This document shows positions 1-57,504 of a stretch of 57,504 bases of DNA, in pieces. Positions within the stretch are counted from its first letter, which is position 1. Each line of letters begins with the position of its first letter. Both the position numbers and the translations under genes were made by a program. The stretch is from a virus, in the IMG/VR virus record IMGVR_UViG_3300036792_000158, positions 1 to 57,504 of that record, one strand, 5' to 3'. The notes below the pieces were generated by a model, which saw only the letters and a program-made list of their open reading frames with translations, did not search any database and was not told the DNA's origin.

Positions 1-24
1 GGGTTCCAGCCCCCCCGCGCCCGA

Positions 25-1011
25 TCAGCCCATCAAGTCCGCGTTGTCGGCGGCGAAACGCTGAAACGCTTTGGTGTGCGTGACCATCTGATCGCGCGCC
101 GCCGCGTCTTTGACGCAATAAAACGCGTACTCTTTCGGCATCCGGTCGACGTATTGGAGCACGCGGTCGAAATTCGCGTCCGTCGCTTTGCGGGCGAGCC
201 CCGCGGCGATGGCGAACAGCGCGCCCGTGTCCGTCGGCACGTCCGCTTTCTTCGGGTTGAGCAAGATGGCGTCGAGCGACGGCAGCTGCCGGTACACCTG
301 CAGGAAGCCGACAAACTCGGCGGCCGGGCCCTCGCCCACCGTGCCCGAATAAAGCGCGTGCTCGATCGTCACGTCGGGATCGGCGTTGAGAATTTCGCCG
401 ACAAACTCCCACGATCGCGGGCACGGGAACGCTTTCTCGGTGCTGCTGGGCTCGTATCTGTGCAGCAGCTCCGGGCGGAAGCGGAGGAACGCGATCAGCT
501 CCGGTCGCATGTCCGCGTCGATTGCCCATTTCGTCCAGTCGTCAAGATCGGGCTCGACGGGCAGATGGACGAAGCGACTGGCGAGCGCTTCCGACATGCG
601 CGTGACGCCGCGGTGCGTATCGGGGTTGCCGGCAGCGATCACGGCATGCTGATCGCCGAGCCGGTAGTCGCCGACTTGACGATCAAGCGACAGCTGCAGG
701 CACGAATTCTGCACCATCTGCGCCGCTCGATTGATCTCGTCGAGCAAGATAACGGTCGGCGGATCGTCCTCGCGGGGCAGAAAATCGGGCGTCGCCCAAT
801 GGGCGCGGCCGTCGCCGTTGACGTGCGGCAGCCCTTTGATGTCGACCGGGTCGAGCAACACGGCGCGAATGTCGACGAGGCGCATGCCGAGCGTCTCCGT
901 CACCTGCCGGCAGATGCGCGACTTGCCGACGCCGGCCTCGCCGACGAGAAATGCCGGCCGCTTGATCGTGATCAACAGCTTCAACGCTTCTGTAATTTCG
1001 CTTGGCTTCAT
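25..1011 (-). CDS. MoxR-family AAA+ ATPase
   Basis: This 328-residue AAA+ ATPase has a Walker A motif GEAGVGKS near residues 24-31 and a Walker B motif VILLDEIN near 90-97. The helical C-terminal half fits the MoxR family. MoxR ATPases act as chaperone-like remodelling factors, usually paired with a VWA-domain protein. A VWA/metallopeptidase gene lies two genes downstream in the same leftward operon (55239-56396), across the circular junction. The ATG at 1011 is preferred over a GTG three bases upstream because it lies at good spacing from AGGAG. A hairpin with loop CTGGAAC sits just upstream. Its role in the phage is unknown; assembly or maturation of a complex is an inference. Confidence 0.85.
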   Translation of the reverse strand: MKPSEITEALKLLITIKRPAFLVGEAGVGKSRICRQVTETLGMRLVDIRAVLLDPVDIKGLPHVNGDGRAHWATPDFLPREDDPPTVILLDEINRAAQMVQNSCLQLSLDRQVGDYRLGDQHAVIAAGNPDTHRGVTRMSEALASRFVHLPVEPDLDDWTKWAIDADMRPELIAFLRFRPELLHRYEPSSTEKAFPCPRSWEFVGEILNADPDVTIEHALYSGTVGEGPAAEFVGFLQVYRQLPSLDAILLNPKKADVPTDTGALFAIAAGLARKATDANFDRVLQYVDRMPKEYAFYCVKDAAARDQMVTHTKAFQRFAADNADLMG

Positions 1012-1028
1012 CACTCTCTCCTGTGTTT

Positions 1029-1047
1029 GCCCGTGTTCCAGACGGGC
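1029..1047 (-). promoter_or_regulatory. Intergenic CTGGA-loop hairpin upstream of moxR
   Basis: A perfect 6-bp stem (GCCCGT/ACGGGC) encloses a 7-base loop that reads CTGGAAC on the coding (minus) strand. It is followed by AAACACAGGAG and the MoxR start codon. It is one of six hairpins with the same loop core in this operon. Confidence 0.6.
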
Positions 1048-1050
1048 GGG

Positions 1051-1236
1051 TTAGATCGCGCGGACAGTCAGCCCGAGCGTAATTTCGTCGTCGGAGAACC
1101 CGCCCTCGAAGGAGCGGAAAAACTCGCGGCGGCGCTGTTCATCGGCGATGACTTCCGCCATCGTTCGATGTTCGAGAAATGCCCAGCGGTCGCCGGGCGG
1201 GACGTCGCGGGCAACGCGGTGATCGCGGCGCGTCAT
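1051..1236 (-). CDS. Hypothetical small acidic protein
   Basis: This is a 61-residue protein of unknown function. The ATG at 1236 overlaps the stop codon of the upstream gene as ATGA, so translation is probably coupled. The C-terminal half is acidic and amphipathic. It sits between another small gene and MoxR in the leftward accessory operon. No domain is recognised. Confidence 0.55.
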   Translation of the reverse strand: MTRRDHRVARDVPPGDRWAFLEHRTMAEVIADEQRRREFFRSFEGGFSDDEITLGLTVRAI

Positions 1237-1445
1237 AGGACACACGCGGATTTGCCGTTGCGGATGACGAAGTTCGCGTTGCCGATCGCCGCCGTCACGG
1301 CGTTCACGTGCTCGCGGGCGAGAACGTCAAGACGCTTCTGATTGGCGGCCGCTTCCATGCTGAAGCGCTTCATCCGCTTCATCGGTTCCGAATGCAGCGT
1401 CCGGCCGGCGGCGTCGTACAAGGTGATATTCCAGACGATATTCAT
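1233..1445 (-). CDS. Hypothetical protein
   Basis: This is a 70-residue protein of unknown function. It begins with a strand-like segment (MNIVWNITLYDAAG) and ends with a segment that could form a helix and a strand. The start has an excellent ribosome binding site (CAGGAGAACACG before ATG). A CTGGA-loop hairpin lies directly upstream at 1461-1478. The stop overlaps the next start as ATGA. Confidence 0.65.
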   Translation of the reverse strand: MNIVWNITLYDAAGRTLHSEPMKRMKRFSMEAAANQKRLDVLAREHVNAVTAAIGNANFVIRNGKSACVL

Positions 1446-1460
1446 CGTGTTCTCCTGTTT

Positions 1461-1478
1461 GCTCGGGTCCAGCCGAGC
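1461..1478 (-). promoter_or_regulatory. Intergenic CTGGA-loop hairpin
   Basis: The stem GCTCGG/CCGAGC encloses a 6-base loop that reads CTGGAC on the minus strand. It is followed by AAACAGGAG and the start codon at 1445. It belongs to the same family as the hairpins at 1029, 54413, 55170, 56427 and 57357. Confidence 0.6.
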
Positions 1479-1482
1479 GGGG

Positions 1483-1722
1483 TTAGATCAGCGGCGCGAG
1501 GCCACGAACGGGCATCGCGCGAAACTCGGGCGTGAGGGCATTGACGACGCCGTGGGCGCCGTCGATCGCGACGTGGAACGGCACGTCGAAGATCGCCCGC
1601 CGGATCATCTTCTGACTCCCGCTTCCGCGGGCGACGCGCTGGAAGATCACGACTTCGACCCCGCCCTCGGCGTCGTCGACTCGTGCTTCAAACCAGCCGT
1701 TATCACTTACAATTTTGATCAT
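1483..1722 (-). CDS. Hypothetical protein, first gene of the accessory operon
   Basis: This is a 79-residue protein of unknown function with alternating strand-like segments. The ATG at 1722 is chosen because CAGGACGAG lies upstream at sensible spacing; an in-frame ATG at 1749 has no clear ribosome binding site. It appears to be the first gene of the leftward operon that continues through MoxR and the junction. A 24-bp inverted repeat and a TTGACA hexamer lie upstream. Confidence 0.6.
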   Translation of the reverse strand: MIKIVSDNGWFEARVDDAEGGVEVVIFQRVARGSGSQKMIRRAIFDVPFHVAIDGAHGVVNALTPEFRAMPVRGLAPLI

Positions 1723-1752
1723 CGTGGCACTCGTCCTGTATTTCGTCATAAG

Positions 1753-1944
1753 GAACGGCGCGCACGTTGCGTCAGAGGTTCTGCTGTCAAGCTGACGGAC
1801 TGATTACCGTTCAGGGCTTCGCTATTGCCGGGCTCGTCGCTGCTGCTGCGGGTTTGAACCGCTGGACGGGTGGACCGGGCTCGCTGGGTCGCTCCGCGAA
1901 TGATCGCGCGGCCGATATGTTCTGACGCAACGTGCGCGTCGTTC
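1753..1944. repeat. 24-bp inverted repeat containing TGACGCAACGTGCGC
   Basis: Bases 1753-1776 and 1921-1944 are inverted copies of each other with one mismatch; the inner 17 bp (1760-1776 and 1921-1937) match perfectly. The arms flank about 145 bp without a convincing gene, upstream of the leftward accessory operon. The core TGACGCAACG recurs upstream of the 53451 gene and, imperfectly, upstream of the large terminase. This suggests a regulatory protein binding site, which is an inference. Confidence 0.6.
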
Positions 1945-2209
1945 AAGAGCTATATTGAAGGGCATTTAATGCAGCCCGCCAAGGGCAAACCCACGCGCGC
2001 GAGGGCCATCGCCCTGCATTTGATCTATCCAGAAGGGGGGCGCTCCTGGATTGCCCCCGCCCATCGAGGGGCGAAACGTCGGGCGGGCGCGGGCCGTGGG
2101 CGCTGGTGCGCTCGGGTCGATGGGCTGTTGGGATACGTCCCGACGTGTGTTCTTCAAACGTTCAGGAGGGGCGATTGCCCCGATCTCGGGCGGGGCAACC
2201 GTCGGGTGA
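1777..2209. other. Noncoding region between leftward operons
   Basis: No convincing gene is seen here. It contains one arm of the 24-bp inverted repeat, a hairpin TTGCCCCG/CGGGGCAA at about 2175-2198, and a GGGGGC/GCCCCC hairpin at about 2035-2060 that could end leftward transcription from the 2.2-13 kb block. In lambda-like phages cos lies beside the small terminase gene, which is a candidate just to the right, so a packaging site could lie here. No direct evidence for it is visible. Confidence 0.35.
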
Positions 2210-2281
2210 TCAGCTGCCCCAGAGCGCGTTTGCGACGAGGGCGAGTGCCAGCAGCAGCAGGGTGGCAACAGCGATTTTCAC
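2210..2281 (-). CDS. Predicted 23-residue transmembrane microprotein
   Basis: The reading frame encodes a 23-residue peptide made almost entirely of one hydrophobic segment (VATLLLLALALVANAL). Its GTG start overlaps the stop of the upstream gene as GTGA, which argues for translational coupling. A similar tiny membrane peptide is at 52811-52909. Function unknown. Confidence 0.45.
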   Translation of the reverse strand: MKIAVATLLLLALALVANALWGS

Positions 2282-2865
2282 GCGGCCGTGTCCTCGACGA
2301 ATTCGGGCCCCTCGTCGGCCGCCTCGCGGTTCGCGGCCGCGGCTCGGGCCCGCACGCCGCGCCACCAGCGGCGGATCGCCAGCAGGCGCTCGCGCGCGTC
2401 GAGCCCTTCCAGGGCCGCGTTCAGGTCGACGAAAGACCCCTCCACGTCCAGCAGGAACCCCGACAGCGTGCGCGTCCACTCGGCTTCGACGGATGACGCC
2501 AGCACGTATTTGCCGCGCTCCTCGTTCAGCTTGCGCCGCTTTACCTCGGCGTCGACCGAGGCTGACACCGCGCGGGCACGGAGCAGCTGGAAGTTCGCCT
2601 TGTTGGTCGGCGACCAGGCGGTGATGTCATCTTCCCCGTCTGTCATGGGAGCGGCGCCTCGCATGGCCCGCCGGTTCGCCCCTGCGCTCATCATCGGATC
2701 CACGGAACGCGACAGCTGCATGTCCGCAATCCCGGCATCGATCATGCCGTCAGGTCGCAGCGCCGGCGGCGTCAAATGCCGGCGCTTGATCCAGTTCGAC
2801 ACCGCCGATTGGTTCACACCGGCATGCGCCGCATATTCGGTCTTGGTCATTATTTCCGGCGGCAT
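2278..2865 (-). CDS. Terminase small subunit candidate (Nu1-like, HTH)
   Basis: This 195-residue protein has an N-terminal helix-turn-helix (about residues 6-32, with AAHAGVNQSAVSNWIKRR). A central charged helix with KRRKLNEERGKYV and a helical C-terminus follow. This architecture resembles lambda Nu1-type small terminases, which recognise cos DNA and recruit the large subunit. It is unusually far from the large terminase (48 kb); on the circle they are about 11.5 kb apart. ATG 2850 is an alternative start. A generic phage DNA-binding protein is the main alternative. Confidence 0.55.
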   Translation of the reverse strand: MPPEIMTKTEYAAHAGVNQSAVSNWIKRRHLTPPALRPDGMIDAGIADMQLSRSVDPMMSAGANRRAMRGAAPMTDGEDDITAWSPTNKANFQLLRARAVSASVDAEVKRRKLNEERGKYVLASSVEAEWTRTLSGFLLDVEGSFVDLNAALEGLDARERLLAIRRWWRGVRARAAAANREAADEGPEFVEDTAA

Positions 2866-2914
2866 CGCACGAATGTAAGTGGCGAACCCGTTCCTTCACA
2901 AGCCGGCGGCACTC

Positions 2915-3028
2915 TCACTGTCGAAAAGACCCGCGCGTGAAAACGCTCGCATTGGCCCGCGGTGGGAAAGGACCCCACGGGCGGGGCGGCATTGCTTGGG
3001 TCTGCCGACGCATCGGGCTGCCGTTCAT
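2915..3028 (-). CDS. Possible small protein (37 residues)
   Basis: A short frame begins with an ATG that overlaps the stop of the preceding gene as ATGA. The peptide is rich in Pro and Arg with no recognisable motif. The coupling geometry is the only support. Confidence 0.25.
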   Translation of the reverse strand: MNGSPMRRQTQAMPPRPWGPFPPRANASVFTRGSFRQ

Positions 3029-3561
3029 GGGTTGTCCCGCCGAAGCCAAATGTATTGCCCGCGCTGGGTCTCGCCGTCGCGATTGAGCATCTGTTCGGCC
3101 TTGTGACGGCAGCCCTCCTTGTGCCGGCCAGGCGGGACGGTATCGCCGCAGTCCACGCAATAGGCGGCGGCCAGCCATGATGGGCGGGGCTGATCGTGCC
3201 ACGGCGGGTTGCGCACCTGGAACATCTCGCCACGCACGACGCCGTTATTGGAAGTGCGCTTCGGCGGATCAGCGATGTTCGAGGGCGGCAACATGTCTTT
3301 ACCCTGAAGGCGGCGATAAAGCGCGTATAGCTCCGCCAGGCCCTTTTCGGCCAGCATGGCGCCGTTGGGCAGGCGGTCGAGCCGAAGTGCATAGATGATC
3401 GGGTTCAGCACGATGGGCTTGCCCTGCAGGTCCGTCATCGGCTTGCCGAGGCTGTCCTTTGGCGGCTTCCACGATGTCAGGCGATCGGGCAGGCGATCGT
3501 AATAGATCACCGGCGTCTCACCTTCTGGGGTGCGCTCGACCACGAAAAAGATCGGCTCCAT
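3025..3561 (-). CDS. Hypothetical protein with C-terminal zinc-binding motif
   Basis: This is a 178-residue protein of unknown function. The start ATG at 3561 follows AGGAG (CAGGAGAGCCAA), which rules out the longer frame. Near the C-terminus the pattern CVDCGD...HKEGC could bind zinc. The central part is helical (LAEKGLAELYALYRR). It lies in the leftward early block between zinc-finger and DNA-binding small proteins. Confidence 0.65.
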   Translation of the reverse strand: MEPIFFVVERTPEGETPVIYYDRLPDRLTSWKPPKDSLGKPMTDLQGKPIVLNPIIYALRLDRLPNGAMLAEKGLAELYALYRRLQGKDMLPPSNIADPPKRTSNNGVVRGEMFQVRNPPWHDQPRPSWLAAAYCVDCGDTVPPGRHKEGCRHKAEQMLNRDGETQRGQYIWLRRDNP

Positions 3562-3827
3562 TTGGCTCTCCTGATGTGGCTCAGCAATTCGCCTACCCGG
3601 CGCGTTGCCGCATGGTCGACGAGAAATTCCCCCGCGAAACTGGCCGGCTGTTCCGAGACGGTGGTGGGGTCGAGCGGAACGCGGCCGCTTCCGCCGCAGC
3701 GGTCGCATGGTTCTTTTGGGGACGAGTTCGCCAGATGAATATCCGTCTGGCGATCAACGAGTCCCGTTCCCATGCACCGGCCGCAGTCCATTGTGGTTTT
3801 CGGCCTGGCGCTGCTGCCGGTAATCAT
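3507..3827 (-). CDS. DnaJ-type zinc-finger small protein
   Basis: This is a 106-residue protein with two Cys-rich knuckles, CGRCMGTG and CDRCGGSG, separated by about 20 residues. They match the CxxCxGxG repeats of the DnaJ zinc domain, without a J domain. The ATG overlaps the upstream stop as ATGA. The C-terminus overlaps the next gene by about 55 bases. A similar knuckle protein is at 23247-23462. The function is probably protein or nucleic acid binding. Confidence 0.55.
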   Translation of the reverse strand: MITGSSARPKTTMDCGRCMGTGLVDRQTDIHLANSSPKEPCDRCGGSGRVPLDPTTVSEQPASFAGEFLVDHAATRRVGELLSHIRRAKWSRSFSWSSAPQKVRRR

Positions 3828-4099
3828 CGGCCTGCCATTAGGCGCGCCAGCGATGGCGGCTTAATATATCCGTCCTCGAGGACCGGAAGCGCTGCCGGCT
3901 CCTCAGGTGTCAGGAAATTCGGCTTCGGTTTTTCTCGCTCATCGCCTGACCGCAGATTTCGCAAACCCAGCTTCCGGCCGATCTGGGAAATGCGTTGGCG
4001 CGATACGCCGAATTCCTCTGCCATCTGCTGAAGGGTCATCGTACCCCAATTCCTGCGAACGAATTCGTGGTTTACCGGGCTTCCGTTTTGCCGTGCCAT
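3824..4099 (-). CDS. Helix-turn-helix DNA-binding protein
   Basis: This is a 91-residue protein with a clear helix-turn-helix (LQQMAEEFGVSRQRISQIGR) of the kind seen in sigma-70 region 4 and related regulators. A charged tail follows. The ATG at 4099 has GAGG upstream; a TTG at 4141 in the same frame is an alternative start. It is probably a small transcriptional regulator of the early block. Its stop overlaps the next start. Confidence 0.6.
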   Translation of the reverse strand: MARQNGSPVNHEFVRRNWGTMTLQQMAEEFGVSRQRISQIGRKLGLRNLRSGDEREKPKPNFLTPEEPAALPVLEDGYIKPPSLARLMAGR

Positions 4100-4141
4100 C
4101 GCCAGCTGCCTCGCGGATGACGGACTCAGTCCTATGATCAA

Positions 4142-4453
4142 ACGACAGTGACACTCCCTTTTTCCGCTGTCACCGTCGGGCAGCAGACCGCCTACCTCCG
4201 CCGGGCCACTGCCGGTTTCAGTAAGCGTCTACTGCCCCGCGGAATTACCGCGCGTCGGGCAGCGACAGGGTTTTTTCCGAGCGCCGCGGCGTGACCGGCA
4301 AGCCGATCCGTTATTCCGCGTCCGGGCTCGGGCGAGATCGGCGCTCCCCGTCATTCGACCGAGCGCCTGCGGTGTCGTCTCGCTTCCCCGCGTACCGCCT
4401 TTCCCTCCCAGCAGCTCGGGCGGTAAACCCGCCGACCGCTCTGCCGAGTGCTA
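4142..4453. other. Gap without a recognised gene
   Basis: About 310 bases contain no supported reading frame on either strand. A short inverted repeat (GTGACA...TGTCAC) lies near 4147-4172 just upstream of the HTH gene and could be an operator. No tRNA-like fold was recognised. Confidence 0.3.
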
Positions 4454-4567
4454 TCAGAATCGCCGCAGCCAGCCGTAGCCCTGCACCGTCACCCCGATAG
4501 CCAGCGCCCGCCGTTGTCCCGGTTGTAGCCGGTGTCCCGTCAGCGCCGGAGCATGCCGATACGTCAT
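4454..4567 (-). CDS. Hypothetical small protein (37 residues)
   Basis: This is a basic 37-residue peptide. Its ATG overlaps the upstream stop codon as ATGA, which suggests translational coupling. No domain is recognised. Confidence 0.4.
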   Translation of the reverse strand: MTYRHAPALTGHRLQPGQRRALAIGVTVQGYGWLRRF

Positions 4568-4728
4568 GTCACGGTTTTCGGGATGGCCGCGCGCTTGCGG
4601 CCTTCCTTTTTCTCGATCTGGCGAATTTTGCGCACGAACCCCGGATCGTTTCGGCGCAGCCACGCATCGGTTCGCCCGGGCATGGCCTTCGGCCGGTTCT
4701 CGCGAGGATCTGGCTTGATGTTCGCCAT
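4564..4728 (-). CDS. Hypothetical small basic protein (54 residues)
   Basis: This 54-residue, Lys/Arg-rich protein reads well in a frame that lies inside a longer false frame. It has a Pro-rich N-terminus (IKPDPRENRPKAMPGR) followed by a basic helix (FVRKIRQIEKKEGRKR). A weak GGGA ribosome binding site precedes it. It lies immediately downstream of the helicase gene in the replication block and may be a nucleic acid binding accessory protein. Confidence 0.5.
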   Translation of the reverse strand: MANIKPDPRENRPKAMPGRTDAWLRRNDPGFVRKIRQIEKKEGRKRAAIPKTVT

Positions 4729-4885
4729 ATCGGAATCCCGTTGTCACAACGCCTTCTAATCAATGTGCCACTACCCTCGAACCTGGCGGCCAGCCTTCCG
4801 CTTATTTGTTCGTCCCCTGTGGCGGGGCTCGATTGCGACGGCGGCAGTTAGCCGACGCCGTGGCCTACGGCTCGAACCTCGCCGG

Positions 4886-6094
4886 CTATTCGCCGGCGGC
4901 ACTCGGTTGTTCCTCCTGCTTCCGCTGTTTCGGGACGTCAGGCAGCCACGGCTGCTCGTCGTCGTAATAGGGGCCGTCGTGTGGCCGGATCAGGCATTTC
5001 TTGCTGACCTCGACCCGCACGATTTGGCCTGTGTCGATCAGCGCCTCTTGCGCCAGGTACAGATCGTTGAGGCCGACGCGGTTGATCTGCGGATCGGTCG
5101 AGCGGCGAGCGCGGTTCGGCATCGAGCCCGGTTGCATCACGTCGGCCGGCACCTTGGCGCCGTTCTGCAGCTGGCGGCGCAGCCCGGTCAGCAGCCGATA
5201 GCGGAGATCGGTCATCTCCGACAGCGACAGCGGCCCGCGCTTTTCCCGATGCTCGGGGTCGGCGCGCACGAACACGCCGTCCTGATACTCGAGCCTTTCG
5301 GCGCCGACGCCGCCGCCGTAGTTCGAGCCGAGGCCGCGGAGCACGCGGATGTTCCTCGGCTCGCCAGTCTCCGGGTCGAAGTCGACGGGTCTGCCAAGCG
5401 ACAAGCCGGCGCGAACGGAAGCGAGCCAGGCCGTGTTGCCGGAATAGCTGTTCGGGTTCGAGCGCGAGGGATGCGCGTTGAGGATTATGGCGCCGTCGAT
5501 TTCCAGGGCGAGCCGCTGCAAATCACGTAGGAACCGCGTCGTCTGTGTTCTCATGTTCTCGTTGCCACCGAAAACCGCAGCGGCCGTGTCCAGGCCAATG
5601 ACCTGAATCCCCTCGTCTTTCACGTAGGCAACGAGTTGATGGAATAAATTGGTGTATTTCGGCCGATCGGTGAACCGCTCGAATTCGACCAGCAGCGCCT
5701 CCTTGCCGTCGCGCGAGGCCCACGAAAAATCCGTCTCGAAATCGGCCGGGTCGCGATCGTGATGGACGTTGATGTCCACCTGCCGGCGTTCCAGCTCCTC
5801 CTGCGCATCCTCGCAGAACAAGCCGAAGGTCTTACACCGCACGGTCTGGCGGCCGAGCCAGTTGTCACCGATGGCGAGCGCGGTCAACATCTGCTGCAAC
5901 AGCAGCGATTTCCCGATCTTCGGCGGGCCCGCGAACAGCATTACGGTTCGCCGCAGCAGGACGCCGTCGACCAGCCATTGCCGCGGCGCCGGGGTGCGGC
6001 CCTGCATCTCCGAGGCGTAGAACGGCCGGAACAGCTCGATCGGCTGCTGCTGCTGCCGTGGCAGCCGCACGACGTTGTCGCGGCGCTCGTTCAT
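4886..6094 (-). CDS. RepA-like hexameric helicase (AAA_25 family)
   Basis: This 402-residue RecA-fold ATPase has a Walker A GPPKIGKS near residues 56-63. A Walker B-like IQVIGLDTAAA and a sensor-like ILNAHPSRS follow. It matches the RepA/AAA_25 group related to the RSF1010 replicative helicase, which unwinds DNA at the fork. The C-terminal 120 residues are variable. It is four genes downstream of the primase, so the two probably form the phage replication initiator set. Its start overlaps the upstream stop. Confidence 0.8.
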   Translation of the reverse strand: MNERRDNVVRLPRQQQQPIELFRPFYASEMQGRTPAPRQWLVDGVLLRRTVMLFAGPPKIGKSLLLQQMLTALAIGDNWLGRQTVRCKTFGLFCEDAQEELERRQVDINVHHDRDPADFETDFSWASRDGKEALLVEFERFTDRPKYTNLFHQLVAYVKDEGIQVIGLDTAAAVFGGNENMRTQTTRFLRDLQRLALEIDGAIILNAHPSRSNPNSYSGNTAWLASVRAGLSLGRPVDFDPETGEPRNIRVLRGLGSNYGGGVGAERLEYQDGVFVRADPEHREKRGPLSLSEMTDLRYRLLTGLRRQLQNGAKVPADVMQPGSMPNRARRSTDPQINRVGLNDLYLAQEALIDTGQIVRVEVSKKCLIRPHDGPYYDDEQPWLPDVPKQRKQEEQPSAAGE

Positions 6095-6513
6095 GGCGAG
6101 CGCACGATGTACGTGATCCAGAAAAACCCATCCGTCATCGGGCCGACGATCCCCGGATTGAAGGGATTCGGATCGTGGATCACACCGAAGGGCGAAGCGA
6201 CGACGGAATGGTTGTGCCCATTTTTCGACGTGCCGCCGAGCAGGAATATCCTGCCTGGGTTCCAGCTGCGCACGGCCTCGAACAGCTGATCCAAGTCCGC
6301 AGCCTGAACCGGCAGCTGGATGCGATCTAGCCCATGAGCGCGCAGGAACTCGTTCTCGCGCGTTTGGAACTCGGCGGAATCATCGTCGATCCCGTCCATG
6401 AAATGCGGCACGTCCTCATAGGCCAGGTCGAGCAACGAGGCGACCGCCGCGCGATGGCAGTCGCCATAGCTCTCGGGCGGGTTGTGGAGGATGCGCTGAT
6501 AGACGGGCGTCAT
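6091..6513 (-). CDS. Small papain-like cysteine peptidase
   Basis: This 140-residue protein has YGDCHRAAVASLL at residues 16-28 with Cys19 at the start of a helix. A later GHNHSVV supplies a His and VIHDPNP an Asp. This Cys-His-Asp order is typical of papain-fold peptidases of the C39/transglutaminase type. There is no signal peptide, so it would act in the cytoplasm. It is located between the helicase and small early genes. The substrate is unknown. Confidence 0.6.
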   Translation of the reverse strand: MTPVYQRILHNPPESYGDCHRAAVASLLDLAYEDVPHFMDGIDDDSAEFQTRENEFLRAHGLDRIQLPVQAADLDQLFEAVRSWNPGRIFLLGGTSKNGHNHSVVASPFGVIHDPNPFNPGIVGPMTDGFFWITYIVRSP

Positions 6514-6788
6514 CGGGTGCGCGCCTGGCGTAGCATCGCCTGGAAGACCATCGTCACCAGCTCCCGCTGTTCGATCGCGCGGCGGCCGGTGGCCCGATCC
6601 AGCGCCTCGACGCCGGCGCTGACCATATCGCGGTCGGGCTCGCCCAGCACGTCGAACACGACGCTGGTGGCGATCTCGGCGACGACTTCAGGGTGCGTCT
6701 CGCCGGTGATCAGCTTCAGGATCTTCGCTTCCGCCAGCCCCTCGGGCGAGCGCCAGGCGGTCGTGTCGGGATAGGTGACTTCCGTCAT
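6510..6788 (-). CDS. Hypothetical protein
   Basis: This is a 92-residue, largely helical and acidic protein of unknown function. It overlaps both neighbours by 4 bases, which places it firmly in the replication operon. No motif is recognised. Confidence 0.6.
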   Translation of the reverse strand: MTEVTYPDTTAWRSPEGLAEAKILKLITGETHPEVVAEIATSVVFDVLGEPDRDMVSAGVEALDRATGRRAIEQRELVTMVFQAMLRQARTR

Positions 6789-7021
6789 GCCGACCTCCGT
6801 TCGCGGGTTTCGAGGGCCAGCAGCCAGCTCTGCCGGCGCTCGACCAGATCGTGCAGACAGGCCAGTTCGACTTCACGGCAGAGCGCTTCCGTGAAGTGCG
6901 CGCCGATTTGCTGCGGAGCGAGCAAATACCAAGCGATTTCGTAGGGCGTGCCGTTGCGCTCGGCATAGGAAACATCGATCGCCCGGCCGTCGCGCAGGGT
7001 TATGTGAAGTCGCCGGCTCAT
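6785..7021 (-). CDS. Hypothetical protein
   Basis: This is a 78-residue protein with a strand-rich N-terminus (LHITLRDGRAIDVSY) and a helical C-terminus. It is coupled by 4-base overlaps to the methyltransferase gene upstream and to the next gene. Function unknown. Confidence 0.6.
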   Translation of the reverse strand: MSRRLHITLRDGRAIDVSYAERNGTPYEIAWYLLAPQQIGAHFTEALCREVELACLHDLVERRQSWLLALETRERRSA

Positions 7022-7686
7022 GCTGCCGCGGCCTCGAACTTCCGGGTCTCGTCACCCCAGGCGGTCCAGCCGGGCCGGGTCGAGCGCGCGAACAGTTCCA
7101 GATACGGGCCGGCGCAATAGTCCTCGATCAGCACCCGCGCCTCGTCCGGTTTCCGCGAGTGCTCGCGCACCGGCGCCAGGATCACTTCGCGGACGCCGCG
7201 GCCGATCCGGCGGGGACTGCCGCGGCGCGCCAGCAGGCAAATTTCGGTGTTCTTTCGGGTGGTCAGCCCGAGCCCGACATGGAGATCGCCGTCGAGCAGC
7301 GGCAGGAAGCGGAGTTGGGTCGGCTGGTGGGTCCGTTTCAGCTTGACCCACACGAAGGCGGTCGACGAATAGCGGAAGCCCCAGGCGTCGAGCACGTCGA
7401 ACGCCAGCCGCAGACACGGGCCGGTTGTCCACAGGAACAGGTGGCAATCTGGTGCGGCCAGCTGGCGAACCGGCAGCGCCGCGATCTCCTCCGGGCGCAG
7501 CACGCTGTAGTGGCGCTCGTTGTCGCGCCGGCTCGACGGGTTGAGGCTTTGAGGCGCGGTGTACGATTTGAACCGCCAGGGCGGGTCCGCCAGGATCGCG
7601 GCGTAATGGCCGCGCCGCAGCCCGTCAAACGGCAGCGGCGCCGACGCGAGCGCGGGTGTCGTCACCGTCTCGCGCCGGCTCCTCAT
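7018..7686 (-). CDS. MT-A70 family N6-adenine methyltransferase
   Basis: This 222-residue protein has the catalytic DPPW motif (ILADPPWRF near residues 32-40) characteristic of the MT-A70 family, which methylates adenine N6 in DNA or RNA. Downstream segments HLFLWTTGP and ELFARSTRPGWTAWG are also typical of the family. It starts at ATG 7686, overlapping the stop of a GcrA-like regulator. It could protect phage DNA or create methylated sites read by the regulator; the second idea is inference. No cognate restriction enzyme is adjacent. Confidence 0.85.
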   Translation of the reverse strand: MRSRRETVTTPALASAPLPFDGLRRGHYAAILADPPWRFKSYTAPQSLNPSSRRDNERHYSVLRPEEIAALPVRQLAAPDCHLFLWTTGPCLRLAFDVLDAWGFRYSSTAFVWVKLKRTHQPTQLRFLPLLDGDLHVGLGLTTRKNTEICLLARRGSPRRIGRGVREVILAPVREHSRKPDEARVLIEDYCAGPYLELFARSTRPGWTAWGDETRKFEAAAA

Positions 7687-8162
7687 GCCGCCGCCCCAAG
7701 CTCTTTCGGCCGCTCGTAGGCGACCGCAGCGTGCGCCGCGCAATAGGGGCGGCCGCGCAGCGCGGCTTCGTCGCAATAGTGGAAGTCCCGCTGATCAGGA
7801 TGGCCGTGCGGCCAGGCGCAGCAGCCGGCGAGCGGCACCGGCGGGATGAACGCTGGCGGCGTCGGCGGACGCCGCGGTGACGGTTTGCGGGCCCACTGCA
7901 GACAAAGCCGATAGGCCCGGCCGATCACGGCGTTTTTGCTGACGCCGATCTCCGCGCCGGCGGCAGTGGCCGTCTTCCCGGCCTCGACCAGCTCGCGCAG
8001 CTTGCAGTCGTTCCGTTCCCAGAACTCGGATGCGATGAGTCCGCCTCGCAAACCGCGGCGCCGTCTTGGGACGTGATCAGCCGGCAGATAGCGGCCGCGA
8101 TAAAGCACAATATCGAGCCGTTCGTCCGCTGGCGGATTGTTGTGGCCGATGCCGACGGTCAT
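7683..8162 (-). CDS. GcrA-like cell cycle regulator
   Basis: This 159-residue protein has an N-terminal helix-turn-helix (EFWERNDCKLRELVEAG then AEIGVSKNAVIGRAYRL). A Pro-rich linker and a C-terminal Cys/His motif (CCAWPHG...FHYC...GRPYCAAH) follow. This is the layout of GcrA, the alphaproteobacterial cofactor that binds sigma-70 and methylated GANTC promoters. It begins at ATG 8162, overlapping the primase stop, and is followed by an adenine methyltransferase. It may redirect host cell-cycle transcription or phage promoters. It is strong evidence for an alphaproteobacterial host. Confidence 0.8.
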   Translation of the reverse strand: MTVGIGHNNPPADERLDIVLYRGRYLPADHVPRRRRGLRGGLIASEFWERNDCKLRELVEAGKTATAAGAEIGVSKNAVIGRAYRLCLQWARKPSPRRPPTPPAFIPPVPLAGCCAWPHGHPDQRDFHYCDEAALRGRPYCAAHAAVAYERPKELGAAA

Positions 8163-9292
8163 GCCGCCATCTCCCCGAGCAGCTGGCTGTTGAAGTCGTC
8201 GAATCGATCCGGCGGGAAGATCGCGTCGGCTTCGAGCCCGTGCCGGCGCCACCACCAGGCGGCATAGCGGGCGACGATCTGGCCGGTCTCGCCGTTGTCG
8301 CCGTAGATCAGCAGGTGATTGACCTCTGGCGGGATCCAGATGCTCGGTGCCCTCTCCTCGACCCGGGCGACGGGCACGCCCGCCGGCGGCTTCACAGGCG
8401 CGAACCACAGCCGCGGGCGCTGACCTGGCGGCGTGCGCTCGCGCCAGTGCGCCGGGAACCCCAAGCGAGCGGTGCCGCAGACCGCCCAGGTCGGCACGCC
8501 CAGGTTCAGCTCCATCGTGGCGGCGGCCGTCTCGACGCCTTCGGCCAGGCCGAGCAAGGGCCCGGCCGGGCGCAGCCGCACCGCACCGTCACCTAGATCG
8601 CCGAGCGACTTTTTCCGGGTGCTGACGGGCGCGCGGCTGTCGGCTGTGCCGGCGAACCATTTGTCCGACACCCATATGCGCTGGATCGCGATGATCTCGC
8701 CCTTGCTCGACGCGATCGGCGCCACCAGCGCCGGGAATTCGCGGCCCCGATACCAGCGGCCATCCTTTCGAGACTGCCACCGGCGCCAGCCGTCTTGTTC
8801 CTCTCGCGGCCCGTCGGCCGGCTCGGCATAGGGCAGTGCCTCGTGCGCGAACAATTCCAGCTTGTCGATCTGCCTTTGGCGAATCCCGCGCGAAATGAGA
8901 TAGAGGCGCCCGGGGCTCCAACTGGCGATCGGCACGCATTGATCGAGGATCCGGCGGATGTTCTCGCTGTGATCAATCTCCCGCTGCCGCGGTGCAGCGG
9001 CAGTCGCCGCCTCGTCCTTCGGCTTCAACTGGGGCAGACCCAGCAGCTCTTGTACGGCCTCGAGGAAATCGAGCCCGCGAACGGCCATCACATAGTCGAT
9101 CGCCGTGCCGTGGGCGCCGCAGCCGTGGCAGTGATAGAAGCCCTTGTCGACGACGATGGCGAACGAGGGCGTTTTCTCGTTGTGGAAGGGGCAGAGCCCG
9201 ACCAGCTCGCGGCCCTTCCGGCGCATCGGCACGTCGGCGGCAATTACGTCCCAACGCGTTCTGGCGCGTTCCAGATCGGACTCGGCGTACAT
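8159..9292 (-). CDS. DNA primase (CHC2 zinc finger and TOPRIM)
   Basis: This 377-residue protein has an N-terminal zinc-binding domain (CPFHNEKTPSF, then FYHCHGCGAHG, residues about 33-60). The TOPRIM-like segments are LLGLAEGVETAAAT and LLIYGDNGETG. DnaG-type primases lay down RNA primers for DNA synthesis. The helicase is on a separate gene downstream (4886-6094). ATG 9292 is favoured because the Zn domain begins close to it and it overlaps the upstream stop as TGATG. Confidence 0.85.
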   Translation of the reverse strand: MYAESDLERARTRWDVIAADVPMRRKGRELVGLCPFHNEKTPSFAIVVDKGFYHCHGCGAHGTAIDYVMAVRGLDFLEAVQELLGLPQLKPKDEAATAAAPRQREIDHSENIRRILDQCVPIASWSPGRLYLISRGIRQRQIDKLELFAHEALPYAEPADGPREEQDGWRRWQSRKDGRWYRGREFPALVAPIASSKGEIIAIQRIWVSDKWFAGTADSRAPVSTRKKSLGDLGDGAVRLRPAGPLLGLAEGVETAAATMELNLGVPTWAVCGTARLGFPAHWRERTPPGQRPRLWFAPVKPPAGVPVARVEERAPSIWIPPEVNHLLIYGDNGETGQIVARYAAWWWRRHGLEADAIFPPDRFDDFNSQLLGEMAA

Positions 9293-9546
9293 CACGCCAT
9301 CTCCCGAACAAGCGCGCGAGCGCGAGCGACGGTCTCTTTCGGCTTGGCGCCGCAGCCGACACAGGCATCGCCGCAATACGCGGGCGGGCCCTGTTCGACC
9401 CAGCACCGATCGCCGCCGTGACAGCCGGCCGGCGTACACATGGCGCGCAGCGGGCGCAGCTGGGCGAAGCGCTCGATTTGGGCTTCGCTGTAATGCTGGG
9501 ATGGGCCGAATAGCGGCGCGTTGCCGCCGTATCGCCGCGATCTCAT
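9292..9546 (-). CDS. Hypothetical Cys-rich protein
   Basis: This is an 84-residue protein with a cluster of cysteines and a histidine (CTPAGCHGGDRCW...YCGDACVGCG) that could bind one or two zinc ions. It directly precedes the primase gene with a TGATG junction. Function unknown. Confidence 0.5.
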   Translation of the reverse strand: MRSRRYGGNAPLFGPSQHYSEAQIERFAQLRPLRAMCTPAGCHGGDRCWVEQGPPAYCGDACVGCGAKPKETVARARALVREMA

Positions 9547-9654
9547 CGGCGATCTCCCGACGGGGCTATTTCAGCGCGCCGTTCCCAGCCCTTGTGCCTC
9601 TGCTCCGAAAAATCACCAGCTTTTGATCGCGCACGGTTGAATTTTTCGGCTGGA

Positions 9655-10287
9655 TCATATAAGTGATGGTTGCCGACCATGATTTGACGAGCCCTCGTCA
9701 TTGTGGTTCAGAGGCGCCGGGGTAGCAGCCGGCGCCTCTTTCTTTTGCGGAAGGAACAGCCTGCCGTCACCGCGCAGAGACGACGCGCGCGGGTTCAGCT
9801 TCGCCTCTGCCATCGCCCACAGCGCCAGCGCATCGGCGGCATTGTCATCGCCGCCGACATCCCAGCCGTAGGCCCGGCACATCTCGACCGTCGCGGCCTT
9901 TTTCGCGTCGCGGCCGCCGTGTCGAGCCGACCCGGTAAAGAACTTCGTGATCTCCGAGGGGCGCGACTCGCAGCACTCGATTCGCAACTCGAAGGCGATC
10001 GCCTCGACGATCCCCACCATCGCCAGCAGCCGGCGCAGCACCAGCGCGTTCATCGGCGGGCCGGTGCGTTTGCCGGGATGCGGGATGTAGGGCGACTCGA
10101 ACACGATCAGGCGGGGTTTCAGCTCGAAGCATCGGGCATTGAGCCAGTGGCGGAATTTCGCGATGACCTCGCCATTGCCACCGCGACCGCTGAAATCCCG
10201 CGCGCCCCATTGCAGGAGCGGCGGGTTCGCACCGGCCGGGCCGTGGGCCCAGCCGGTGACGGTCGCGGTGTCGAGGGCGAGGATCAT
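9655..10287 (-). CDS. RuvC-like Holliday junction resolvase
   Basis: This 210-residue protein starts with ILALDTATVTGWA, the first acidic strand of the RNase H fold of RuvC. A second acidic strand (LIVFESPYIP) and a third acidic site (WDVGGDDNAADALALW) follow, giving the usual Asp/Glu/Asp/Asp set. It would resolve branched DNA from recombination before packaging. The last 40 residues are a low-complexity tail. It lies upstream of the primase in the same orientation. Confidence 0.75.
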   Translation of the reverse strand: MILALDTATVTGWAHGPAGANPPLLQWGARDFSGRGGNGEVIAKFRHWLNARCFELKPRLIVFESPYIPHPGKRTGPPMNALVLRRLLAMVGIVEAIAFELRIECCESRPSEITKFFTGSARHGGRDAKKAATVEMCRAYGWDVGGDDNAADALALWAMAEAKLNPRASSLRGDGRLFLPQKKEAPAATPAPLNHNDEGSSNHGRQPSLI

Positions 10288-10298
10288 CGCTGGGGCGA

Positions 10299-10784
10299 TT
10301 ACGCGCCGGTGGTGGTGCCGCCGCCGCCGGTGCCGCCGCCGCCCGCCGCTGGCGTGTTTGCGACCACCGCCTGCGACAGCGAAGTGCTGTTCGCGTCGAT
10401 GCCGTCGGCGAGCTGTTGCAGCTGATCCGCCGTCACGGTGCCCGCCGCGGCCATATCCCGAAGTTCCTGGGACAGCTCGCTCAGCAGCGTATTGTTGCTT
10501 TGGATCACCGTCGTCTGCGCGGCGACCTTGCTCTGAAGCGTCTGGAAATCCATCGTCATCGTCTGCTCCAATTGTCTGAGCATCCTTTGCGTCTCCCCTT
10601 CATCCGGGCGGCGACGCTCGCTTTCCGCTGCGGAGGGAGTCGGTGGTGTGGGATCGGCCGGAAGCGAATATCCGGCCGCGGCCAGAGCCTCGATCACGCG
10701 ATCGGCGCGAAGCCGGCACCAGCCGGGCATCGAGTGTTGCGGCGCATCCCAAATGGCCGCGGCGATGATGTCGCGCAGTGGCAT
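10299..10784 (-). CDS. Hypothetical coiled-coil protein
   Basis: This is a 161-residue protein. A coiled-coil region (about residues 68-145) contains many Gln, Leu and Asn residues, and the C-terminus is rich in Gly and Thr. The N-terminal 40 residues are a separate small helical segment. The long coiled coil suggests oligomerisation. It overlaps the upstream stop by one base. Function unknown. Confidence 0.6.
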   Translation of the reverse strand: MPLRDIIAAAIWDAPQHSMPGWCRLRADRVIEALAAAGYSLPADPTPPTPSAAESERRRPDEGETQRMLRQLEQTMTMDFQTLQSKVAAQTTVIQSNNTLLSELSQELRDMAAAGTVTADQLQQLADGIDANSTSLSQAVVANTPAAGGGGTGGGGTTTGA

Positions 10785-11272
10785 CAGGCGCGCTTCCTTC
10801 TCTTTTGTGCCTTGCGGCTAAGCTCGATCGCCTGCTGGACTGTCACGCTGTCGTCCGGCATGAACGGGAACAGGAATTGATTTTTGATGCGCTGATCGCG
10901 AATGCGCACATTGGTTCGTCTGACGAGCGCGACTTTCGTTTCGACATAGGCGGTCAGATCAGACCTGACCGCGTTGGCGTATTTGATGATCGGCTTTGGT
11001 CCGAGGTCAGAATGTCCGCTGATGTAGGCGGGCGCCGGCAGGCCCGGCAAATCCAGTTGTGACTTTGGCCCTTCGCCGGTCTCCTCTGGATCAAGAATGC
11101 GACGCGTCGCATCGGCGAGCGCGCGAAGATGCCCACGATCTGCCGCGGCGTCCTCGTCTTGGCGAAGTTCTTCGGGGTATAGCTCGCGCGCTACGGCCAG
11201 AATATCCCGCGGCGCGGCTCGACCGCGATCAGTCGCCACGTCGATGCAGTGAAACCATTTAACGGCTTCCAC
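10784..11272 (-). CDS. Hypothetical protein
   Basis: This is a 162-residue protein with a very basic C-terminus (SRKAQKRRKRA). The N-terminal half is acidic and helical. It overlaps the end of the ParB-like gene upstream by 14 bases. Function unknown; the basic tail suggests nucleic acid contact. Confidence 0.6.
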   Translation of the reverse strand: MEAVKWFHCIDVATDRGRAAPRDILAVARELYPEELRQDEDAAADRGHLRALADATRRILDPEETGEGPKSQLDLPGLPAPAYISGHSDLGPKPIIKYANAVRSDLTAYVETKVALVRRTNVRIRDQRIKNQFLFPFMPDDSVTVQQAIELSRKAQKRRKRA

Positions 11273-12131
11273 GATGAGCCTCCCACAGTCGGGTAAAGTC
11301 CAGAAACCACGCCGCCGCCGCGTCGAAGCTTTTGTCGATCAGCTCGTCGAGATAGCGGCCGGAACCATCGTGTGACGGCAGCGAGGCGATGTAGTCGGCT
11401 GGTGAAATTTCGACAGTGCCGAGCGCCTCGATCGCCTCAATGACCTGGAAATAGACGTTGGTCTGAGCCGCGGCGGCGCGTTCTTCTTCGATGCTACGGC
11501 CGTCGTATATTTTCCCGTCACGAGCCACCACGCCGCGCCCACTCTCCCTCGCAAGCTTCCGCGCGGCGGCCGCCGTCGGGCGTTTCACCAGCTCGCGCTG
11601 CTCCGGTTCCGGCTTGCGTGCTATCTCGGCGGCAGCGCTGACTGCGATCTCACCGCGCTCGACGGCCCCGCCCAGCTCGGGGACGCCGTGCCGCTGCACC
11701 ACCGCTGCGTTTCGGACAGAACGATCACTCACCGAGAGCATTTGCGCCGCGCCGGCTTGCGACACTTTCGGCAAATCTGCCGAAGGTTGAAGGTCCGTGC
11801 GCTCGCCCTGCCGCATGGTGGCGATCCGCGCCGCGACCATCGCCCGCTGGCTCTCGTCGAGATGACGCCGCCGCAGATTTCGCGAGATGACAAAATCGAG
11901 TGGATCGCCGTCGCTGAAAGGCGCGAACCGTGGCGCCACTTCTGCGATCAAGCACGCGCGATAGCGGTTGCGCCCATCGAGAATTTTGCCGTCGAGTAAC
12001 ACGATCTCATCGCGCAACCCTTTCGCGGCAATGTCGTCTGCCAGCTCGATCAATTCTCGCTCTGATAGCAGCGGGAAAATGCTGGCGAGCGGGTGATCGT
12101 CGAGAACGATCAGGCGGCCATCGTCGGGCAT
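11259..12131 (-). CDS. ParB/Srx-domain protein
   Basis: This 290-residue protein has an N-terminal ParB nuclease-like fold. Its signature is GLRDEIVLLDGKILDGRNRY near residues 38-57, with the DGRNR loop. A central HTH-like helical region (SQAGAAQMLSVSDRSVRNA) follows. The C-terminal part is unassigned. No ParA partner is present, so plasmid-type partition is not implied; such phage proteins may act in replication, regulation or DNA modification. ATG 12131 overlaps the HNH stop as TGATG. Confidence 0.75.
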   Translation of the reverse strand: MPDDGRLIVLDDHPLASIFPLLSERELIELADDIAAKGLRDEIVLLDGKILDGRNRYRACLIAEVAPRFAPFSDGDPLDFVISRNLRRRHLDESQRAMVAARIATMRQGERTDLQPSADLPKVSQAGAAQMLSVSDRSVRNAAVVQRHGVPELGGAVERGEIAVSAAAEIARKPEPEQRELVKRPTAAAARKLARESGRGVVARDGKIYDGRSIEEERAAAAQTNVYFQVIEAIEALGTVEISPADYIASLPSHDGSGRYLDELIDKSFDAAAAWFLDFTRLWEAHRGSR

Positions 12132-12475
12132 CAGGCCGCCTCCTCTCTCGCGGTGGCGTGCGGCGACATCGACCGGCTGCCGAACCAAACCCCGTCGGGT
12201 CGCACGCGGAAGCGATAGCGCCAGTCTTTGATCACCTGCCGCACGTCGCGGCCTTGGCTCCGGGCGACAGCCCTGGCACACGCCAGGGCGCCGATGCAGT
12301 GGCCGCACTCCGCGCGGAGCTGATTGCAGCGGTGACACGATGGCCGCAGGTTCGACGGGTCATCGTCACCCAGCATCGCCTTCGGCAGAATGTGATCGCG
12401 GGTCCGCGTCGCGTCTTTGTGAGCGCGCCGCCTATTCGGGCGGCTCATGCGGCGCCGGCAGTAGGCGCATCGCAT
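12131..12475 (-). CDS. HNH endonuclease
   Basis: This 114-residue protein has a compact HNH fold with an N-terminal CAYCRRRM zinc knuckle, a catalytic RDHILPKAMLG and NLRPSCHRCN. It could act in replication, recombination or packaging; HNH proteins often assist terminase, but this gene sits in the early block. Start ATG 12475 overlaps the upstream stop. Confidence 0.8.
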   Translation of the reverse strand: MRCAYCRRRMSRPNRRRAHKDATRTRDHILPKAMLGDDDPSNLRPSCHRCNQLRAECGHCIGALACARAVARSQGRDVRQVIKDWRYRFRVRPDGVWFGSRSMSPHATAREEAA

Positions 12476-13110
12476 CAATGCACCTGCTGATTGTCGCCGC
12501 TCCCACCGGCTTCACCCGCCGCAGCGGCAGGCTCGCGGCTCTTCTTGCCCGACCCGCGCGGCCGACCGCGCGGCCGCCCGCCGTTGGCGCCGGCGGCTCG
12601 GGCCGCCTCGGCGGCGCCGGGCGTCTTCGCCGTGCTGGCAGCGATCTCGGCCTGGCCGCGCAGCCAGGCGGTGTCCCAGCGGGTGTAAGCCTCGGTGCCC
12701 GGCGTGTAGGAATTGCTGTCGCGCCGGCGCCCGCCCTTCCCGGCCTCGAACCCTTCGTTGTCGATGCGCTTCAGCTCGTGGATGTTCAGCGCGGCCACGC
12801 CGGGCTCGTCCGTCTCCAAATCCATCGACGCCTGGAAGCCGACCGGCTTGTGCCGCCAGGCCATCATGCGCCGATACCAGGTCTCCTCGTGCTCGCGGAT
12901 CTCGCCCGACTTCTCGGAATCCTTCCGGGTGCGGTCGAACGCGGCGAGCGGGATGCCGGCGGCCTTGATCGACGCGCGCAGGTTCTTGCGGGCGTCGACG
13001 GCCGCCCGAACCTCGTTATCGGCGTCGGCGTAGCGGTCGAGAAATTCGAGATACGTCGCCTGCGTTACGTTGGAGCCCGGCATCTGCCGGCTCGCCAATG
13101 CGTCGGCCAT
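12475..13110 (-). CDS. Hypothetical protein with AT-hook-like tail
   Basis: This 211-residue protein has a helical N-terminal two thirds and a C-terminal GGRPRGRPRGSGKK segment typical of AT-hook DNA-binding tails. A strong ribosome binding site (GGGAGGG) precedes the ATG. It is the second gene of the leftward early operon behind the Xre regulator. It is probably a DNA-associated early protein. Function unknown. Confidence 0.65.
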   Translation of the reverse strand: MADALASRQMPGSNVTQATYLEFLDRYADADNEVRAAVDARKNLRASIKAAGIPLAAFDRTRKDSEKSGEIREHEETWYRRMMAWRHKPVGFQASMDLETDEPGVAALNIHELKRIDNEGFEAGKGGRRRDSNSYTPGTEAYTRWDTAWLRGQAEIAASTAKTPGAAEAARAAGANGGRPRGRPRGSGKKSREPAAAAGEAGGSGDNQQVH

Positions 13111-13140
13111 ATGAGCCCTCCCGTGGGTGGGCCGACGTCA

Positions 13141-13434
13141 TCAAGCACCCGCAGAGCGATCGGCGTCGCCCGGCGGACTCCATTGGATGATGGCGTCGGC
13201 TTTGATTTTGTTTCCGGCCGCCTTGAGCAGCTTTCGCGTCATGGCGAGCGAAGGTTTCAGCGTGCCAGCCTCGATTCGGCTGATCGTGCTGGTCGTTACG
13301 CCTGCCCGGCGCGCCAGCTCGGCCATTCTCATGTCGTTGTTTTTCCGCCGAAAGGTGGTCAGCGGGTGCTCGCCTGCGAGGGGTTGGCCGGGCTTTTCCG
13401 AGCGGTCGGGCATGGCCGCGAGGTTGCTATCCAT
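13141..13434 (-). CDS. Xre-family transcriptional regulator (leftward)
   Basis: This 97-residue protein has a classical Xre/Cro helix-turn-helix (MAELARRAGVTTSTISRIEAG). It is transcribed leftward, divergent from a second Xre gene at 13547, with about 110 bp between them containing inverted repeats. It is the first gene of the early/replication block. It may be the Cro-like or repressor partner of the switch; which one is lysogenic cannot be decided from sequence. ATG 13434 is used; a TTG at 13449 is an alternative. Confidence 0.75.
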   Translation of the reverse strand: MDSNLAAMPDRSEKPGQPLAGEHPLTTFRRKNNDMRMAELARRAGVTTSTISRIEAGTLKPSLAMTRKLLKAAGNKIKADAIIQWSPPGDADRSAGA

Positions 13435-13546
13435 GAAATGACGAGTCAAGCGTCATTGCATCAGAAGAAACGAGTCCTCGAAAAATCGTTTGACAACTCG
13501 TTGCGTGCCGCGCAACACACGGGCGGGGAACTCGCGGCAATGGGCA
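13435..13546. promoter_or_regulatory. Divergent promoter/operator region of the genetic switch
   Basis: The spacer between the two Xre genes holds an inverted repeat ATGACG(7)CGTCAT beginning at 13437. A second inverted pair, AACGAGT...ACTCGTT, follows at about 13468-13502. A TTGACA hexamer at about 13490 fits a rightward -35 box; the -10 is weak. These are likely operators for the two regulators. Confidence 0.5.
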
Positions 13547-13873
13547 ATGAAGCGCTTTAAGAAATCGGGCACCCCGCTGCCTCACTACATGCGGGCATGG
13601 CGCGAGGCCCGAGGCATCTCGCTAGACGAGATGACGCGCCGGATCGGGCTCTCGAAACCGTCGCTCAGCCGGATCGAGAACGGCAAAACGCCGTACTATC
13701 AGGACGTGCTTGAAGCTTACGCCGAAGTATTAGATTGCACACCCGGCGATCTATTGACACGCAAGCCCACCGACCCGGAAGAACTGTGGGCGGTCTGGGA
13801 TACGCTGCGGGAGGAGGCCAAGCCCGTAGGGATTCGCCTGCTGAAAGCGCTGGCGGCAAACGGCACCGGATAG
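13547..13873 (+). CDS. Xre-family transcriptional regulator (rightward)
   Basis: This 108-residue protein has an Xre helix-turn-helix (ISLDEMTRRIGLSKPSLSRIENGK) at about residues 22-45. A short helical C-terminus follows. It is the first rightward gene after the switch region and leads toward the Xis-like and integrase genes, so it may be the lysogenic repressor. The start at 13547 has only a weak ribosome binding site. No RecA-type self-cleavage domain is present, so induction would need another route. Confidence 0.75.
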   Translation: MKRFKKSGTPLPHYMRAWREARGISLDEMTRRIGLSKPSLSRIENGKTPYYQDVLEAYAEVLDCTPGDLLTRKPTDPEELWAVWDTLREEAKPVGIRLLKALAANGTG

Positions 13874-13996
13874 GGCCGCCGAAACCCCTCAAATTCTACG
13901 ATATTTTTTCGCCGAACGGTTGCATCGTGAGAAACGATCAGCGTAGCGTGAGGCGCCCCGAAAGGGCCAAAGAACCGCAAGCGAGGGAGCGCCCCC

Positions 13997-14287
13997 ATGT
14001 CCACCGCCGACGTCGCCGAGGCTCGTTTCGACGCAATCCCGGGGCAAGGATTGGGCCCCCTGCCAGCGCATCTGCGTCGCGTCCGGGATCTGGTCGCCTT
14101 CGCCGATCGCATCCCCGAGCATCGGGTAATGTCTGCCATCAGCGAATATGGCCGGCGCCTCGGTGATCTGCCCGCCGAAGGGGTCGAGAATCAACGGGCG
14201 CGTTATCTCGTCGTGATCGGCGCGCTTGTAAATCGGGCCATGTTTGAGCTGCTGCAGCTCCCCCGAGACGCCAATCATGTTCTCTGA
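13997..14287 (+). CDS. Hypothetical protein
   Basis: This is a 96-residue helical protein preceded by a good ribosome binding site (GAGGGAG). No recognised domain is present. It lies between the rightward repressor and the Xis-like gene, suggesting a role in lysogeny control. Confidence 0.5.
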   Translation: MSTADVAEARFDAIPGQGLGPLPAHLRRVRDLVAFADRIPEHRVMSAISEYGRRLGDLPAEGVENQRARYLVVIGALVNRAMFELLQLPRDANHVL

Positions 14288-14380
14288 TTGATTTTCGTTG
14301 GGTGCAACGACGGGGCTTGACATCGTTTCCTCTGACGCAACAACATCGGGCTCTCTCCGTCCCCCACGGCAGAGCTGCGA

Positions 14381-14692
14381 ATGCCCGATACGATCGAAGA
14401 CATCGCCCCCCGCTGCGCCAGCAGCGCGCTCCCGTCGAGCCTGCCGCCGCGCGGTCTGTCGCGGCTGCAGGCGGCGGAATACATCGGCGTCGGAGTGACG
14501 AAATTCGATGAGATGGTCGCCGACGGCCGGATGCCGAAGCCGAAGCGGATCGACGGCCCGACCCGCGATGCGCCGAGGCGCACCGGCCGCGTGATCTGGG
14601 ATAGGGTGCAGCTCGACGAGGCGTTCTCGCTGCTAGATCAAGATCCCGAGGTCGAGACCGCGTCGGGCGGCAATAAGTGGGACAAGCTATGA
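14381..14692 (+). CDS. AlpA/excisionase-like DNA-binding protein
   Basis: This 103-residue protein has a winged helix-turn-helix of the MerR/AlpA/Xis type (LSRLQAAEYIGVGVTKFDEMVADGRMP, shown here in outline at about residues 26-52). The conserved pattern is a helix, then GVG(V)TKF, then a GRMPKPKR wing. Such proteins bend DNA near att sites or regulate the integrase. It overlaps the integrase start as ATGA, so the two are co-translated. Confidence 0.7.
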   Translation: MPDTIEDIAPRCASSALPSSLPPRGLSRLQAAEYIGVGVTKFDEMVADGRMPKPKRIDGPTRDAPRRTGRVIWDRVQLDEAFSLLDQDPEVETASGGNKWDKL

Positions 14693-15936
14693 AGGTGCGC
14701 CTGGCCGACGGCAGCGGCACCCGCGAATATCGGTATCTGTGGGCCGACGTCGACCGCTGGGGCAACGAGCGCGTCTACTTCAAGCGCAAGGGCAAGGCCA
14801 AGGTCCGGTTGCAGGCGAAGCCCGGCACGGCCGAATTCGACGACGAATACAACGCGATCTTCGCCGGCGCGCCGATCGTGAAGCGAGCGCCTCAAACGAG
14901 AGCGCAAAAAGTTACGTGCCCGCAATCGCTTTGCTGGCTTGCCCAGCAGTATTACGCGTCGGCGCCGTTTCTCGCGCTCGACGCCAGCACGCGCAAAGTC
15001 CGCCGCGCCATTCTCGACGGCATCTGTGATCTGACGATCGAAGGCGAGCGCGTCGGCGACTTCCCTTACGCCCAGATGCGGCCGCGAGACGTGGCGAAGC
15101 TGCGCGATCAGAAGGCCGATTTCCCCGAGGCGGCGAACGGCCGGGTGAAGGCGCTGCGGGCGCTGTTCCGTTGGGCCACGTCCCCGGAATACGGCCATGC
15201 CGAAAGCAACCCTGCGCGCGAGGTTGCCTATCTTGCCTCCAACAACCCCGACGGCTTCCGCACGTGGTCGATCGAAGAAATCGAGCAATTCGAACGGCAC
15301 CACCCGATCGGCAGCAAGCCGCGGCTCGCCCTCGATCTGCTGCTGCTGAGCGGCGTCCGACGCAGCGACGTGATCCGCCTGGGCCCGCAAATGGAGCGCT
15401 GGGCCATCGAGCGGCTCGACGACGGCACCACCGTCCGCGTGCAGAAGCTCATCTTCTCCGAATTCAAGGGCCGCCGGCGCATCGAGAAAAAGCACGAGCT
15501 GCCGATCCTGTCGCGCCTGCGCGCCTCGATCGACGCCACGCCGTCGGGGCAGCTCAACTACCTTGTGACCGAGCGCGGCCAGCCCTACACCCGCGCCGGG
15601 TTCGGGAATTGGTTCGCCCGCCAGTGCCGTCTCGCCGGCCTCACGGGTCTATCGGCGCATGGGCTCCGCAAGGCCGGGGCGACGATCGCCGCCGAGCTTG
15701 GCGCGACCGAGGCGCAGCTGATGGCGCTCTACGGCTGGGAGTCGACGAAGCAGGCCGGCATCTATACGAAGCGCGCCCGCCGGCAGCGGCTCGAAGCCGA
15801 GGCATCCCATCTGTTGCAGGGACAGCAACGGCCGTCGGGCTCGATCAGCGGCCGTTTTGGACGGAGCGAGAACGAAACACTCCCACCTGGACAGGCAGTG
15901 TCTTCCGGTGGGAGTTTCAGGGGAAAAAAGCGATGA
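14689..15936 (+). CDS. int: Tyrosine recombinase (phage integrase)
   Basis: This 415-residue integrase has the catalytic residues of the family. Arg224 lies in LLSGVRRSDVIRL, and His324-x-x-Arg327 in AHGLRKAGAT. A Trp takes the place of the usual third His (YGWES), and Tyr359 in GIYTKR is the nucleophile. An N-terminal arm-binding region and a core-binding domain precede the catalytic domain. It inserts the phage genome at attP. ATG 14689 is chosen because it overlaps the Xis-like stop; GTG 14677 is in frame. The gene shows the phage is temperate. Confidence 0.93.
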   Translation: MKVRLADGSGTREYRYLWADVDRWGNERVYFKRKGKAKVRLQAKPGTAEFDDEYNAIFAGAPIVKRAPQTRAQKVTCPQSLCWLAQQYYASAPFLALDASTRKVRRAILDGICDLTIEGERVGDFPYAQMRPRDVAKLRDQKADFPEAANGRVKALRALFRWATSPEYGHAESNPAREVAYLASNNPDGFRTWSIEEIEQFERHHPIGSKPRLALDLLLLSGVRRSDVIRLGPQMERWAIERLDDGTTVRVQKLIFSEFKGRRRIEKKHELPILSRLRASIDATPSGQLNYLVTERGQPYTRAGFGNWFARQCRLAGLTGLSAHGLRKAGATIAAELGATEAQLMALYGWESTKQAGIYTKRARRQRLEAEASHLLQGQQRPSGSISGRFGRSENETLPPGQAVSSGGSFRGKKR

Positions 15937-16070
15937 AATTCAATGGCGTTTTTTGGGAGTGGTGCCCAGGGGCGGAGTTTAGACCTCACGCGAAATCAAC
16001 GCCTTGGGTTTTTGGTGGGAGTGTTGCGGTCTCGCGCAACTCCGCCGATTTCCGCAACGTAGGCTCCCAC
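15879..16070. other. Probable attP region with repeated GTGGGAGT arm-like sites
   Basis: The 8-mer GTGGGAGT or its complement occurs at 15879-15886 (inverted), 15908-15915, 16015-16022 and 16064-16070 (inverted, partial), with a near copy at 15953-15960. It begins in the last codons of the integrase gene and fills the gap behind it. The segment GGTGCCCAGGGGCGGAG (15961-15977) resembles the 3' end of a tRNA gene, a common att core. The first inverted pair also makes a hairpin that could end integrase transcription. Confidence 0.55.
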
Positions 16071-16108
16071 TCGCTTAGCACCCGATTCGACGTCGGCGGG
16101 GGTTGCTT

Positions 16109-16267
16109 ATGATGCAACCGGACACCCGCACCCGCTCGCTCGAACAGTATCTCGCCGAGCTGGTCGAGCAATTCAAAAGCCTTCCGCTAACCTCCCGGCT
16201 GCGCCCGAAGCTGGCGCAGCGTATCCGCCAGGTCGAGGAGGAGATCGACGCGAGGCAGCCGCTATGA
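16109..16267 (+). CDS. Hypothetical small protein (52 residues)
   Basis: This is a 52-residue helical, charged protein. It starts with a tandem ATG and ends with a 4-base overlap with the HIRAN gene. It is the first gene after the attP region and heads the long rightward run of overlapping genes. Function unknown. Confidence 0.55.
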   Translation: MMQPDTRTRSLEQYLAELVEQFKSLPLTSRLRPKLAQRIRQVEEEIDARQPL

Positions 16268-16611
16268 CCGGCGGCGTCGCGGTGGCCGGGCTGTCGATCG
16301 ACACGGTGATTGTCGGCAGCGGCTATAAGGGCTGGCAGGCGATCCGCGCCGTCAAGATGATGGCGCCCGGCGATCAGGTGCGGCTCGTCCGCGAGCGCGA
16401 TAATCGTCACGACGCCAATGCCGTCGCCTGCCACTACCTCGGCATGCACGTCGGCTATGTGCCGCGGCAGGCGAACCCGCGCGTCGCCGCGGCGATCGAC
16501 GCCGGCGCCGAGGCAATCGCGATCGTGACCCACGCTGCCGGGGTCCACGAGTTCGCCGGCAAAACGAAGATCACCGTCGAGCCGAAGATCAAGATCAGCT
16601 GGGGAGCGTGA
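16264..16611 (+). CDS. HIRAN-domain protein
   Basis: This 115-residue protein consists of one HIRAN domain. The hallmarks are VRLVRERDNRHDANAVAC near residues 40-57 and HVGYVPRQANPRVAAAIDAG. HIRAN domains bind damaged or stalled DNA ends and in eukaryotes are found on helicases such as HLTF. A free-standing phage copy might bind DNA ends during replication or recombination. It is tightly coupled to its neighbours. Confidence 0.75.
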   Translation: MTGGVAVAGLSIDTVIVGSGYKGWQAIRAVKMMAPGDQVRLVRERDNRHDANAVACHYLGMHVGYVPRQANPRVAAAIDAGAEAIAIVTHAAGVHEFAGKTKITVEPKIKISWGA

Positions 16612-17069
16612 CGATGCGGCTCGCGATTGCGACGGCGGCGGCGTTGCGTCTGGTCGAGTGTTTGGAGGCGAGCGACGATCTTCTGGCCGGGCCCGAAATT
16701 TCGCGGCCGCGGCAGACGCGACGCGCCTTCGAGGCGACCGTCGCGGCGCCCGCGTTCTGGACGGGCGCGATCGGCGCGCATCGCCAGCTCTGCCGAATCG
16801 AGGAAGCCGACGGCCAGCCGACGGCGCGTTTGGCCGACCTGCACGCCATCGAGAAACATGCCCACGCGCGCGGCGATCTGCGCTGGCTTCCGGCCTATCG
16901 GCGATGGGCGGTGCGCGGGCTCGCCCTGACGGCGCTAATGCTGACGCTGAATGCGTGCGGCGGCGCGATGGCTCTATCCGCGGCCGGTGGCGCGATCACG
17001 CTGGCGAAGGATGTCGTCGGGCTCGACGTGTCGATCCACCAGCTCGAAGACGCGGAGCGCTGCAAATGA
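16608..17069 (+). CDS. Hypothetical protein with C-terminal lipoprotein-like segment
   Basis: This 153-residue frame begins with GTG overlapping the upstream stop (or with ATG at 16614). The N-terminal 100 residues are soluble and helical. The C-terminal 52 residues look like an independent lipoprotein precursor: a GTG at 16911 precedes RGLALTALMLTLNAC, a lipobox-type sequence, followed by a helical tail. It is either one membrane-anchored protein or a long gene with a nested small lipoprotein. Confidence 0.5.
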   Translation: MTMRLAIATAAALRLVECLEASDDLLAGPEISRPRQTRRAFEATVAAPAFWTGAIGAHRQLCRIEEADGQPTARLADLHAIEKHAHARGDLRWLPAYRRWAVRGLALTALMLTLNACGGAMALSAAGGAITLAKDVVGLDVSIHQLEDAERCK

Positions 17070-17284
17070 CGGAAGCGCAGGCAGCGCGCCGCTCCACGGC
17101 GACGCCGGCGGTGACTATCACGATCCCCTGGCATCTGCGCGGCCGGGTCGCGTCGCTGATCTATGAGGATGTCCGCCAGAACGAAGCCGAAGCGGCCGGC
17201 GCCCGGCGGAACAGCGTGCGGCACCGAAATCTGAACCGGAGGGCTAACGAGCTGCGCGATCTGGCTGACGAGATCGTGCCATGA
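17066..17284 (+). CDS. Hypothetical protein
   Basis: This is a 72-residue basic protein with a hydrophobic strand-like patch (AVTITIPWHLRGRVASLIY) and a helical Arg-rich tail. ATGA overlaps at both ends tie it to its neighbours. Function unknown. Confidence 0.55.
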   Translation: MTEAQAARRSTATPAVTITIPWHLRGRVASLIYEDVRQNEAEAAGARRNSVRHRNLNRRANELRDLADEIVP

Positions 17285-17844
17285 ACGAGTTGCGCTGGCG
17301 CTTCATCTTGGGCGGTCACAAATGGCTGCCTGACGTCGGATCGGAAGCTATCGCGTGGTTTTCCGCGAACCCGCTCAGCCACGTCGACCAGATAGTACCG
17401 GATGGCATTTCGTGGGCACGCGAAGGCTGGATGCTCGGCGCCCGTGCCGACGCGCTCGCAGGTCTGCCGGCCGGCTTCCGTCCGCGGCCGCCGAATTACA
17501 CGACGTTCAGCCGATGGGTCATCGTGAGCCTGCCGGTGACGGATCGCCAATACCAGCGCGCATGGGAATTCCACGAGGCCCAGCTTGGGAAGCCCTACGA
17601 CAGCACCGCGATCGTCGCGTTCCTCCTCAGCCGTGACTGGCGCCGCGACGATTCGTGGATGTGCTCGGAGGAGCAAACCGCAATGTGCGAGCACGCGGAG
17701 ATAATGCCCGCCGGCGAGCCGGCAGGGCGACATCTCTACTTCACGCCGAACAAGGTGACGCCGGCGCACTTCGCCTGCCTGCTCTCCGTATTGCCGGGTG
17801 TCGCGATCGAGCATTCGGCCGGGTTTGCGGGGAGAACCAAATGA
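17281..17844 (+). CDS. YiiX/permuted NlpC-P60-like protein
   Basis: This 187-residue protein has the order expected of circularly permuted papain-like (YiiX/NlpC) enzymes. An early His lies in SHVDQIVPDG, ALAG and RPPNY segments follow, then GKPYDSTAIVAFLLSRDW, and a later Cys in WMCSEEQTAMCEHA. These enzymes hydrolyse or transfer amide or acyl bonds. No signal peptide is seen. Its position in an early rightward block rather than the lysis cassette suggests a role inside the host. Confidence 0.6.
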   Translation: MNELRWRFILGGHKWLPDVGSEAIAWFSANPLSHVDQIVPDGISWAREGWMLGARADALAGLPAGFRPRPPNYTTFSRWVIVSLPVTDRQYQRAWEFHEAQLGKPYDSTAIVAFLLSRDWRRDDSWMCSEEQTAMCEHAEIMPAGEPAGRHLYFTPNKVTPAHFACLLSVLPGVAIEHSAGFAGRTK

Positions 17845-18062
17845 GCACCGCCGATTTCATCGAACGCGCGCTTCTTACCGACCGGCGGAACGCGGCCGCC
17901 GTTCTCGACGAGATCAAGCCGCGGCTGAAGGCGCAGGGGTGCGTCTGGTTTCGGATGCACACGGCCAGCGACGCCAGCGGGTATCCCGTCTTTATTGTGG
18001 AGGGCTGGAAGGTCCGCCCGCCGCTTGACGGCGAAGGCCCGCTGCCGGAGCCCCAGCCGTGA
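17841..18062 (+). CDS. Hypothetical protein
   Basis: This is a 73-residue protein with a helical N-terminus and a strand-rich centre (CVWFRMHTASD, PVFIVEGWKV). It is coupled by overlaps to both neighbours. No domain is recognised. Confidence 0.55.
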   Translation: MSTADFIERALLTDRRNAAAVLDEIKPRLKAQGCVWFRMHTASDASGYPVFIVEGWKVRPPLDGEGPLPEPQP

Positions 18063-18235
18063 CGCCGACCGTCGCGCTCGCGCTCGGGGTGGCCCTCGTT
18101 GCTGCCGCCGCCATTGCTGGGCTAAGCTGGTGGATCAATGTCGGATCGGCGCGCCGGCACTGGCGCCAGGCGCACGAGAAAACCGTGCGCGACTTCCGGC
18201 AGCAGTTCGGCCCCGACTGGACGCCCCCGGAATGA
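18059..18235 (+). CDS. Small single-pass membrane protein
   Basis: A GTG start overlapping the upstream stop as GTGA opens a 58-residue frame. One transmembrane helix (ALALGVALVAAAAIAGLSWW) is followed by a basic cytoplasmic tail. Its stop overlaps the next ATG. Function unknown. Confidence 0.55.
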   Translation: MTPTVALALGVALVAAAAIAGLSWWINVGSARRHWRQAHEKTVRDFRQQFGPDWTPPE

Positions 18236-18633
18236 GCACGATCCCGCCACCGCGCTACTTCCTGATGCGCCAGCGCCGCGACGGCCCGCTCGTGCCGGCC
18301 CGCCTGTGGTGGTGCGATCACGATCCGGCCGACCCCGACAACAAGCTCGACCGCGGGTATTCGCCCTATCCGCGCGCCGACATCGCCGGCCTCGAAGTCG
18401 ATCCCCAGCACATTTTCGACCGCACCATGAGCCAGACCGATCTGCGGCCCGGCGTGCCGGCGACGCACTGGAAGTACCCGCAGCCGATCACCGAGACCGA
18501 ATATCGCTATCAATTCGAGCGGATGCGCTGGGCCGAGCGAAACGCGCCGCAGGATCCGACACTGCGGCCGAAGGCGCCCGTCGATCCGCGCCAGGCACCG
18601 CTGCCGGATTTCAACAGGGAGAATGCCTTATGA
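18232..18633 (+). CDS. Hypothetical protein
   Basis: This is a 133-residue protein rich in Pro, Arg, Trp and Asp, with an N-terminal strand-rich part (YFLMRQRRDGPLVPARLWW). The start ATG overlaps the previous stop. It resembles no family I can name. Confidence 0.6.
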   Translation: MSTIPPPRYFLMRQRRDGPLVPARLWWCDHDPADPDNKLDRGYSPYPRADIAGLEVDPQHIFDRTMSQTDLRPGVPATHWKYPQPITETEYRYQFERMRWAERNAPQDPTLRPKAPVDPRQAPLPDFNRENAL

Positions 18634-18800
18634 ACGGCCAGAACGAATTGACACCGGCCGAGCGCGCGCTGATGGCGCGCACCCTCTCCGCGGTAAAGCG
18701 CTGGTGGCTGACACCGCCGGGCTCGCCGCAGGAACAGCCGCACGCCGAGCAGCTGATCGACGCTGTGCAGGACTTAGCGCGCGAGGTCGATAAGCGATGA
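18630..18800 (+). CDS. Hypothetical small protein (56 residues)
   Basis: This is a 56-residue helical protein. It is coupled to both neighbours by ATGA junctions. Function unknown. Confidence 0.55.
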   Translation: MNGQNELTPAERALMARTLSAVKRWWLTPPGSPQEQPHAEQLIDAVQDLAREVDKR

Positions 18801-19063
18801 GCGAGGCGAAGATTTTCGCGTCTCTGAAACTCGGCGACCCGATCGATGAAGATCATTTCGTCGAATTCTTCATCGACCCGGCCGCCGGCGTGACGATTTG
18901 CTTTCCCAACGCGCCTACTGAAGCTCCGCAGCAGATCACTATTGCGACGAGCCAGTTCATCGACGCGATGCAGGGGTTCCTGCTGCTGTTGGGTCAGCTT
19001 CCGTCGCCGGCCGAGCCGGTGCGCGAGCGACGCCGCTTTTCGTTGCAGGAGAAGCCAGAATGA
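18797..19063 (+). CDS. Hypothetical protein
   Basis: This is an 88-residue acidic protein. The middle is strand-rich (HFVEFFIDPAAGVTICF) and a hydrophobic helix (FIDAMQGFLLLLGQL) follows. Overlaps place it in the rightward operon. Function unknown. Confidence 0.55.
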   Translation: MSEAKIFASLKLGDPIDEDHFVEFFIDPAAGVTICFPNAPTEAPQQITIATSQFIDAMQGFLLLLGQLPSPAEPVRERRRFSLQEKPE

Positions 19064-19194
19064 ACGTGTGCGCCATCTGCCAAAGCGAGAAATGCCCGGC
19101 CGCGTCCGACGACGGCGCCGAATGCACCGGCGGCATCGGGCCGCTGCCGGAAGGTGAATACGCGATCGTCGAGCTGTGCCGGAACCCGTGCTGA
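19060..19194 (+). CDS. Small Cys-rich protein (44 residues)
   Basis: This is a 44-residue peptide with six cysteines (CAICQSEKC, EC, LCRNPC), probably zinc-binding. It overlaps the next gene, which is also Cys-rich, by 19 bases. Function unknown. Confidence 0.5.
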   Translation: MNVCAICQSEKCPAASDDGAECTGGIGPLPEGEYAIVELCRNPC

Positions 19195-19529
19195 TCGTCG
19201 ATCCGCGCAGCTGCAAGCGCCTGCAGGGCCGCAGCGTGCGCGAGTGCATCTGCAAGCTGCCGAACGAGGCGGGGTGGGCGCAGTGTCCCGAGGAGGCGCA
19301 GGGTCTCCTTGAGCCGGTTCCCGTCGACTCGCCGCCGCCGGCGCCCGCTGCCGCTGCCGCGAAGCCCGACGGCGAGCTGTTGATGGCGCCGAGCATTCAC
19401 GCCGTCGGCCGATCTGTGCTGCCGAGCCCGAGCGGCGAAATGTGCGAATCGTGCGGCAGCTTCAACACGGTGCGCACCGGCACCTGTGTCACCTGTCACG
19501 ACTGCTACCACGCGGGAGGCTGCGGATGA
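19176..19529 (+). CDS. Protein with a NrdJ-tail-like zinc ribbon
   Basis: This 117-residue frame begins at GTG. The C-terminus (GEMCESCGSFNTVRTGTC then VTCHDCYHAGGCG) closely follows the pattern CxxCGxxxxVRxGTCxxCxxCxxxxGC of the tail of B12-dependent ribonucleotide reductases (NrdJ). In those enzymes the tail cysteines re-reduce the active site. No reductase gene is in this genome. The N-terminal half has further cysteines and a Pro/Ala linker. It may be a reductase remnant, a thiol delivery protein, or a separate zinc-ribbon family. Confidence 0.5.
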   Translation: MPEPVLIVDPRSCKRLQGRSVRECICKLPNEAGWAQCPEEAQGLLEPVPVDSPPPAPAAAAAKPDGELLMAPSIHAVGRSVLPSPSGEMCESCGSFNTVRTGTCVTCHDCYHAGGCG

Positions 19530-19762
19530 TCATCTATCGCTACACGATGCAACGCACAGCGGCCGACGATCAAAGCTGGGAAACCGAAACACTGGTGGTG
19601 TCGCCGGCTGACTTCGGCAGCATCGCCGACTTGGCGCTGCGGGACACCTTTCAGAAATTGACCAACGGAAAGGCCGTGTTCGGCTCCCCGGGCGTCGGGT
19701 GCAAAGGGCCGTACACGATCACAAAGCTGGTCGTCGAAAAGATAGCGGACGAGCCCGGCTGA
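19526..19762 (+). CDS. Hypothetical protein
   Basis: This is a 78-residue protein with alternating strands (IIYRYTMQRT, TETLVVSP, YTITKLVVEKI). It is coupled to both neighbours. Function unknown. Confidence 0.55.
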   Translation: MIIYRYTMQRTAADDQSWETETLVVSPADFGSIADLALRDTFQKLTNGKAVFGSPGVGCKGPYTITKLVVEKIADEPG

Positions 19763-20700
19763 TGGCTGAAAACCAGCTCCTCGCGGAAGCCGAGGGCACG
19801 CCCGATCTTGACGAGTTCGAGGGCATGTCGACGCGCGACATCGCCGCGTCGATCGCGCTCTGGCCCGACGGCAGCGAGGATCAGCAGCGCGCCCTGGCGG
19901 CGCTGCGGGCTCGCGCGCCCGGCATCGGCCATAACCGGCCTCCGCTCGACGAGACGATCGACGACGAGATCGCGCCGCTGCGGGCCCGCGCCACCGAGCT
20001 GATCGACGTCGCCGCGAAGGCGGTCATCATCGACGACGTGAGCGCCGGCAAGGTGACGGACCTGATCGCGATGATGCGCGGACTGGAACGCGATCTTGAA
20101 GCGGCGCGCGAGAAGCGGGTGCGGCCTTACATCGACGGCCAGCGCTTGGTGAACGCGAAGTTCTCGGCGGTGATGACGCCGCTGTCGGCGGCCCGCCAGG
20201 GCGAGAACGGCCGCGGCGGGCTCCGTGGCGCGCTGACCGCCTATGACGACAAGCGCGAGCGTGAGGCGGAAGCCGAGCGGCAGCGGCTACGGGCGGAAGC
20301 CGAGGAGCGTGAGCGCCAGGCGGCCGCCGCGAGGGAAGCCGCCCAGCGTCAGACCATCACCGGAGGTTGGAGCGTACCCGCCGAGCTGGAAGCCCTGCGC
20401 GCCGCAGATGAAGCGGCCCGGCTGACCGAACGGGCCGAGGCGATCAGGCCAGACCCGATCCGCTCCCATCTTGGTCAGGTGAACAGGCGCCGCGACGTCC
20501 GGTTCAACATCGAGAACTTGCGGCTGGCGCTGGGCTGGCTCGTGAAACAAGACGGGCTGCGGAACAATTTGACCCAGGCGGTCAACACGATCCTCGGCGC
20601 GCACTTCCGCGCGATCGGTGTCGATGCGGTCGAGCGGGGCGTCAGCATCCCGGGTGTCAGGGTGTGGATCGAGAAGGGAGCGGCGAATGTGCGTCGTTAA
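19762..20700 (+). CDS. Coiled-coil protein upstream of RecT-like gene
   Basis: This 312-residue protein has a long charged coiled coil (about residues 150-230, rich in Arg, Glu and Ala) between an acidic N-terminus and a compact C-terminal domain (LRLALGWLVKQDGLRNNLTQ...). Phage proteins of this layout commonly precede single-strand annealing proteins and may assist recombination or replication. The start ATG overlaps the upstream stop as TGATG. The exact function is not known. Confidence 0.6.
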   Translation: MAENQLLAEAEGTPDLDEFEGMSTRDIAASIALWPDGSEDQQRALAALRARAPGIGHNRPPLDETIDDEIAPLRARATELIDVAAKAVIIDDVSAGKVTDLIAMMRGLERDLEAAREKRVRPYIDGQRLVNAKFSAVMTPLSAARQGENGRGGLRGALTAYDDKREREAEAERQRLRAEAEERERQAAAAREAAQRQTITGGWSVPAELEALRAADEAARLTERAEAIRPDPIRSHLGQVNRRRDVRFNIENLRLALGWLVKQDGLRNNLTQAVNTILGAHFRAIGVDAVERGVSIPGVRVWIEKGAANVRR

Positions 20701-20872
20701 ATTGCCTGCCATAGCGCTGCTGTCGATGCCGCTACTGGCGCTGCTGCCGATGGCGGCTCTGCCGGCGCCGACGCACGTCGAACAGGCCGCGGCGCAGGTG
20801 TCGCGCGCAACGACGATGTTATTGCGATCAGCCGAAACCAACGACGTCGGCTGCGAACCGGGCATCAAATAG
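20687..20872 (+). CDS. Small exported or membrane protein
   Basis: This 61-residue protein starts within the end of the upstream gene, after a strong AAGGGAG site. It has a hydrophobic N-terminal segment (LPAIALLSMPLLALLPMAALPAP) like a signal peptide or membrane anchor. A short helical region and a single Cys-containing tail follow. Function unknown. Confidence 0.5.
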   Translation: MCVVKLPAIALLSMPLLALLPMAALPAPTHVEQAAAQVSRATTMLLRSAETNDVGCEPGIK

Positions 20873-20883
20873 GAGGAGCAAAT

Positions 20884-22443
20884 ATGGCCGCACAGCAGCA
20901 GCAGCAACGGACGGATCGGCAGGTGGCGATCGTTCAGGAGCGCAACCGCGTCGCCCGCGAGATCAGCGACATCATCGAGGCCCGATCAGGGAATTTCGCC
21001 GACGTGCTGCCACCGCAAATCTCGGTGGACGAGTTCAAGCGAACGCTGCTGACCGCGATCAGCGGCAACCCCGATTTGATGTATGCCGACCGGCGCACGC
21101 TGATCAATTCGGCCGTGAAATGCGCCTCGGATGGGCTGCTTCCCGACGGCCGGCGCGCCGCGCTGGTGGTCTACAACACCAAGATCAAAGAGCGCGACCC
21201 GAACACCGGGCTCGACGTCGAGCGCCGGATCGACGCCGTTCAATATCTGCCGATGGTGTTCGGCATTCGCGAGCAGATGCGGAACAGCGGCGAGGTCGAG
21301 AGCGCCATCGCCGAGGCCGTACACAGGAACGATCAGTTCCGGTATCGGCTCGGCGACAACGCCTACATCGAGCACGAGCCGCCGCCGCTCGGCGAGGACC
21401 GCGGCGACGTGATCGGCGCCTACGCCATCATCAAGCTGCGCAGCGGCGAGATCATCCGCGATGTGATGGACAAGGCGCGGATCGAGAAGGCGCGACAGCA
21501 GAGCCGCGCCAAGGACTCGCTGATGTGGACGCAGTTCTACGGCGAGGGAGCCTGCAAGACGGTGCTGAAGCACGCTTCCAAGCAAGCGCCGCTGTCACCG
21601 AAATTGATGCGGCTCGTCCATCGTGACGAGGAGCCGATGGAGCTGACCCACGGCATCGACGAGCGGCGCGAGATCGGCGACCAGCACCAGGCCGAGCCCG
21701 AGCCGACGCGAGACGCGGGCCCGCGCCTGGTCGACCAGGTGGAGACAGGCCCACAATTCGCCGTCGTCGATCTGGACGGGGTGGAGAACCTGTTCAGCGT
21801 CGGCGGGCGAGCCCTCGAAGCGATGACGCTTCTCCTCGACGAAGCCGCGAAGACCGGCCTGGCGCAGCTCGAGGGCTTCTGGGAGACGAACGGGCCGACG
21901 ATCGAGCTGCTGGCCGCGTCCGGGTTCGGCGACAGGGTCGAGGAACTGGCCCGCCGGTTCACCGACGCACGAGCGCAGCTCAGCGCGCCCCCACCCGCGG
22001 CCGCCCAGACCGCCACCAGCACCGGCACCGTGGCCGCCAGCGCGTCAGCATCGGCCCAACCCGGGGCAAGGCTCGGCCTCGGCGTGCCCGAGCAGGGCGG
22101 CCAGGCGCCGGCGTCTGCAGGCCAGGCGGCGCCGGCGGCCGCGGCGACCGCGGACACAGGGGCCGCTACGGGCGAGCCCGCCGGCGAGCAACAGCAGGGC
22201 AGCGCGGATCGGCCCGAGAACCTGCACATCCCGCCGGTGATGAAACAGGGCAAGGCCGACTGGCGCACCTGGGCGGTGGCGCTGTTCCTGCCGAAGCTTC
22301 GTCGCCAGCGGGATCCTGTGATGCTCGCCTACCTCCTCGGTGACAACGAGGAGAACCTGGAACAAGCGCGGGCGACGCTGGGCAAGGATGATCTGGAAGA
22401 ACTGACCCGCGCCATCGCGCTGCAAAAACAGGCCGCATCCTGA
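20884..22443 (+). CDS. recT: RecT-family single-strand annealing protein
   Basis: This 519-residue protein has a RecT core in its first 260 residues (NPDLMYADRRTLINSAVKCA, LLPDGRRAALVVYNTK, VQYLPMVFGIREQM, GAYAIIKLRSGE). RecT proteins anneal complementary single strands during recombination-dependent replication. The C-terminal half has an Ala/Pro/Gln-rich linker (about residues 360-440) and a separate helical end domain, so it is longer than typical RecT. The usual exonuclease partner RecE is not recognised. A perfect AGGAGGAG-like site precedes the ATG. Confidence 0.85.
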   Translation: MAAQQQQQRTDRQVAIVQERNRVAREISDIIEARSGNFADVLPPQISVDEFKRTLLTAISGNPDLMYADRRTLINSAVKCASDGLLPDGRRAALVVYNTKIKERDPNTGLDVERRIDAVQYLPMVFGIREQMRNSGEVESAIAEAVHRNDQFRYRLGDNAYIEHEPPPLGEDRGDVIGAYAIIKLRSGEIIRDVMDKARIEKARQQSRAKDSLMWTQFYGEGACKTVLKHASKQAPLSPKLMRLVHRDEEPMELTHGIDERREIGDQHQAEPEPTRDAGPRLVDQVETGPQFAVVDLDGVENLFSVGGRALEAMTLLLDEAAKTGLAQLEGFWETNGPTIELLAASGFGDRVEELARRFTDARAQLSAPPPAAAQTATSTGTVAASASASAQPGARLGLGVPEQGGQAPASAGQAAPAAAATADTGAATGEPAGEQQQGSADRPENLHIPPVMKQGKADWRTWAVALFLPKLRRQRDPVMLAYLLGDNEENLEQARATLGKDDLEELTRAIALQKQAAS

Positions 22444-22571
22444 TGACCGTCTACGACTTCATTCACTGCGCCGGCTATTGGGCCGCTCGCCCGCGATGGT
22501 TTCATCGGGGTCCGGGCAAGGGGTTCTGCAACTTCCTGTTCGCCTATGACAAATGGAAAGGCGGCGAGTGA
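22443..22571 (+). CDS. Small aromatic protein (42 residues)
   Basis: This is a 42-residue peptide with many aromatic residues. It overlaps the RecT stop and the next start. Function unknown. Confidence 0.45.
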   Translation: MTVYDFIHCAGYWAARPRWFHRGPGKGFCNFLFAYDKWKGGE

Positions 22572-22795
22572 TGGCCGAGCTGTTCGCGCCGTCGCTCGCC
22601 GATCAGATCGCGTGCGTCGAGCGCGAGATCAGGATGCGCGAGCAGGTGTATCCGCGTCGCGTCGGCGATCGGAAGATGAAACAGGAAGCGGCCGATCGCG
22701 AGATCGCCGCCATGCGGGCCGTGCTCGACACTCTGCTAGCGGTGAAAGACGGCAGCATCGTCGCGCGCGTCGTCATGTACCGTTCGAGCAGCTGA
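22571..22795 (+). CDS. Hypothetical helical protein
   Basis: This is a 74-residue helical, coiled-coil-prone protein. It is coupled at both ends by TGATG junctions. Function unknown. Confidence 0.55.
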   Translation: MAELFAPSLADQIACVEREIRMREQVYPRRVGDRKMKQEAADREIAAMRAVLDTLLAVKDGSIVARVVMYRSSS

Positions 22796-23250
22796 TGCTG
22801 TACGGCTTCAAAAAGCAATTTGTCGATCCGATCCTCGACGGCCGGAAGGGCGGCACGATCAGAGTCACCCGGAAGGGCGGCGGCGATCGGCCGGGCGGGC
22901 ACGCGCGGCCGGGCGAGACGCTGCATCTGTACTACGGGCTCCGCACGCGCCAGTGCACGAAGATCACCGAGAAGATGTGCATCGGCAGCGTGCCGATCGC
23001 GATTCATTTCGACCCCAAGCCGCTCGTCCATATCGCGCTGTCGGAGCAGCGCAAGATGTTCTTCTCGACGCCGGCCGAGCTGGACGCGTTCGCGGTGTTC
23101 GACGGTTTCGCGGCATTCGAGGAGCTGGCCGCGTTCTGGCGGGCGACGCACGGCCCGGTGAAGATTTTCGACGGATGGCATATCCGCTGGCTGCCGCTGC
23201 CCGGCGAGAACGAGCCGCCCTGGATCCTGCCGCTGGAGTCGACTCGATGA
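22795..23250 (+). CDS. ASCH-domain protein
   Basis: This 151-residue protein carries an ASCH fold: FKKQFVDPILDGRKGGTIR gives the conserved lysines and TIR segment, and ARPGETLHLYYGLRT the following strand. ASCH proteins bind RNA or modified nucleosides. It is the first of two ASCH-like proteins in this genome (the other at 53753). The C-terminal 50 residues are a phage-type extension. Role unknown. Confidence 0.65.
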   Translation: MLYGFKKQFVDPILDGRKGGTIRVTRKGGGDRPGGHARPGETLHLYYGLRTRQCTKITEKMCIGSVPIAIHFDPKPLVHIALSEQRKMFFSTPAELDAFAVFDGFAAFEELAAFWRATHGPVKIFDGWHIRWLPLPGENEPPWILPLESTR

Positions 23251-23462
23251 GATGCGAAGACTGCCGCGGCGTCGGCAGCATGCGCGTCATGCCGCCGTGG
23301 CGACCCATAGAAGACCCGTTCCGAGACCCGCGCGTGATCGACACCGCAAGGCTGTTGGAACCGCCGCCGATCACCGTTCCGTGCCCGAGCTGCGGCGGCA
23401 CCGGCACCGCATCGTGCTGCGAGGGTGCCGTCGGGCTCGCCGGCGACGTGACCAATGGCTGA
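23247..23462 (+). CDS. DnaJ-type zinc-knuckle small protein
   Basis: This 71-residue protein has CEDCRGVGSM near the N-terminus and CPSCGGTGTASCC near the C-terminus, again the CxxCxGxG knuckle seen at 3507-3827. It overlaps the HerA-like gene by 8 bases. It is probably a zinc-binding adaptor. Confidence 0.55.
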   Translation: MRCEDCRGVGSMRVMPPWRPIEDPFRDPRVIDTARLLEPPPITVPCPSCGGTGTASCCEGAVGLAGDVTNG

Positions 23463-25170
23463 TTACCCGATCCCCGACGCCTCGTTCGCGAGCCATATCG
23501 CGATGCTCGGTAAGACCGGCAGCGGCAAGTCCAACGCCGCCGCCACGCTGGTCGAGCGGCTGCTGTCTCGCAAGGAACGCGTCTGCATCATCGATCCGAC
23601 CGATCGCTATTGGGGGCTGCGCCTCTCGGCCGACGGAACGAAGCCGAGCCGCTTTCAGCCGGTGATCTTCGGCGGCGCGCACGGCGATCTGCCGCTGGCG
23701 GAACAGCACGCGCGCACCATCGCCGAGGTTGTCGGCACGACGACGACGCCGACGATCATCTCGACGCGCATGATGACGGTGGGCGAGCGCACGCGCTTTT
23801 TCACCGGCTTCGCGGAGACGCTGTTGCGCACGAATCGGGGCGCGCTGCATCTGGTGATCGACGAGGCGCATCTGTTCGCGCCGCAGCAGGGCGCCAGCGG
23901 TGGTCGGGATCTTCCGGCGCTGCTGCACGCCACGAACAATCTGGTGAGTCTCGGCCGGGGCATCGGGCTTCGGATCACGCTCATTTCGCAGCGGCCGGCG
24001 AAGCTGCACAATGACTCGCTCGGCCAGGTCGAGACGCTGATCGCCTTCCGGCTGCTGCTGCCACACGATCGCTTCGCCGTCCGATACTGGATAAAGGAGT
24101 GCGCTGATGAGAAGATAGGCGCCGACCTGCTGGCATCGCTGCCGTCGCTGCGCACCGGCGAGGCGTGGGTCTGGGCCCCCGGAGCCGACGTTCTGGACCG
24201 TGTTCATTTCCCGCTGGTTTCCACCTTCGACAGCGGCAAGCCGGTGCCTGACGGCCAGGGCCCGACGCTGGCGCCGATCGACCTAGCGGCGCTGCAGGGC
24301 CAGCTTGAAGCGGTTGCGAGCGAGGCGCTGGCGAACGATCCCGCTAGGCTGAAGCGCCGCATCGCCGAGTTGGAAGCCGAGGTTCGCCGGCGACCCGTGA
24401 AGCCCGAAAATCTCGACCAGGTGCTCGCGGCGCACGACGAGGGCTATCAGCAGGGCTACCGACAGGGCCGGGCCGAGCAGCTCGCCGAGGACGAGCGGCG
24501 CATCCGCGACCGCCAGGCGGCGATCGAGGCGGCCGCCAGGGCGCTCCATCTGTTCATAGGCCCCAACGCCGACGACGCGCCGGCGGCGATCCAGGCGCCG
24601 CCATCGAGACCAGATCGGCACGGCTCAGCCGAGGGCGCGTCCCCGCGCGTCCAGCCGAGGCGAACCCCACCGCCGAAGCGCCGATCTGGCCTATCGCTGA
24701 ACGGCGGCGAGTCGACTCAACTGCCGAAGGGCGAGCGCGCGGTCCTGATCGCCATCGCCCAGCACCCGATCGGCGTTACGCGCCAGCAGCTCACGCTGTT
24801 GACCGGCTACAAAAAGTCGAGCCGTGACGCCTATGTCTCGCGACTTGCGGCGAAGAATTTTGTCATCGCCGACGTCGGCCGCTTCTTCGCGACCGCGGCG
24901 GGGATCGCCGCACTCGGCGATGATTACGAGCCTCTTCCGACCGGCGACAATCTGCGCGCCTGGTGGATCGACAGGCTGCCGGAAGGCGAGCGGAAGGTGT
25001 TGGAGACGATCGTCGGCTATTATCCTGATCTGGCGGAACGCGACGAGATCAGCGACGCCACCGGCTATAAGAAATCGTCTCGGGACGCGTATATCTCGCG
25101 CCTGGCCGCCCGCGAGCTGGTGATCGCGACGCGCGAGGGCGTGCGCGCCGCGGAGGAGCTGTTCGGATGA
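23455..25170 (+). CDS. HerA/FtsK-like ATPase with C-terminal winged helices
   Basis: This 571-residue protein has a Walker A GKTGSGKSN near residues 19-27, a Walker B LHLVIDEAHLF and an arginine-rich ISQRPAKLHND segment, the pattern of HerA-like DNA translocases (DUF87/DUF853). A coiled coil is followed by two tandem winged-helix-like repeats that share GYKKSSRDAY (about residues 430-475 and 520-560). It may pump or process DNA, perhaps with RecT. No NurA-type nuclease is recognised next to it. Confidence 0.75.
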   Translation: MADYPIPDASFASHIAMLGKTGSGKSNAAATLVERLLSRKERVCIIDPTDRYWGLRLSADGTKPSRFQPVIFGGAHGDLPLAEQHARTIAEVVGTTTTPTIISTRMMTVGERTRFFTGFAETLLRTNRGALHLVIDEAHLFAPQQGASGGRDLPALLHATNNLVSLGRGIGLRITLISQRPAKLHNDSLGQVETLIAFRLLLPHDRFAVRYWIKECADEKIGADLLASLPSLRTGEAWVWAPGADVLDRVHFPLVSTFDSGKPVPDGQGPTLAPIDLAALQGQLEAVASEALANDPARLKRRIAELEAEVRRRPVKPENLDQVLAAHDEGYQQGYRQGRAEQLAEDERRIRDRQAAIEAAARALHLFIGPNADDAPAAIQAPPSRPDRHGSAEGASPRVQPRRTPPPKRRSGLSLNGGESTQLPKGERAVLIAIAQHPIGVTRQQLTLLTGYKKSSRDAYVSRLAAKNFVIADVGRFFATAAGIAALGDDYEPLPTGDNLRAWWIDRLPEGERKVLETIVGYYPDLAERDEISDATGYKKSSRDAYISRLAARELVIATREGVRAAEELFG

Positions 25171-25415
25171 GCGCTTCGGAAACGGGGGCGACTTGGAAGC
25201 TTCGAGCCAGGGCGGCGCGTCTAACGAACGTGTTTATTGGCGAGGCGCTCGGCTACGCAAACAGAGCGAAGATCGCGCAGGCGTGGTCATGGGAAAAGAC
25301 ACCCATCGCCATCAAGCTGTTCATCGTGCTCGCAGAGCGGGTTTCGCCCCGAGAACTGGCCGAAATCATTGCTGCCCTCCATCGCGATGAACGAGAACGA
25401 TCCCGACGAGACTGA
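25167..25415 (+). CDS. Hypothetical protein
   Basis: This is an 82-residue basic helical protein. It overlaps the HerA-like gene stop. Function unknown. Confidence 0.55.
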   Translation: MSASETGATWKLRARAARLTNVFIGEALGYANRAKIAQAWSWEKTPIAIKLFIVLAERVSPRELAEIIAALHRDERERSRRD

Positions 25416-25587
25416 GGGCAGGAAGCTCTATAGAGCCGCGGCCGACGCGCTGGCGCGCGCGCAGATCGCGATGGCCGGCCGGCGCGTTGAGATGACCGCT
25501 AGCCGTCGCGATCCTTCGGATCCCACTCCGCCACCCACTCGCGGCGCACCGTCCCGCCCTCGGCGGCGAACTTATCCCAGCCGGTGA
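25387..25587 (+). CDS. Hypothetical small protein at a convergent junction
   Basis: This is a 66-residue protein. Its 3' end overlaps the end of the oppositely transcribed Rz-like gene by 89 bases. The last 25 residues, read over the opposing gene, are Arg/Pro-rich and may not be conserved. Last gene of the rightward block. Confidence 0.45.
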   Translation: MNENDPDETEGRKLYRAAADALARAQIAMAGRRVEMTASRRDPSDPTPPPTRGAPSRPRRRTYPSR

Positions 25588-25936
25588 AGGGCGGAACCTG
25601 GACCCCCTGCTTTCGCAGCAGATAGGCCATGTGCTGGGTATAGAGCACCAGGTTGTTCGTCAGATGCCGCCAGCGCGAGTCCAGCGCCTCCATGTCGGCA
25701 CGGTAGCGATCGACAAGATCGCGTTCGCGGGAGCCCGCCGCATCAAGCCGCGTTTCGAGGTCGGCGACGCGATCCACCAGCTCCGTCACGAATTTTGCCC
25801 GCACGCTGATTTCGGTCTGATCGGCCTGTTGACGGTCGGTTCGTCGGCCGGCGAGACGCGTGGTGATGTACGTGGTAACGGCGGCAACGATCACTGCCAG
25901 AACCGTCGCGATGGCCGTGTATCTGTTGTCGCCCAC
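25499..25936 (-). CDS. Rz-like inner membrane spanin candidate
   Basis: This 145-residue protein has an N-terminal transmembrane helix (TAIATVLAVIVAAVTTYITT) followed by a periplasm-length coiled coil (about residues 35-90). This is the typical layout of i-spanins, which fuse inner and outer membranes in lysis. It is the last gene of the lysis cassette. The start is GTG 25936 because it overlaps the upstream stop. The outer membrane partner could be the lipoprotein at 26384-26632. Confidence 0.5.
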   Translation of the reverse strand: MGDNRYTAIATVLAVIVAAVTTYITTRLAGRRTDRQQADQTEISVRAKFVTELVDRVADLETRLDAAGSRERDLVDRYRADMEALDSRWRHLTNNLVLYTQHMAYLLRKQGVQVPPFTGWDKFAAEGGTVRREWVAEWDPKDRDG

Positions 25937-25937
25937 A

Positions 25938-26378
25938 TCAAGTCTGCCCTGGCATGCCCGGCGGCGGCAGGCCAAGCGCGCCTCGCCGGATGATCCAGAC
26001 GGAAGCGATAATCCCCATAAGGCACCAGGGGTTCACCCCGGCCGCGATCCAGCCGATCAGGATGTTTTTCGTCAGAATGTAGACCCAGACGCTCATGCCC
26101 ATCGCGGCGCCGGCGATCCTGAAAAACCGCGAGCACGGATAGCCGGCATGATTGAGGGCCAGCCCCAAGAAGGACGTCCCGCCGGCGAGAAAAAACGGCA
26201 GAGCCAAGACCAATTTCGGCAGATTGACATCGTTGATCGCCAGCATGAAGACGGGCCAGGGCGACGCCGCGATCATCAGGGCGTATTGCAGCTTCACGAA
26301 CGCGAGCGCGCTTTCGAGAGCGCGCCCGTGTCCGAGATAGGCGTTGAGCGCGGCGAGGAGAGCCGCCAGTCGCCGCAT
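25938..26378 (-). CDS. Multi-pass membrane protein of the lysis cassette
   Basis: This is a 146-residue protein with about four hydrophobic helices. It lies between the lipoprotein/holin genes and the Rz-like gene. It could be an additional holin or antiholin. No specific family is recognised. Confidence 0.5.
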   Translation of the reverse strand: MRRLAALLAALNAYLGHGRALESALAFVKLQYALMIAASPWPVFMLAINDVNLPKLVLALPFFLAGGTSFLGLALNHAGYPCSRFFRIAGAAMGMSVWVYILTKNILIGWIAAGVNPWCLMGIIASVWIIRRGALGLPPPGMPGQT

Positions 26379-26383
26379 CCGGC

Positions 26384-26632
26384 CTAGCGCGGAACGCCGC
26401 GAGCTGCCTGTTTGCCGGCAACGTCCTGCACGATCGCCGCGATGGCATCGCTTGCCAGCCCGACGCAGGCGGGCGAGCCGGCCGCCACCGACAGCAGCTT
26501 GATGGGATCGCTGGTGCCGGAACCGAGAAGCGCTGCAGCGCAGCCCGTCGCATCGCTCTGCTGTGCCGCACAACCGGCGACGGCCGGCGCCAGCGCGGCG
26601 ACGATCAGGAGGGATCGCATGGTTTTGGTCAT
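26384..26632 (-). CDS. Lipoprotein, o-spanin candidate
   Basis: This 82-residue protein has a basic N-terminus, a hydrophobic segment and a lipobox (LAPAVAGC), so the mature form would be lipidated at Cys. A small lipoprotein next to an Rz-like gene suggests an outer membrane spanin subunit (Rz1). It starts where the holin stops (TGATG). Confidence 0.55.
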   Translation of the reverse strand: MTKTMRSLLIVAALAPAVAGCAAQQSDATGCAAALLGSGTSDPIKLLSVAAGSPACVGLASDAIAAIVQDVAGKQAARGVPR

Positions 26633-26877
26633 CACATGGCCTTTGCGGGGGAGGCGATCTGTTTCGTCGCCCGGAGGCGGCCCCAGATCGCGACAAGGCC
26701 ACCCACGATCGTCATGGCGCTGGTGACGACGGTAACGCCGCTCGTGATCAGGTTCACCAAGGCTGCCTGATCGCTGGGCGACATCGTGTACCCGGCGAGC
26801 TGCGCCGCGCCGGCGAGGACCGCCACGCCGGCGCCCCAGATCGTGACGGACGCGGCCGCGGACTTCGTCTCGTTCAT
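26632..26877 (-). CDS. Holin
   Basis: This 81-residue protein has two hydrophobic helices (ASVTIWGAGVAVLAGAAQL and LITSGVTVVTSAMTIVGGLV) and a short basic C-terminus. Holins make the membrane pores that release the endolysin. It directly follows the muramidase gene with overlapping stop and start codons. Confidence 0.65.
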   Translation of the reverse strand: MNETKSAAASVTIWGAGVAVLAGAAQLAGYTMSPSDQAALVNLITSGVTVVTSAMTIVGGLVAIWGRLRATKQIASPAKAM

Positions 26878-27593
26878 GGCTGGATTCCTTGTGCCAGAGC
26901 CGCGCCGATGGATGCGCTGCCGATCGCCTGGGGGTAATAGGCGCGCGAGAGAGCGGCCACCGGCGAGGGCGCGGCGTTGTCGCCGTTGCGGACGTAGTGC
27001 CAGTAGGCCGCCGCGAGTTTCGTGTCGTAGCCTTGCGCGTGCTCGCCGACGCCGTTGTAGCCGACGGACAACGTCGTGAATTTCGGCGGATTGGCTTGAA
27101 GCGCCGGCAGCAGGCCGGTCGCGCGAATGTACGCGCCAAAGCCGGCGAGATGGGCAGGTTCGCCGTCGCAGAACGCCGCCCACATATCGTCGACCGTCTT
27201 GTAGCCGAGCATCCCGAAATTGAAGGCCATCACCTGATAGCGGCCGATCGAGCAGCTTTGGAGCGCCGCTTCGGGGTCCAGCTTCATCGCGGCCGCAAGG
27301 CGATCGTATTGGTGGGCGCCCGGCGCTCCGTAGAGCGCGCGGTTCCAGACCGGGGAGGAAATGTTCGGGTTCACCTGATCGTATTTGCCGCCGGTCAGGT
27401 GATGGAAGTATCGGGCCTCGTACAGCATCGCCGGTCGGCCGTCGTGAATAATAAAGGCCGCGCCGCCACTCTCGTTATCGCTGAACGCGTGCATGATCGC
27501 GACCGAGCAATGAAGCGCCGCAGCTTCGTTCGAAATATCGCTGGCGCCGAGCGGTGTCGCCTTGCCTTTGAAATTCGGCGGTATTGTGCTCAT
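26874..27593 (-). CDS. Endolysin: N-acetylmuramidase (DUF3380)
   Basis: This 239-residue protein has the DUF3380 muramidase core: the catalytic Glu in SDNESGGAAF, then PAMLYEARYFHHLTGGKYD and SIGRYQVMAFNFGMLGY. It cleaves glycan strands of peptidoglycan. No signal peptide is seen, so the holin must release it. It is the first gene of the lysis cassette after an upstream gap of 60 bp that contains TTGACG on the minus strand. Confidence 0.85.
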   Translation of the reverse strand: MSTIPPNFKGKATPLGASDISNEAAALHCSVAIMHAFSDNESGGAAFIIHDGRPAMLYEARYFHHLTGGKYDQVNPNISSPVWNRALYGAPGAHQYDRLAAAMKLDPEAALQSCSIGRYQVMAFNFGMLGYKTVDDMWAAFCDGEPAHLAGFGAYIRATGLLPALQANPPKFTTLSVGYNGVGEHAQGYDTKLAAAYWHYVRNGDNAAPSPVAALSRAYYPQAIGSASIGAALAQGIQP

Positions 27594-27655
27594 CGCGTTT
27601 CCGCAACTACCGGGTGACTATTCGGTGTAACATTCCTGCCTGACCTCTGTTGCCG

Positions 27656-28060
27656 TCAAGCAATGATTGAGACCGCCGTTTGAAGAGTCAGCGCACCGCT
27701 TGACGTAGGGCGTAGGACTTCCGCGACGACTCGGCTGACGAAAATGGCAGGATTGTGAGCGGCGAGAATCTCCGCCAGCACGCCACCCGAGCGCAGACCG
27801 TTGTGCGAACCGAGAACTTCCGCCGCCACGCGCCCCACGAAAATCGGGTTGTGCGCCGACGAGCGCAGGACCTCCACGAAGCTGATCGCCAGGCGAGCCG
27901 CCGGCTGATGCGAGGCCAGCACTTCAGCGACAACACGCGCGCTGCGCAGCGATGACGCGTGCACGACGAGCGCCTCCGCGACGGCGCCCGAGACTCTGAG
28001 GCTCGACGTGTTGACGGCCAGAACCTCGGCGAAACTGCCGGCGACATTGGCGGTCGTCAT
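27656..28060 (-). CDS. Tandem-repeat protein between endolysin and tail fibre
   Basis: This 134-residue protein is made almost entirely of about seven imperfect 16-19-residue repeats with the pattern VVAEVLxSHxPxLR. It follows the tail protein gene at 28064 by three bases. The repeats predict a regular fold, perhaps a beta or alpha solenoid. It is most likely a virion accessory (tail fibre or coat) protein. No known family is recognised. Confidence 0.55.
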   Translation of the reverse strand: MTTANVAGSFAEVLAVNTSSLRVSGAVAEALVVHASSLRSARVVAEVLASHQPAARLAISFVEVLRSSAHNPIFVGRVAAEVLGSHNGLRSGGVLAEILAAHNPAIFVSRVVAEVLRPTSSGALTLQTAVSIIA

Positions 28061-28063
28061 TCG

Positions 28064-29650
28064 CTACGCCGCGACGCTGTAGCCGGTCTTCATCGCGTTG
28101 ACGCCGCTGGCCGTCCATGCCGCTCCGGTCGCGGGATCTGTGTCGTAATTGACGGAATAGAACTGCATCGACGTGCCGATGGTGATGGCGGCCGAGGCGC
28201 TATCGGTCGAGCCGGATTTCAGGTTCGTCGAAAGCGTGCGCGCGCCGCTGTCCGACTTCTGCGCCAGGACGGTGACAACCACCGTCGCGATCGACTGCGG
28301 CGTCACCGGCAAGGCCGACATCGTGAACAAATCTTCCTGCCCCACGGTGCTCGAGGAATTGTAAGCCAGGTCGGCGCCCTGAGAGACCGGGCCCGGCGCG
28401 TTGATGACCTGCGCGTAATTGCTGGCCGCCCCCGTGCAGTTGCCCCAGATCGCCCAGAGCGGTTGACCCGTCGTCACGGCCGGCGCCGTCCCGGGCGCCC
28501 CGCTGGTATAGGTGTTGTTGGCCGAAACCCCGGTCGCGGAGATGTTGTCGGACTGCTGAATCGCGATCGAGGTATCGGTGATATAGCCGATCCAGTAAGC
28601 CGTGCCGGCCGTGAGCGCCTGCGGCGTCGTCAGCGCCAGGCTCAAATTAGTGCCGTTCGTGCAGCCGATCGCTTCCGTGCCGCTCGACAGCAGCGTGCCG
28701 GGCGAGCCCGAGCTGTCGGCGTAAACGACGCCTTTGAACTTCGCCGTCGCGCTCGTCGCGACCGGCAGGATGCCGATGCTGTTGAGCGTGACGCCGACGG
28801 CCGGTGTGACCTTTTCGAGCACCAGCTTGTTCGCGCCTGGCGCGTTGTTCGAGAGCGTCGCCTGTCGGTAGTTGCCGATCACCGAGGCGGTTTTCGCGAA
28901 TGCCACGGCGCTGTCCGCGGTCGCGACCAGCAGATCAACCGTGCTGTCTCCGCGCTGCGCGTTGTTCGCGGCGCCCGTCGTGTCGAAGCAATACATATCG
29001 TCGAAGGCGGCGGCGCCGCTGCCGGTGACGGTCACGAGCGCGATCTGATTGACGTAGTTGTTGGTGCTGCCGCCGCGGGTGTTCTGGGCGCTTTGGTTCG
29101 TGATGCTGGCGCCGTCGAGCCAGATTTGGAAGGCGCCCGTTGTGCTGTTGATCGTCAGGTCGATCTCGATGTAGTGCCAGCTGTTGGCCGGGATCGTCTG
29201 CGTCGACGTGTATTGGGCGGTTCCGCCGACGTCGCCGTGCCCGAAATTGATGTGCCCGCCGCTGTCCACCCAGAGCGCGCATTGCACGGTGCCGTTGTCG
29301 TTGAACCGCACCCCGCAATTGCCGATCAGCACGCTTTGGAAGGCGAAGCCGAGGATAATGCGGGAGTCGTTCGCCGGCAGGTTCCGGGTCGCGGTGATGA
29401 GGCCTGTTGTGGATTTCAGGACGAAGGCAAGTGTGCCCGCGCCGCCGCGGCCCTGCATCAGCGATGCGAAGCCGTTCGACGTTGTGAGCGCCAGCCAGGC
29501 CCCCAGGAGAAAGCCTTGGCTGGCCTCGTTGGTGTTGCCGCCGTTGCCGAGGCTCGCCGTGGTGGCGATGACGCCGGCCAGCGTGCTCGGCACGTCGGGG
29601 GTGCCGCTGGGCCCGTATTTCTCGAAGCCGTCGACGAAAACTACTGCCAT
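28064..29650 (-). CDS. Tail fibre-like protein with LamG-type domain
   Basis: This 528-residue protein begins VVFVDGFEKYGP. A jelly-roll-like region (WHYIEIDLTINSTTGAFQIWLDGASI) suggests a concanavalin/LamG fold that binds carbohydrate. The second half resembles repeated surface domains of tail fibres. It lies among tail genes, so host attachment is the likely role. Confidence 0.6.
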   Translation of the reverse strand: MAVVFVDGFEKYGPSGTPDVPSTLAGVIATTASLGNGGNTNEASQGFLLGAWLALTTSNGFASLMQGRGGAGTLAFVLKSTTGLITATRNLPANDSRIILGFAFQSVLIGNCGVRFNDNGTVQCALWVDSGGHINFGHGDVGGTAQYTSTQTIPANSWHYIEIDLTINSTTGAFQIWLDGASITNQSAQNTRGGSTNNYVNQIALVTVTGSGAAAFDDMYCFDTTGAANNAQRGDSTVDLLVATADSAVAFAKTASVIGNYRQATLSNNAPGANKLVLEKVTPAVGVTLNSIGILPVATSATAKFKGVVYADSSGSPGTLLSSGTEAIGCTNGTNLSLALTTPQALTAGTAYWIGYITDTSIAIQQSDNISATGVSANNTYTSGAPGTAPAVTTGQPLWAIWGNCTGAASNYAQVINAPGPVSQGADLAYNSSSTVGQEDLFTMSALPVTPQSIATVVVTVLAQKSDSGARTLSTNLKSGSTDSASAAITIGTSMQFYSVNYDTDPATGAAWTASGVNAMKTGYSVAA

Positions 29651-29666
29651 TGCTGCACCCGGTTCC

Positions 29667-32126
29667 TTATGTCTCGTACGCGACGAGGGTGGCGTAGAAA
29701 TTCGCAAAACTCGCGTCGGCGCTTGCGGGCGCAATCGCGCGTAGTCTGTCGCCCTGCGCCGCATTCTGGTCGACTCCGCCCGTGGTGGCGAAGGTCGGCG
29801 TTACCGTTCCGGCCGCGAAGGTGATCGTGCCGATCGTCGACCATGTGTTCGGCGAGGCCGCGAGCGCCTTGTCGATGTTGATGACGGTCGAGCCCGTCGC
29901 CGCGGCGGTGCCGCCGGCCTGCGACGCGTGCCCCAGATGCGCGCCGAAATTTGCCGGGATCGTGATGTCTTTGCTGACCGGGTGAATGCCGAGAAGCTGG
30001 CTGGCGGCCAGCACACCCCCGACGAACGAGAACGCGAAATTGTATTTCGGCCGCTTATTCTCGAACTTCGCCGCGACGGAATCGTAGACCAGGAGATCGC
30101 TGTCGGCCGGGCTTCCGATCTGCAGCCAGTTCGCGCCGGCCGCCACGTTCGCTCCCGCGATCTGTACGAACGCGATCGTCACGGTGCCGATTTTGAGGTT
30201 CGGCGCGCTCCCGCTCACGTTGGCGATCCACATGCTCGAACCGTTGACCGTGCCGTTCAGCACGTACCAGACGTGACCCGAATCGATGTTTGATGCCTGC
30301 GGATCGTTGTCGCCCTGATCGGCGTCCACAGCGCGGGTCAGGATCCAGGGATGCGTGGAGTCGCCGACCTGCGTGATCGTGTAGACGCCGTTCTGCGTCT
30401 GATCGACCTGATCTTTCACCAGCACCCGGAAGCCGACCAGCGCCGCGGTCGGAACGCTGTCGATCGAGCCGAGCGCACCGTTGGCGGTGGCCGTCAGGGT
30501 CGCGCCTACGCCGCTGCTGCCGTTGCTGTACGTGCACGACGGCAGCGCCGCCGTCGTCGCCATGCCTACGGTCTGGTGGAACGAGTTCGAGCCGACGTAG
30601 TACCAGAAGGGCAGCGCGGCCCCGCCCGACATGAGCGCCTGGGTGCTGGCGCGCCCCGCCGCCACAGCGGACCAAGCCGAGGCGCCGCGCGCCAGCATGG
30701 TGCCCGCCGTCGTGCCGAACAGCGCATCGAGGAGCGCCGTCAGCGTCCGGTTTTCCCACTTCCCGGCCGAGGTCACGAAGCTGAGCAGATCGTGATCGGC
30801 CGGGCTGGTCAGGGCGACATCGGTATCGCCCGAGAGCGTGGTGCTGACCGCCGCGGCATTGACGTTGTGCCACTTCGAGAGGCTCGCGCTGTATTCGAGC
30901 ACCTGGCCGTCGAGCGGACTGCTGATCACCACGTCGGCGAGAAGCGACAGCACATAGGCGGCGTTGATCCAGTGCGCGCCGTCGTATTTGAGAACCTCAT
31001 CGGCGCCGAGGCTCGTCAGCGCGACATCGGACAGCGCGGCGAGCGTCGAGGCGCCTGCGCCGCCGCCGGGGTTGACGTTGATCCACTTCGACGTGGCGGC
31101 GTGCCAGGCCAGGACTTGCGTGTCCGAGAGGCTGCTGATCGTGACGTCCGAGAGACCGGCCAGGCCGGGCAGGTTGTCGTTCACCCATTTGGACGCGCTC
31201 GCGTTCCACCGCAGATATTGCTTATCCGCGAGGCTCGTGAGCGCGACATCGGCCTTGCCGCCGAGCGTATCGGCCTCGTTGCCCCAATCGCTGCCGTCGT
31301 AGACGAGATGCTGACCCGCAACAGGCGTGACGATCGCCACGTCGGAGAGCGCCGATAGAGCGGTCGAGCCGCCGCCGGTGCCACCGGCATTGACGTTGAC
31401 CCATTTGTTCGTCGCCGCGTGCCAGGCCAAGACTTGGGTATCGCCGAGCGACGTAAGCTGCACGTCGGGCAGACTCGATAGGCCAAGCGGCGCCGTGTTC
31501 TTCCATTTGGCCGCAGTCGAGTCGTACGTCAGAACTTGCCCATTGGCCGGGCCCGTCAGCGTGACATCGGTAAGGCTGCCGAGCCCAGTCGACCCCGGCA
31601 GAGTGGCGTTGATCCACTTCGAGCTGGTCGCGTCCCATTTCAGGTATTGCTGATCGGAGAGGCCGGTCAGCAGGACGTCGTCGAGCCCGGCGATGCCGGC
31701 CGCGGCCGCTTCCATCAGCTTGTAGTAGAGCGGGTTGCCGCCGGTGTCGGTTGCGTTTTCGTCGAACGTGGCGGCGCTGGTGTGATTCAGGAGGACGAAG
31801 TACAGCCCGACGCCGTCCACCTTGAACGCATCGAGCTGCACATATGCGGTCGTTGGCGACCAGGTGCCGAGGAAGCGAAAGGCAAGGATCGGGATCGGGA
31901 TCGGGCCGATCGCGGTCCCGTCCTGCAGATGCACGGTCAGGTTTGAGCCTGTAACCGTGATGCTGACGATGTTGTTGGGTTCCGGCCGATCGGCGAGCAG
32001 ATCGGTGATGGACTGCACGATGTTCCAGAAATTGCCATCGACATCGGCCGCGGTGAGATTGTGGCCGACGCCGCTGCCCCAACGGGAACCGTCTGTCGTG
32101 CGGTATGTGATCGCCGGAACTGGCAT
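29667..32126 (-). CDS. Tail fibre protein with about ten tandem repeats
   Basis: This 819-residue protein has an N-terminal region with VDGNFWNIVQSI and IAFRFLGTW-like segments typical of tail fibre bases. Nine to ten repeats of about 28-32 residues follow, with the pattern LSDVxLTSLxDxQVLxWxxxxxKWxN (genome about 30760-31690). C-terminal domains have PFWYYVGSN and TTVINIDKA-like segments. The repeats form a fibre shaft in related phages. ATG 32126 overlaps the upstream stop as TGATG. Confidence 0.75.
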   Translation of the reverse strand: MPVPAITYRTTDGSRWGSGVGHNLTAADVDGNFWNIVQSITDLLADRPEPNNIVSITVTGSNLTVHLQDGTAIGPIPIPILAFRFLGTWSPTTAYVQLDAFKVDGVGLYFVLLNHTSAATFDENATDTGGNPLYYKLMEAAAAGIAGLDDVLLTGLSDQQYLKWDATSSKWINATLPGSTGLGSLTDVTLTGPANGQVLTYDSTAAKWKNTAPLGLSSLPDVQLTSLGDTQVLAWHAATNKWVNVNAGGTGGGSTALSALSDVAIVTPVAGQHLVYDGSDWGNEADTLGGKADVALTSLADKQYLRWNASASKWVNDNLPGLAGLSDVTISSLSDTQVLAWHAATSKWINVNPGGGAGASTLAALSDVALTSLGADEVLKYDGAHWINAAYVLSLLADVVISSPLDGQVLEYSASLSKWHNVNAAAVSTTLSGDTDVALTSPADHDLLSFVTSAGKWENRTLTALLDALFGTTAGTMLARGASAWSAVAAGRASTQALMSGGAALPFWYYVGSNSFHQTVGMATTAALPSCTYSNGSSGVGATLTATANGALGSIDSVPTAALVGFRVLVKDQVDQTQNGVYTITQVGDSTHPWILTRAVDADQGDNDPQASNIDSGHVWYVLNGTVNGSSMWIANVSGSAPNLKIGTVTIAFVQIAGANVAAGANWLQIGSPADSDLLVYDSVAAKFENKRPKYNFAFSFVGGVLAASQLLGIHPVSKDITIPANFGAHLGHASQAGGTAAATGSTVINIDKALAASPNTWSTIGTITFAAGTVTPTFATTGGVDQNAAQGDRLRAIAPASADASFANFYATLVAYET

Positions 32127-32770
32127 CAGGGGAAATCCTGCTCTGTGCGACTGACAATTCCGGTCTTGTCGAACAGCCACTCGACGATGCGGCCGCCGCG
32201 CGAAGGCGTCTCCGCGGTGTCCGTCGTGTCGAAGACCAGCGTTCCCGCGTCGCTTTCGACCTCGAAGCCGCTTGCGACCGTGAAATCCGTCGGCGTGCGG
32301 TAGCCGCGTATTCGCAGAATGCTCGGCTGCGCCCCACCGCTGGCGAAGCCGAGGCCCGCGAACGTGTTGACCGAGATCGAATAGCTGGCTTTGGGCAGCG
32401 GATGGCTTCCGCCGGCGGCATCTGAATAGGTGTCGCCCTGATGCTTGGGGAACCCGGTGTTCAGATTGAATATCCAGCTCTTGCGCTTGTTGAAGAAAGG
32501 ATCGACCCCATCCGAGCCGTATGCGCCGAGCGGCACCCAGCCGCCGGCAAAGTCGTCGAAGCCGAATTCAGAAATATCGACCGAGTGCCAATCGGTCTTT
32601 CTTATCTTGCCGCCCGGGTTCGCGGGGGCGAGGCTGAAATCCACCCCTGCAAAGTCGCCCAAGATAACCGCCTGAAAGTCGGGGAGCGTCAGATCGAGGA
32701 TCACCGCGAATATGCCGCCCCATTGCACGTTCACGATGTCCGTCCAAGGGTCGAGATTTACGCCGCTCAC
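32126..32770 (-). CDS. Tail-associated protein
   Basis: This is a 214-residue beta-rich protein of unknown family. It is located between the tail hub gene and fibre gene with short overlaps, which supports a tail tip role. Confidence 0.55.
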   Translation of the reverse strand: MSGVNLDPWTDIVNVQWGGIFAVILDLTLPDFQAVILGDFAGVDFSLAPANPGGKIRKTDWHSVDISEFGFDDFAGGWVPLGAYGSDGVDPFFNKRKSWIFNLNTGFPKHQGDTYSDAAGGSHPLPKASYSISVNTFAGLGFASGGAQPSILRIRGYRTPTDFTVASGFEVESDAGTLVFDTTDTAETPSRGGRIVEWLFDKTGIVSRTEQDFP

Positions 32771-33258
32771 GATATCAGGTCTCCGTCTCCCGGCGGCGGC
32801 TTCAGCTGGAATTCCTCGTTGCTCGGCTGCGGCGGCGCCGTTGGCGGCGGCTGCGGCGTATTCTCAGATGGCGGCACCCCATCAACCGGCTGCTGGCCTC
32901 CCGGTGTCTGCGTCCCGTCCGGGTTCGTCGGCGGCGCAAGCGTAGTTGAGCCCGCAGGTGACATGGCGGTGGTTGGCTGGAACGATATATTCTTGATGCG
33001 CGCCACGTCCACAAATTGCGTCGGGTCATCCTTGTTCTTCACTCGCACGGTTTCGGTGGTGCGCGACTTCTCAACGTACTTGTTCTCGTTCGGGAATTTG
33101 ATCGTCGCGATCTGCACCAGCACCGGCTGCGCCAGCGAGCCCGCCGCACCCCATTGCAGCACAGCCGGTTCCGGCGGCGTCTTCTCCGTCGCGATGACAA
33201 TGCGGGCGGTCGCCGTGACGCCCGGGCTTTGAAACGGGCGAACAATGCCCTCAAGCAC
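32767..33258 (-). CDS. Tail-associated protein
   Basis: This is a 163-residue protein with a beta-rich N-terminal half and a Pro/Gln/Asn-rich C-terminal 60 residues. It overlaps the hub gene by 8 bases. Probably a tail tip component. Confidence 0.5.
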   Translation of the reverse strand: MLEGIVRPFQSPGVTATARIVIATEKTPPEPAVLQWGAAGSLAQPVLVQIATIKFPNENKYVEKSRTTETVRVKNKDDPTQFVDVARIKNISFQPTTAMSPAGSTTLAPPTNPDGTQTPGGQQPVDGVPPSENTPQPPPTAPPQPSNEEFQLKPPPGDGDLIS

Positions 33259-35899
33259 TCGGCGCCTCCAAGTCGATCGTCTTCGGCACCATCAGCGTCG
33301 AAACCGCGGGCTCGAAGATCGTCTGAAAAGGGCCGCCCGTCACTGAGACGAGATTGACCGCCACCCTCGTTGGCGCCGCCGAGAGCGCCGCGGTCGGGTC
33401 GGGGAGACGCGGTGACGTGAACGGAGTGATGCTGAACAGGCCCTCCACACCGTCTATGGCCGCGTCGACCGCCCTGCGCTGCGCCGGCGGGCCGTTTGTA
33501 ACGGAAATCCCGTTGACGCTCGTAAGCTCGGTCTGTCCCGTGATCGCGAACACAGAGGCCGACAGCGTCGCGGTCGCCGGCGCGTTCATCGCGACGGGCG
33601 ATCCGAAGAAAACGAAGGTCGCCCCGGAAGGAATGCCGGGCCCGCTGATGCCATATGTGAGCCCCTGTTCCATGCCGTCCGTATTGTCGAGATGCACGGC
33701 GCTGCTTCGGATGACGGTGCTGCCGGTGGTGCTGATCGACATATCCGCATCGATCAGGCCCGAGCGCAGCACATTCGCCGGGGTCATATTCAGCAGATCG
33801 ACGCCATCGTCATCCAACAGCAGCTCGTCAAAACTCTGATATGCGATCTCGCCCGGCAGCAGCGTCACCATGCCGCCGGAAGAGAGCTGATACCCGGGCT
33901 CGACATAGCCCACGTCCACATAATCGGGCGTGCCGTCAAGCGCCGCGAGCGTGTTCCCGTGACCCACGCTGCAGCCGATCGTGATCTCGCCGAATTGGCC
34001 CGTCGCGGCCGCGACCGAAAGTCGATGCTCGATGACCTTTCCGATCGCCTCGCCGCCGGGCAGCCGTCGATCGTACAGGCGCACGCTATGCCGGCACGTC
34101 AGCGCGATGGCGACTTCCCAGCGAGCGCGGAACTTGATCTTCACGGTGCGCGCACGCGCCAGCAGCTTCGCGCGGGCGATCAGCAACAGGAACTCGAAGC
34201 TGTAGGCGCCGCGGTCGGTTCTGAAATAGCTGTTGAGCCTGACATCCCTGATGGGCAGCGCGCCTTCGGGATCAATGGGCTGGTCGACCAGCGCGGAGGA
34301 TAGGCTGATGGTCTCCTGTTCCACCGCGTTCGCGGCCGGCAGCGTAATCGTCAACGCGACGCCGGTGGCATCGGCAATCGCCTCCGACTTCATCGTGACC
34401 GAAAGCCCCTGGACCGTCGCGGTGATAAGGAGGTCGATCGAATCGCCGTTGCCGACCGCCGGCGCGCTGATGAAGAGAATGGCACCGCGAGAGGGCGCGA
34501 CGAACGTTGCACCCGTCGGGATCGTGCTGCCGGATATGCCGTAGACGGCGCCCGGGATCAGCCCGGAGATGCTGCCGATATGATCGAGGACGGCGCTGCC
34601 GAGGCGGGTGTCGGCCGTCGTATGCAGCGCGAATCCGGGATCGCTCCATTGACCTTCGTCAACGGCGATGAAGGTGTTGCCTGGCGGTATCCCCGCGCCC
34701 TCAATCTTATAGGTGAGACCCGGCACGATGCCGGCCAGGCTTCCGATATTCTGGACAACGAGGCTCCCGTTGGTCGTATCTCCCGTGGTGTTGAGAACGA
34801 AATCCTGGTCGGCCTCGGTCTGCACCGCTTGGACATCGGCCGAGAGGTTGAAGCTGACGACTTCCGATCGCTTCCGGCTCGCGTCGTAATGCACCTGAAA
34901 GACGATGGAGTAGAAATCCAGGGGAAAGGTGATCGTGTAGGCGCCGCGCTCGCCGGGCGGAATGCCCGGGTTGCTGAACAGCTCTTGAACCGCGCTGAAG
35001 CCGTAGGACCGCGTATAGGTTCCCGGCAGGACGTATTGCCCCGGGATCTTCGGCACCGCAAAGAGCGGCGCGAGCTGCTTGGGTAGATCGCTCTGAGGCG
35101 TCAGCGGATTGATACTGGCCTGGGTGATGGACGAGGCGAAAGAGACAGACCAGCCGCCGCCGATGCTCGTGCCAGGCTTCGGCCACGAATTGAATAGGCC
35201 GTCGCCGGTGAAGCTGCTGATCATCGGATAATTGCCCGACGATCCGGCCGCTTGGAACGACTGCACCATCTCCCGGGTCAGATCAACGTCGCCGCTTCCG
35301 ATCTGCGTCCAGCTGAGCGAAGCGATCACGGTCACGGCATGAAGTGGCGGCTGGCCGTACGTCGTTTCCATGTGATCGTAAAGATGCGAGTCTTCGTCGA
35401 CATCGACGATGCCGGCCTCGCCCACCAGGATGTCCGAAATGCTGAGCGTCAGCGTGACGCGATCGACATGCCAGAGCGAGCTGCGGGTTTCGAGCACCGT
35501 ATCGGGATCATCGACCTTGTCGACCAGCCAAACCGGATCCCAGAACGGCAGCACCCGCAGACTGTCCGCGAGCGCCGCCTTGCGTTCGAGGTAGTCGAGG
35601 GGGCGCGCGACGAATGCCAGCTTGACGATTTCCCCTGTCAGATTGTCGGGCACACCGACGATGCGGCCATAGAACAGCGGCACGACACCGCTGCCGCTGT
35701 CCCAGGAGAGAAAGGCCCAGAGCTGACGGCCAGGCGCCAGAAGCCCTACCCGCGGGTTCCTGATCTCGATCTGCGCCTGCGCGAAGTCGCCCTCGTTCTG
35801 GGTGATCTCGACCGAGACGATCTGCTCGTCCTCGCGTTCCAGCGACGAATCGAAGGTTTGGCCCGGCCCGCACCAAGCGAAGAAGAACGGGCCCGCCAC
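33251..35899 (-). CDS. Tail tip/hub protein with repeated beta modules
   Basis: This 882-residue protein lies between the tape-measure region and fibre genes, the usual place of the tail hub or baseplate protein. The first 250 residues are beta-rich (VSVEITQNEGDFAQAQIEI). At least three copies of a module with GLxYxIxGxxIPxGxxF are present (about residues 375-410, 425-485 and 715-785). The same module occurs in the tail tube protein at 40011. It would contact the host surface or close the tail tube. Confidence 0.6.
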   Translation of the reverse strand: MAGPFFFAWCGPGQTFDSSLEREDEQIVSVEITQNEGDFAQAQIEIRNPRVGLLAPGRQLWAFLSWDSGSGVVPLFYGRIVGVPDNLTGEIVKLAFVARPLDYLERKAALADSLRVLPFWDPVWLVDKVDDPDTVLETRSSLWHVDRVTLTLSISDILVGEAGIVDVDEDSHLYDHMETTYGQPPLHAVTVIASLSWTQIGSGDVDLTREMVQSFQAAGSSGNYPMISSFTGDGLFNSWPKPGTSIGGGWSVSFASSITQASINPLTPQSDLPKQLAPLFAVPKIPGQYVLPGTYTRSYGFSAVQELFSNPGIPPGERGAYTITFPLDFYSIVFQVHYDASRKRSEVVSFNLSADVQAVQTEADQDFVLNTTGDTTNGSLVVQNIGSLAGIVPGLTYKIEGAGIPPGNTFIAVDEGQWSDPGFALHTTADTRLGSAVLDHIGSISGLIPGAVYGISGSTIPTGATFVAPSRGAILFISAPAVGNGDSIDLLITATVQGLSVTMKSEAIADATGVALTITLPAANAVEQETISLSSALVDQPIDPEGALPIRDVRLNSYFRTDRGAYSFEFLLLIARAKLLARARTVKIKFRARWEVAIALTCRHSVRLYDRRLPGGEAIGKVIEHRLSVAAATGQFGEITIGCSVGHGNTLAALDGTPDYVDVGYVEPGYQLSSGGMVTLLPGEIAYQSFDELLLDDDGVDLLNMTPANVLRSGLIDADMSISTTGSTVIRSSAVHLDNTDGMEQGLTYGISGPGIPSGATFVFFGSPVAMNAPATATLSASVFAITGQTELTSVNGISVTNGPPAQRRAVDAAIDGVEGLFSITPFTSPRLPDPTAALSAAPTRVAVNLVSVTGGPFQTIFEPAVSTLMVPKTIDLEAPSA

Positions 35900-36327
35900 T
35901 ACACTTCCTCAAGGTCGAGTTGCCAATCCTCTACCGCCTGCCACTCCTCAAGCGTATCGGTGAAGGCCATCACCATCATAGTCAGTTGCGGCCGATAGAA
36001 GGTGAAGTCGCCGTCGACTCGTGACGAGCCCGAGACAACTGTCCGCGACGGCGCCCCGCCGGCGGTCAGATACGACAGCTCTTTGACGCAATCGACGGTC
36101 ACGATCATGCCCGGCCAGAGGCCATCGAAGGCCGGCGGGTTTTGATCCTGGCAGGTGATGGTCGACTTGAACTTCCGCATCTGAGTCGGCGAAAGATCGA
36201 TCAGCGTGCCGTTGACCGTGCGCGCGGTGACTTTCGTCCCGTCGATCGGCTCGAGCTTCTGTTTCAGGCCGCGGGCGGAATAGGGCGGGATACCGTTCGG
36301 CGAGATGACTAGAAGCGTATCAGCCAC
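35899..36327 (-). CDS. Tail protein
   Basis: This is a 142-residue protein of the tail module, just downstream of the tape measure. It begins with TLLVISPNGIPPYSARGL and is largely beta. It may be a distal tail component. No firm family assignment. Confidence 0.5.
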   Translation of the reverse strand: MADTLLVISPNGIPPYSARGLKQKLEPIDGTKVTARTVNGTLIDLSPTQMRKFKSTITCQDQNPPAFDGLWPGMIVTVDCVKELSYLTAGGAPSRTVVSGSSRVDGDFTFYRPQLTMMVMAFTDTLEEWQAVEDWQLDLEEV

Positions 36328-38707
36328 CGACCCACCCCGGCTTCCGCCCGGTGCTGAGAAGCTGCGCCGATCGGGCGGCGGTTTGAAGATCGCTTACCGT
36401 GCGCTGCGGCCCCGTGAGGCTGTACGTCTGCCCGTCGAGATGCAGGTGCACCGGCGTCCCGCCCGACGTGGTGGCGGCGGCCGTGATGAGCCCGCCTGCG
36501 GCGAAGCGCTGTATCCCCATCGCTCGCGGCATGGCGAGCCCCGCCATCGGGTTCTTCTGGCCGTTGATCCACTGCAGCAGCGGCAGGAAGGCCCGCGTCG
36601 CGAGCGCGTTGACCATGAACTCGCCGTCCGAGCCCCACAGCGGAACGCTATCGCTGGTGCCGGTGCCGGGCCCATGCACAAGCCCGCCCTCGGCATACCC
36701 GGAGGCCGGCGGGATCGGCGCGGTCGCCATAGGTGACGCCCCGCCTCCGCCCATGCCAAGGAAGCGGGCGAGCGCGTCGATCATCGCGCCGATCTTGGCG
36801 AGCACCGCGTCGAACCACCCCAGCACCATTGTCACGCCGCTGCCGATCGCGGCCGTCACCTGTTCCCAAGTCACGTTCCAGGTTGCGAGCGCGGCAATGA
36901 TCGCGCCGATGCCGGCCGCGAGCACGAGCGGCCAGTTGATTGCGCCGGCGATCCCGATCAGCGCCGCCAGCATGCCCTCGAACAGAGGCACGGCCGCCGT
37001 CAGCGCGGCGGAGACGCCGGTGAACACCGCGGCCCACGGCAGCGCCAGCAGCACGCCGGCAACGCTCCCGACCAGCGTAATCGCTGACGACAGCAGACCA
37101 AACAGCCCGACCATCTGGCCTACGACGGCGACGACGATCAGACCAAGCCCGCTAAACTCGGTGCCGAACACCGCGTTGAGCGCTGCGGCCACACCGTCGG
37201 CGGCGCTAAGGATCGCCCCGAACGCGACCTTTACCGTCGGCCACAGCCCGAGGAGCTGATCGCGCCAGTAGACGAGGCTCTTTACGAAGTCGCTTTTCAT
37301 AGTCTCGGCGGCGGCACCGCGGAGAAGTGCGATCAGATCCTCGACAGCGGGTTTCACCGCGTCCGCAATGCTGGCGGCCCAAGCCTTGATCATCGGAACC
37401 TGGCTGCTGATCGCTTCCGTAATTGCGTCGATCAGCGGGATCAGGACCGGCGCGAAGGCGAGGCCGATCAGATTTTTGATGCCGCTCAGGGAAATTGACA
37501 GACGCTCGAACGACTGGAACAGCTCAACGCCCAGCTTGGTGCTCGCCAAATCGAAGGCGACACCGAGCTGCACGAATTTGGTAGTCAGCTCTTCCAGTTC
37601 CTTGCCGCCGCTGTTCAGGATCGGAACGAGCGCCTGCCATTGCTTGCCCAATATCTGCTGCGCCTCGAAGGCGCGCACGGCCGGATCGCGGATTTGCTGA
37701 AGCTTGCTCGCAAACTCGACCAGCGTTTCTTCCAGCGGCCGAACCTTGCCGGTGGCGAGATCGACGGCCTCGACCCCGAGCTGTTGCAGTCGCAGCGACA
37801 GGTCTTTCCCGGCATCCTTGGCGCGCAGCAGCGCGTCCGTCATCGTAGTCGGCGGCAGCGCGTTGCCGAGCAGCTTTCCAAGCTTCTCCCGGTTCGCGTC
37901 GCTCTCATTCGCGAATGCGATCCACTGCTGCCGAATCGCCTGGATCGACTGGACCGCCGAGGCCGGGATCATGCCGGAAGCGGCGAGCTGCTGTTCCTCT
38001 TTCAAGAGCCGCTGCGCCAGCGGCTCGATCGCGGCGAACGTTTGCTTTATGTCGCCGATCAAGCGCGATGTCGTCTTGGCGTGGGCGTTCAGAATCTCGA
38101 CGCCGTTGGCCGTCACGCCCTTGCTCGCTTCGGCGCCGAGCGTTAGCACCTGCGTCTTGATCTCCTCGGCCGCCTGGCCGATCGATCGCGAGAGACGCCC
38201 GAAGATGCGCGCAAACGTATCCTGCTCGATGCCGGCTTGGCGCGCGGCAGCGCTGAGCGCCTGATACGCTTCAACCCCGAGCCCGAATTGCTCCGCACCC
38301 TTCTCGACCTGGTGCGCGGTCTCGCCGGCGCTCTTTGCCAGCTCGACCAGGCCGGCGATCGACGCCGCGGTGCCGAGCGCAAAGGCTTCCTTAAAATGCG
38401 GGATGATGCTCTCGGCAAAGCGATTCATCTGCTCGCCGAATTGAGCGGCGTGCTCGCGCACCGATGACAGCTGCTCCGCGACCGGCTTCAGCGATGCACC
38501 GATCGCGCGGAAGCTGTTGCCGGCGCCGCTGATGATGCTCGACAGGCGGGCGAGCGAGCTGTTCGCGCCGGCGTCGACCGCGTTCTCGATCCGCTTGAAC
38601 TCTTTCTCGCCGGCGTCGCCGATGTCCTTCAGGCGCTTTTTGATGTCGTCATCGCCTTCGATGGCGATGCGCTGCGAGATGGTGTTGCTGCTGCGGCTGG
38701 CGGCCAT
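36320..38707 (-). CDS. Tail tape measure protein
   Basis: This 795-residue protein has an N-terminal coiled-coil-rich half and a central run of hydrophobic helices (about residues 515-650: VVAVVGQMVGLFGLLSSAITLV and similar). A C-terminal Gly-rich end with HGPGTG and GGTPVHLHLDGQTYSL is typical of tape measure proteins. The length predicts a tail of about 120 nm at 0.15 nm per residue, which is inference. It sets tail length and forms the DNA ejection conduit. Confidence 0.8.
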   Translation of the reverse strand: MAASRSSNTISQRIAIEGDDDIKKRLKDIGDAGEKEFKRIENAVDAGANSSLARLSSIISGAGNSFRAIGASLKPVAEQLSSVREHAAQFGEQMNRFAESIIPHFKEAFALGTAASIAGLVELAKSAGETAHQVEKGAEQFGLGVEAYQALSAAARQAGIEQDTFARIFGRLSRSIGQAAEEIKTQVLTLGAEASKGVTANGVEILNAHAKTTSRLIGDIKQTFAAIEPLAQRLLKEEQQLAASGMIPASAVQSIQAIRQQWIAFANESDANREKLGKLLGNALPPTTMTDALLRAKDAGKDLSLRLQQLGVEAVDLATGKVRPLEETLVEFASKLQQIRDPAVRAFEAQQILGKQWQALVPILNSGGKELEELTTKFVQLGVAFDLASTKLGVELFQSFERLSISLSGIKNLIGLAFAPVLIPLIDAITEAISSQVPMIKAWAASIADAVKPAVEDLIALLRGAAAETMKSDFVKSLVYWRDQLLGLWPTVKVAFGAILSAADGVAAALNAVFGTEFSGLGLIVVAVVGQMVGLFGLLSSAITLVGSVAGVLLALPWAAVFTGVSAALTAAVPLFEGMLAALIGIAGAINWPLVLAAGIGAIIAALATWNVTWEQVTAAIGSGVTMVLGWFDAVLAKIGAMIDALARFLGMGGGGASPMATAPIPPASGYAEGGLVHGPGTGTSDSVPLWGSDGEFMVNALATRAFLPLLQWINGQKNPMAGLAMPRAMGIQRFAAGGLITAAATTSGGTPVHLHLDGQTYSLTGPQRTVSDLQTAARSAQLLSTGRKPGWVGG

Positions 38708-39366
38708 CAGCGGCCCGCCTGAATGTGCCGCAGATACGCCGGCCCGAGGCTGGCACGCGCCGCTTCAAACACCGCCTGAAGGTCGAAATGCTTGTGCAGC
38801 TGCACCTGTGTCACGCCGACGAACAGCGGCACCGATACGAGCCCAGCGGTGCGGCCGTTCCGGGACGCCCGAGCGCCGGCGCGCAGCTTCGGCAGCGTAA
38901 TCTTGCCGGGGCCGCGCTTGCCCAGCGGCATGTACCCCGCGAGCATCGGCCGCCGGCCGGGCGCGCGGATCGAGTGCAGCGGGCCGACCGCCGCTGCATA
39001 ATTTCTAGGCGTCATCCGGCGGCCGCCGATCTTGGCCGGAAGTGAGCCCAGGGGCAGCCATAGCAGAGGACTGCCGCCGATCCGCGCGCCGGTCTCGAAG
39101 ACCCCGGCATACGGGATCTTGTGATAGGCCAGCAGCGCCGGTTTCGCGCTGACGGCGCGACCCGGGTAATAGTTCACCTTCAGCGTGCGCTGCCATTTCG
39201 GGCCGAAGCCGCCCGAGGCTATCGCGGCTCGGCCATCCCGCAGCACCAGCGCCCCGGCGTCGTGTATGGCTGCAGTCGCCGCCACCGCGATCGGCTGATA
39301 CATCGCCTGGATGGCGTCGGTGAATTGCCCCTTCACCGCGCTGACGACGAGACGCAGACTAGCCAT
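38707..39366 (-). CDS. Tail completion/minor tail protein
   Basis: This 219-residue basic protein resembles phage proteins found next to tape measure and chaperone genes (DUF6441-like). It starts with a helical segment and then a beta-rich core with LLWLPLGS and VSVPLFVGVTQVQL. It is probably a tail completion or distal tail factor. Assignment is by context and general likeness. Confidence 0.5.
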   Translation of the reverse strand: MASLRLVVSAVKGQFTDAIQAMYQPIAVAATAAIHDAGALVLRDGRAAIASGGFGPKWQRTLKVNYYPGRAVSAKPALLAYHKIPYAGVFETGARIGGSPLLWLPLGSLPAKIGGRRMTPRNYAAAVGPLHSIRAPGRRPMLAGYMPLGKRGPGKITLPKLRAGARASRNGRTAGLVSVPLFVGVTQVQLHKHFDLQAVFEAARASLGPAYLRHIQAGR

Positions 39367-39538
39367 CGGTCAGCTTCCGCAGCTCGCGTTCGATCGCCGG
39401 CCATTCACCCCGAGCCGCGAGCGTGTGCAGCATGAGCTGCTGCGCCAGGGCAGCGCGGACGCGACGATGGCCGAGTTGCAGAAACGCGGCGATCTGACGA
39501 GGGGTGTAATTCCACACGTCCACGCTCGAATGCCCCAT
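39359..39538 (-). CDS. Tail assembly chaperone, second part
   Basis: A 59-residue ATG-initiated frame (with VDVWNYTPRQIAAFLQL) fits the small phage tail chaperone that often follows the tail assembly gene. The frame is open further upstream and overlaps the end of the 39553 gene in the -1 frame. It could be read as a frameshift extension (gpG-T style) or as a separate protein from the ATG at 39538. No clear slippery heptamer is visible. Confidence 0.5.
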   Translation of the reverse strand: MGHSSVDVWNYTPRQIAAFLQLGHRRVRAALAQQLMLHTLAARGEWPAIERELRKLTDG

Positions 39539-39552
39539 CGAGATCAGTTCTT

Positions 39553-40014
39553 CTACGGCGGCGGCGAGTTGTTCGGTTGCGCCGGCGCTTCGGCGTCGCC
39601 GCGCTCGCTGGGTCCGGGCGCCGACAAGGCGGACCCGTTTGAAGGGCGCGCCGGCGCCGCGGGATAGGTCAGGCGCATGATCACCGTGATCAGCGCCGCC
39701 GACACTTCCATGCGGAACCCGGCGGCCGTTTCCTCGGTCTTCTCGTCGCCGGGCTGCCCGACACCGCATGCGATGATGGCCGGCCAGGCGCCGGTGGTCA
39801 TCTTCATCATCGCGGACAGCATTTCGGGCTTCGCCCCGGCTTCGCCCTCCTCCGGTGCCGCAATACCCATCAGCGCCTCGAACTCGGGGAAGCGGCGCAC
39901 GATCGACCCCAGATCGCGCGCGGAGAGGCCCTGGACTTCGATGTCGGCCTCGCCGATCCGAACCGTTTCCTTTGGCGGCCCCAGCGCCGACGCGATGTCG
40001 GCGAGATTGGTCAC
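39553..40014 (-). CDS. Tail assembly chaperone (gpG-like)
   Basis: This 153-residue protein lies between the tail tube gene and tape measure module, the usual place of the tail chaperone. A compact helical core (IEVQGLSARDLGSIVRRFPEF) is followed by a Pro-rich end (APAQPNNSPPP). The GTG start at 40014 overlaps the upstream stop as GTGA. It would help wrap the tape measure during tail building. Confidence 0.65.
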   Translation of the reverse strand: MTNLADIASALGPPKETVRIGEADIEVQGLSARDLGSIVRRFPEFEALMGIAAPEEGEAGAKPEMLSAMMKMTTGAWPAIIACGVGQPGDEKTEETAAGFRMEVSAALITVIMRLTYPAAPARPSNGSALSAPGPSERGDAEAPAQPNNSPPP

Positions 40015-40778
40015 GGATTTACCTCCTCGGTGATGTTCCAATACCAGGTGCCGAAGATGCCCGTCGTCGGATCGCCGACAACCTCGCCGCTGACCTCGAT
40101 CGGCCCCCACTCATCGGCGCTGTGGATCAGCGACAGCGCGGCACCCGGCGCCAGCGTCACGTTCGGCAGATCGACCTGCATCTTCGGGCCGACCTCGTTC
40201 TGCCCGATGAAGCGTAACGAGCCCTGAACCTCCGACAGCGCCAGGATGTCGATGCTGATAGGGGTGCCCGGCGAGCCGGCGACGGCCGCGTGCTCGATGC
40301 CCATCAGCACCAGCAGCAGATTTTCCGCCGTCCACTCCTCCATGATCATTTTGACCGTGGCCTGTCGCTGAGTGACGATGGAGCGGTCTTTGAAGCGAAG
40401 CCCCTGTCTGGCGCTGTAGTGGTCGAGGCGCGTCACGGTCGGGTTGAACTCGAATGTCGGGGCGTTGCCGACGTCCCGCCAGTCCTCACCGATCGTGGCC
40501 GCTGCCGCCGTCGCGGTCGCGGTCGCGGGCGCGCTCAACACGATGGCGTCGCCGTTCGCGGCGACATATTCGAATGACGTGTCCGCGGGGATGCCGGCGC
40601 CAGAAATGTCATAGGTGACGCCGTCGTCGAGCCCGGCCGTGCTCGCAAGCGTTGCGTCGGCGCTCCCGGTGGTCGTGCCGATCGTCGTCGAGAGCGAGAA
40701 GCCGGCCGGCTTCCACTTCACGATACCTTTGCCGCTGTAATAGTTGTCGACGTTCGGCGACCTGTTGCTGACGGCCAT
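40011..40778 (-). CDS. Major tail (tube) protein
   Basis: This 255-residue protein contains a phage tail tube core (APTFEFNPTVTRLDHYS, TVKMIMEEWTAENLLLVLMG, NEVGPKMQVDLPNVTLAPGA). An inserted beta module lies near residues 25-85 (VTYDISGAGIPADTSFEY). The same module is repeated in the tail hub at 33251. Tube proteins stack as hexameric rings to make the tail shaft. Confidence 0.75.
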   Translation of the reverse strand: MAVSNRSPNVDNYYSGKGIVKWKPAGFSLSTTIGTTTGSADATLASTAGLDDGVTYDISGAGIPADTSFEYVAANGDAIVLSAPATATATAAAATIGEDWRDVGNAPTFEFNPTVTRLDHYSARQGLRFKDRSIVTQRQATVKMIMEEWTAENLLLVLMGIEHAAVAGSPGTPISIDILALSEVQGSLRFIGQNEVGPKMQVDLPNVTLAPGAALSLIHSADEWGPIEVSGEVVGDPTTGIFGTWYWNITEEVNP

Positions 40779-40787
40779 TACTTCCTC

Positions 40788-41246
40788 CTATGGCGCCAAA
40801 TCGGAAACCTTGAAGACGTATTCGAAGGCGAAATTGCACTCCATTCGACCCTCGCGGGCCTCGCCGGCCTCGCTGGTGACGGCGCACCCTTCGTAGCGGA
40901 TTTGGCTGTTGCTGTTCGGGCCGCCGCAGAGATTGATCAGCTCGGGGTCTTGCAGCACGAGTGGCAGCAGCGCGGCCCTGATCCCGTTGAGCGTGGTTCC
41001 GAGCTGCTCTGTCGTCGTGCCGGCCAAGATGACCAGCTGCGGCGTCATCGTCGCCTTGTCGACCGCCGAGAAGCGCGGCGCCGTCTCCTTGTTGTTTTCG
41101 GTCTGCTCGTCTCCGTCATGTAGCAGGATCGCGGGGCGTGCCTTGCCGGTGACGTCCTGGCGATTGCGGCCAGCCGCCTTCACGCCGGGCACCGTCTCGA
41201 TGATGTCGCGCAACCGCACGAGGATGGCTTCCCGCTTGTCGATCAT
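40788..41246 (-). CDS. Tail terminator/completion protein
   Basis: This 152-residue protein begins with a helical segment (REAILVRLRDIIETVPGV) and contains a central segment ILAGTTTEQLGTTLNGIRAAL. This resembles head-tail or tail completion proteins just upstream of the tail tube gene. It would cap the tail and join it to the head. Confidence 0.6.
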   Translation of the reverse strand: MIDKREAILVRLRDIIETVPGVKAAGRNRQDVTGKARPAILLHDGDEQTENNKETAPRFSAVDKATMTPQLVILAGTTTEQLGTTLNGIRAALLPLVLQDPELINLCGGPNSNSQIRYEGCAVTSEAGEAREGRMECNFAFEYVFKVSDLAP

Positions 41247-41587
41247 CCGGCGGTGCCTTCCAGCAGCAGGTAGATTTCACCGTCCGCCTGCCCCGCCGGC
41301 GACGGCATGTAGCGCGTGCTGTTCACCTTCCACACGCGATCGTTCAGCTCGAGGGTGGCGTCATCCAGGGCGTCAGGATCAATGCCGGTGTCGAGCAAAT
41401 CGCCGACCAGCATCGAGGCTACCGGGCGCAGCGTCTCCACTTCGGCCAGCGGGCCCGGCAGCTGCACGCCCGCTGTCTTGTCGATCGCGGTCAGGCCATC
41501 GAACACCTGACCCGAGGCCAGCGTCAGCTTCGCGCCGACTCCCTCGATCTGGTAGACGGGGTCGTAAAGGACGCTGCGATAATCCAA
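41243..41587 (-). CDS. Head-tail connector-like protein
   Basis: This 114-residue beta-rich protein starts at TTG 41587, just after the stop of the upstream gene, with no in-frame ATG. Its position between capsid and tail terminator suggests a neck or stopper protein. Family not recognised. Confidence 0.55.
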   Translation of the reverse strand: MDYRSVLYDPVYQIEGVGAKLTLASGQVFDGLTAIDKTAGVQLPGPLAEVETLRPVASMLVGDLLDTGIDPDALDDATLELNDRVWKVNSTRYMPSPAGQADGEIYLLLEGTAG

Positions 41588-41591
41588 GGGA

Positions 41592-42164
41592 TCAGCCGGT
41601 TTCCCCGGTCCCCTGCTGCGCGACCATACCGGGCTGCTGCACGGTGCCGGCCTGTGCGACAGTTTCGGCCGTGCCCACCGTGCCCACCGTGCCGGCGGTG
41701 CCGACCGTTCCGACGTTGTGGACGCTGCCCTCGGCGGCGACCGTGCCGGCGTGCTCCATCGTGCCGGCATTCTCGATCGTGCCGGTGCCCGAGATCGTGC
41801 CGGGCTCCTGCACGGCGCCCGACTGCTGGACGGCGGTGCTCGGCGGTACGAGCGGGTTGTTGCCCGGAAGGACCGGGCCACCAGCTGCCGCCTGGCGCAG
41901 CGCGCGACTGTCGGCGGTGGCCGGCATGCGCTGACCGTAATGGCCCTGGAACCCGTCTTCGAACAGGTTGATCAGGCCGCCGACGTGCTCGCGGCACAGC
42001 CGCTCGAACGCATGAATGTTGCCGGCGGCGTGATGCCATGCGGCCTCGGCCACGTCTTCCTTGTCGTGCTCGCCGGCGTCGATATGCGCCGGGAATTGCG
42101 GCGGCTTGCCGGGAGCGACGATGCCCTGATCCCGCTGCCGCTGATCTTCGTCTCGATCGTCCAT
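41592..42164 (-). CDS. Structural protein with Gly-Thr-rich repeats
   Basis: This 190-residue protein has an acidic, helical N-terminal two thirds. The C-terminal 80 residues repeat GT(V/I/M) motifs (AGTVGTVGTAETVAQAGTV). It lies between the major capsid gene and the neck genes. The repeats could be a flexible spike or linker. Function unknown. Confidence 0.5.
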   Translation of the reverse strand: MDDRDEDQRQRDQGIVAPGKPPQFPAHIDAGEHDKEDVAEAAWHHAAGNIHAFERLCREHVGGLINLFEDGFQGHYGQRMPATADSRALRQAAAGGPVLPGNNPLVPPSTAVQQSGAVQEPGTISGTGTIENAGTMEHAGTVAAEGSVHNVGTVGTAGTVGTVGTAETVAQAGTVQQPGMVAQQGTGETG

Positions 42165-42247
42165 GATGACGCTCCCGAAGCTGTTTCTGCCGCCCGTCTC
42201 ACCGGGCTGTCACGGCCGGCTGACGGCCGCAGAGGTTCCGGCGCCGC

Positions 42248-43345
42248 TCAGCTTTCGAGGCGGCCCGAGTAAAGGATGTCGGGGCGCGTCGCGACGTACA
42301 TCGGGTACGAATAGACTTCGAGACGCACTTTCGCGTTGCGCTCGCGATCCGGCAGGATCATCGCGTACACCGGCAGCCCCATCTGCCCGAGCTGGTCAAA
42401 CGTCTCGCCCGGCGCCAGCACTTCCTGAAAGAGCCCGGGGATCACCGGGATGAATTTGCATTTGTCGTCGGGGATCGCGATCGTCTCTTCGTCGTCGGTG
42501 CCGCGGTAGTTGACCCACTCGACCCCGGCCCACGGGAAGGTGTCGAAGGCATCGATGTTCGGGTTCGGGCTGCCGAGGCGCGCCAGCGCGGTCTGCGAAG
42601 CCGTCACCTGATAGGTGTTGTAGGCCGTGATCACGTCGGGATGGTTCACGAAGGTGTCGAAGAACGCGTCGCCGCAAAGCGCGATCAGGCGAACGCTGGC
42701 GAGATTGCCGGCGCGCGCGGTGCGCAGGATCGTACGCTTCAGATCGCGGATCAGATTGGCGAGCACGCCCGGAGTGGGGTTCGCCGCACTCAGGCTGAAC
42801 GGGATTTCGGCCGGAAGCGAAAAGCCCAAGAGGCTCGGCCAGTCGTAAAGAACGCTGCCGTCGGCGTCGAGCACGACGCCCGAGATCGCGCCGAGCCGCA
42901 TCCGCTCCTTGGTGGTCTCCATCTTCGCCTGCAGCCCGATCGGGCCGTCCATGCGATAGGCGATTTCGCTGGCGAGGTCCTGCAGGATCAGCGCCATCGT
43001 ATCGGAGCCCACCTGCCAGGCGTTCCGCGCGATGATGCCCATCAGCTCCGCGGCGGTGATCGTGTCGCCGGCCGCGATCCGCGGCGTCTCGAAGGATTTG
43101 AGGTTCTGCACCGGCACCGTCTGTTCGTAGACAGGCGCGCCGCGGGGCGAGGTCGGAATGATCTTCAGATCGCCCTCGTCGGTGATGATCACCGAGCCCT
43201 TTGTGGTTCGCGTCGGAACGCGGGTGAAGATCCCGAGCGACCCCAGGAAGTTCGGCTGATATGGCCGCTTGTTGATCGCGGTGGTCAGCGTGATCGTGTT
43301 GAACGCGCCGCCGGCGGACGTGTCGAAGAGATCGAGCAGTTCCAT
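42248..43345 (-). CDS. Major capsid protein (lambda gpE family)
   Basis: This 365-residue protein has the gpE-type capsid pattern: early FNTITLTTAINKRPYQP, a central FDTFVNHPDVITAY and a late RLEVYSYPMYVATRPDIL. It assembles into the icosahedral head shell. It lies directly after the decoration protein gene in the order expected for lambda-like heads. Confidence 0.88.
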   Translation of the reverse strand: MELLDLFDTSAGGAFNTITLTTAINKRPYQPNFLGSLGIFTRVPTRTTKGSVIITDEGDLKIIPTSPRGAPVYEQTVPVQNLKSFETPRIAAGDTITAAELMGIIARNAWQVGSDTMALILQDLASEIAYRMDGPIGLQAKMETTKERMRLGAISGVVLDADGSVLYDWPSLLGFSLPAEIPFSLSAANPTPGVLANLIRDLKRTILRTARAGNLASVRLIALCGDAFFDTFVNHPDVITAYNTYQVTASQTALARLGSPNPNIDAFDTFPWAGVEWVNYRGTDDEETIAIPDDKCKFIPVIPGLFQEVLAPGETFDQLGQMGLPVYAMILPDRERNAKVRLEVYSYPMYVATRPDILYSGRLES

Positions 43346-43360
43346 GTGACCGTCCTCCCG

Positions 43361-44032
43361 TTAAACCGAGGGCCGCGCGATGACGCGCATGGGTTCGCCC
43401 GCCATCAATGCGATGGCGGCGGCGATCTGGCCGGATGTGGCGCCCGAGAACCACGTCAGCTCGGCGACATTCACCTGCGCGTCACGCACGACCGCGGCGC
43501 CGTTTACGTCGGCAGCCGAGGCGTCGTAGACGTCCCAGGAAATCGCGGCCGGGAATTGCGACCCGTCGGTATTCGCCGGGTTGTATTCCTTGAATTTCTC
43601 GGTGCCGCCCGAGATCGTGATGCTGAACCGATCGCCGGCGACGAAATCGGTGGCGCCGTCCGCCAGCGTGAACGAGAGCCCGCCGCCGGCGAAAGCGACG
43701 CCGACGCTGCCGGTGCCGATGATCAGGCCGTTCGGATCGGCAACCTCGAACCGGCCGGCATTCGCCGCGGCCTCGATGATCACCAGCTGATAGGTGCCGA
43801 CCCGGGCGGCGTTGCCCGCTGTGACCGCGCCCATGACGCCGTTGCCGGTGTTGCCGGATGCCGGCGCCGACACCGCGCTCGCGCCCACCACCACCTTGCC
43901 GAGCACATGACCGGCCTTTAAGACCTGGCCGCTCAGCACGACGATCTGTTCTCGCGAGCGGAAGTGCTCTGCCTCGGAGACCAGAAAACCACCAGCGCGC
44001 GGCTGGATCGAGGAAAGCGTTGTCAACGCCAT
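43361..44032 (-). CDS. Head decoration protein (gpD-like) with inserted domain
   Basis: This 223-residue protein has a gpD-like outline (SSIQPRAGGFLVSEAEHF at the start, AAVVRDAQVNVAELTW near the end). It is longer than lambda gpD (110 residues), because a beta-rich segment of about 100 residues sits in the middle (about residues 60-160). It stabilises the expanded capsid. Order protease-decoration-capsid matches lambda. Confidence 0.75.
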   Translation of the reverse strand: MALTTLSSIQPRAGGFLVSEAEHFRSREQIVVLSGQVLKAGHVLGKVVVGASAVSAPASGNTGNGVMGAVTAGNAARVGTYQLVIIEAAANAGRFEVADPNGLIIGTGSVGVAFAGGGLSFTLADGATDFVAGDRFSITISGGTEKFKEYNPANTDGSQFPAAISWDVYDASAADVNGAAVVRDAQVNVAELTWFSGATSGQIAAAIALMAGEPMRVIARPSV

Positions 44033-44109
44033 TGGTGATTGCCTTTCCTGCCGACTCTCGGTAATGAGACTGGCAGGGAAAGGCGCGGCGGCGACTTACC
44101 TCATACTCT

Positions 44110-44138
44110 GAAGGCGGCACTTCCCAGGTGCCGCCTTC
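44110..44138 (-). terminator. Strong hairpin between protease/scaffold and decoration genes
   Basis: A perfect 11-bp stem (GAAGGCGGCAC/GTGCCGCCTTC) encloses loop TTCCCAG, followed on the plus strand by GTTGTTT. It lies between the gpC-like gene and the decoration gene and could adjust relative expression of the head genes. Whether it is a true terminator on the minus strand is uncertain, because the tail there is not U-rich. Confidence 0.5.
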
Positions 44139-44140
44139 GT

Positions 44141-44156
44141 TGTTTCACATGAAACG
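44141..44156. other. parS-like palindrome
   Basis: TGTTTCACATGAAACG matches the bacterial parS consensus TGTTTCACGTGAAACA at 14 of 16 positions; within the 14-bp core only one base differs. It sits in the noncoding gap at 44036-44165. The genome encodes two proteins with ParB-type domains. Binding is not shown. Confidence 0.4.
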
Positions 44157-44165
44157 CTTCGAGGC

Positions 44166-44567
44166 TCAAGCCCCTCGTGCGGTCGCGAACGCCTTGTCCC
44201 ACAAATCGGTGACGGCGGCGGCGCCCATCTTCGCCTGCGCCGGCCGATGATTGGACAGTTCGCCGATCTCCTTGTCTTCCTTCGCGCGCGCGTCGACCAA
44301 TGCCTTGCGCACGTCGGCGACGGACTTGCCGGTGGCGATGAAATCGGCCGCAAGCGCCGGCTTTCCGGCCAGCTGGCACAGCTCGGCAATCTCGCGCACT
44401 TCCGCAGCATAGGTCTCTCGGCCCTGCTCACGCGCGCTGTCGAGCGAGACGATATTGCCATCGGCCGCCGCAGCAGCGGCCGGTGGCGCCGGCGGAGTCG
44501 GGGGCTTCGGCGGCGCGGGGGGTTGCGCGGTGGCGCCCGCGGGCGGCTTCGGCGTGTTTTCGTCCAT
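44166..44567 (-). CDS. Nested head scaffolding protein (Nu3-like)
   Basis: An in-frame ATG at 44567 follows a very strong ribosome binding site (GGAGGAGGAAGTT) inside the protease gene. The product would be the 133-residue C-terminal part of the protease, beginning MDENTPKPP and ending in helical regions. This is the arrangement of lambda C/Nu3. The scaffold organises capsid assembly and is then degraded. Confidence 0.7.
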   Translation of the reverse strand: MDENTPKPPAGATAQPPAPPKPPTPPAPPAAAAAADGNIVSLDSAREQGRETYAAEVREIAELCQLAGKPALAADFIATGKSVADVRKALVDARAKEDKEIGELSNHRPAQAKMGAAAVTDLWDKAFATARGA

Positions 44568-45509
44568 AACTTCCTCCTCCGGGGCTTCCGGGTCGGGCTG
44601 TTGTTCGTCTTCGTCATCGCCGTCAGGCGGCTCGACCGGAGCCGGCTGCGGCGCAGGCGCCGGCGGCGTTGCTATAGAAGAAACTACAACAGTCGAGGCG
44701 AGTTCTGCAAAAACATCGTCGAAGGTCGAAATTCCGTCGACCAGCTTCAGCTTCAGCGCATCGTCCGCGTCGTACCATTGCGCTTCCGTAGCGCCGACGG
44801 CTTTTGCGGTCAGACCCTTCCGCGCGCGAACAACCGTGCTGATGAATTTCGTGCGCACCTTGTCAAGCGACTCCTGCACCTTTTCGGCGGCGGCGCGCGT
44901 CAGCGGCTCGTAGCTGTTGAGTTCGGCCTTGCGCAGACCGGCGCGAATCACCGTGTATGTAATCCCCATCGATTCGTTCATCTGCGAGCGTTCGCAGTGC
45001 ACGGCGACGGCGCCGATCGATCCGGCACTTCCTGACGGCGCGACAAACACCCGCTCAGCTTGCGACAGGATCGCATAGCCGGCGCTCAACGCGTCCACAT
45101 CGGCGACGGCCCACATCGGCTTCTGCCCGCGAGCCTTGTAGAGCTGGTCGCACAGCTCGAAGCATCCGGTCGCCTCGCCGCCCATCGTGTCGAGCTGCAA
45201 CAGGATCGCCTTCACCCGCGCGTCGTCGAGCGCGCATTGCATCGCGCCGGCGATGTCGGAATAGCTGGTCAGGCCCGACCAGGCGTCCATCATGGATTTG
45301 CGCCGGATGAGCGTGCCGATGATCGGGATGACGGCGATGCTGTTCGCGAGCGCCGGTTCGAGCTGGCGCGCGGGCGCGCTGTCGCCGGTGTCGTCGTCGT
45401 CTCCGTTGAGCCGCCGCATGAAGGCCGGCACGATCGCGTCGAGTTTGCGCGCGTCGACCAGAAGCGGCGTCCCGAACAGCCGTGACGAGAGATGCGGGAG
45501 ATCGCGCAT
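44166..45509 (-). CDS. Head maturation protease (S49/ClpP-like, gpC family) with scaffold tail
   Basis: This 447-residue protein has a S49 (SppA-like) peptidase in its first 270 residues. The catalytic Ser lies in SGSAGSIGAVAV, and the Lys in GLRKAELNSYEP. The C-terminal part (about residues 300-447) is Pro/Asp/Glu-rich then helical, as in lambda gpC. A nested scaffold protein is likely (see 44166-44567). It cleaves the scaffold and itself during head maturation. Confidence 0.85.
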   Translation of the reverse strand: MRDLPHLSSRLFGTPLLVDARKLDAIVPAFMRRLNGDDDDTGDSAPARQLEPALANSIAVIPIIGTLIRRKSMMDAWSGLTSYSDIAGAMQCALDDARVKAILLQLDTMGGEATGCFELCDQLYKARGQKPMWAVADVDALSAGYAILSQAERVFVAPSGSAGSIGAVAVHCERSQMNESMGITYTVIRAGLRKAELNSYEPLTRAAAEKVQESLDKVRTKFISTVVRARKGLTAKAVGATEAQWYDADDALKLKLVDGISTFDDVFAELASTVVVSSIATPPAPAPQPAPVEPPDGDDEDEQQPDPEAPEEEVMDENTPKPPAGATAQPPAPPKPPTPPAPPAAAAAADGNIVSLDSAREQGRETYAAEVREIAELCQLAGKPALAADFIATGKSVADVRKALVDARAKEDKEIGELSNHRPAQAKMGAAAVTDLWDKAFATARGA

Positions 45510-45518
45510 CGGACGCTC

Positions 45519-47132
45519 CTATGCAGCCCGGCCCGTCGCGGGCGGCTGCCGGGCCGGTTCGCCGGCGGGCACGTCCGCTCCCTCGGGGTTCAGATCGGCG
45601 CCGGCCGGGGCGTCGGGTTGCTTCGAGAACCCGACAGCGAATTCCAGCCCCAGCTCCTCCTCGCGCTTGTGGTCGGCCGCGATCCGCTCGTCGGTTGCCA
45701 GCGCATCCTCGCCGGTGCTCTCGATCACGTCGGAGCGCGCCTTGAAGCCCGAGTCGACGGCCAGCTTCTCGGCCTGCATGTCCTTAAGCGGGTCGACCCA
45801 ATCCCATTTCGGGGTGATCCACTTCACCCGCCGCAATACGCGCTGATTGCGCGGATAACCCGGCAAATACACGGTTCCGGCCAGCACTGCCGCGTCCATG
45901 AAGTTGTTCCAGACCGGCCGGCAGAATTGATAGATGAGCGTCTGCCACTGAAATTGCTCGATGCGCCGCTTTACTTCCAACAGCGCCGCGCGAAGCGAGC
46001 TGTAGTTGGACCGGCTTACGTCGCCCGTGACCGCATGATAGGGCAGCCCCATCGAGGCGCAGAGCGTATAGAGATTCCTGACCTGGAAGTTTTCGTAATT
46101 CGGGCCGACATCCGCCGGGTTCGAGAACTTCACGTCGAACCCTTGCGGCAGGATGTTCATCACCGAGGGCTCCATCATCAGATCGGCCAGCCCCGCCTCG
46201 TCAGGGTCGCTTGCACCATCGAGGAGACCGGAAGCGGCCGCGTCCTGATTTAGCCCTTTGGTCAGGAACGCCATGAACATCGCGGCGCCTTTTTTGCGCG
46301 ACAGCTCGGCGTCGTCGTATTGGTCGAGGTCGTACATCTTCACCATGCCGCTGGTCAGCCAGGGACGGCCGCGGATTTGCCCCGGGCGCAGCGGCTTGAA
46401 GATGTGAATAATGTTCGCGGCCGGAATGCGCATGCGCTCCAAATTGAAGCCGCTGATAATCGTTGAGTCGCCTGGGTGCTCCCGAAAGAACCAATAGGCG
46501 ACGCGCTGCCCGCCGGCATCGAACTCGACCCCTTGCCGGATCGGGTTGCCGGTCGGCCCCACGGCCATCGTGTAGGCCATGTCGAGCTGCTCAGATTCGA
46601 GCAACTGCAGCTGGAATGGCACCGTCAGCCCGTCGACGATCGCCCGCGGCCGAAGGCGGACGAAGACTTCGCCGGCATCGAACAGCGCGCGCGCCGCGAT
46701 CTGCTGCAGCCCATAAAAATCCGTCAGCCCGTCGGCGTCCGCCTCGTCCGTCCAGTCGTTGAACGCCTGCTCGACCGCGGTCTTCTGACGCTCTGACGTG
46801 ATCAGGCTGGACGGCTTGATGCCGGTGCCGGCGGCATAGCCGGCGAACACTTCCGAGGCGTTGGAGCCATAGGGCGAGTTGGCAACGAGCGAACGCGATC
46901 GGGCGCGAAGCGTGGGCCCTTCAGTCGCCAGCAGCGTATTGATATGCGCTCGCGTTGGTCGCCACGGCGAAAGCCGGCGCGCCTGCGAGGCGGCTTCATA
47001 GCCGGTGCTCGGGATCGGCGCCGCGGCGCTATCGCTCGGCGAAAACCCGTCCGTCGCATCGAGCCGGCGCGCCAGGCGGCCGAGCCCGCTGGCGAGTCGG
47101 CTGCGCAACGAAGGGCGAGGGGTGGTCTGCAT
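45519..47132 (-). CDS. Portal protein (lambda gpB family)
   Basis: This 537-residue protein has gpB-type features: FSPSDSAAAPIPSTG-like start, an early LVANSPYGSNASEVFAGY, AANIIHIFKPLRPGQIRGRPWL, and CASMGLPYHAVTGD. It forms the dodecameric ring through which DNA enters the head. The start at ATG 47132 is used; the frame is open further upstream but overlaps the peptidase gene. Confidence 0.88.
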   Translation of the reverse strand: MQTTPRPSLRSRLASGLGRLARRLDATDGFSPSDSAAAPIPSTGYEAASQARRLSPWRPTRAHINTLLATEGPTLRARSRSLVANSPYGSNASEVFAGYAAGTGIKPSSLITSERQKTAVEQAFNDWTDEADADGLTDFYGLQQIAARALFDAGEVFVRLRPRAIVDGLTVPFQLQLLESEQLDMAYTMAVGPTGNPIRQGVEFDAGGQRVAYWFFREHPGDSTIISGFNLERMRIPAANIIHIFKPLRPGQIRGRPWLTSGMVKMYDLDQYDDAELSRKKGAAMFMAFLTKGLNQDAAASGLLDGASDPDEAGLADLMMEPSVMNILPQGFDVKFSNPADVGPNYENFQVRNLYTLCASMGLPYHAVTGDVSRSNYSSLRAALLEVKRRIEQFQWQTLIYQFCRPVWNNFMDAAVLAGTVYLPGYPRNQRVLRRVKWITPKWDWVDPLKDMQAEKLAVDSGFKARSDVIESTGEDALATDERIAADHKREEELGLEFAVGFSKQPDAPAGADLNPEGADVPAGEPARQPPATGRAA

Positions 47133-47134
47133 CT

Positions 47135-47914
47135 TTAGCCGACCGTGTCGATGACCCAGAAATTGGACGCAAGATCGCCGCGCAGCACGTATTCGTACGG
47201 CATTAGGAAGTAACCTCGCAGCCCCCAATTGGCGGCCCAGCTGTTGCGGACGAGGAAGTTTCGGTCGCCGTCATCGTAGCCGGCGATCATCACCGCATGA
47301 CCGCCCAGCGTGCGTTCGGCGGGCGCCGGGAGCGGCAGCCGGCCGCCGGTCGCGACCGTCTCGCCATCGAGCGCGGAGAAGCAGGAGAACCCGAACACGA
47401 CGGGATCTTTGGCGGCAAGCGCGCCGCGTATCTGCTGGGCGATCTGCGGCACGGCGCGATAGCGCAGCGCCCGATCCTTCAGCGCCGCCTGGTAGCACTG
47501 CTGCGGCGGGGCATCGGTGAACTTCGAGGGATCGTAGGGCCACCCGTCCGGGCCGTCCTCGAAGCAGGTGCCGTTCTGCGCCACCATCTTGATGCCATCG
47601 CGGATTTCCGCGCCGGCATCGCTCTGGACTGTGCCTTCGAGCTGGCGTTCCTCGAAATAGATCATCAGCCGCGACGGCACCCGATCGGCGTCCGGGAGCC
47701 CCTGCCGCATCCGATCGTATTGCAGCGCGCCGGCGATGGCGTTGGCGGTGCAGCTGCCGAGCTGGCCTTGGTCATATACCGGCGGCATTTGCGGCCGCAG
47801 ATCGACCATTGTCGGAAGATTGCCGGTGATAGGCGCCGAATACATCAGATCGCGGTGATCGGGCAGTTGCGGGCGCCAGCCGAGCCCGCGTCCGTTCGGG
47901 GTGTGATGCGCCAT
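47135..47914 (-). CDS. Papain-like C1-family cysteine peptidase
   Basis: This 259-residue protein has the papain catalytic order. The Cys lies in QGQLGSCTANAIAGAL (about residues 50-65), the His in LGGHAVMIAGYDDG and the Asn in LVRNSWAANWG. A strong ribosome binding site (AGGAGCCGTG) precedes the ATG. It lies between the portal gene and the divergent terminase promoter region. Its role may be capsid maturation, which would be in addition to the S49 protease, or host targeting. Confidence 0.8.
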   Translation of the reverse strand: MAHHTPNGRGLGWRPQLPDHRDLMYSAPITGNLPTMVDLRPQMPPVYDQGQLGSCTANAIAGALQYDRMRQGLPDADRVPSRLMIYFEERQLEGTVQSDAGAEIRDGIKMVAQNGTCFEDGPDGWPYDPSKFTDAPPQQCYQAALKDRALRYRAVPQIAQQIRGALAAKDPVVFGFSCFSALDGETVATGGRLPLPAPAERTLGGHAVMIAGYDDGDRNFLVRNSWAANWGLRGYFLMPYEYVLRGDLASNFWVIDTVG

Positions 47915-48038
47915 CACGGCTCCTGTTTCTTGATAAACAACGGTGTGCGCCGCTAATGTGCCGCATTGGCTCGCCCCAGGAAAGGCCGATGCGCTTGTCT
48001 GTTCCTTAAGACGCAACGGATTCGGAGAGGAAGCGCCG
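47915..48038 (+). promoter_or_regulatory. Divergent region with putative terminase promoter
   Basis: A rightward TTGATA at 47930-47935 is followed 18 bp later by TAATGT at 47954-47959. Then comes the box AAGACGCAACGG at 48008-48019 and a GGAGAGG ribosome binding site before the GTG at 48039. The region separates the leftward head genes from the rightward terminase genes. Confidence 0.5.
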
Positions 48039-50081
48039 GTGCTCGCGAGCACTCGAACCGTCGGACAGGACGCATTCTCGCCGGATTTTCTGGCGAACGC
48101 GGCCCGGCGTGCGGCGATCGTCGCGGCGGCCGTTCTGGAACCTCCGCCGGAAGTCGATCTCAACGCGTGGGCAAAGAATCATCTGGTGGTCGGGACGGAA
48201 AGCCCCTTCCCCGGCCGCTACGACGGCTCGCGATTCCCGTTCTTCACCGAAATCCTGATCGTGCTCGGCCCCGAGGAGCCGGCGCGCGTGATCGTCGTGC
48301 GCGGCTCGGCGCAGATCGGGAAGACGTTCCTGGCACAAATCTTCATCGCCGCGTCGCTCGATCTCGATCCGGGCCAGATCCTCTACGTTCACCCGACCGA
48401 GCCCAACGCGATCCGATTCGCCCGGACGAAACTGCGGCCGATGATCCGGTCGACACCGCGACTCGCCGAAATACTCGAGGCGAAGCAGTCGAAGGAAGGC
48501 GGCAACAGCACGCTTTATCAGGAACGAAAAGACGGTCGCGGCTCGATCCTGCTGGGCGGCGCCAACTCGGCCGCCTCGCTCTCGCTGGTGACGGCGAAGC
48601 GCCAGGTGCAGGACGATCTGGCGAAATGGGAAAAGAATTCAGCCGGCGATCCCGAGAGCCAGGCCGACAATCGCTCGAAAGCCTTCGACGACGCGAAGAT
48701 CCTGAAGATCAGCACGCCGCTTCTAGCCGGCAGCTGTCGGATCACCCGGGCCTTTGAAGGCAGCACACAGCATAATTTCCATGTGCCGTGCCCGCATTGC
48801 GGCCATGAACATCCGCTCGAACCTGACAACTTCATCGAGCACATCGACCCCGAGCATCCCGAGCTGGCGCACTTCACCTGCCCCGCTTGCGATGGCGAGA
48901 TTTACGAGCGTCATCGGCGGGCAATGGTGCGCGCAGGCCGTTGGGTGGCGCACAATCCCGGCGCGGCGAACATCGGCTTTTCGCTGTGGGCTGCATATGC
49001 GCCGCTCGAAAGCTGGGAGCGGATCGCCCGCGGTTATCTCGACGCGCAGGGCGATCCGACGAGCGAGCAGACCTGGTGGAACGACACCGCTGGAAGGGCC
49101 TACGAATTGCCGGGCGAGGCGCCACCGTGGCGGGATTTGAAGGTGCGCGCCGAGGCCCGCGGCCGCCAGCTCGGCCAGGTGCCGAAGGGCGCGATCCTGC
49201 TGACGCTCTCGCTCGACGCGCAGGACGATTATCTCGACGGCGTCGTGATTGGCTGGGGGCGCGACCTGCGCCGCTGGGTGATCGCCCGCGTCCGTGTCGA
49301 AGGCCACATCGCGAACCCGGAGACCCGCCAGGAACTGAACCGGCTGGTGGCGTTCGAATGGCCGACGTTCTGCGGCACCCGTCGCGCGGTCGATCTGACC
49401 GGCATCGATGCGAATGCTTGGACGGACGATGTTTTCGACTGGACGCAAGGCCACCCGAAATCGAAGGTGATCATGCTGCGCGGCGTCCGAGGCGACGCCG
49501 CACCGACGCTCTCGATGGTGCGCCGCGAGCGCCGGCCTGACGGTCGCCCGGTGAAATATCAGGGGCGGTTCTTCAATGTCGGGGTCAATGGCCTTAAGGG
49601 CGCGCTCTACAAATTCCTACGCGTTGAGAACCCGGAAGCGCGCGGCTATGTCGATTTCCCGGCCGGGCTCGACGATGACTATTACGAGCAGCTGACATCG
49701 GAGAAGCGGACGCCGAAAATCGACCGCTCGGGTTTTGCGGTCTATGCCTGGATCAAGCCGCGCGGTCAGCGCAACGAACAGCTCGACGTGATGGTCTACG
49801 GCCAGGCGCTCGCCTGGCGGCTGGGCTGGCGCGTGATGCACGATCGGCATTGGGATCGGTTGACCGCCCAGCGCGAGCCCGAGGGCGCGCCGTTATCCGA
49901 CGAGCACGCCGCGAACGAGTTTTGGAGCCATGAGGCAGCCATTCGCAGCGCGCCCGACACCATCGCGGAAGTGCTGCAGCAGCCCGCGCTGCCCCCGACG
50001 TTACCGCGGCCGAGCGCTATTCCGCCGGCGCCGCGCCGCACCGTGATCAGAAGCCGTTTCGGCGGCGGGAGGCGTTTCTAA
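48039..50081 (+). CDS. Terminase large subunit (gpA/GpA family)
   Basis: This 680-residue protein has a P-loop GSAQIGKT (about residues 89-96). A gpA-type zinc motif (CPHCGHEHPLE...CPACDGE) lies at about residues 245-285, and a nuclease region has LSLDAQDDYLDG and FDLTGIDANAW-like acidic stretches. It cuts and pumps DNA into the prohead. GTG 48039 is favoured over GTG 47943 because GGAGAGG lies just upstream. It belongs to the lambda-like branch, consistent with the head genes. Confidence 0.9.
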   Translation: MLASTRTVGQDAFSPDFLANAARRAAIVAAAVLEPPPEVDLNAWAKNHLVVGTESPFPGRYDGSRFPFFTEILIVLGPEEPARVIVVRGSAQIGKTFLAQIFIAASLDLDPGQILYVHPTEPNAIRFARTKLRPMIRSTPRLAEILEAKQSKEGGNSTLYQERKDGRGSILLGGANSAASLSLVTAKRQVQDDLAKWEKNSAGDPESQADNRSKAFDDAKILKISTPLLAGSCRITRAFEGSTQHNFHVPCPHCGHEHPLEPDNFIEHIDPEHPELAHFTCPACDGEIYERHRRAMVRAGRWVAHNPGAANIGFSLWAAYAPLESWERIARGYLDAQGDPTSEQTWWNDTAGRAYELPGEAPPWRDLKVRAEARGRQLGQVPKGAILLTLSLDAQDDYLDGVVIGWGRDLRRWVIARVRVEGHIANPETRQELNRLVAFEWPTFCGTRRAVDLTGIDANAWTDDVFDWTQGHPKSKVIMLRGVRGDAAPTLSMVRRERRPDGRPVKYQGRFFNVGVNGLKGALYKFLRVENPEARGYVDFPAGLDDDYYEQLTSEKRTPKIDRSGFAVYAWIKPRGQRNEQLDVMVYGQALAWRLGWRVMHDRHWDRLTAQREPEGAPLSDEHAANEFWSHEAAIRSAPDTIAEVLQQPALPPTLPRPSAIPPAPRRTVIRSRFGGGRRF

Positions 50082-50620
50082 TGCCCCGGATAAGTCGCAA
50101 TTTCCCGACGGCGCAGCCGAGCGGAAGCCAGCACTACACGGTGGATTTCACCGGCTATCTGCCGGCCGGCAGCAATCTCGCCTCGGCGGTCTGGGATCTG
50201 TCCGTTGATCGGACGCTTTCCGGCTTCGCACCCGATTCGAGCCCGAATGCGCGCAAGATCGGCGCGCCCGCGATCGACGGGAGCACGAGCACCCAGGAGA
50301 TCGGCGGGACGGTCGCCGGCAACGATTACGTGGTGACGGTGACGGGCGCCACGGACGCCGGCGACGAAGTGGTGCTGTGGACGATCCTGCCGTCGCGATC
50401 GGCCGGCAGCGCGGGAGTGACCGTTGACGATCGCGTGCGGCGGCTCGCTTCGATCGAGCGGGCGCGCGACAGCGGCGTGCTGACGGTGCGGCACGGCGAC
50501 ACCCAGACGACGTTCCGCACGCTGGCCGAAATGGACGAGATCATCTATCGGCTGCGCCGCGAGATTTACGGCATCAATCAGACGAAGCGCTTGCGCATCC
50601 TGACGACGAAGGGCCTGTGA
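50081..50620 (+). CDS. gpW-like head-tail joining protein with N-terminal beta domain
   Basis: This 179-residue protein has a C-terminal gpW-like helix-turn-helix (RRLASIERARDSGVLTV, then TFRTLAEMDEIIYRLRREI), which in lambda joins head to tail. The first 110 residues form an extra beta-sandwich-like domain (HYTVDFTGYLPAGS, EIGGTVAGNDYVVTVTGA). The fused form is longer than lambda gpW (68 residues). It overlaps the terminase stop as TAATG. Confidence 0.65.
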   Translation: MPRISRNFPTAQPSGSQHYTVDFTGYLPAGSNLASAVWDLSVDRTLSGFAPDSSPNARKIGAPAIDGSTSTQEIGGTVAGNDYVVTVTGATDAGDEVVLWTILPSRSAGSAGVTVDDRVRRLASIERARDSGVLTVRHGDTQTTFRTLAEMDEIIYRLRREIYGINQTKRLRILTTKGL

Positions 50621-51252
50621 TGCAGAGCGGGCGCCGGATACATCGCGGCCAGAACGGCGCAGCGCGCCGGCCGCGCCAGGGGTTGCCGCCCGGGTTCAAG
50701 ATGGCGACGAAGATCGTCCAACGCTCCACGGCGTCGCTGCTGCCTTATGCGCGCAACGCCCGCGTGCACAGCGAAGCCCAGCTCGACGCGCTCGAACGGG
50801 CGATGCGGCGGTTCGGCTTCGTCACGCCGGTCGCGGTCGATGACGCGGGCGGCATCTGGGCCGGGCACGCCCGCGTCATCGTCGCCCATGATCGCCTCGG
50901 GCTTACGCGCGTGCCGACGATCGACATCAGCTACCTGAGCCCCGAAGAACGGCGCGCCTATGCGCTCGCCGACAATCAGATCGCTCTGCTGGCGAGCTGG
51001 GACGAGGAGCTGCTGACCGGCGAGCTGGCCGATCTACAGCTGGGCGGCTTCGATCTCGACGCGATCGGCTTCTCGGATGCGGACCTGGCCGGGCTCGGCG
51101 TCGGCGGGCCGGGCCAGCCCGGCGACGCGCCGCGCGAGAAGGTGCCGTCCTCGTGGGCGGTGGTGGTCGAGTGCAAAGACGAGGCCGACCAGGTGGCGCT
51201 GATCGATCGCCTGCAGGCCGACGGCTACAAGGTGAAAGGTACGATCGGATGA
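50620..51252 (+). CDS. ParB/Srx-domain protein next to terminase
   Basis: This 210-residue protein has a ParB-type nuclease fold: SLLPYARNARVHSEAQLDAL, FGFVTPVAVDDAGGIWAGH, then VPTIDISYLSPEERRAYALAD, shown here in separate short segments (about residues 33-110). The C-terminal 60 residues are a distinct segment (WAVVVECKDEADQVALIDRL). ParB-fold proteins hydrolyse nucleotides or DNA. It is four bases upstream of an ABC-GNAT gene, so the pair is probably co-expressed. Confidence 0.7.
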   Translation: MQSGRRIHRGQNGAARRPRQGLPPGFKMATKIVQRSTASLLPYARNARVHSEAQLDALERAMRRFGFVTPVAVDDAGGIWAGHARVIVAHDRLGLTRVPTIDISYLSPEERRAYALADNQIALLASWDEELLTGELADLQLGGFDLDAIGFSDADLAGLGVGGPGQPGDAPREKVPSSWAVVVECKDEADQVALIDRLQADGYKVKGTIG

Positions 51253-52385
51253 AGATCGACATCACCCGCGAATGCGAGGTCGAGCGCAGCGCGCGCGTCG
51301 TGCAGGTGGCCGGCATGTTCGATGTCGACGTCGGCGACAAAAGCCGCGTCCACATCGCCGGCGAGCTGCCGATCGAGGAGCGCGAGTGGAACATCGGGCT
51401 GATCGTCGGGCCCTCGGGCTCGGGGAAGTCCAGCGTCGCCCGCGAAATCTTCGGCGGCGCGCTCGTCACCGGCTATGACTGGCCGGCCGATCGCAGCATT
51501 CTCGACGGCTTCCCCGACATCGGGATCAAGGAGATCACCGGGCTCCTCAACGCCGTCGGCTTCGGCTCGGTGCCGAACTGGCTGCGGCCGTTCCATGTTC
51601 TGTCCAACGGCGAGCAATTCCGGGCGACGGTCGCCCGCGCGCTCGCCGAGACCCGCGATCTGGTGGTGATCGACGAGTTCACCAGCGTTGTCGATCGCCA
51701 GGTCGCCAAGATCGCCTCTCACTGTGTCCAGAAGGCCGTGCGCAACGCCGGCCGGAAGCTGATCGCCGTAGCATGCCATTACGACATCCTCGAATGGCTG
51801 CAACCGGATTGGGTGTTCGAGCCCCATCTGGCGGCGTTCGAATGGAGGGAGCTTCAGCGACGACCCCAAATCACCGTTGAAATCCGCTCTGTTGGTCGAG
51901 AGGTCTGGCACCGATTTAGCCAGTATCACTATCTGACCGCATCGCTGAACCCGGCCTCGTTCTGCGTCGGCGCGTTCATCGAGGGGAAGTGCGTCGGGTT
52001 CTGCGCCATCGCGAAGTTCCCGCATCCGAAGGCGCACAACATCTTCGCCGAGCATCGGACGGTGGTGCTGCCCGACTATCAGGGGCTCGGGCTCTCGCGC
52101 GCGATGACGGAATGGATCGGGCGGCACCTGTGGGAGCGCGGGTTCCGGTTTCATGCGGTGACGTCGCACCCGGCGATCATCGCGCAGAAGGCCAATTCGC
52201 CGCGTTGGAGATTGATGCGACATGGCACACAAAGCCCCGGCGGGCGACGAGCCGACCCCGGCTTCAAAAAGCACCAAGCCAAATTCAGCGAACGGCGGAT
52301 TTCCGCGGCTTTCGCCTACTGTGCCCCTGACGGCACACAGACAAGCCACAAACCCGAATGGTCCGGGCCGCTGCTGGGGCGATGA
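51249..52385 (+). CDS. ABC-type ATPase fused to a GNAT acyltransferase domain
   Basis: This 378-residue protein has an ABC ATPase in its first 200 residues: Walker A GPSGSGKS (54-61), a degenerate signature LSNGEQ (118-123), Walker B LVVIDEF (138-144) and His177 in the H-loop. The C-terminal half is a GNAT fold, with the acetyl-CoA pocket pattern YQGLGLS (297-303). Phage Mu Mom, a GNAT-like enzyme that modifies adenine, is a precedent; so a DNA modification or protection system is a reasonable guess. It is overlapped by the ParB-like gene upstream and stands beside the terminase. Confidence 0.8.
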   Translation: MKIDITRECEVERSARVVQVAGMFDVDVGDKSRVHIAGELPIEEREWNIGLIVGPSGSGKSSVAREIFGGALVTGYDWPADRSILDGFPDIGIKEITGLLNAVGFGSVPNWLRPFHVLSNGEQFRATVARALAETRDLVVIDEFTSVVDRQVAKIASHCVQKAVRNAGRKLIAVACHYDILEWLQPDWVFEPHLAAFEWRELQRRPQITVEIRSVGREVWHRFSQYHYLTASLNPASFCVGAFIEGKCVGFCAIAKFPHPKAHNIFAEHRTVVLPDYQGLGLSRAMTEWIGRHLWERGFRFHAVTSHPAIIAQKANSPRWRLMRHGTQSPGGRRADPGFKKHQAKFSERRISAAFAYCAPDGTQTSHKPEWSGPLLGR

Positions 52386-52440
52386 CGACTGGATCGAGGA
52401 GCTGATCGGTCGGGCCGGCGCTCCGCGATGACGCCAAAGC

Positions 52441-52462
52441 GGCGGGCGCTACTTGCGCCCGC
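52441..52462. terminator. Bidirectional hairpin terminator
   Basis: A perfect 8-bp GC stem (GCGGGCGC/GCGCCCGC, loop TACTT) lies at the convergent end of the ABC-GNAT gene and the leftward signal peptide gene. It probably terminates transcription from either side. Confidence 0.5.
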
Positions 52463-52811
52463 CTCGCACGATCGACGGCGGCGGGTAATCGTCCGCGTGG
52501 CGTTCCGGCCAGACCCCGGTGTTGAGCCACTGCCGACACGCGCGATTCATGTAGGGGTCGAGCCCCGGCAACTCGTCATAAATGCGACAGAACTCGATCA
52601 CGCGCCATACGCCCTCGATCTGCGCGTCTGTGACGACGGGCTCCTGCTGCTGCTGTTGTGCCTCGCTGAGATCCGGCGGCTTCGGCGGGATGAGCGCTTC
52701 GGCGCCGAGGGCTGCGGCCGTCAGGCCGAGCAGGGCGCCGAGCAGCGTGGCGGCGGTGGCGATCGGTACTCTCATGCGCGCGATCGTCGCGCGAAATGGT
52801 TGCCAGACCAT
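52449..52811 (-). CDS. Exported or membrane-anchored protein
   Basis: This 120-residue protein has an N-terminal hydrophobic segment (about residues 14-38, ATLLGALLGLTAAALGAEA) that looks like a signal peptide. A Pro/Gln-rich stretch and a helical region with FCRIYDELPGL follow. Its start overlaps the upstream membrane peptide stop as TAATG; an inner ATG at 52775 is an alternative. Last gene of the leftward operon. Confidence 0.55.
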   Translation of the reverse strand: MVWQPFRATIARMRVPIATAATLLGALLGLTAAALGAEALIPPKPPDLSEAQQQQQEPVVTDAQIEGVWRVIEFCRIYDELPGLDPYMNRACRQWLNTGVWPERHADDYPPPSIVRGGRK

Positions 52812-52909
52812 TACCGACTCCCCGACAAGATCAGCAGGATCAGAAGCAGCGCCGGCAGCGGGTAGCGCAGCGCGAGATAGACGACGACGCCGACGGCGAG
52901 GGCGATCAT
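52811..52909 (-). CDS. 32-residue transmembrane microprotein
   Basis: The peptide is almost entirely hydrophobic (two stretches around YLALRYP). Start and stop overlap its neighbours as TGATG and TAATG, which supports real translation. Function unknown. Confidence 0.45.
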   Translation of the reverse strand: MIALAVGVVVYLALRYPLPALLLILLILSGSR

Positions 52910-53451
52910 CAGGCGGCCTCCTCGTCCAAGGGCCGCTGCACCGCGCCGCCGCCGCTCTCGCTCGACACGACGCGCCCGGCGTCATAGCCGAAGGGGAAGC
53001 GCCAGCCCGGCTCGGCGCAGACCCAGATGTGGTAGGAATTGGCCGTGTCCATGAGTCGACTCTCGGCCGGATACAGCTCGATCCCCTCGCACTCAGGGCC
53101 GACCAGCTCGTTTTTAATCCGCTGCATGTCGCGCCAGTCGCGGATCGGCGCGCGATCGAAGCGACGAATGGACAGGTGCACCACGGGCATTTCCCCGCCG
53201 GGCCCGCTCAGCCAGCGCCGCCGATGCACCGTGTATTGATCGTTTTTCCAAATCTCGCTGTTCTCGGTCTCGTCCATGAGGTTCGCGCGGACTTGCTCGG
53301 CCGTGACCTCGGGGCAAATTCGTCGAGCCATCGCGATGTGCTCGGCGATCTGCGCTTCGGTCAGCGGCACGCGCACCCCGCGTTGGAGCGGCACCCAGCC
53401 ATGTTTCGCCTTGGCCGCGCGTCGTTGCTTTCGATTGAGCGTCTGTTTCAT
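52909..53451 (-). CDS. Conserved-type phage protein
   Basis: This is a 180-residue protein with a basic N-terminus (MKQTLNRKQRRAAKAKHGW) and a mixed core (HLSIRRFDRAPIRDWRDMQR). It resembles phage proteins such as DUF7694. The start has a good site (ACAGGAGATCACACC). The 5' leader carries a large hairpin (53479-53529) and a TGACGCAACG box. Function unknown. Confidence 0.6.
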   Translation of the reverse strand: MKQTLNRKQRRAAKAKHGWVPLQRGVRVPLTEAQIAEHIAMARRICPEVTAEQVRANLMDETENSEIWKNDQYTVHRRRWLSGPGGEMPVVHLSIRRFDRAPIRDWRDMQRIKNELVGPECEGIELYPAESRLMDTANSYHIWVCAEPGWRFPFGYDAGRVVSSESGGGAVQRPLDEEAA

Positions 53452-53454
53452 GGT

Positions 53455-53752
53455 GTGATCTCCTGTGGGCAGAGCGATCGACCCAATCCCCAGGATTTTA
53501 GCGAAATCCGGGGACTTTCCAGCGGGTCGACGTTGCTTATAAACGATATGCGCGTTGCGTCATAGACAACGCGCGATCCCGTCTAGGGCCGAGCGCCCCT
53601 GAGCGGGTCGGGGCTTCGAGCGCATTCCCAGCGCGCCCCGATCGCCGATCGCGCTAGGCGCCCGCCCCTCGCCCCCGCAGACGCGATCCCGTCGCGGGCC
53701 AGCGTCGCCGAGCTGGGGGTAAGCTGGGGCGCGCTGGGGAGCGTCCCCAGCG
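53455..53752. other. Noncoding regulatory region
   Basis: About 300 bases hold no gene. The region contains the hairpin at 53479-53529 and a TGACGCAACGCGC box (minus, 53550-53562). A 12-bp direct repeat CGCGATCCCGTC lies at 53572-53583 and 53682-53693. Three GCTGGGG copies lie at about 53712, 53723 and 53733, followed by the inverted copy CCCCAGC at 53745. The last pair also makes a 9-bp hairpin (53731-53753) behind the ASCH gene. Confidence 0.5.
53479..53529 (-). promoter_or_regulatory. Large leader hairpin upstream of the 53451 gene
   Basis: Nested stems CGACCC/GGGTCG, TCCCC/GGGGA and GGATTT/AAATCC form one long hairpin just upstream of the CAGGAG site. It replaces the CTGGA-loop hairpin seen before the other genes. 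It could control translation or mRNA stability. Confidence 0.5.
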
Positions 53753-53753
53753 C
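53731..53753 (-). terminator. Hairpin at the end of the ASCH gene
   Basis: GCGCTGGGG/CCCCAGCGC forms a perfect 9-bp stem with loop AGCGT at the stop of the ASCH gene. There is no U-tract, so it could stabilise mRNA rather than terminate. Confidence 0.45.
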
Positions 53754-54124
53754 TAGCCCGTCTCCCTCGCGCTCCCTGCGCCCCGATAGACGCGAAGCCC
53801 GATCAGCGCGAGTTCAGCATCGGGGGAAAGATCGGGATAGACGCGTTCGAGCGAAGCCCGGGCGCCCTGGATTTGAGACAAACACGGGTCGCCCGCCCGC
53901 ATCACGTCGAAACTCAAGACGCGGGCGATAAGCGACGGGTGCAGCTTGATGTTGAAATTCGGAGCGATCCGCACCCAGCGCCCCGGGTAGTACGCTTTGC
54001 GCGTGAAGGGCGCGCGGTGCAGGCGATATTCGATCGTCTTCCGGCCGGCCTCGTATTCGTCGTAATAGCAGCGCTTCACGACAATGAGCGGGAAACGCCC
54101 GTTGATCGGCGGGTTGTCGTTCAT
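53753..54124 (-). CDS. ASCH-like protein
   Basis: This 123-residue protein has FPLIVVKRCYYDEYEAGRKTIEYR near the N-terminus, with the VKRxYYxExxxGRKTxEYR pattern of ASCH-fold proteins, and a later WVRIAPNFNIKLHPS. It would bind RNA or nucleosides. It is the second ASCH-like gene here (the other at 22795). It overlaps the upstream stop. Confidence 0.6.
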   Translation of the reverse strand: MNDNPPINGRFPLIVVKRCYYDEYEAGRKTIEYRLHRAPFTRKAYYPGRWVRIAPNFNIKLHPSLIARVLSFDVMRAGDPCLSQIQGARASLERVYPDLSPDAELALIGLRVYRGAGSARETG

Positions 54125-54339
54125 GGCGTCTCCATTTCTCGGGCGACATCGCGCTCGAATTTCAGCGCCAGCGCCGCGAGGGCGACGGCGCGCGGGATCC
54201 TGTCGAGCGGCGTGCCGCTGCTGGTCACGCCCTGCTCGTAGTAGCGATATGTGCGAATGTTCACGTCGAGGCGTCGCGCCGCGCTGGTCTGCGGCAAGGC
54301 CATCGCCTCGCGCCATTGCTTCAATTCGTTTGCGGTCAT
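54121..54339 (-). CDS. HTH DNA-binding protein
   Basis: This is a 72-residue Xre-type regulator (LKQWREAMALPQTSAARRLDV). The start at 54339 has CGGAGACGCCG upstream. It precedes the ASCH gene with an ATGA junction. It may regulate the leftward operon. Confidence 0.6.
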   Translation of the reverse strand: MTANELKQWREAMALPQTSAARRLDVNIRTYRYYEQGVTSSGTPLDRIPRAVALAALALKFERDVAREMETP

Positions 54340-54412
54340 CGGCGTCTCCGATTATCTGAAAGCCCTCTGATGGTCGCGCGTCGTCTCCTGTGGCGCTCGG
54401 CCGACGGGGCAA

Positions 54413-54443
54413 GCGGCGGGGGCTGTCCAGAGCCGCCCGCCGC
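54413..54443 (-). promoter_or_regulatory. CTGGA-loop hairpin
   Basis: The stem GCGGCGGG+GGCT/AGCC+CCCGCCGC (one bulge) encloses a loop reading CTGGAC on the minus strand. A CAGGAG follows, but no start codon is found at the usual distance, suggesting a lost gene. It is part of the hairpin family described in the findings. Confidence 0.55.
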
Positions 54444-54451
54444 AACCCCAC

Positions 54452-54622
54452 TCACCACCCGAATCGCCACGCCGGCCAGTCGTCGCAGTCGTCGCCGGAG
54501 TCGTTATTCAGGACGAAGCGCTCGATCTCGCGAATTGTCTGCAATGGCGTCCCTTCGGGCGCTTGCGTGTCGATCAGCTGCAGCGGCGCCTCGTCATCAA
54601 CGACGACGCGCACAACGCGCAT
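54452..54622 (-). CDS. Small acidic protein, possibly the intact end of an interrupted gene
   Basis: This is a 56-residue protein (VVRVVVDDEAPLQLID and an acidic Trp-rich tail). The same frame upstream, beyond a TAG at 54641, reads VVECRVPLYVNV, which looks like the natural start of the same domain. A 16-bp direct repeat (54681-54696 and 54711-54726) lies above. The gene may be interrupted by an amber codon. Confidence 0.45.
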   Translation of the reverse strand: MRVVRVVVDDEAPLQLIDTQAPEGTPLQTIREIERFVLNNDSGDDCDDWPAWRFGW

Positions 54623-54725
54623 CGCGCCGCCGTCATCGCGCTAGACGTTGACGTAGAGCGGGACACGGCACTCGACGACGGCTTCGGATGGGACTTGGTA
54701 GGGCGATGCAGCTTCGGATGGGACT

Positions 54726-55148
54726 TCATGCTGCAATCTCCTTGATGCGCGTCTCGCCCTCGCACGCGCCCTCGCAAACGGCGTGGTCGAACACGTTCTG
54801 CAGAACCCATTGCTGCTGCTCCACGTCCCATTCTGCCCACGCGTCGCGCAGCACGTCGTCGCTCCCGCACGTCGCGCAGACCATCTTGATTCGCGCGCGG
54901 GGCTCGGGCGCGCCGAAGCCGAAGAACGCCCGCGGCGGCTCGGCGAGAAGCGCACGATCCATCAGCGCCGTTCGGAAATTCGGCCCGTCGGCGAAGCACG
55001 CGTCCAGATGATTGCTGACGATCGCCGCGAGCGCGGCGCGGGTCGCCGGCGGGTGCGCTTCGAGCCGGTCGAGCACGAGCGCGGGGTTTTTGTCCGTCCA
55101 CATATCCGCCAGAACGCGGGCCTGGCGGGCGAGCATGTCACGATCCAT
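54726..55148 (-). CDS. Hypothetical protein with zinc ribbon
   Basis: This 140-residue protein has a helical N-terminal two thirds. The C-terminal zinc-binding motif (CATCGSDDV...CEGAC) is followed by an acidic tail. The start has CAGGAG and a CTGGA-loop hairpin upstream. Function unknown. Confidence 0.55.
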   Translation of the reverse strand: MDRDMLARQARVLADMWTDKNPALVLDRLEAHPPATRAALAAIVSNHLDACFADGPNFRTALMDRALLAEPPRAFFGFGAPEPRARIKMVCATCGSDDVLRDAWAEWDVEQQQWVLQNVFDHAVCEGACEGETRIKEIAA

Positions 55149-55169
55149 TTTCGGTCTCCTGCTGTTGAG

Positions 55170-55187
55170 CGGGCGATCCAGCGCCCG
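55170..55187 (-). promoter_or_regulatory. CTGGA-loop hairpin
   Basis: CGGGCG/CGCCCG with a loop reading CTGGAT on the minus strand, just before CAGCAGGAG and the start codon at 55148. Same family as the others in this operon. Confidence 0.55.
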
Positions 55188-55238
55188 AGTGCTGGCGCAC
55201 TGTGACGCGGCCGGGCTCGCCGGCCGCGCTGCACTACG

Positions 55239-56396
55239 TCAGCTGTTGATGTTGATGATCTCGCCGAACGGCGCGCTGCCGCGCTGCGTCGCGCACCACA
55301 AGACGGGATAGGGCGGCGGCGGGCCGAAGTCGGCGCATTCAAGATCGGTGAAGTAGATCAGGCAGTCGGGGTCGAGCCCCTTGTCCCTGACCCATTCGAA
55401 CACGGGCGAGAACATCGTGCCGCCGCGGCCGGCCATCGTCATCGCCCGGATCGGATAATCGTCGGGCTCAAACGCCGTCGTCGCGCTGATCGCTGTATCG
55501 CACTCGACGACGTGCACCACGTCGGGCTGGACATCGTTCGCGATCGTGTTCAGCTCGGCGAGCGCCTGCGCCAGCGCTTTCGCGTCCATGCTCTGCGACG
55601 TGTCGATGGCGAACACGATCGTTTCGATCTTTTCGGAGTACAGCGAGGGCAGATAGAGCCCCTGCGCGATGTAGCGTCGATTGGGCGGGAGCCAGCTGTA
55701 ATCCTGCTGGGCGCGCGACGTGACGAAGCGCTTAAGCGCCTCGCGCCAGTCGACGCGGGCGCCGCGCATCGCTTCGATCATTTCGGCGACACTGCCCGGA
55801 AGATCGCCCGCCCGCTTTGCGAGCGCCGCGGCCTGCAGCGTCGCAGCTTGCCACTCGCGCGCAAGCTGTTGCACTTCGGCCGCCGGCGCCGGCTTCTGCG
55901 GGTCTTTCGCGTCGGCCGGCCGGGTGAACACGCCGCACCCGCCGACATTGCCGACTTCGGCCCCCTTGCCGCCGCCGCCGCCGCTCTTGCGACGGGGCAG
56001 CTTCGGGTAAATCTCCTCGGCGGCCATGCCGTCGTATTGCGGGTCGACGAGCCCGTCAGGCGGTAGTTCGAGCCCGGCTTTCAACACAAGCGGGTTGATC
56101 GCGTAATCGGCCGCCTCGTTGAACGTCTCATGGTCGCGGCTGCCGATCCGCATCGGGTGCCCCGCGGCGCAGTGCATGACTTCGTGCGCGACCAGGCCGA
56201 CGCGCTGCGCGTGCGTCAGCGCCATCACGAAATCGGCGTTGTAGCGGAGCGCGCGGCCGTCAACGCTGGCGGTCTCCGTCGCGGCATCTTCGAGCATGTG
56301 CAGTCGAAGCGCGAGAGTGCCGAAGAACGGCTGCGCCAGCACCAGCGAGGCGCGCGCCTTGAGCATTGCCCGCTGGGCGGGCGTCATCGTCGACAT
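55239..56396 (-). CDS. VWA-like protein with metallopeptidase N-terminal domain
   Basis: This 385-residue protein begins with a peptidase-like domain carrying HEVMHCAAGH (residues 71-80, HExxH zinc motif). The C-terminal VWA-like domain (DUF2201-type) has the metal-binding FAIDTSQSM motif. VWA proteins are typical partners of MoxR ATPases, and the MoxR gene is two genes upstream. The pair may fold, mature or dismantle a protein complex. A CTGGA-loop hairpin and CAGGAG precede it. Confidence 0.75.
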   Translation of the reverse strand: MSTMTPAQRAMLKARASLVLAQPFFGTLALRLHMLEDAATETASVDGRALRYNADFVMALTHAQRVGLVAHEVMHCAAGHPMRIGSRDHETFNEAADYAINPLVLKAGLELPPDGLVDPQYDGMAAEEIYPKLPRRKSGGGGGKGAEVGNVGGCGVFTRPADAKDPQKPAPAAEVQQLAREWQAATLQAAALAKRAGDLPGSVAEMIEAMRGARVDWREALKRFVTSRAQQDYSWLPPNRRYIAQGLYLPSLYSEKIETIVFAIDTSQSMDAKALAQALAELNTIANDVQPDVVHVVECDTAISATTAFEPDDYPIRAMTMAGRGGTMFSPVFEWVRDKGLDPDCLIYFTDLECADFGPPPPYPVLWCATQRGSAPFGEIININS

Positions 56397-56415
56397 GGGT
56401 AAATCTCCTGTTTCA

Positions 56416-56448
56416 GAAAAGAGGAAGGGCGGCGTTCCAGCGCCGCCC
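56416..56448 (-). terminator. Terminator-like CTGGA-loop hairpin
   Basis: A perfect 8-bp stem (GGGCGGCG/CGCCGCCC, 56427-56434 with 56441-56448) has loop CTGGAA on the minus strand. It is followed by TTCCTCTTTT, as in an intrinsic terminator. It could partly stop transcription between the 290-residue protein and the VWA gene, then the CAGGAG restarts translation of the VWA gene. Confidence 0.55.
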
Positions 56449-56453
56449 CGTGA

Positions 56454-57326
56454 TCACGCCATCGCGTTCTTAATCTCGGCCAGGATCGCTTCGGCGTTCT
56501 GCGCCACTTCCTTGCGCACCGTCGCGTTCTCGCGCAGCACCGTCGCGTCGATCTGGCAGAGTTCATCGTTGAGCCGGTGCCGCATATCCTCGAGCATGTT
56601 GTTGCCCGTGATGTTGAGTTTCGGCAGCAGCTCGACGAGTTCCCGAATGTTCGTGACGAGCGAGTCGCGGAAGGCGTTTTTGACCTTCCCGTTCGAGTCG
56701 ACGGAGTAGTTTTTGAGCCGCTCCACCATCCGCTCGACCGCTTCGAACATCCGCTCCCAAACGTGTTGCATCGCGCCCTCGACGGCCTCGTCAAGCCGCC
56801 CCTGTATCTGTTCGCGGATGCGGGCGTTCTCGGCATCGGACAGCGACACGCGGAAGTCCTCGGCCTCTGGCATCGGGGCGATCTCAACGGTCATCGCGAA
56901 CATGCCCGCGATGTCGCTCGCGGCGGGGTAATCTTCCGGCCTGAACAACCCGTTGAGCGATCGTTTCGCCTCGTCCACATACGCGGGATATTCGCGCGCG
57001 AAGCCGGCGACCGCCTGTTCGAACAGCGCCTTTAAATCGTTCTGCTGTTGCATGTAGTCGAAATAATTGGCCGCGGGCAGGATCCGCGCGCCGTCGTCGA
57101 GCCACGGCAACGTGTTCTCGTAATGATGATGACGGGCGCGCGTCGCGATCTGCGCGATTTCTTCGAGTCGTTCCTTCGCAATCAGGCGCTTTGAATAGCG
57201 CCCCATCGTCGGGTCGGCGCCGTGTTTCTTCGCCACTTCCTCGGTGATGTTCTTGTCGTGCTTCGAGGCAGACCAGCGCGAGATTTTGAGGCTCGCCAGC
57301 ATTGCTTTATCGGTGACTACGCTCAT
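56454..57326 (-). CDS. Hypothetical helical protein between MoxR and VWA
   Basis: This 290-residue protein is almost entirely helical, with possible coiled-coil segments and hydrophobic spacing. It lies between the MoxR and VWA genes in the same transcript, so it may be a substrate or adaptor of the MoxR/VWA pair. A CTGGA-loop hairpin and GGGAG precede the start. No domain is recognised. Confidence 0.65.
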   Translation of the reverse strand: MSVVTDKAMLASLKISRWSASKHDKNITEEVAKKHGADPTMGRYSKRLIAKERLEEIAQIATRARHHHYENTLPWLDDGARILPAANYFDYMQQQNDLKALFEQAVAGFAREYPAYVDEAKRSLNGLFRPEDYPAASDIAGMFAMTVEIAPMPEAEDFRVSLSDAENARIREQIQGRLDEAVEGAMQHVWERMFEAVERMVERLKNYSVDSNGKVKNAFRDSLVTNIRELVELLPKLNITGNNMLEDMRHRLNDELCQIDATVLRENATVRKEVAQNAEAILAEIKNAMA

Positions 57327-57349
57327 TCGATTTCTCCCGTTTGAAGATG

Positions 57350-57381
57350 GAAAAGAGGGCGGGCGGGGTTCCAGCCCGCCC
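57350..57381 (-). terminator. Terminator-like CTGGA-loop hairpin at the junction
   Basis: GGGCGGGC/GCCCGCCC (57357-57364 with 57374-57381) has a loop of about 9 bases containing TGGAACC, followed on the minus strand by TCTTTT. It lies between the MoxR stop and the next gene. In the first copy (bases 1-16) the stem has one G-to-C change, probably a contig-end error. Confidence 0.5.
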
Positions 57382-57504
57382 GCGCCCGATCAGCCCATCA
57401 AGTCCGCGTTGTCGGCGGCGAAACGCTGAAACGCTTTGGTGTGCGTGACCATCTGATCGCGCGCCGCCGCGTCTTTGACGCAATAAAACGCGTACTCTTT
57501 CGGC
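57366..57504. repeat. Terminal overlap of the contig (139 bp)
   Basis: Bases 57366-57504 repeat bases 1-139 with one mismatch (57378 G versus 13 C). This is most simply an assembly overlap that shows a circular or circularly permuted genome. It is too short and gene-internal to be read as packaging terminal repeats without further evidence. Confidence 0.85.
57390..57504 (-). CDS. MoxR-family ATPase, 3' end (terminal repeat of 25-139)
   Basis: This is the same C-terminal coding region as 25-139, repeated because the contig ends overlap. In a circular genome it is one gene. Confidence 0.8.
   Translation of the reverse strand, partial: PKEYAFYCVKDAAARDQMVTHTKAFQRFAADNADLMG

Follow-up and report, generated by a model that had tools for sequence, protein, structure and literature searches.

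A ParB-like protein and an ABC ATPase-GNAT fusion as a candidate DNA acylation system of phages

Introduction

What use does a phage have for an ABC ATPase fused to a GNAT acyltransferase domain, encoded directly behind a ParB-like protein and close to the large terminase gene? The question is raised by a virus record of 57,504 bases from IMG/VR, the whole of which is called the window here. A first reading made from the letters alone (the sequence-only reading) took the pair for a DNA hypermodification or protection system tied to packaging, on the precedent of the Mom protein of phage Mu. In the following, the locus, the two proteins and their relatives are examined, and acylation of phage DNA, the reading preferred here, is weighed against a protein target, a role in packaging and an RNA target.

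Gene organisation at the locus

The terminase, connector, ParB and ABC-GNAT genes are four rightward genes with ends that touch or overlap (Table 1), the ParB and fusion genes overlapping by ATGA. The gene positions and the direction are those given in the sequence-only reading, and family searches agreed with it on a gpW-like neighbour, which has a head-tail-joining C-terminus, on a ParB-type protein (phrog_620, phrog_498) and on the presence of ABC and GNAT domains in one protein (ABC_tran, Acetyltransf_1, phrog_11143). The connector unites its gpW/HTJ-like C-terminus with an N-terminal domain that is weakly matched to Gp77-like proteins (PF23148, 5e-5, below cutoff).

The neighbours that were scanned included no permease, their family matches being to terminase, connector, portal, peptidase and a DUF2201 protein, and none was found among the frequent neighbours at the loci of relatives. 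Transport, already judged unlikely from the letters, is thus not the function to be expected, and the identity of an ABC transporter is rejected because no membrane permease was found among these neighbours.

Other genes of the window include one for a papain-like C1 peptidase (47135-48163, minus strand), which lies between portal and terminase and overlaps the start of the latter on the opposite strand. Further, a DUF2201 metallopeptidase/VWA protein adjoins a DUF3150-like protein (55239-57326, minus strand), and a HerA/VirB4-like P-loop ATPase (23455-25170, plus strand), partly similar to a terminase PHROG, is present in addition to the gpA-type terminase at 47943.

Table 1. Positions of the genes and motifs discussed; window coordinates unless a locus is named.
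Feature	Position	Strand	Remarks
Large terminase subunit (gpA type)	47943..50081	+	gpA ATPase part PF05876 1e-56; nuclease part PF20454 2e-59; phrog_15 2e-175
Head-tail connector	50081..50620	+	gpW/HTJ-like C-terminus NF047331 5e-12; phrog_2545 4e-9
ParB-like protein	50620..51252	+	210 aa from ATG 50620; in-frame GTG at 50617
38-residue C-terminal motif of ParB (putative adaptor), core WAVVVECKDEADQVALIDRLQADGYKVK	51136..51249	+	conserved, 36 aligned relatives
ABC ATPase-GNAT fusion	51249..52385	+	378 aa; phrog_11143 family
Walker A GPSGSGKS (residues 54-61)	51408..51431	+	G54, S56, G57, G59, K60 invariant, 37 relatives
ABC signature LSNGE (118-122)	51600..51614	+	L118, S119, G121 invariant, 37 relatives
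Walker B D142/E143 and D-loop SVVDR (146-150)	51660..51698	+	
H-switch CHYD (176-179)	51774..51785	+	C176, H177, D179 invariant, 37 relatives
GNAT domain (206-360)	51864..52328	+	AlphaFold2 model and Foldseek
HYL motif (227-229)	51927..51935	+	position equals HYS of Mom, by profile alignment
R270 and acetyl-CoA loop PDYQGLGLS (275-283)	52056..52097	+	R270, P275, G279 70/70
Formyltransferase-like genes	L089 6113-6730; L090 1805-2452; L040 7149-7634		

The ABC ATPase-GNAT family

The fusion matches phrog_11143 over its full length, with both domains included (5.6e-106, residues 5-362), besides Pfam matches to Acetyltransf_1 (PF00583, 4e-9) and ABC_tran (4e-7); the full-length match to one unnamed phage family means that it is neither a chance open reading frame nor an assembly join. 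Walker A, signature, Walker B with the catalytic Glu, D-loop and H-switch place the first part in the ABC superfamily, and in an alignment of 37 relatives these motifs are invariant or nearly so (D142, E143, S146 and R150 likewise without exception). The second part has the GNAT fold and a CoA loop of the (R/Q)xxGxG/A type, and in an alignment of 70 domains F223, Y228, R270, P275 and G279 are invariant, while H227 and W320 are each found in 69. Because the catalytic motifs are conserved, both enzymes look active, as far as sequence can tell. The sequence-only reading had rightly noted good Walker A and B motifs and a GNAT CoA pocket, most of which are invariant across 37-70 relatives, but its degenerate signature is a misjudgement: LSxGE/Q is the norm of the family, and a dead ABC domain on this ground is rejected.

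Relatives are present in 78 of 50,697 phage records, in at least 143 viral contig stretches and in 468 stretches of bacterial genomes, from Actinobacteria, Firmicutes, Proteobacteria, Bacteroidota, Leptospira and, most of all, Planctomycetota. Cultured carriers include the Gordonia phages Axumite and BiggityBass, the Leptospira biflexa phages LE3 and LE4, Lactococcus phage P335 and Pseudoalteromonas phage SL25. Some of the genomic copies adjoin terminase and portal genes, so that at least some of them are prophages. Oenococcus and Streptococcus phages encode the two parts, ABC and GNAT, in separate adjoining genes; T4-like and other large phages carry the ABC-GNAT gene with neither ParB nor the 38-residue motif described below, which is a point against DNA acylation.

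The copy in phage pT24 was found by tblastn with the window protein (36% identity over 89%, 1e-54); since it is annotated as two CDS (L083, 4935-6107), the gene may be frameshifted or contain a sequencing error. The T4-like Aeromonas phage PX29 (L207, GU396103) combines a Mom-like gene with one for ABC-GNAT. Finally, a known defence system is rejected as an identity for the pair, PADLOC yielding no more than its methyltransferase model for ParB and, for the fusion, weak matches confined to the ABC part.

The GNAT domain between Mom and RimI

The AlphaFold2 model of the GNAT domain has a pLDDT of 91 (residues 200-378). Its best Foldseek matches in the PDB are ordinary GNATs, with the protein acetyltransferase RimI first (1.5e-7), which tells against a DNA substrate; TmcA is at rank 26. 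Among viral models the search returned the domain's own family, then a GNAT of an uncultured phage, and then, at ranks 4 and 5, Mom proteins (the Mom of a Salmonella phage and a protein from Lactobacillus phage LP65 that is Mom-like). The likeness is therefore not to protein acetyltransferases alone; a structural match to these only, with no DNA contact, is what the sequence-only reading had named as refuting its proposal. Several proteins named endonuclease-like rank below these Mom matches; fusions of Mom domains with endonucleases are reported from jumbo phages (PMC7824862).

By profile comparison the CoA loop is nearest to that of RimI (8.9e-5), while it is Mom that matches the N-terminal half (0.0034), the closer match of the loop to RimI being a further argument against DNA acylation. 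Mu Mom (PF25680, phrog_1384, structure 8bv8) also has a GNAT fold and is strongly basic, and its HY motif and later Arg are superposed by the profile alignment on those of the family (H227 in 69 and Y228 and R270 in all of 70 relatives, against H58/Y59 in 11 of 11 and R111 in 10 of 11 Mom sequences). Moreover, Mom-like genes follow a ParB gene in some phages, as ABC-GNAT genes do. Unlike Mom, however, the fusion has an ABC domain and a canonical CoA loop, where Mom has PRNSES, and the alignment of 70 relatives contains nothing equivalent to the Mom-invariant residues E108, D149, Y159 and N163, which again weakens the case for DNA. The Mom family models (PF25680, phrog_1384) give no match to the fusion. 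Membership of the Mom family is consequently rejected on profile and residue tests and a partial likeness kept, so that the Mom precedent of the sequence-only reading holds for the HY and Arg positions and fails for the family models and the other Mom-invariant residues.

RimI, the ribosomal protein S18 acetyltransferase, has the closest solved GNAT fold and CoA loop, but it is acidic and stand-alone, and lacks the HY and Arg positions as well as an ATPase. The window domain has a pI of 10.6 and a charge of +15 (median of 66 relatives 10.5 and +14), as compared with 10.0 and +19 for Mom and 4.9 and -7 for RimI, the sole non-Mom control in this comparison.

The GNAT domain could also acetylate a protein (host RNA polymerase, the ribosome, the terminase or a virion protein), with ABC and ParB as recruitment modules. 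The closest solved structures, RimI and other protein or small-molecule acetyltransferases, and the canonical CoA loop would fit such a target, and host RNA polymerase is a known substrate of phage GNATs (Rac, reviewed in PMC7824862). Nevertheless, we consider it unlikely: matches of the RimI type are to be expected from any canonical GNAT, the family is strongly basic (pI 10.5) where RimI is not, and the ParB that usually accompanies it also occurs with DNA methyltransferases.

The ParB-like protein and its C-terminal motif

The ParB-like protein matches phrog_620 (2.7e-39) and the ParB part of phrog_498 (7e-39). The window copy alone stays below a match to Pfam ParB_N (PF02195), which its relatives do match; these matches, that to phrog_620 and a model match to 6sdk put its N-terminal fold in the ParB/Srx superfamily. 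The pairing with ABC-GNAT, which the sequence-only reading had proposed to look for in other phages, is recurrent, ParB lying less than 200 nt upstream of the fusion at 61 of the 80 genomic loci and at 50 of the 90 viral ones.

The C-terminal 38 residues form a motif with the consensus FQVVVECxxExxQxxLLERLxxEGxxCR. Its profile gave 22 matches in 20 whole genomes (about 142 Mb), every one of them at most 0.9 kb upstream of an ABC-GNAT gene, of which the same genomes contain 21; as these genomes were picked for carrying the fusion, the count means that the motif is found nowhere else within them. A PHROG related to the motif had no match in 14 control genomes. Further, the motif was not found in the ParB partners of Mom-like proteins nor in one ParB-methyltransferase, and on account of this absence it looks specific to ABC-GNAT, as a dedicated partner of the fusion.

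The motif is also found without any ParB domain, as a stand-alone open reading frame of 44-66 residues before ABC-GNAT (L040, L049, L080 and Komp_PAO1_1), and two Planctomycetota genomes (L121, L169) encode ParB, motif, ABC and GNAT as one uninterrupted natural polypeptide. The conserved partnership, the stand-alone motif genes and the natural fusions make a physical complex of ParB and ABC-GNAT likely, in which the motif would be the docking part.

In the Mu-like Komp_PAO1_1 (L089, 4855-6122) the stand-alone gene, of 49 aa, lies close to tail fibre genes and just ahead of ABC-GNAT, with which it overlaps, an arrangement much like that of com and mom in Mu; its product, however, is the ParB-tail motif and unlike Com. 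A role of the mini-genes as Com-like zinc-finger regulators is rejected, the tail profile having no match to Mu Com. In one Gemmataceae genome (L132, L134) ABC-GNAT is present twice, both times with a ParB-tail gene, and a Hyphomicrobium MAG (L094, 5581-6718) has two tandem ParB-tail genes before ABC-GNAT, the second with a weakened tail.

Other partners of the same ParB

The window ParB is 46% identical over 153 aa (4e-39) to the ParB domain of a phage ParB-methyltransferase, and PADLOC matches it to the N-terminal part of MTase_II (3.7e-27). These ParB-DNA methyltransferase fusions (phrog_498, PADLOC MTase_II) share the homologous ParB domain and, in one case (L216), the place just before the terminase, but their catalytic part is a methyltransferase and the C-terminal motif is absent. 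A similar ParB stands directly before a Mom-like enzyme in Microbacterium phage Antuna and in Arthrobacter phage Wyborn. Judged by homology, catalytic partners of three kinds thus share one type of ParB, and two of the three are DNA modifiers, known as such or so annotated; that its ParB is common to both is the strongest contextual argument for ABC-GNAT as a third.

ParB folds and ABC ATPases serve as DNA clamps in other systems, and the pair might be such a clamp, working next to the terminase in packaging or in the handling of the genome, while the GNAT domain would have a regulatory part only. The gene order of the window favours this, as does the frequency of terminase genes downstream: at least 14 of 99 open reading frames scanned at 40 non-redundant loci match phrog_2. 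Terminase adjacency is nevertheless common rather than general, the cassette lying elsewhere in T4-like, Mu-like and other phages, with Komp_PAO1_1 and pT24 having no terminase beside it within the stretches read. GNAT residues that are fully conserved (R270, Y228), unlike those of a dispensable part, speak against the clamp as well, and so does the ParB-methyltransferase that can stand in its place; a position reserved for modification genes, rather than a packaging function, is suggested by this exchange. A clamp for packaging is accordingly improbable.

In some phages a formyltransferase-like gene (PF00551, phrog_9240) is found directly 3' of ABC-GNAT, namely in Komp_PAO1_1, ten Gordonia phages, two gut phage contigs and the IMG contig L040. 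This position hints, speculatively, that the added group bears an amine which is then formylated in these phages. A tentative extension, rather doubtful at present, is an undescribed hypermodification system built on a common ParB-based DNA-targeting platform with swappable heads (methyltransferase, Mom-like or ABC-GNAT), in which the 38-residue tail would be the plug recruiting an ATP-gated DNA acyltransferase and the formyltransferase might supply a second chemical step in some phages.

The natural triple fusion and TmcA

A model of the natural ParB-ABC-GNAT polypeptide reached a pTM of 0.49, a modest confidence that limits the comparison to domain order, with no interface claimed. The model matches the ParB-CDP structure 6sdk, and its first PDB match is TmcA (2zpa), across ATPase and GNAT (399 columns, TM-score 0.24). 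TmcA, the tRNA(Met) cytidine acetyltransferase, also has a P-loop ATPase followed by a GNAT domain and modifies a nucleic-acid base with ATP hydrolysis; its ATPase, however, is of the helicase type and not ABC, its substrate is RNA, and the global similarity is low. A first match to an ATPase-GNAT that acetylates a nucleic-acid base speaks for the preferred reading, the low TM-score and the different ATPase class against it. Modification of RNA in the manner of TmcA, which the equal domain order, this top match and the place of TmcA in the list for the GNAT domain alone (rank 26) would favour, is highly improbable, given the low score, the different ATPase class and a partner that is a DNA-type ParB instead of an RNA-binding domain.

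Proposed mechanism

DNA acylation, the preferred reading, is given a probability of about 0.58: ParB and ABC-GNAT would constitute one nucleic-acid modification machine, performing ParB-targeted, ATP-gated acylation of phage DNA. In this scheme, which we infer for substrate, acyl group, base, gating and protection alike, ParB, with its ParB/sulfiredoxin fold, would bind or clamp phage DNA, and its 38-residue tail would dock the ABC-GNAT enzyme. The ABC domain, probably dimeric, might then bind and hydrolyse ATP so as to open, position or release the DNA, allowing the basic GNAT domain to move an acyl group from acyl-CoA onto an exocyclic base amine; the acylated base would shield the genome from restriction. 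No restriction enzyme gene was seen beside the cassette, which counts against the reading. The DNA modification put forward by the sequence-only reading is supported by the ParB common to methyltransferases and Mom-like enzymes, by the basic GNAT domain and by a prediction already in print.

Relation to earlier work and significance

A survey of 2013 by Iyer et al. is said to have predicted DNA-base acylation by the phage ABC ATPase-GNAT family. According to a 2021 review by the same authors (PMC7824862), a GNAT coupled to an ABC ATPase had been predicted to place an acyl group of unknown kind on a DNA base; phage pT24 is named there as an example. The published family (phrog_11143) has the same domain pair and matches the window protein over its full length, and pT24 was recovered with that protein; since the prediction is in print and the review names a phage that is among the relatives found here, the core idea is a rediscovery by a different route. 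The review passage on ABC-GNAT makes no mention of ParB, and the small ParB motif and the triple fusions may be new observations.

If the preferred reading is true, these proteins would be acyltransferases that couple ATP to the acylation of DNA, with a so far unseen chemistry, and would occur widely among phages and prophages of Actinobacteria, Firmicutes, Proteobacteria, Bacteroidota, Spirochaetes and Planctomycetota. Which proteins to purify together is shown by the conserved tail of ParB and by the natural fusions; as several cultured phages carry the genes, this partner motif and these fusions make a decade-old prediction testable.
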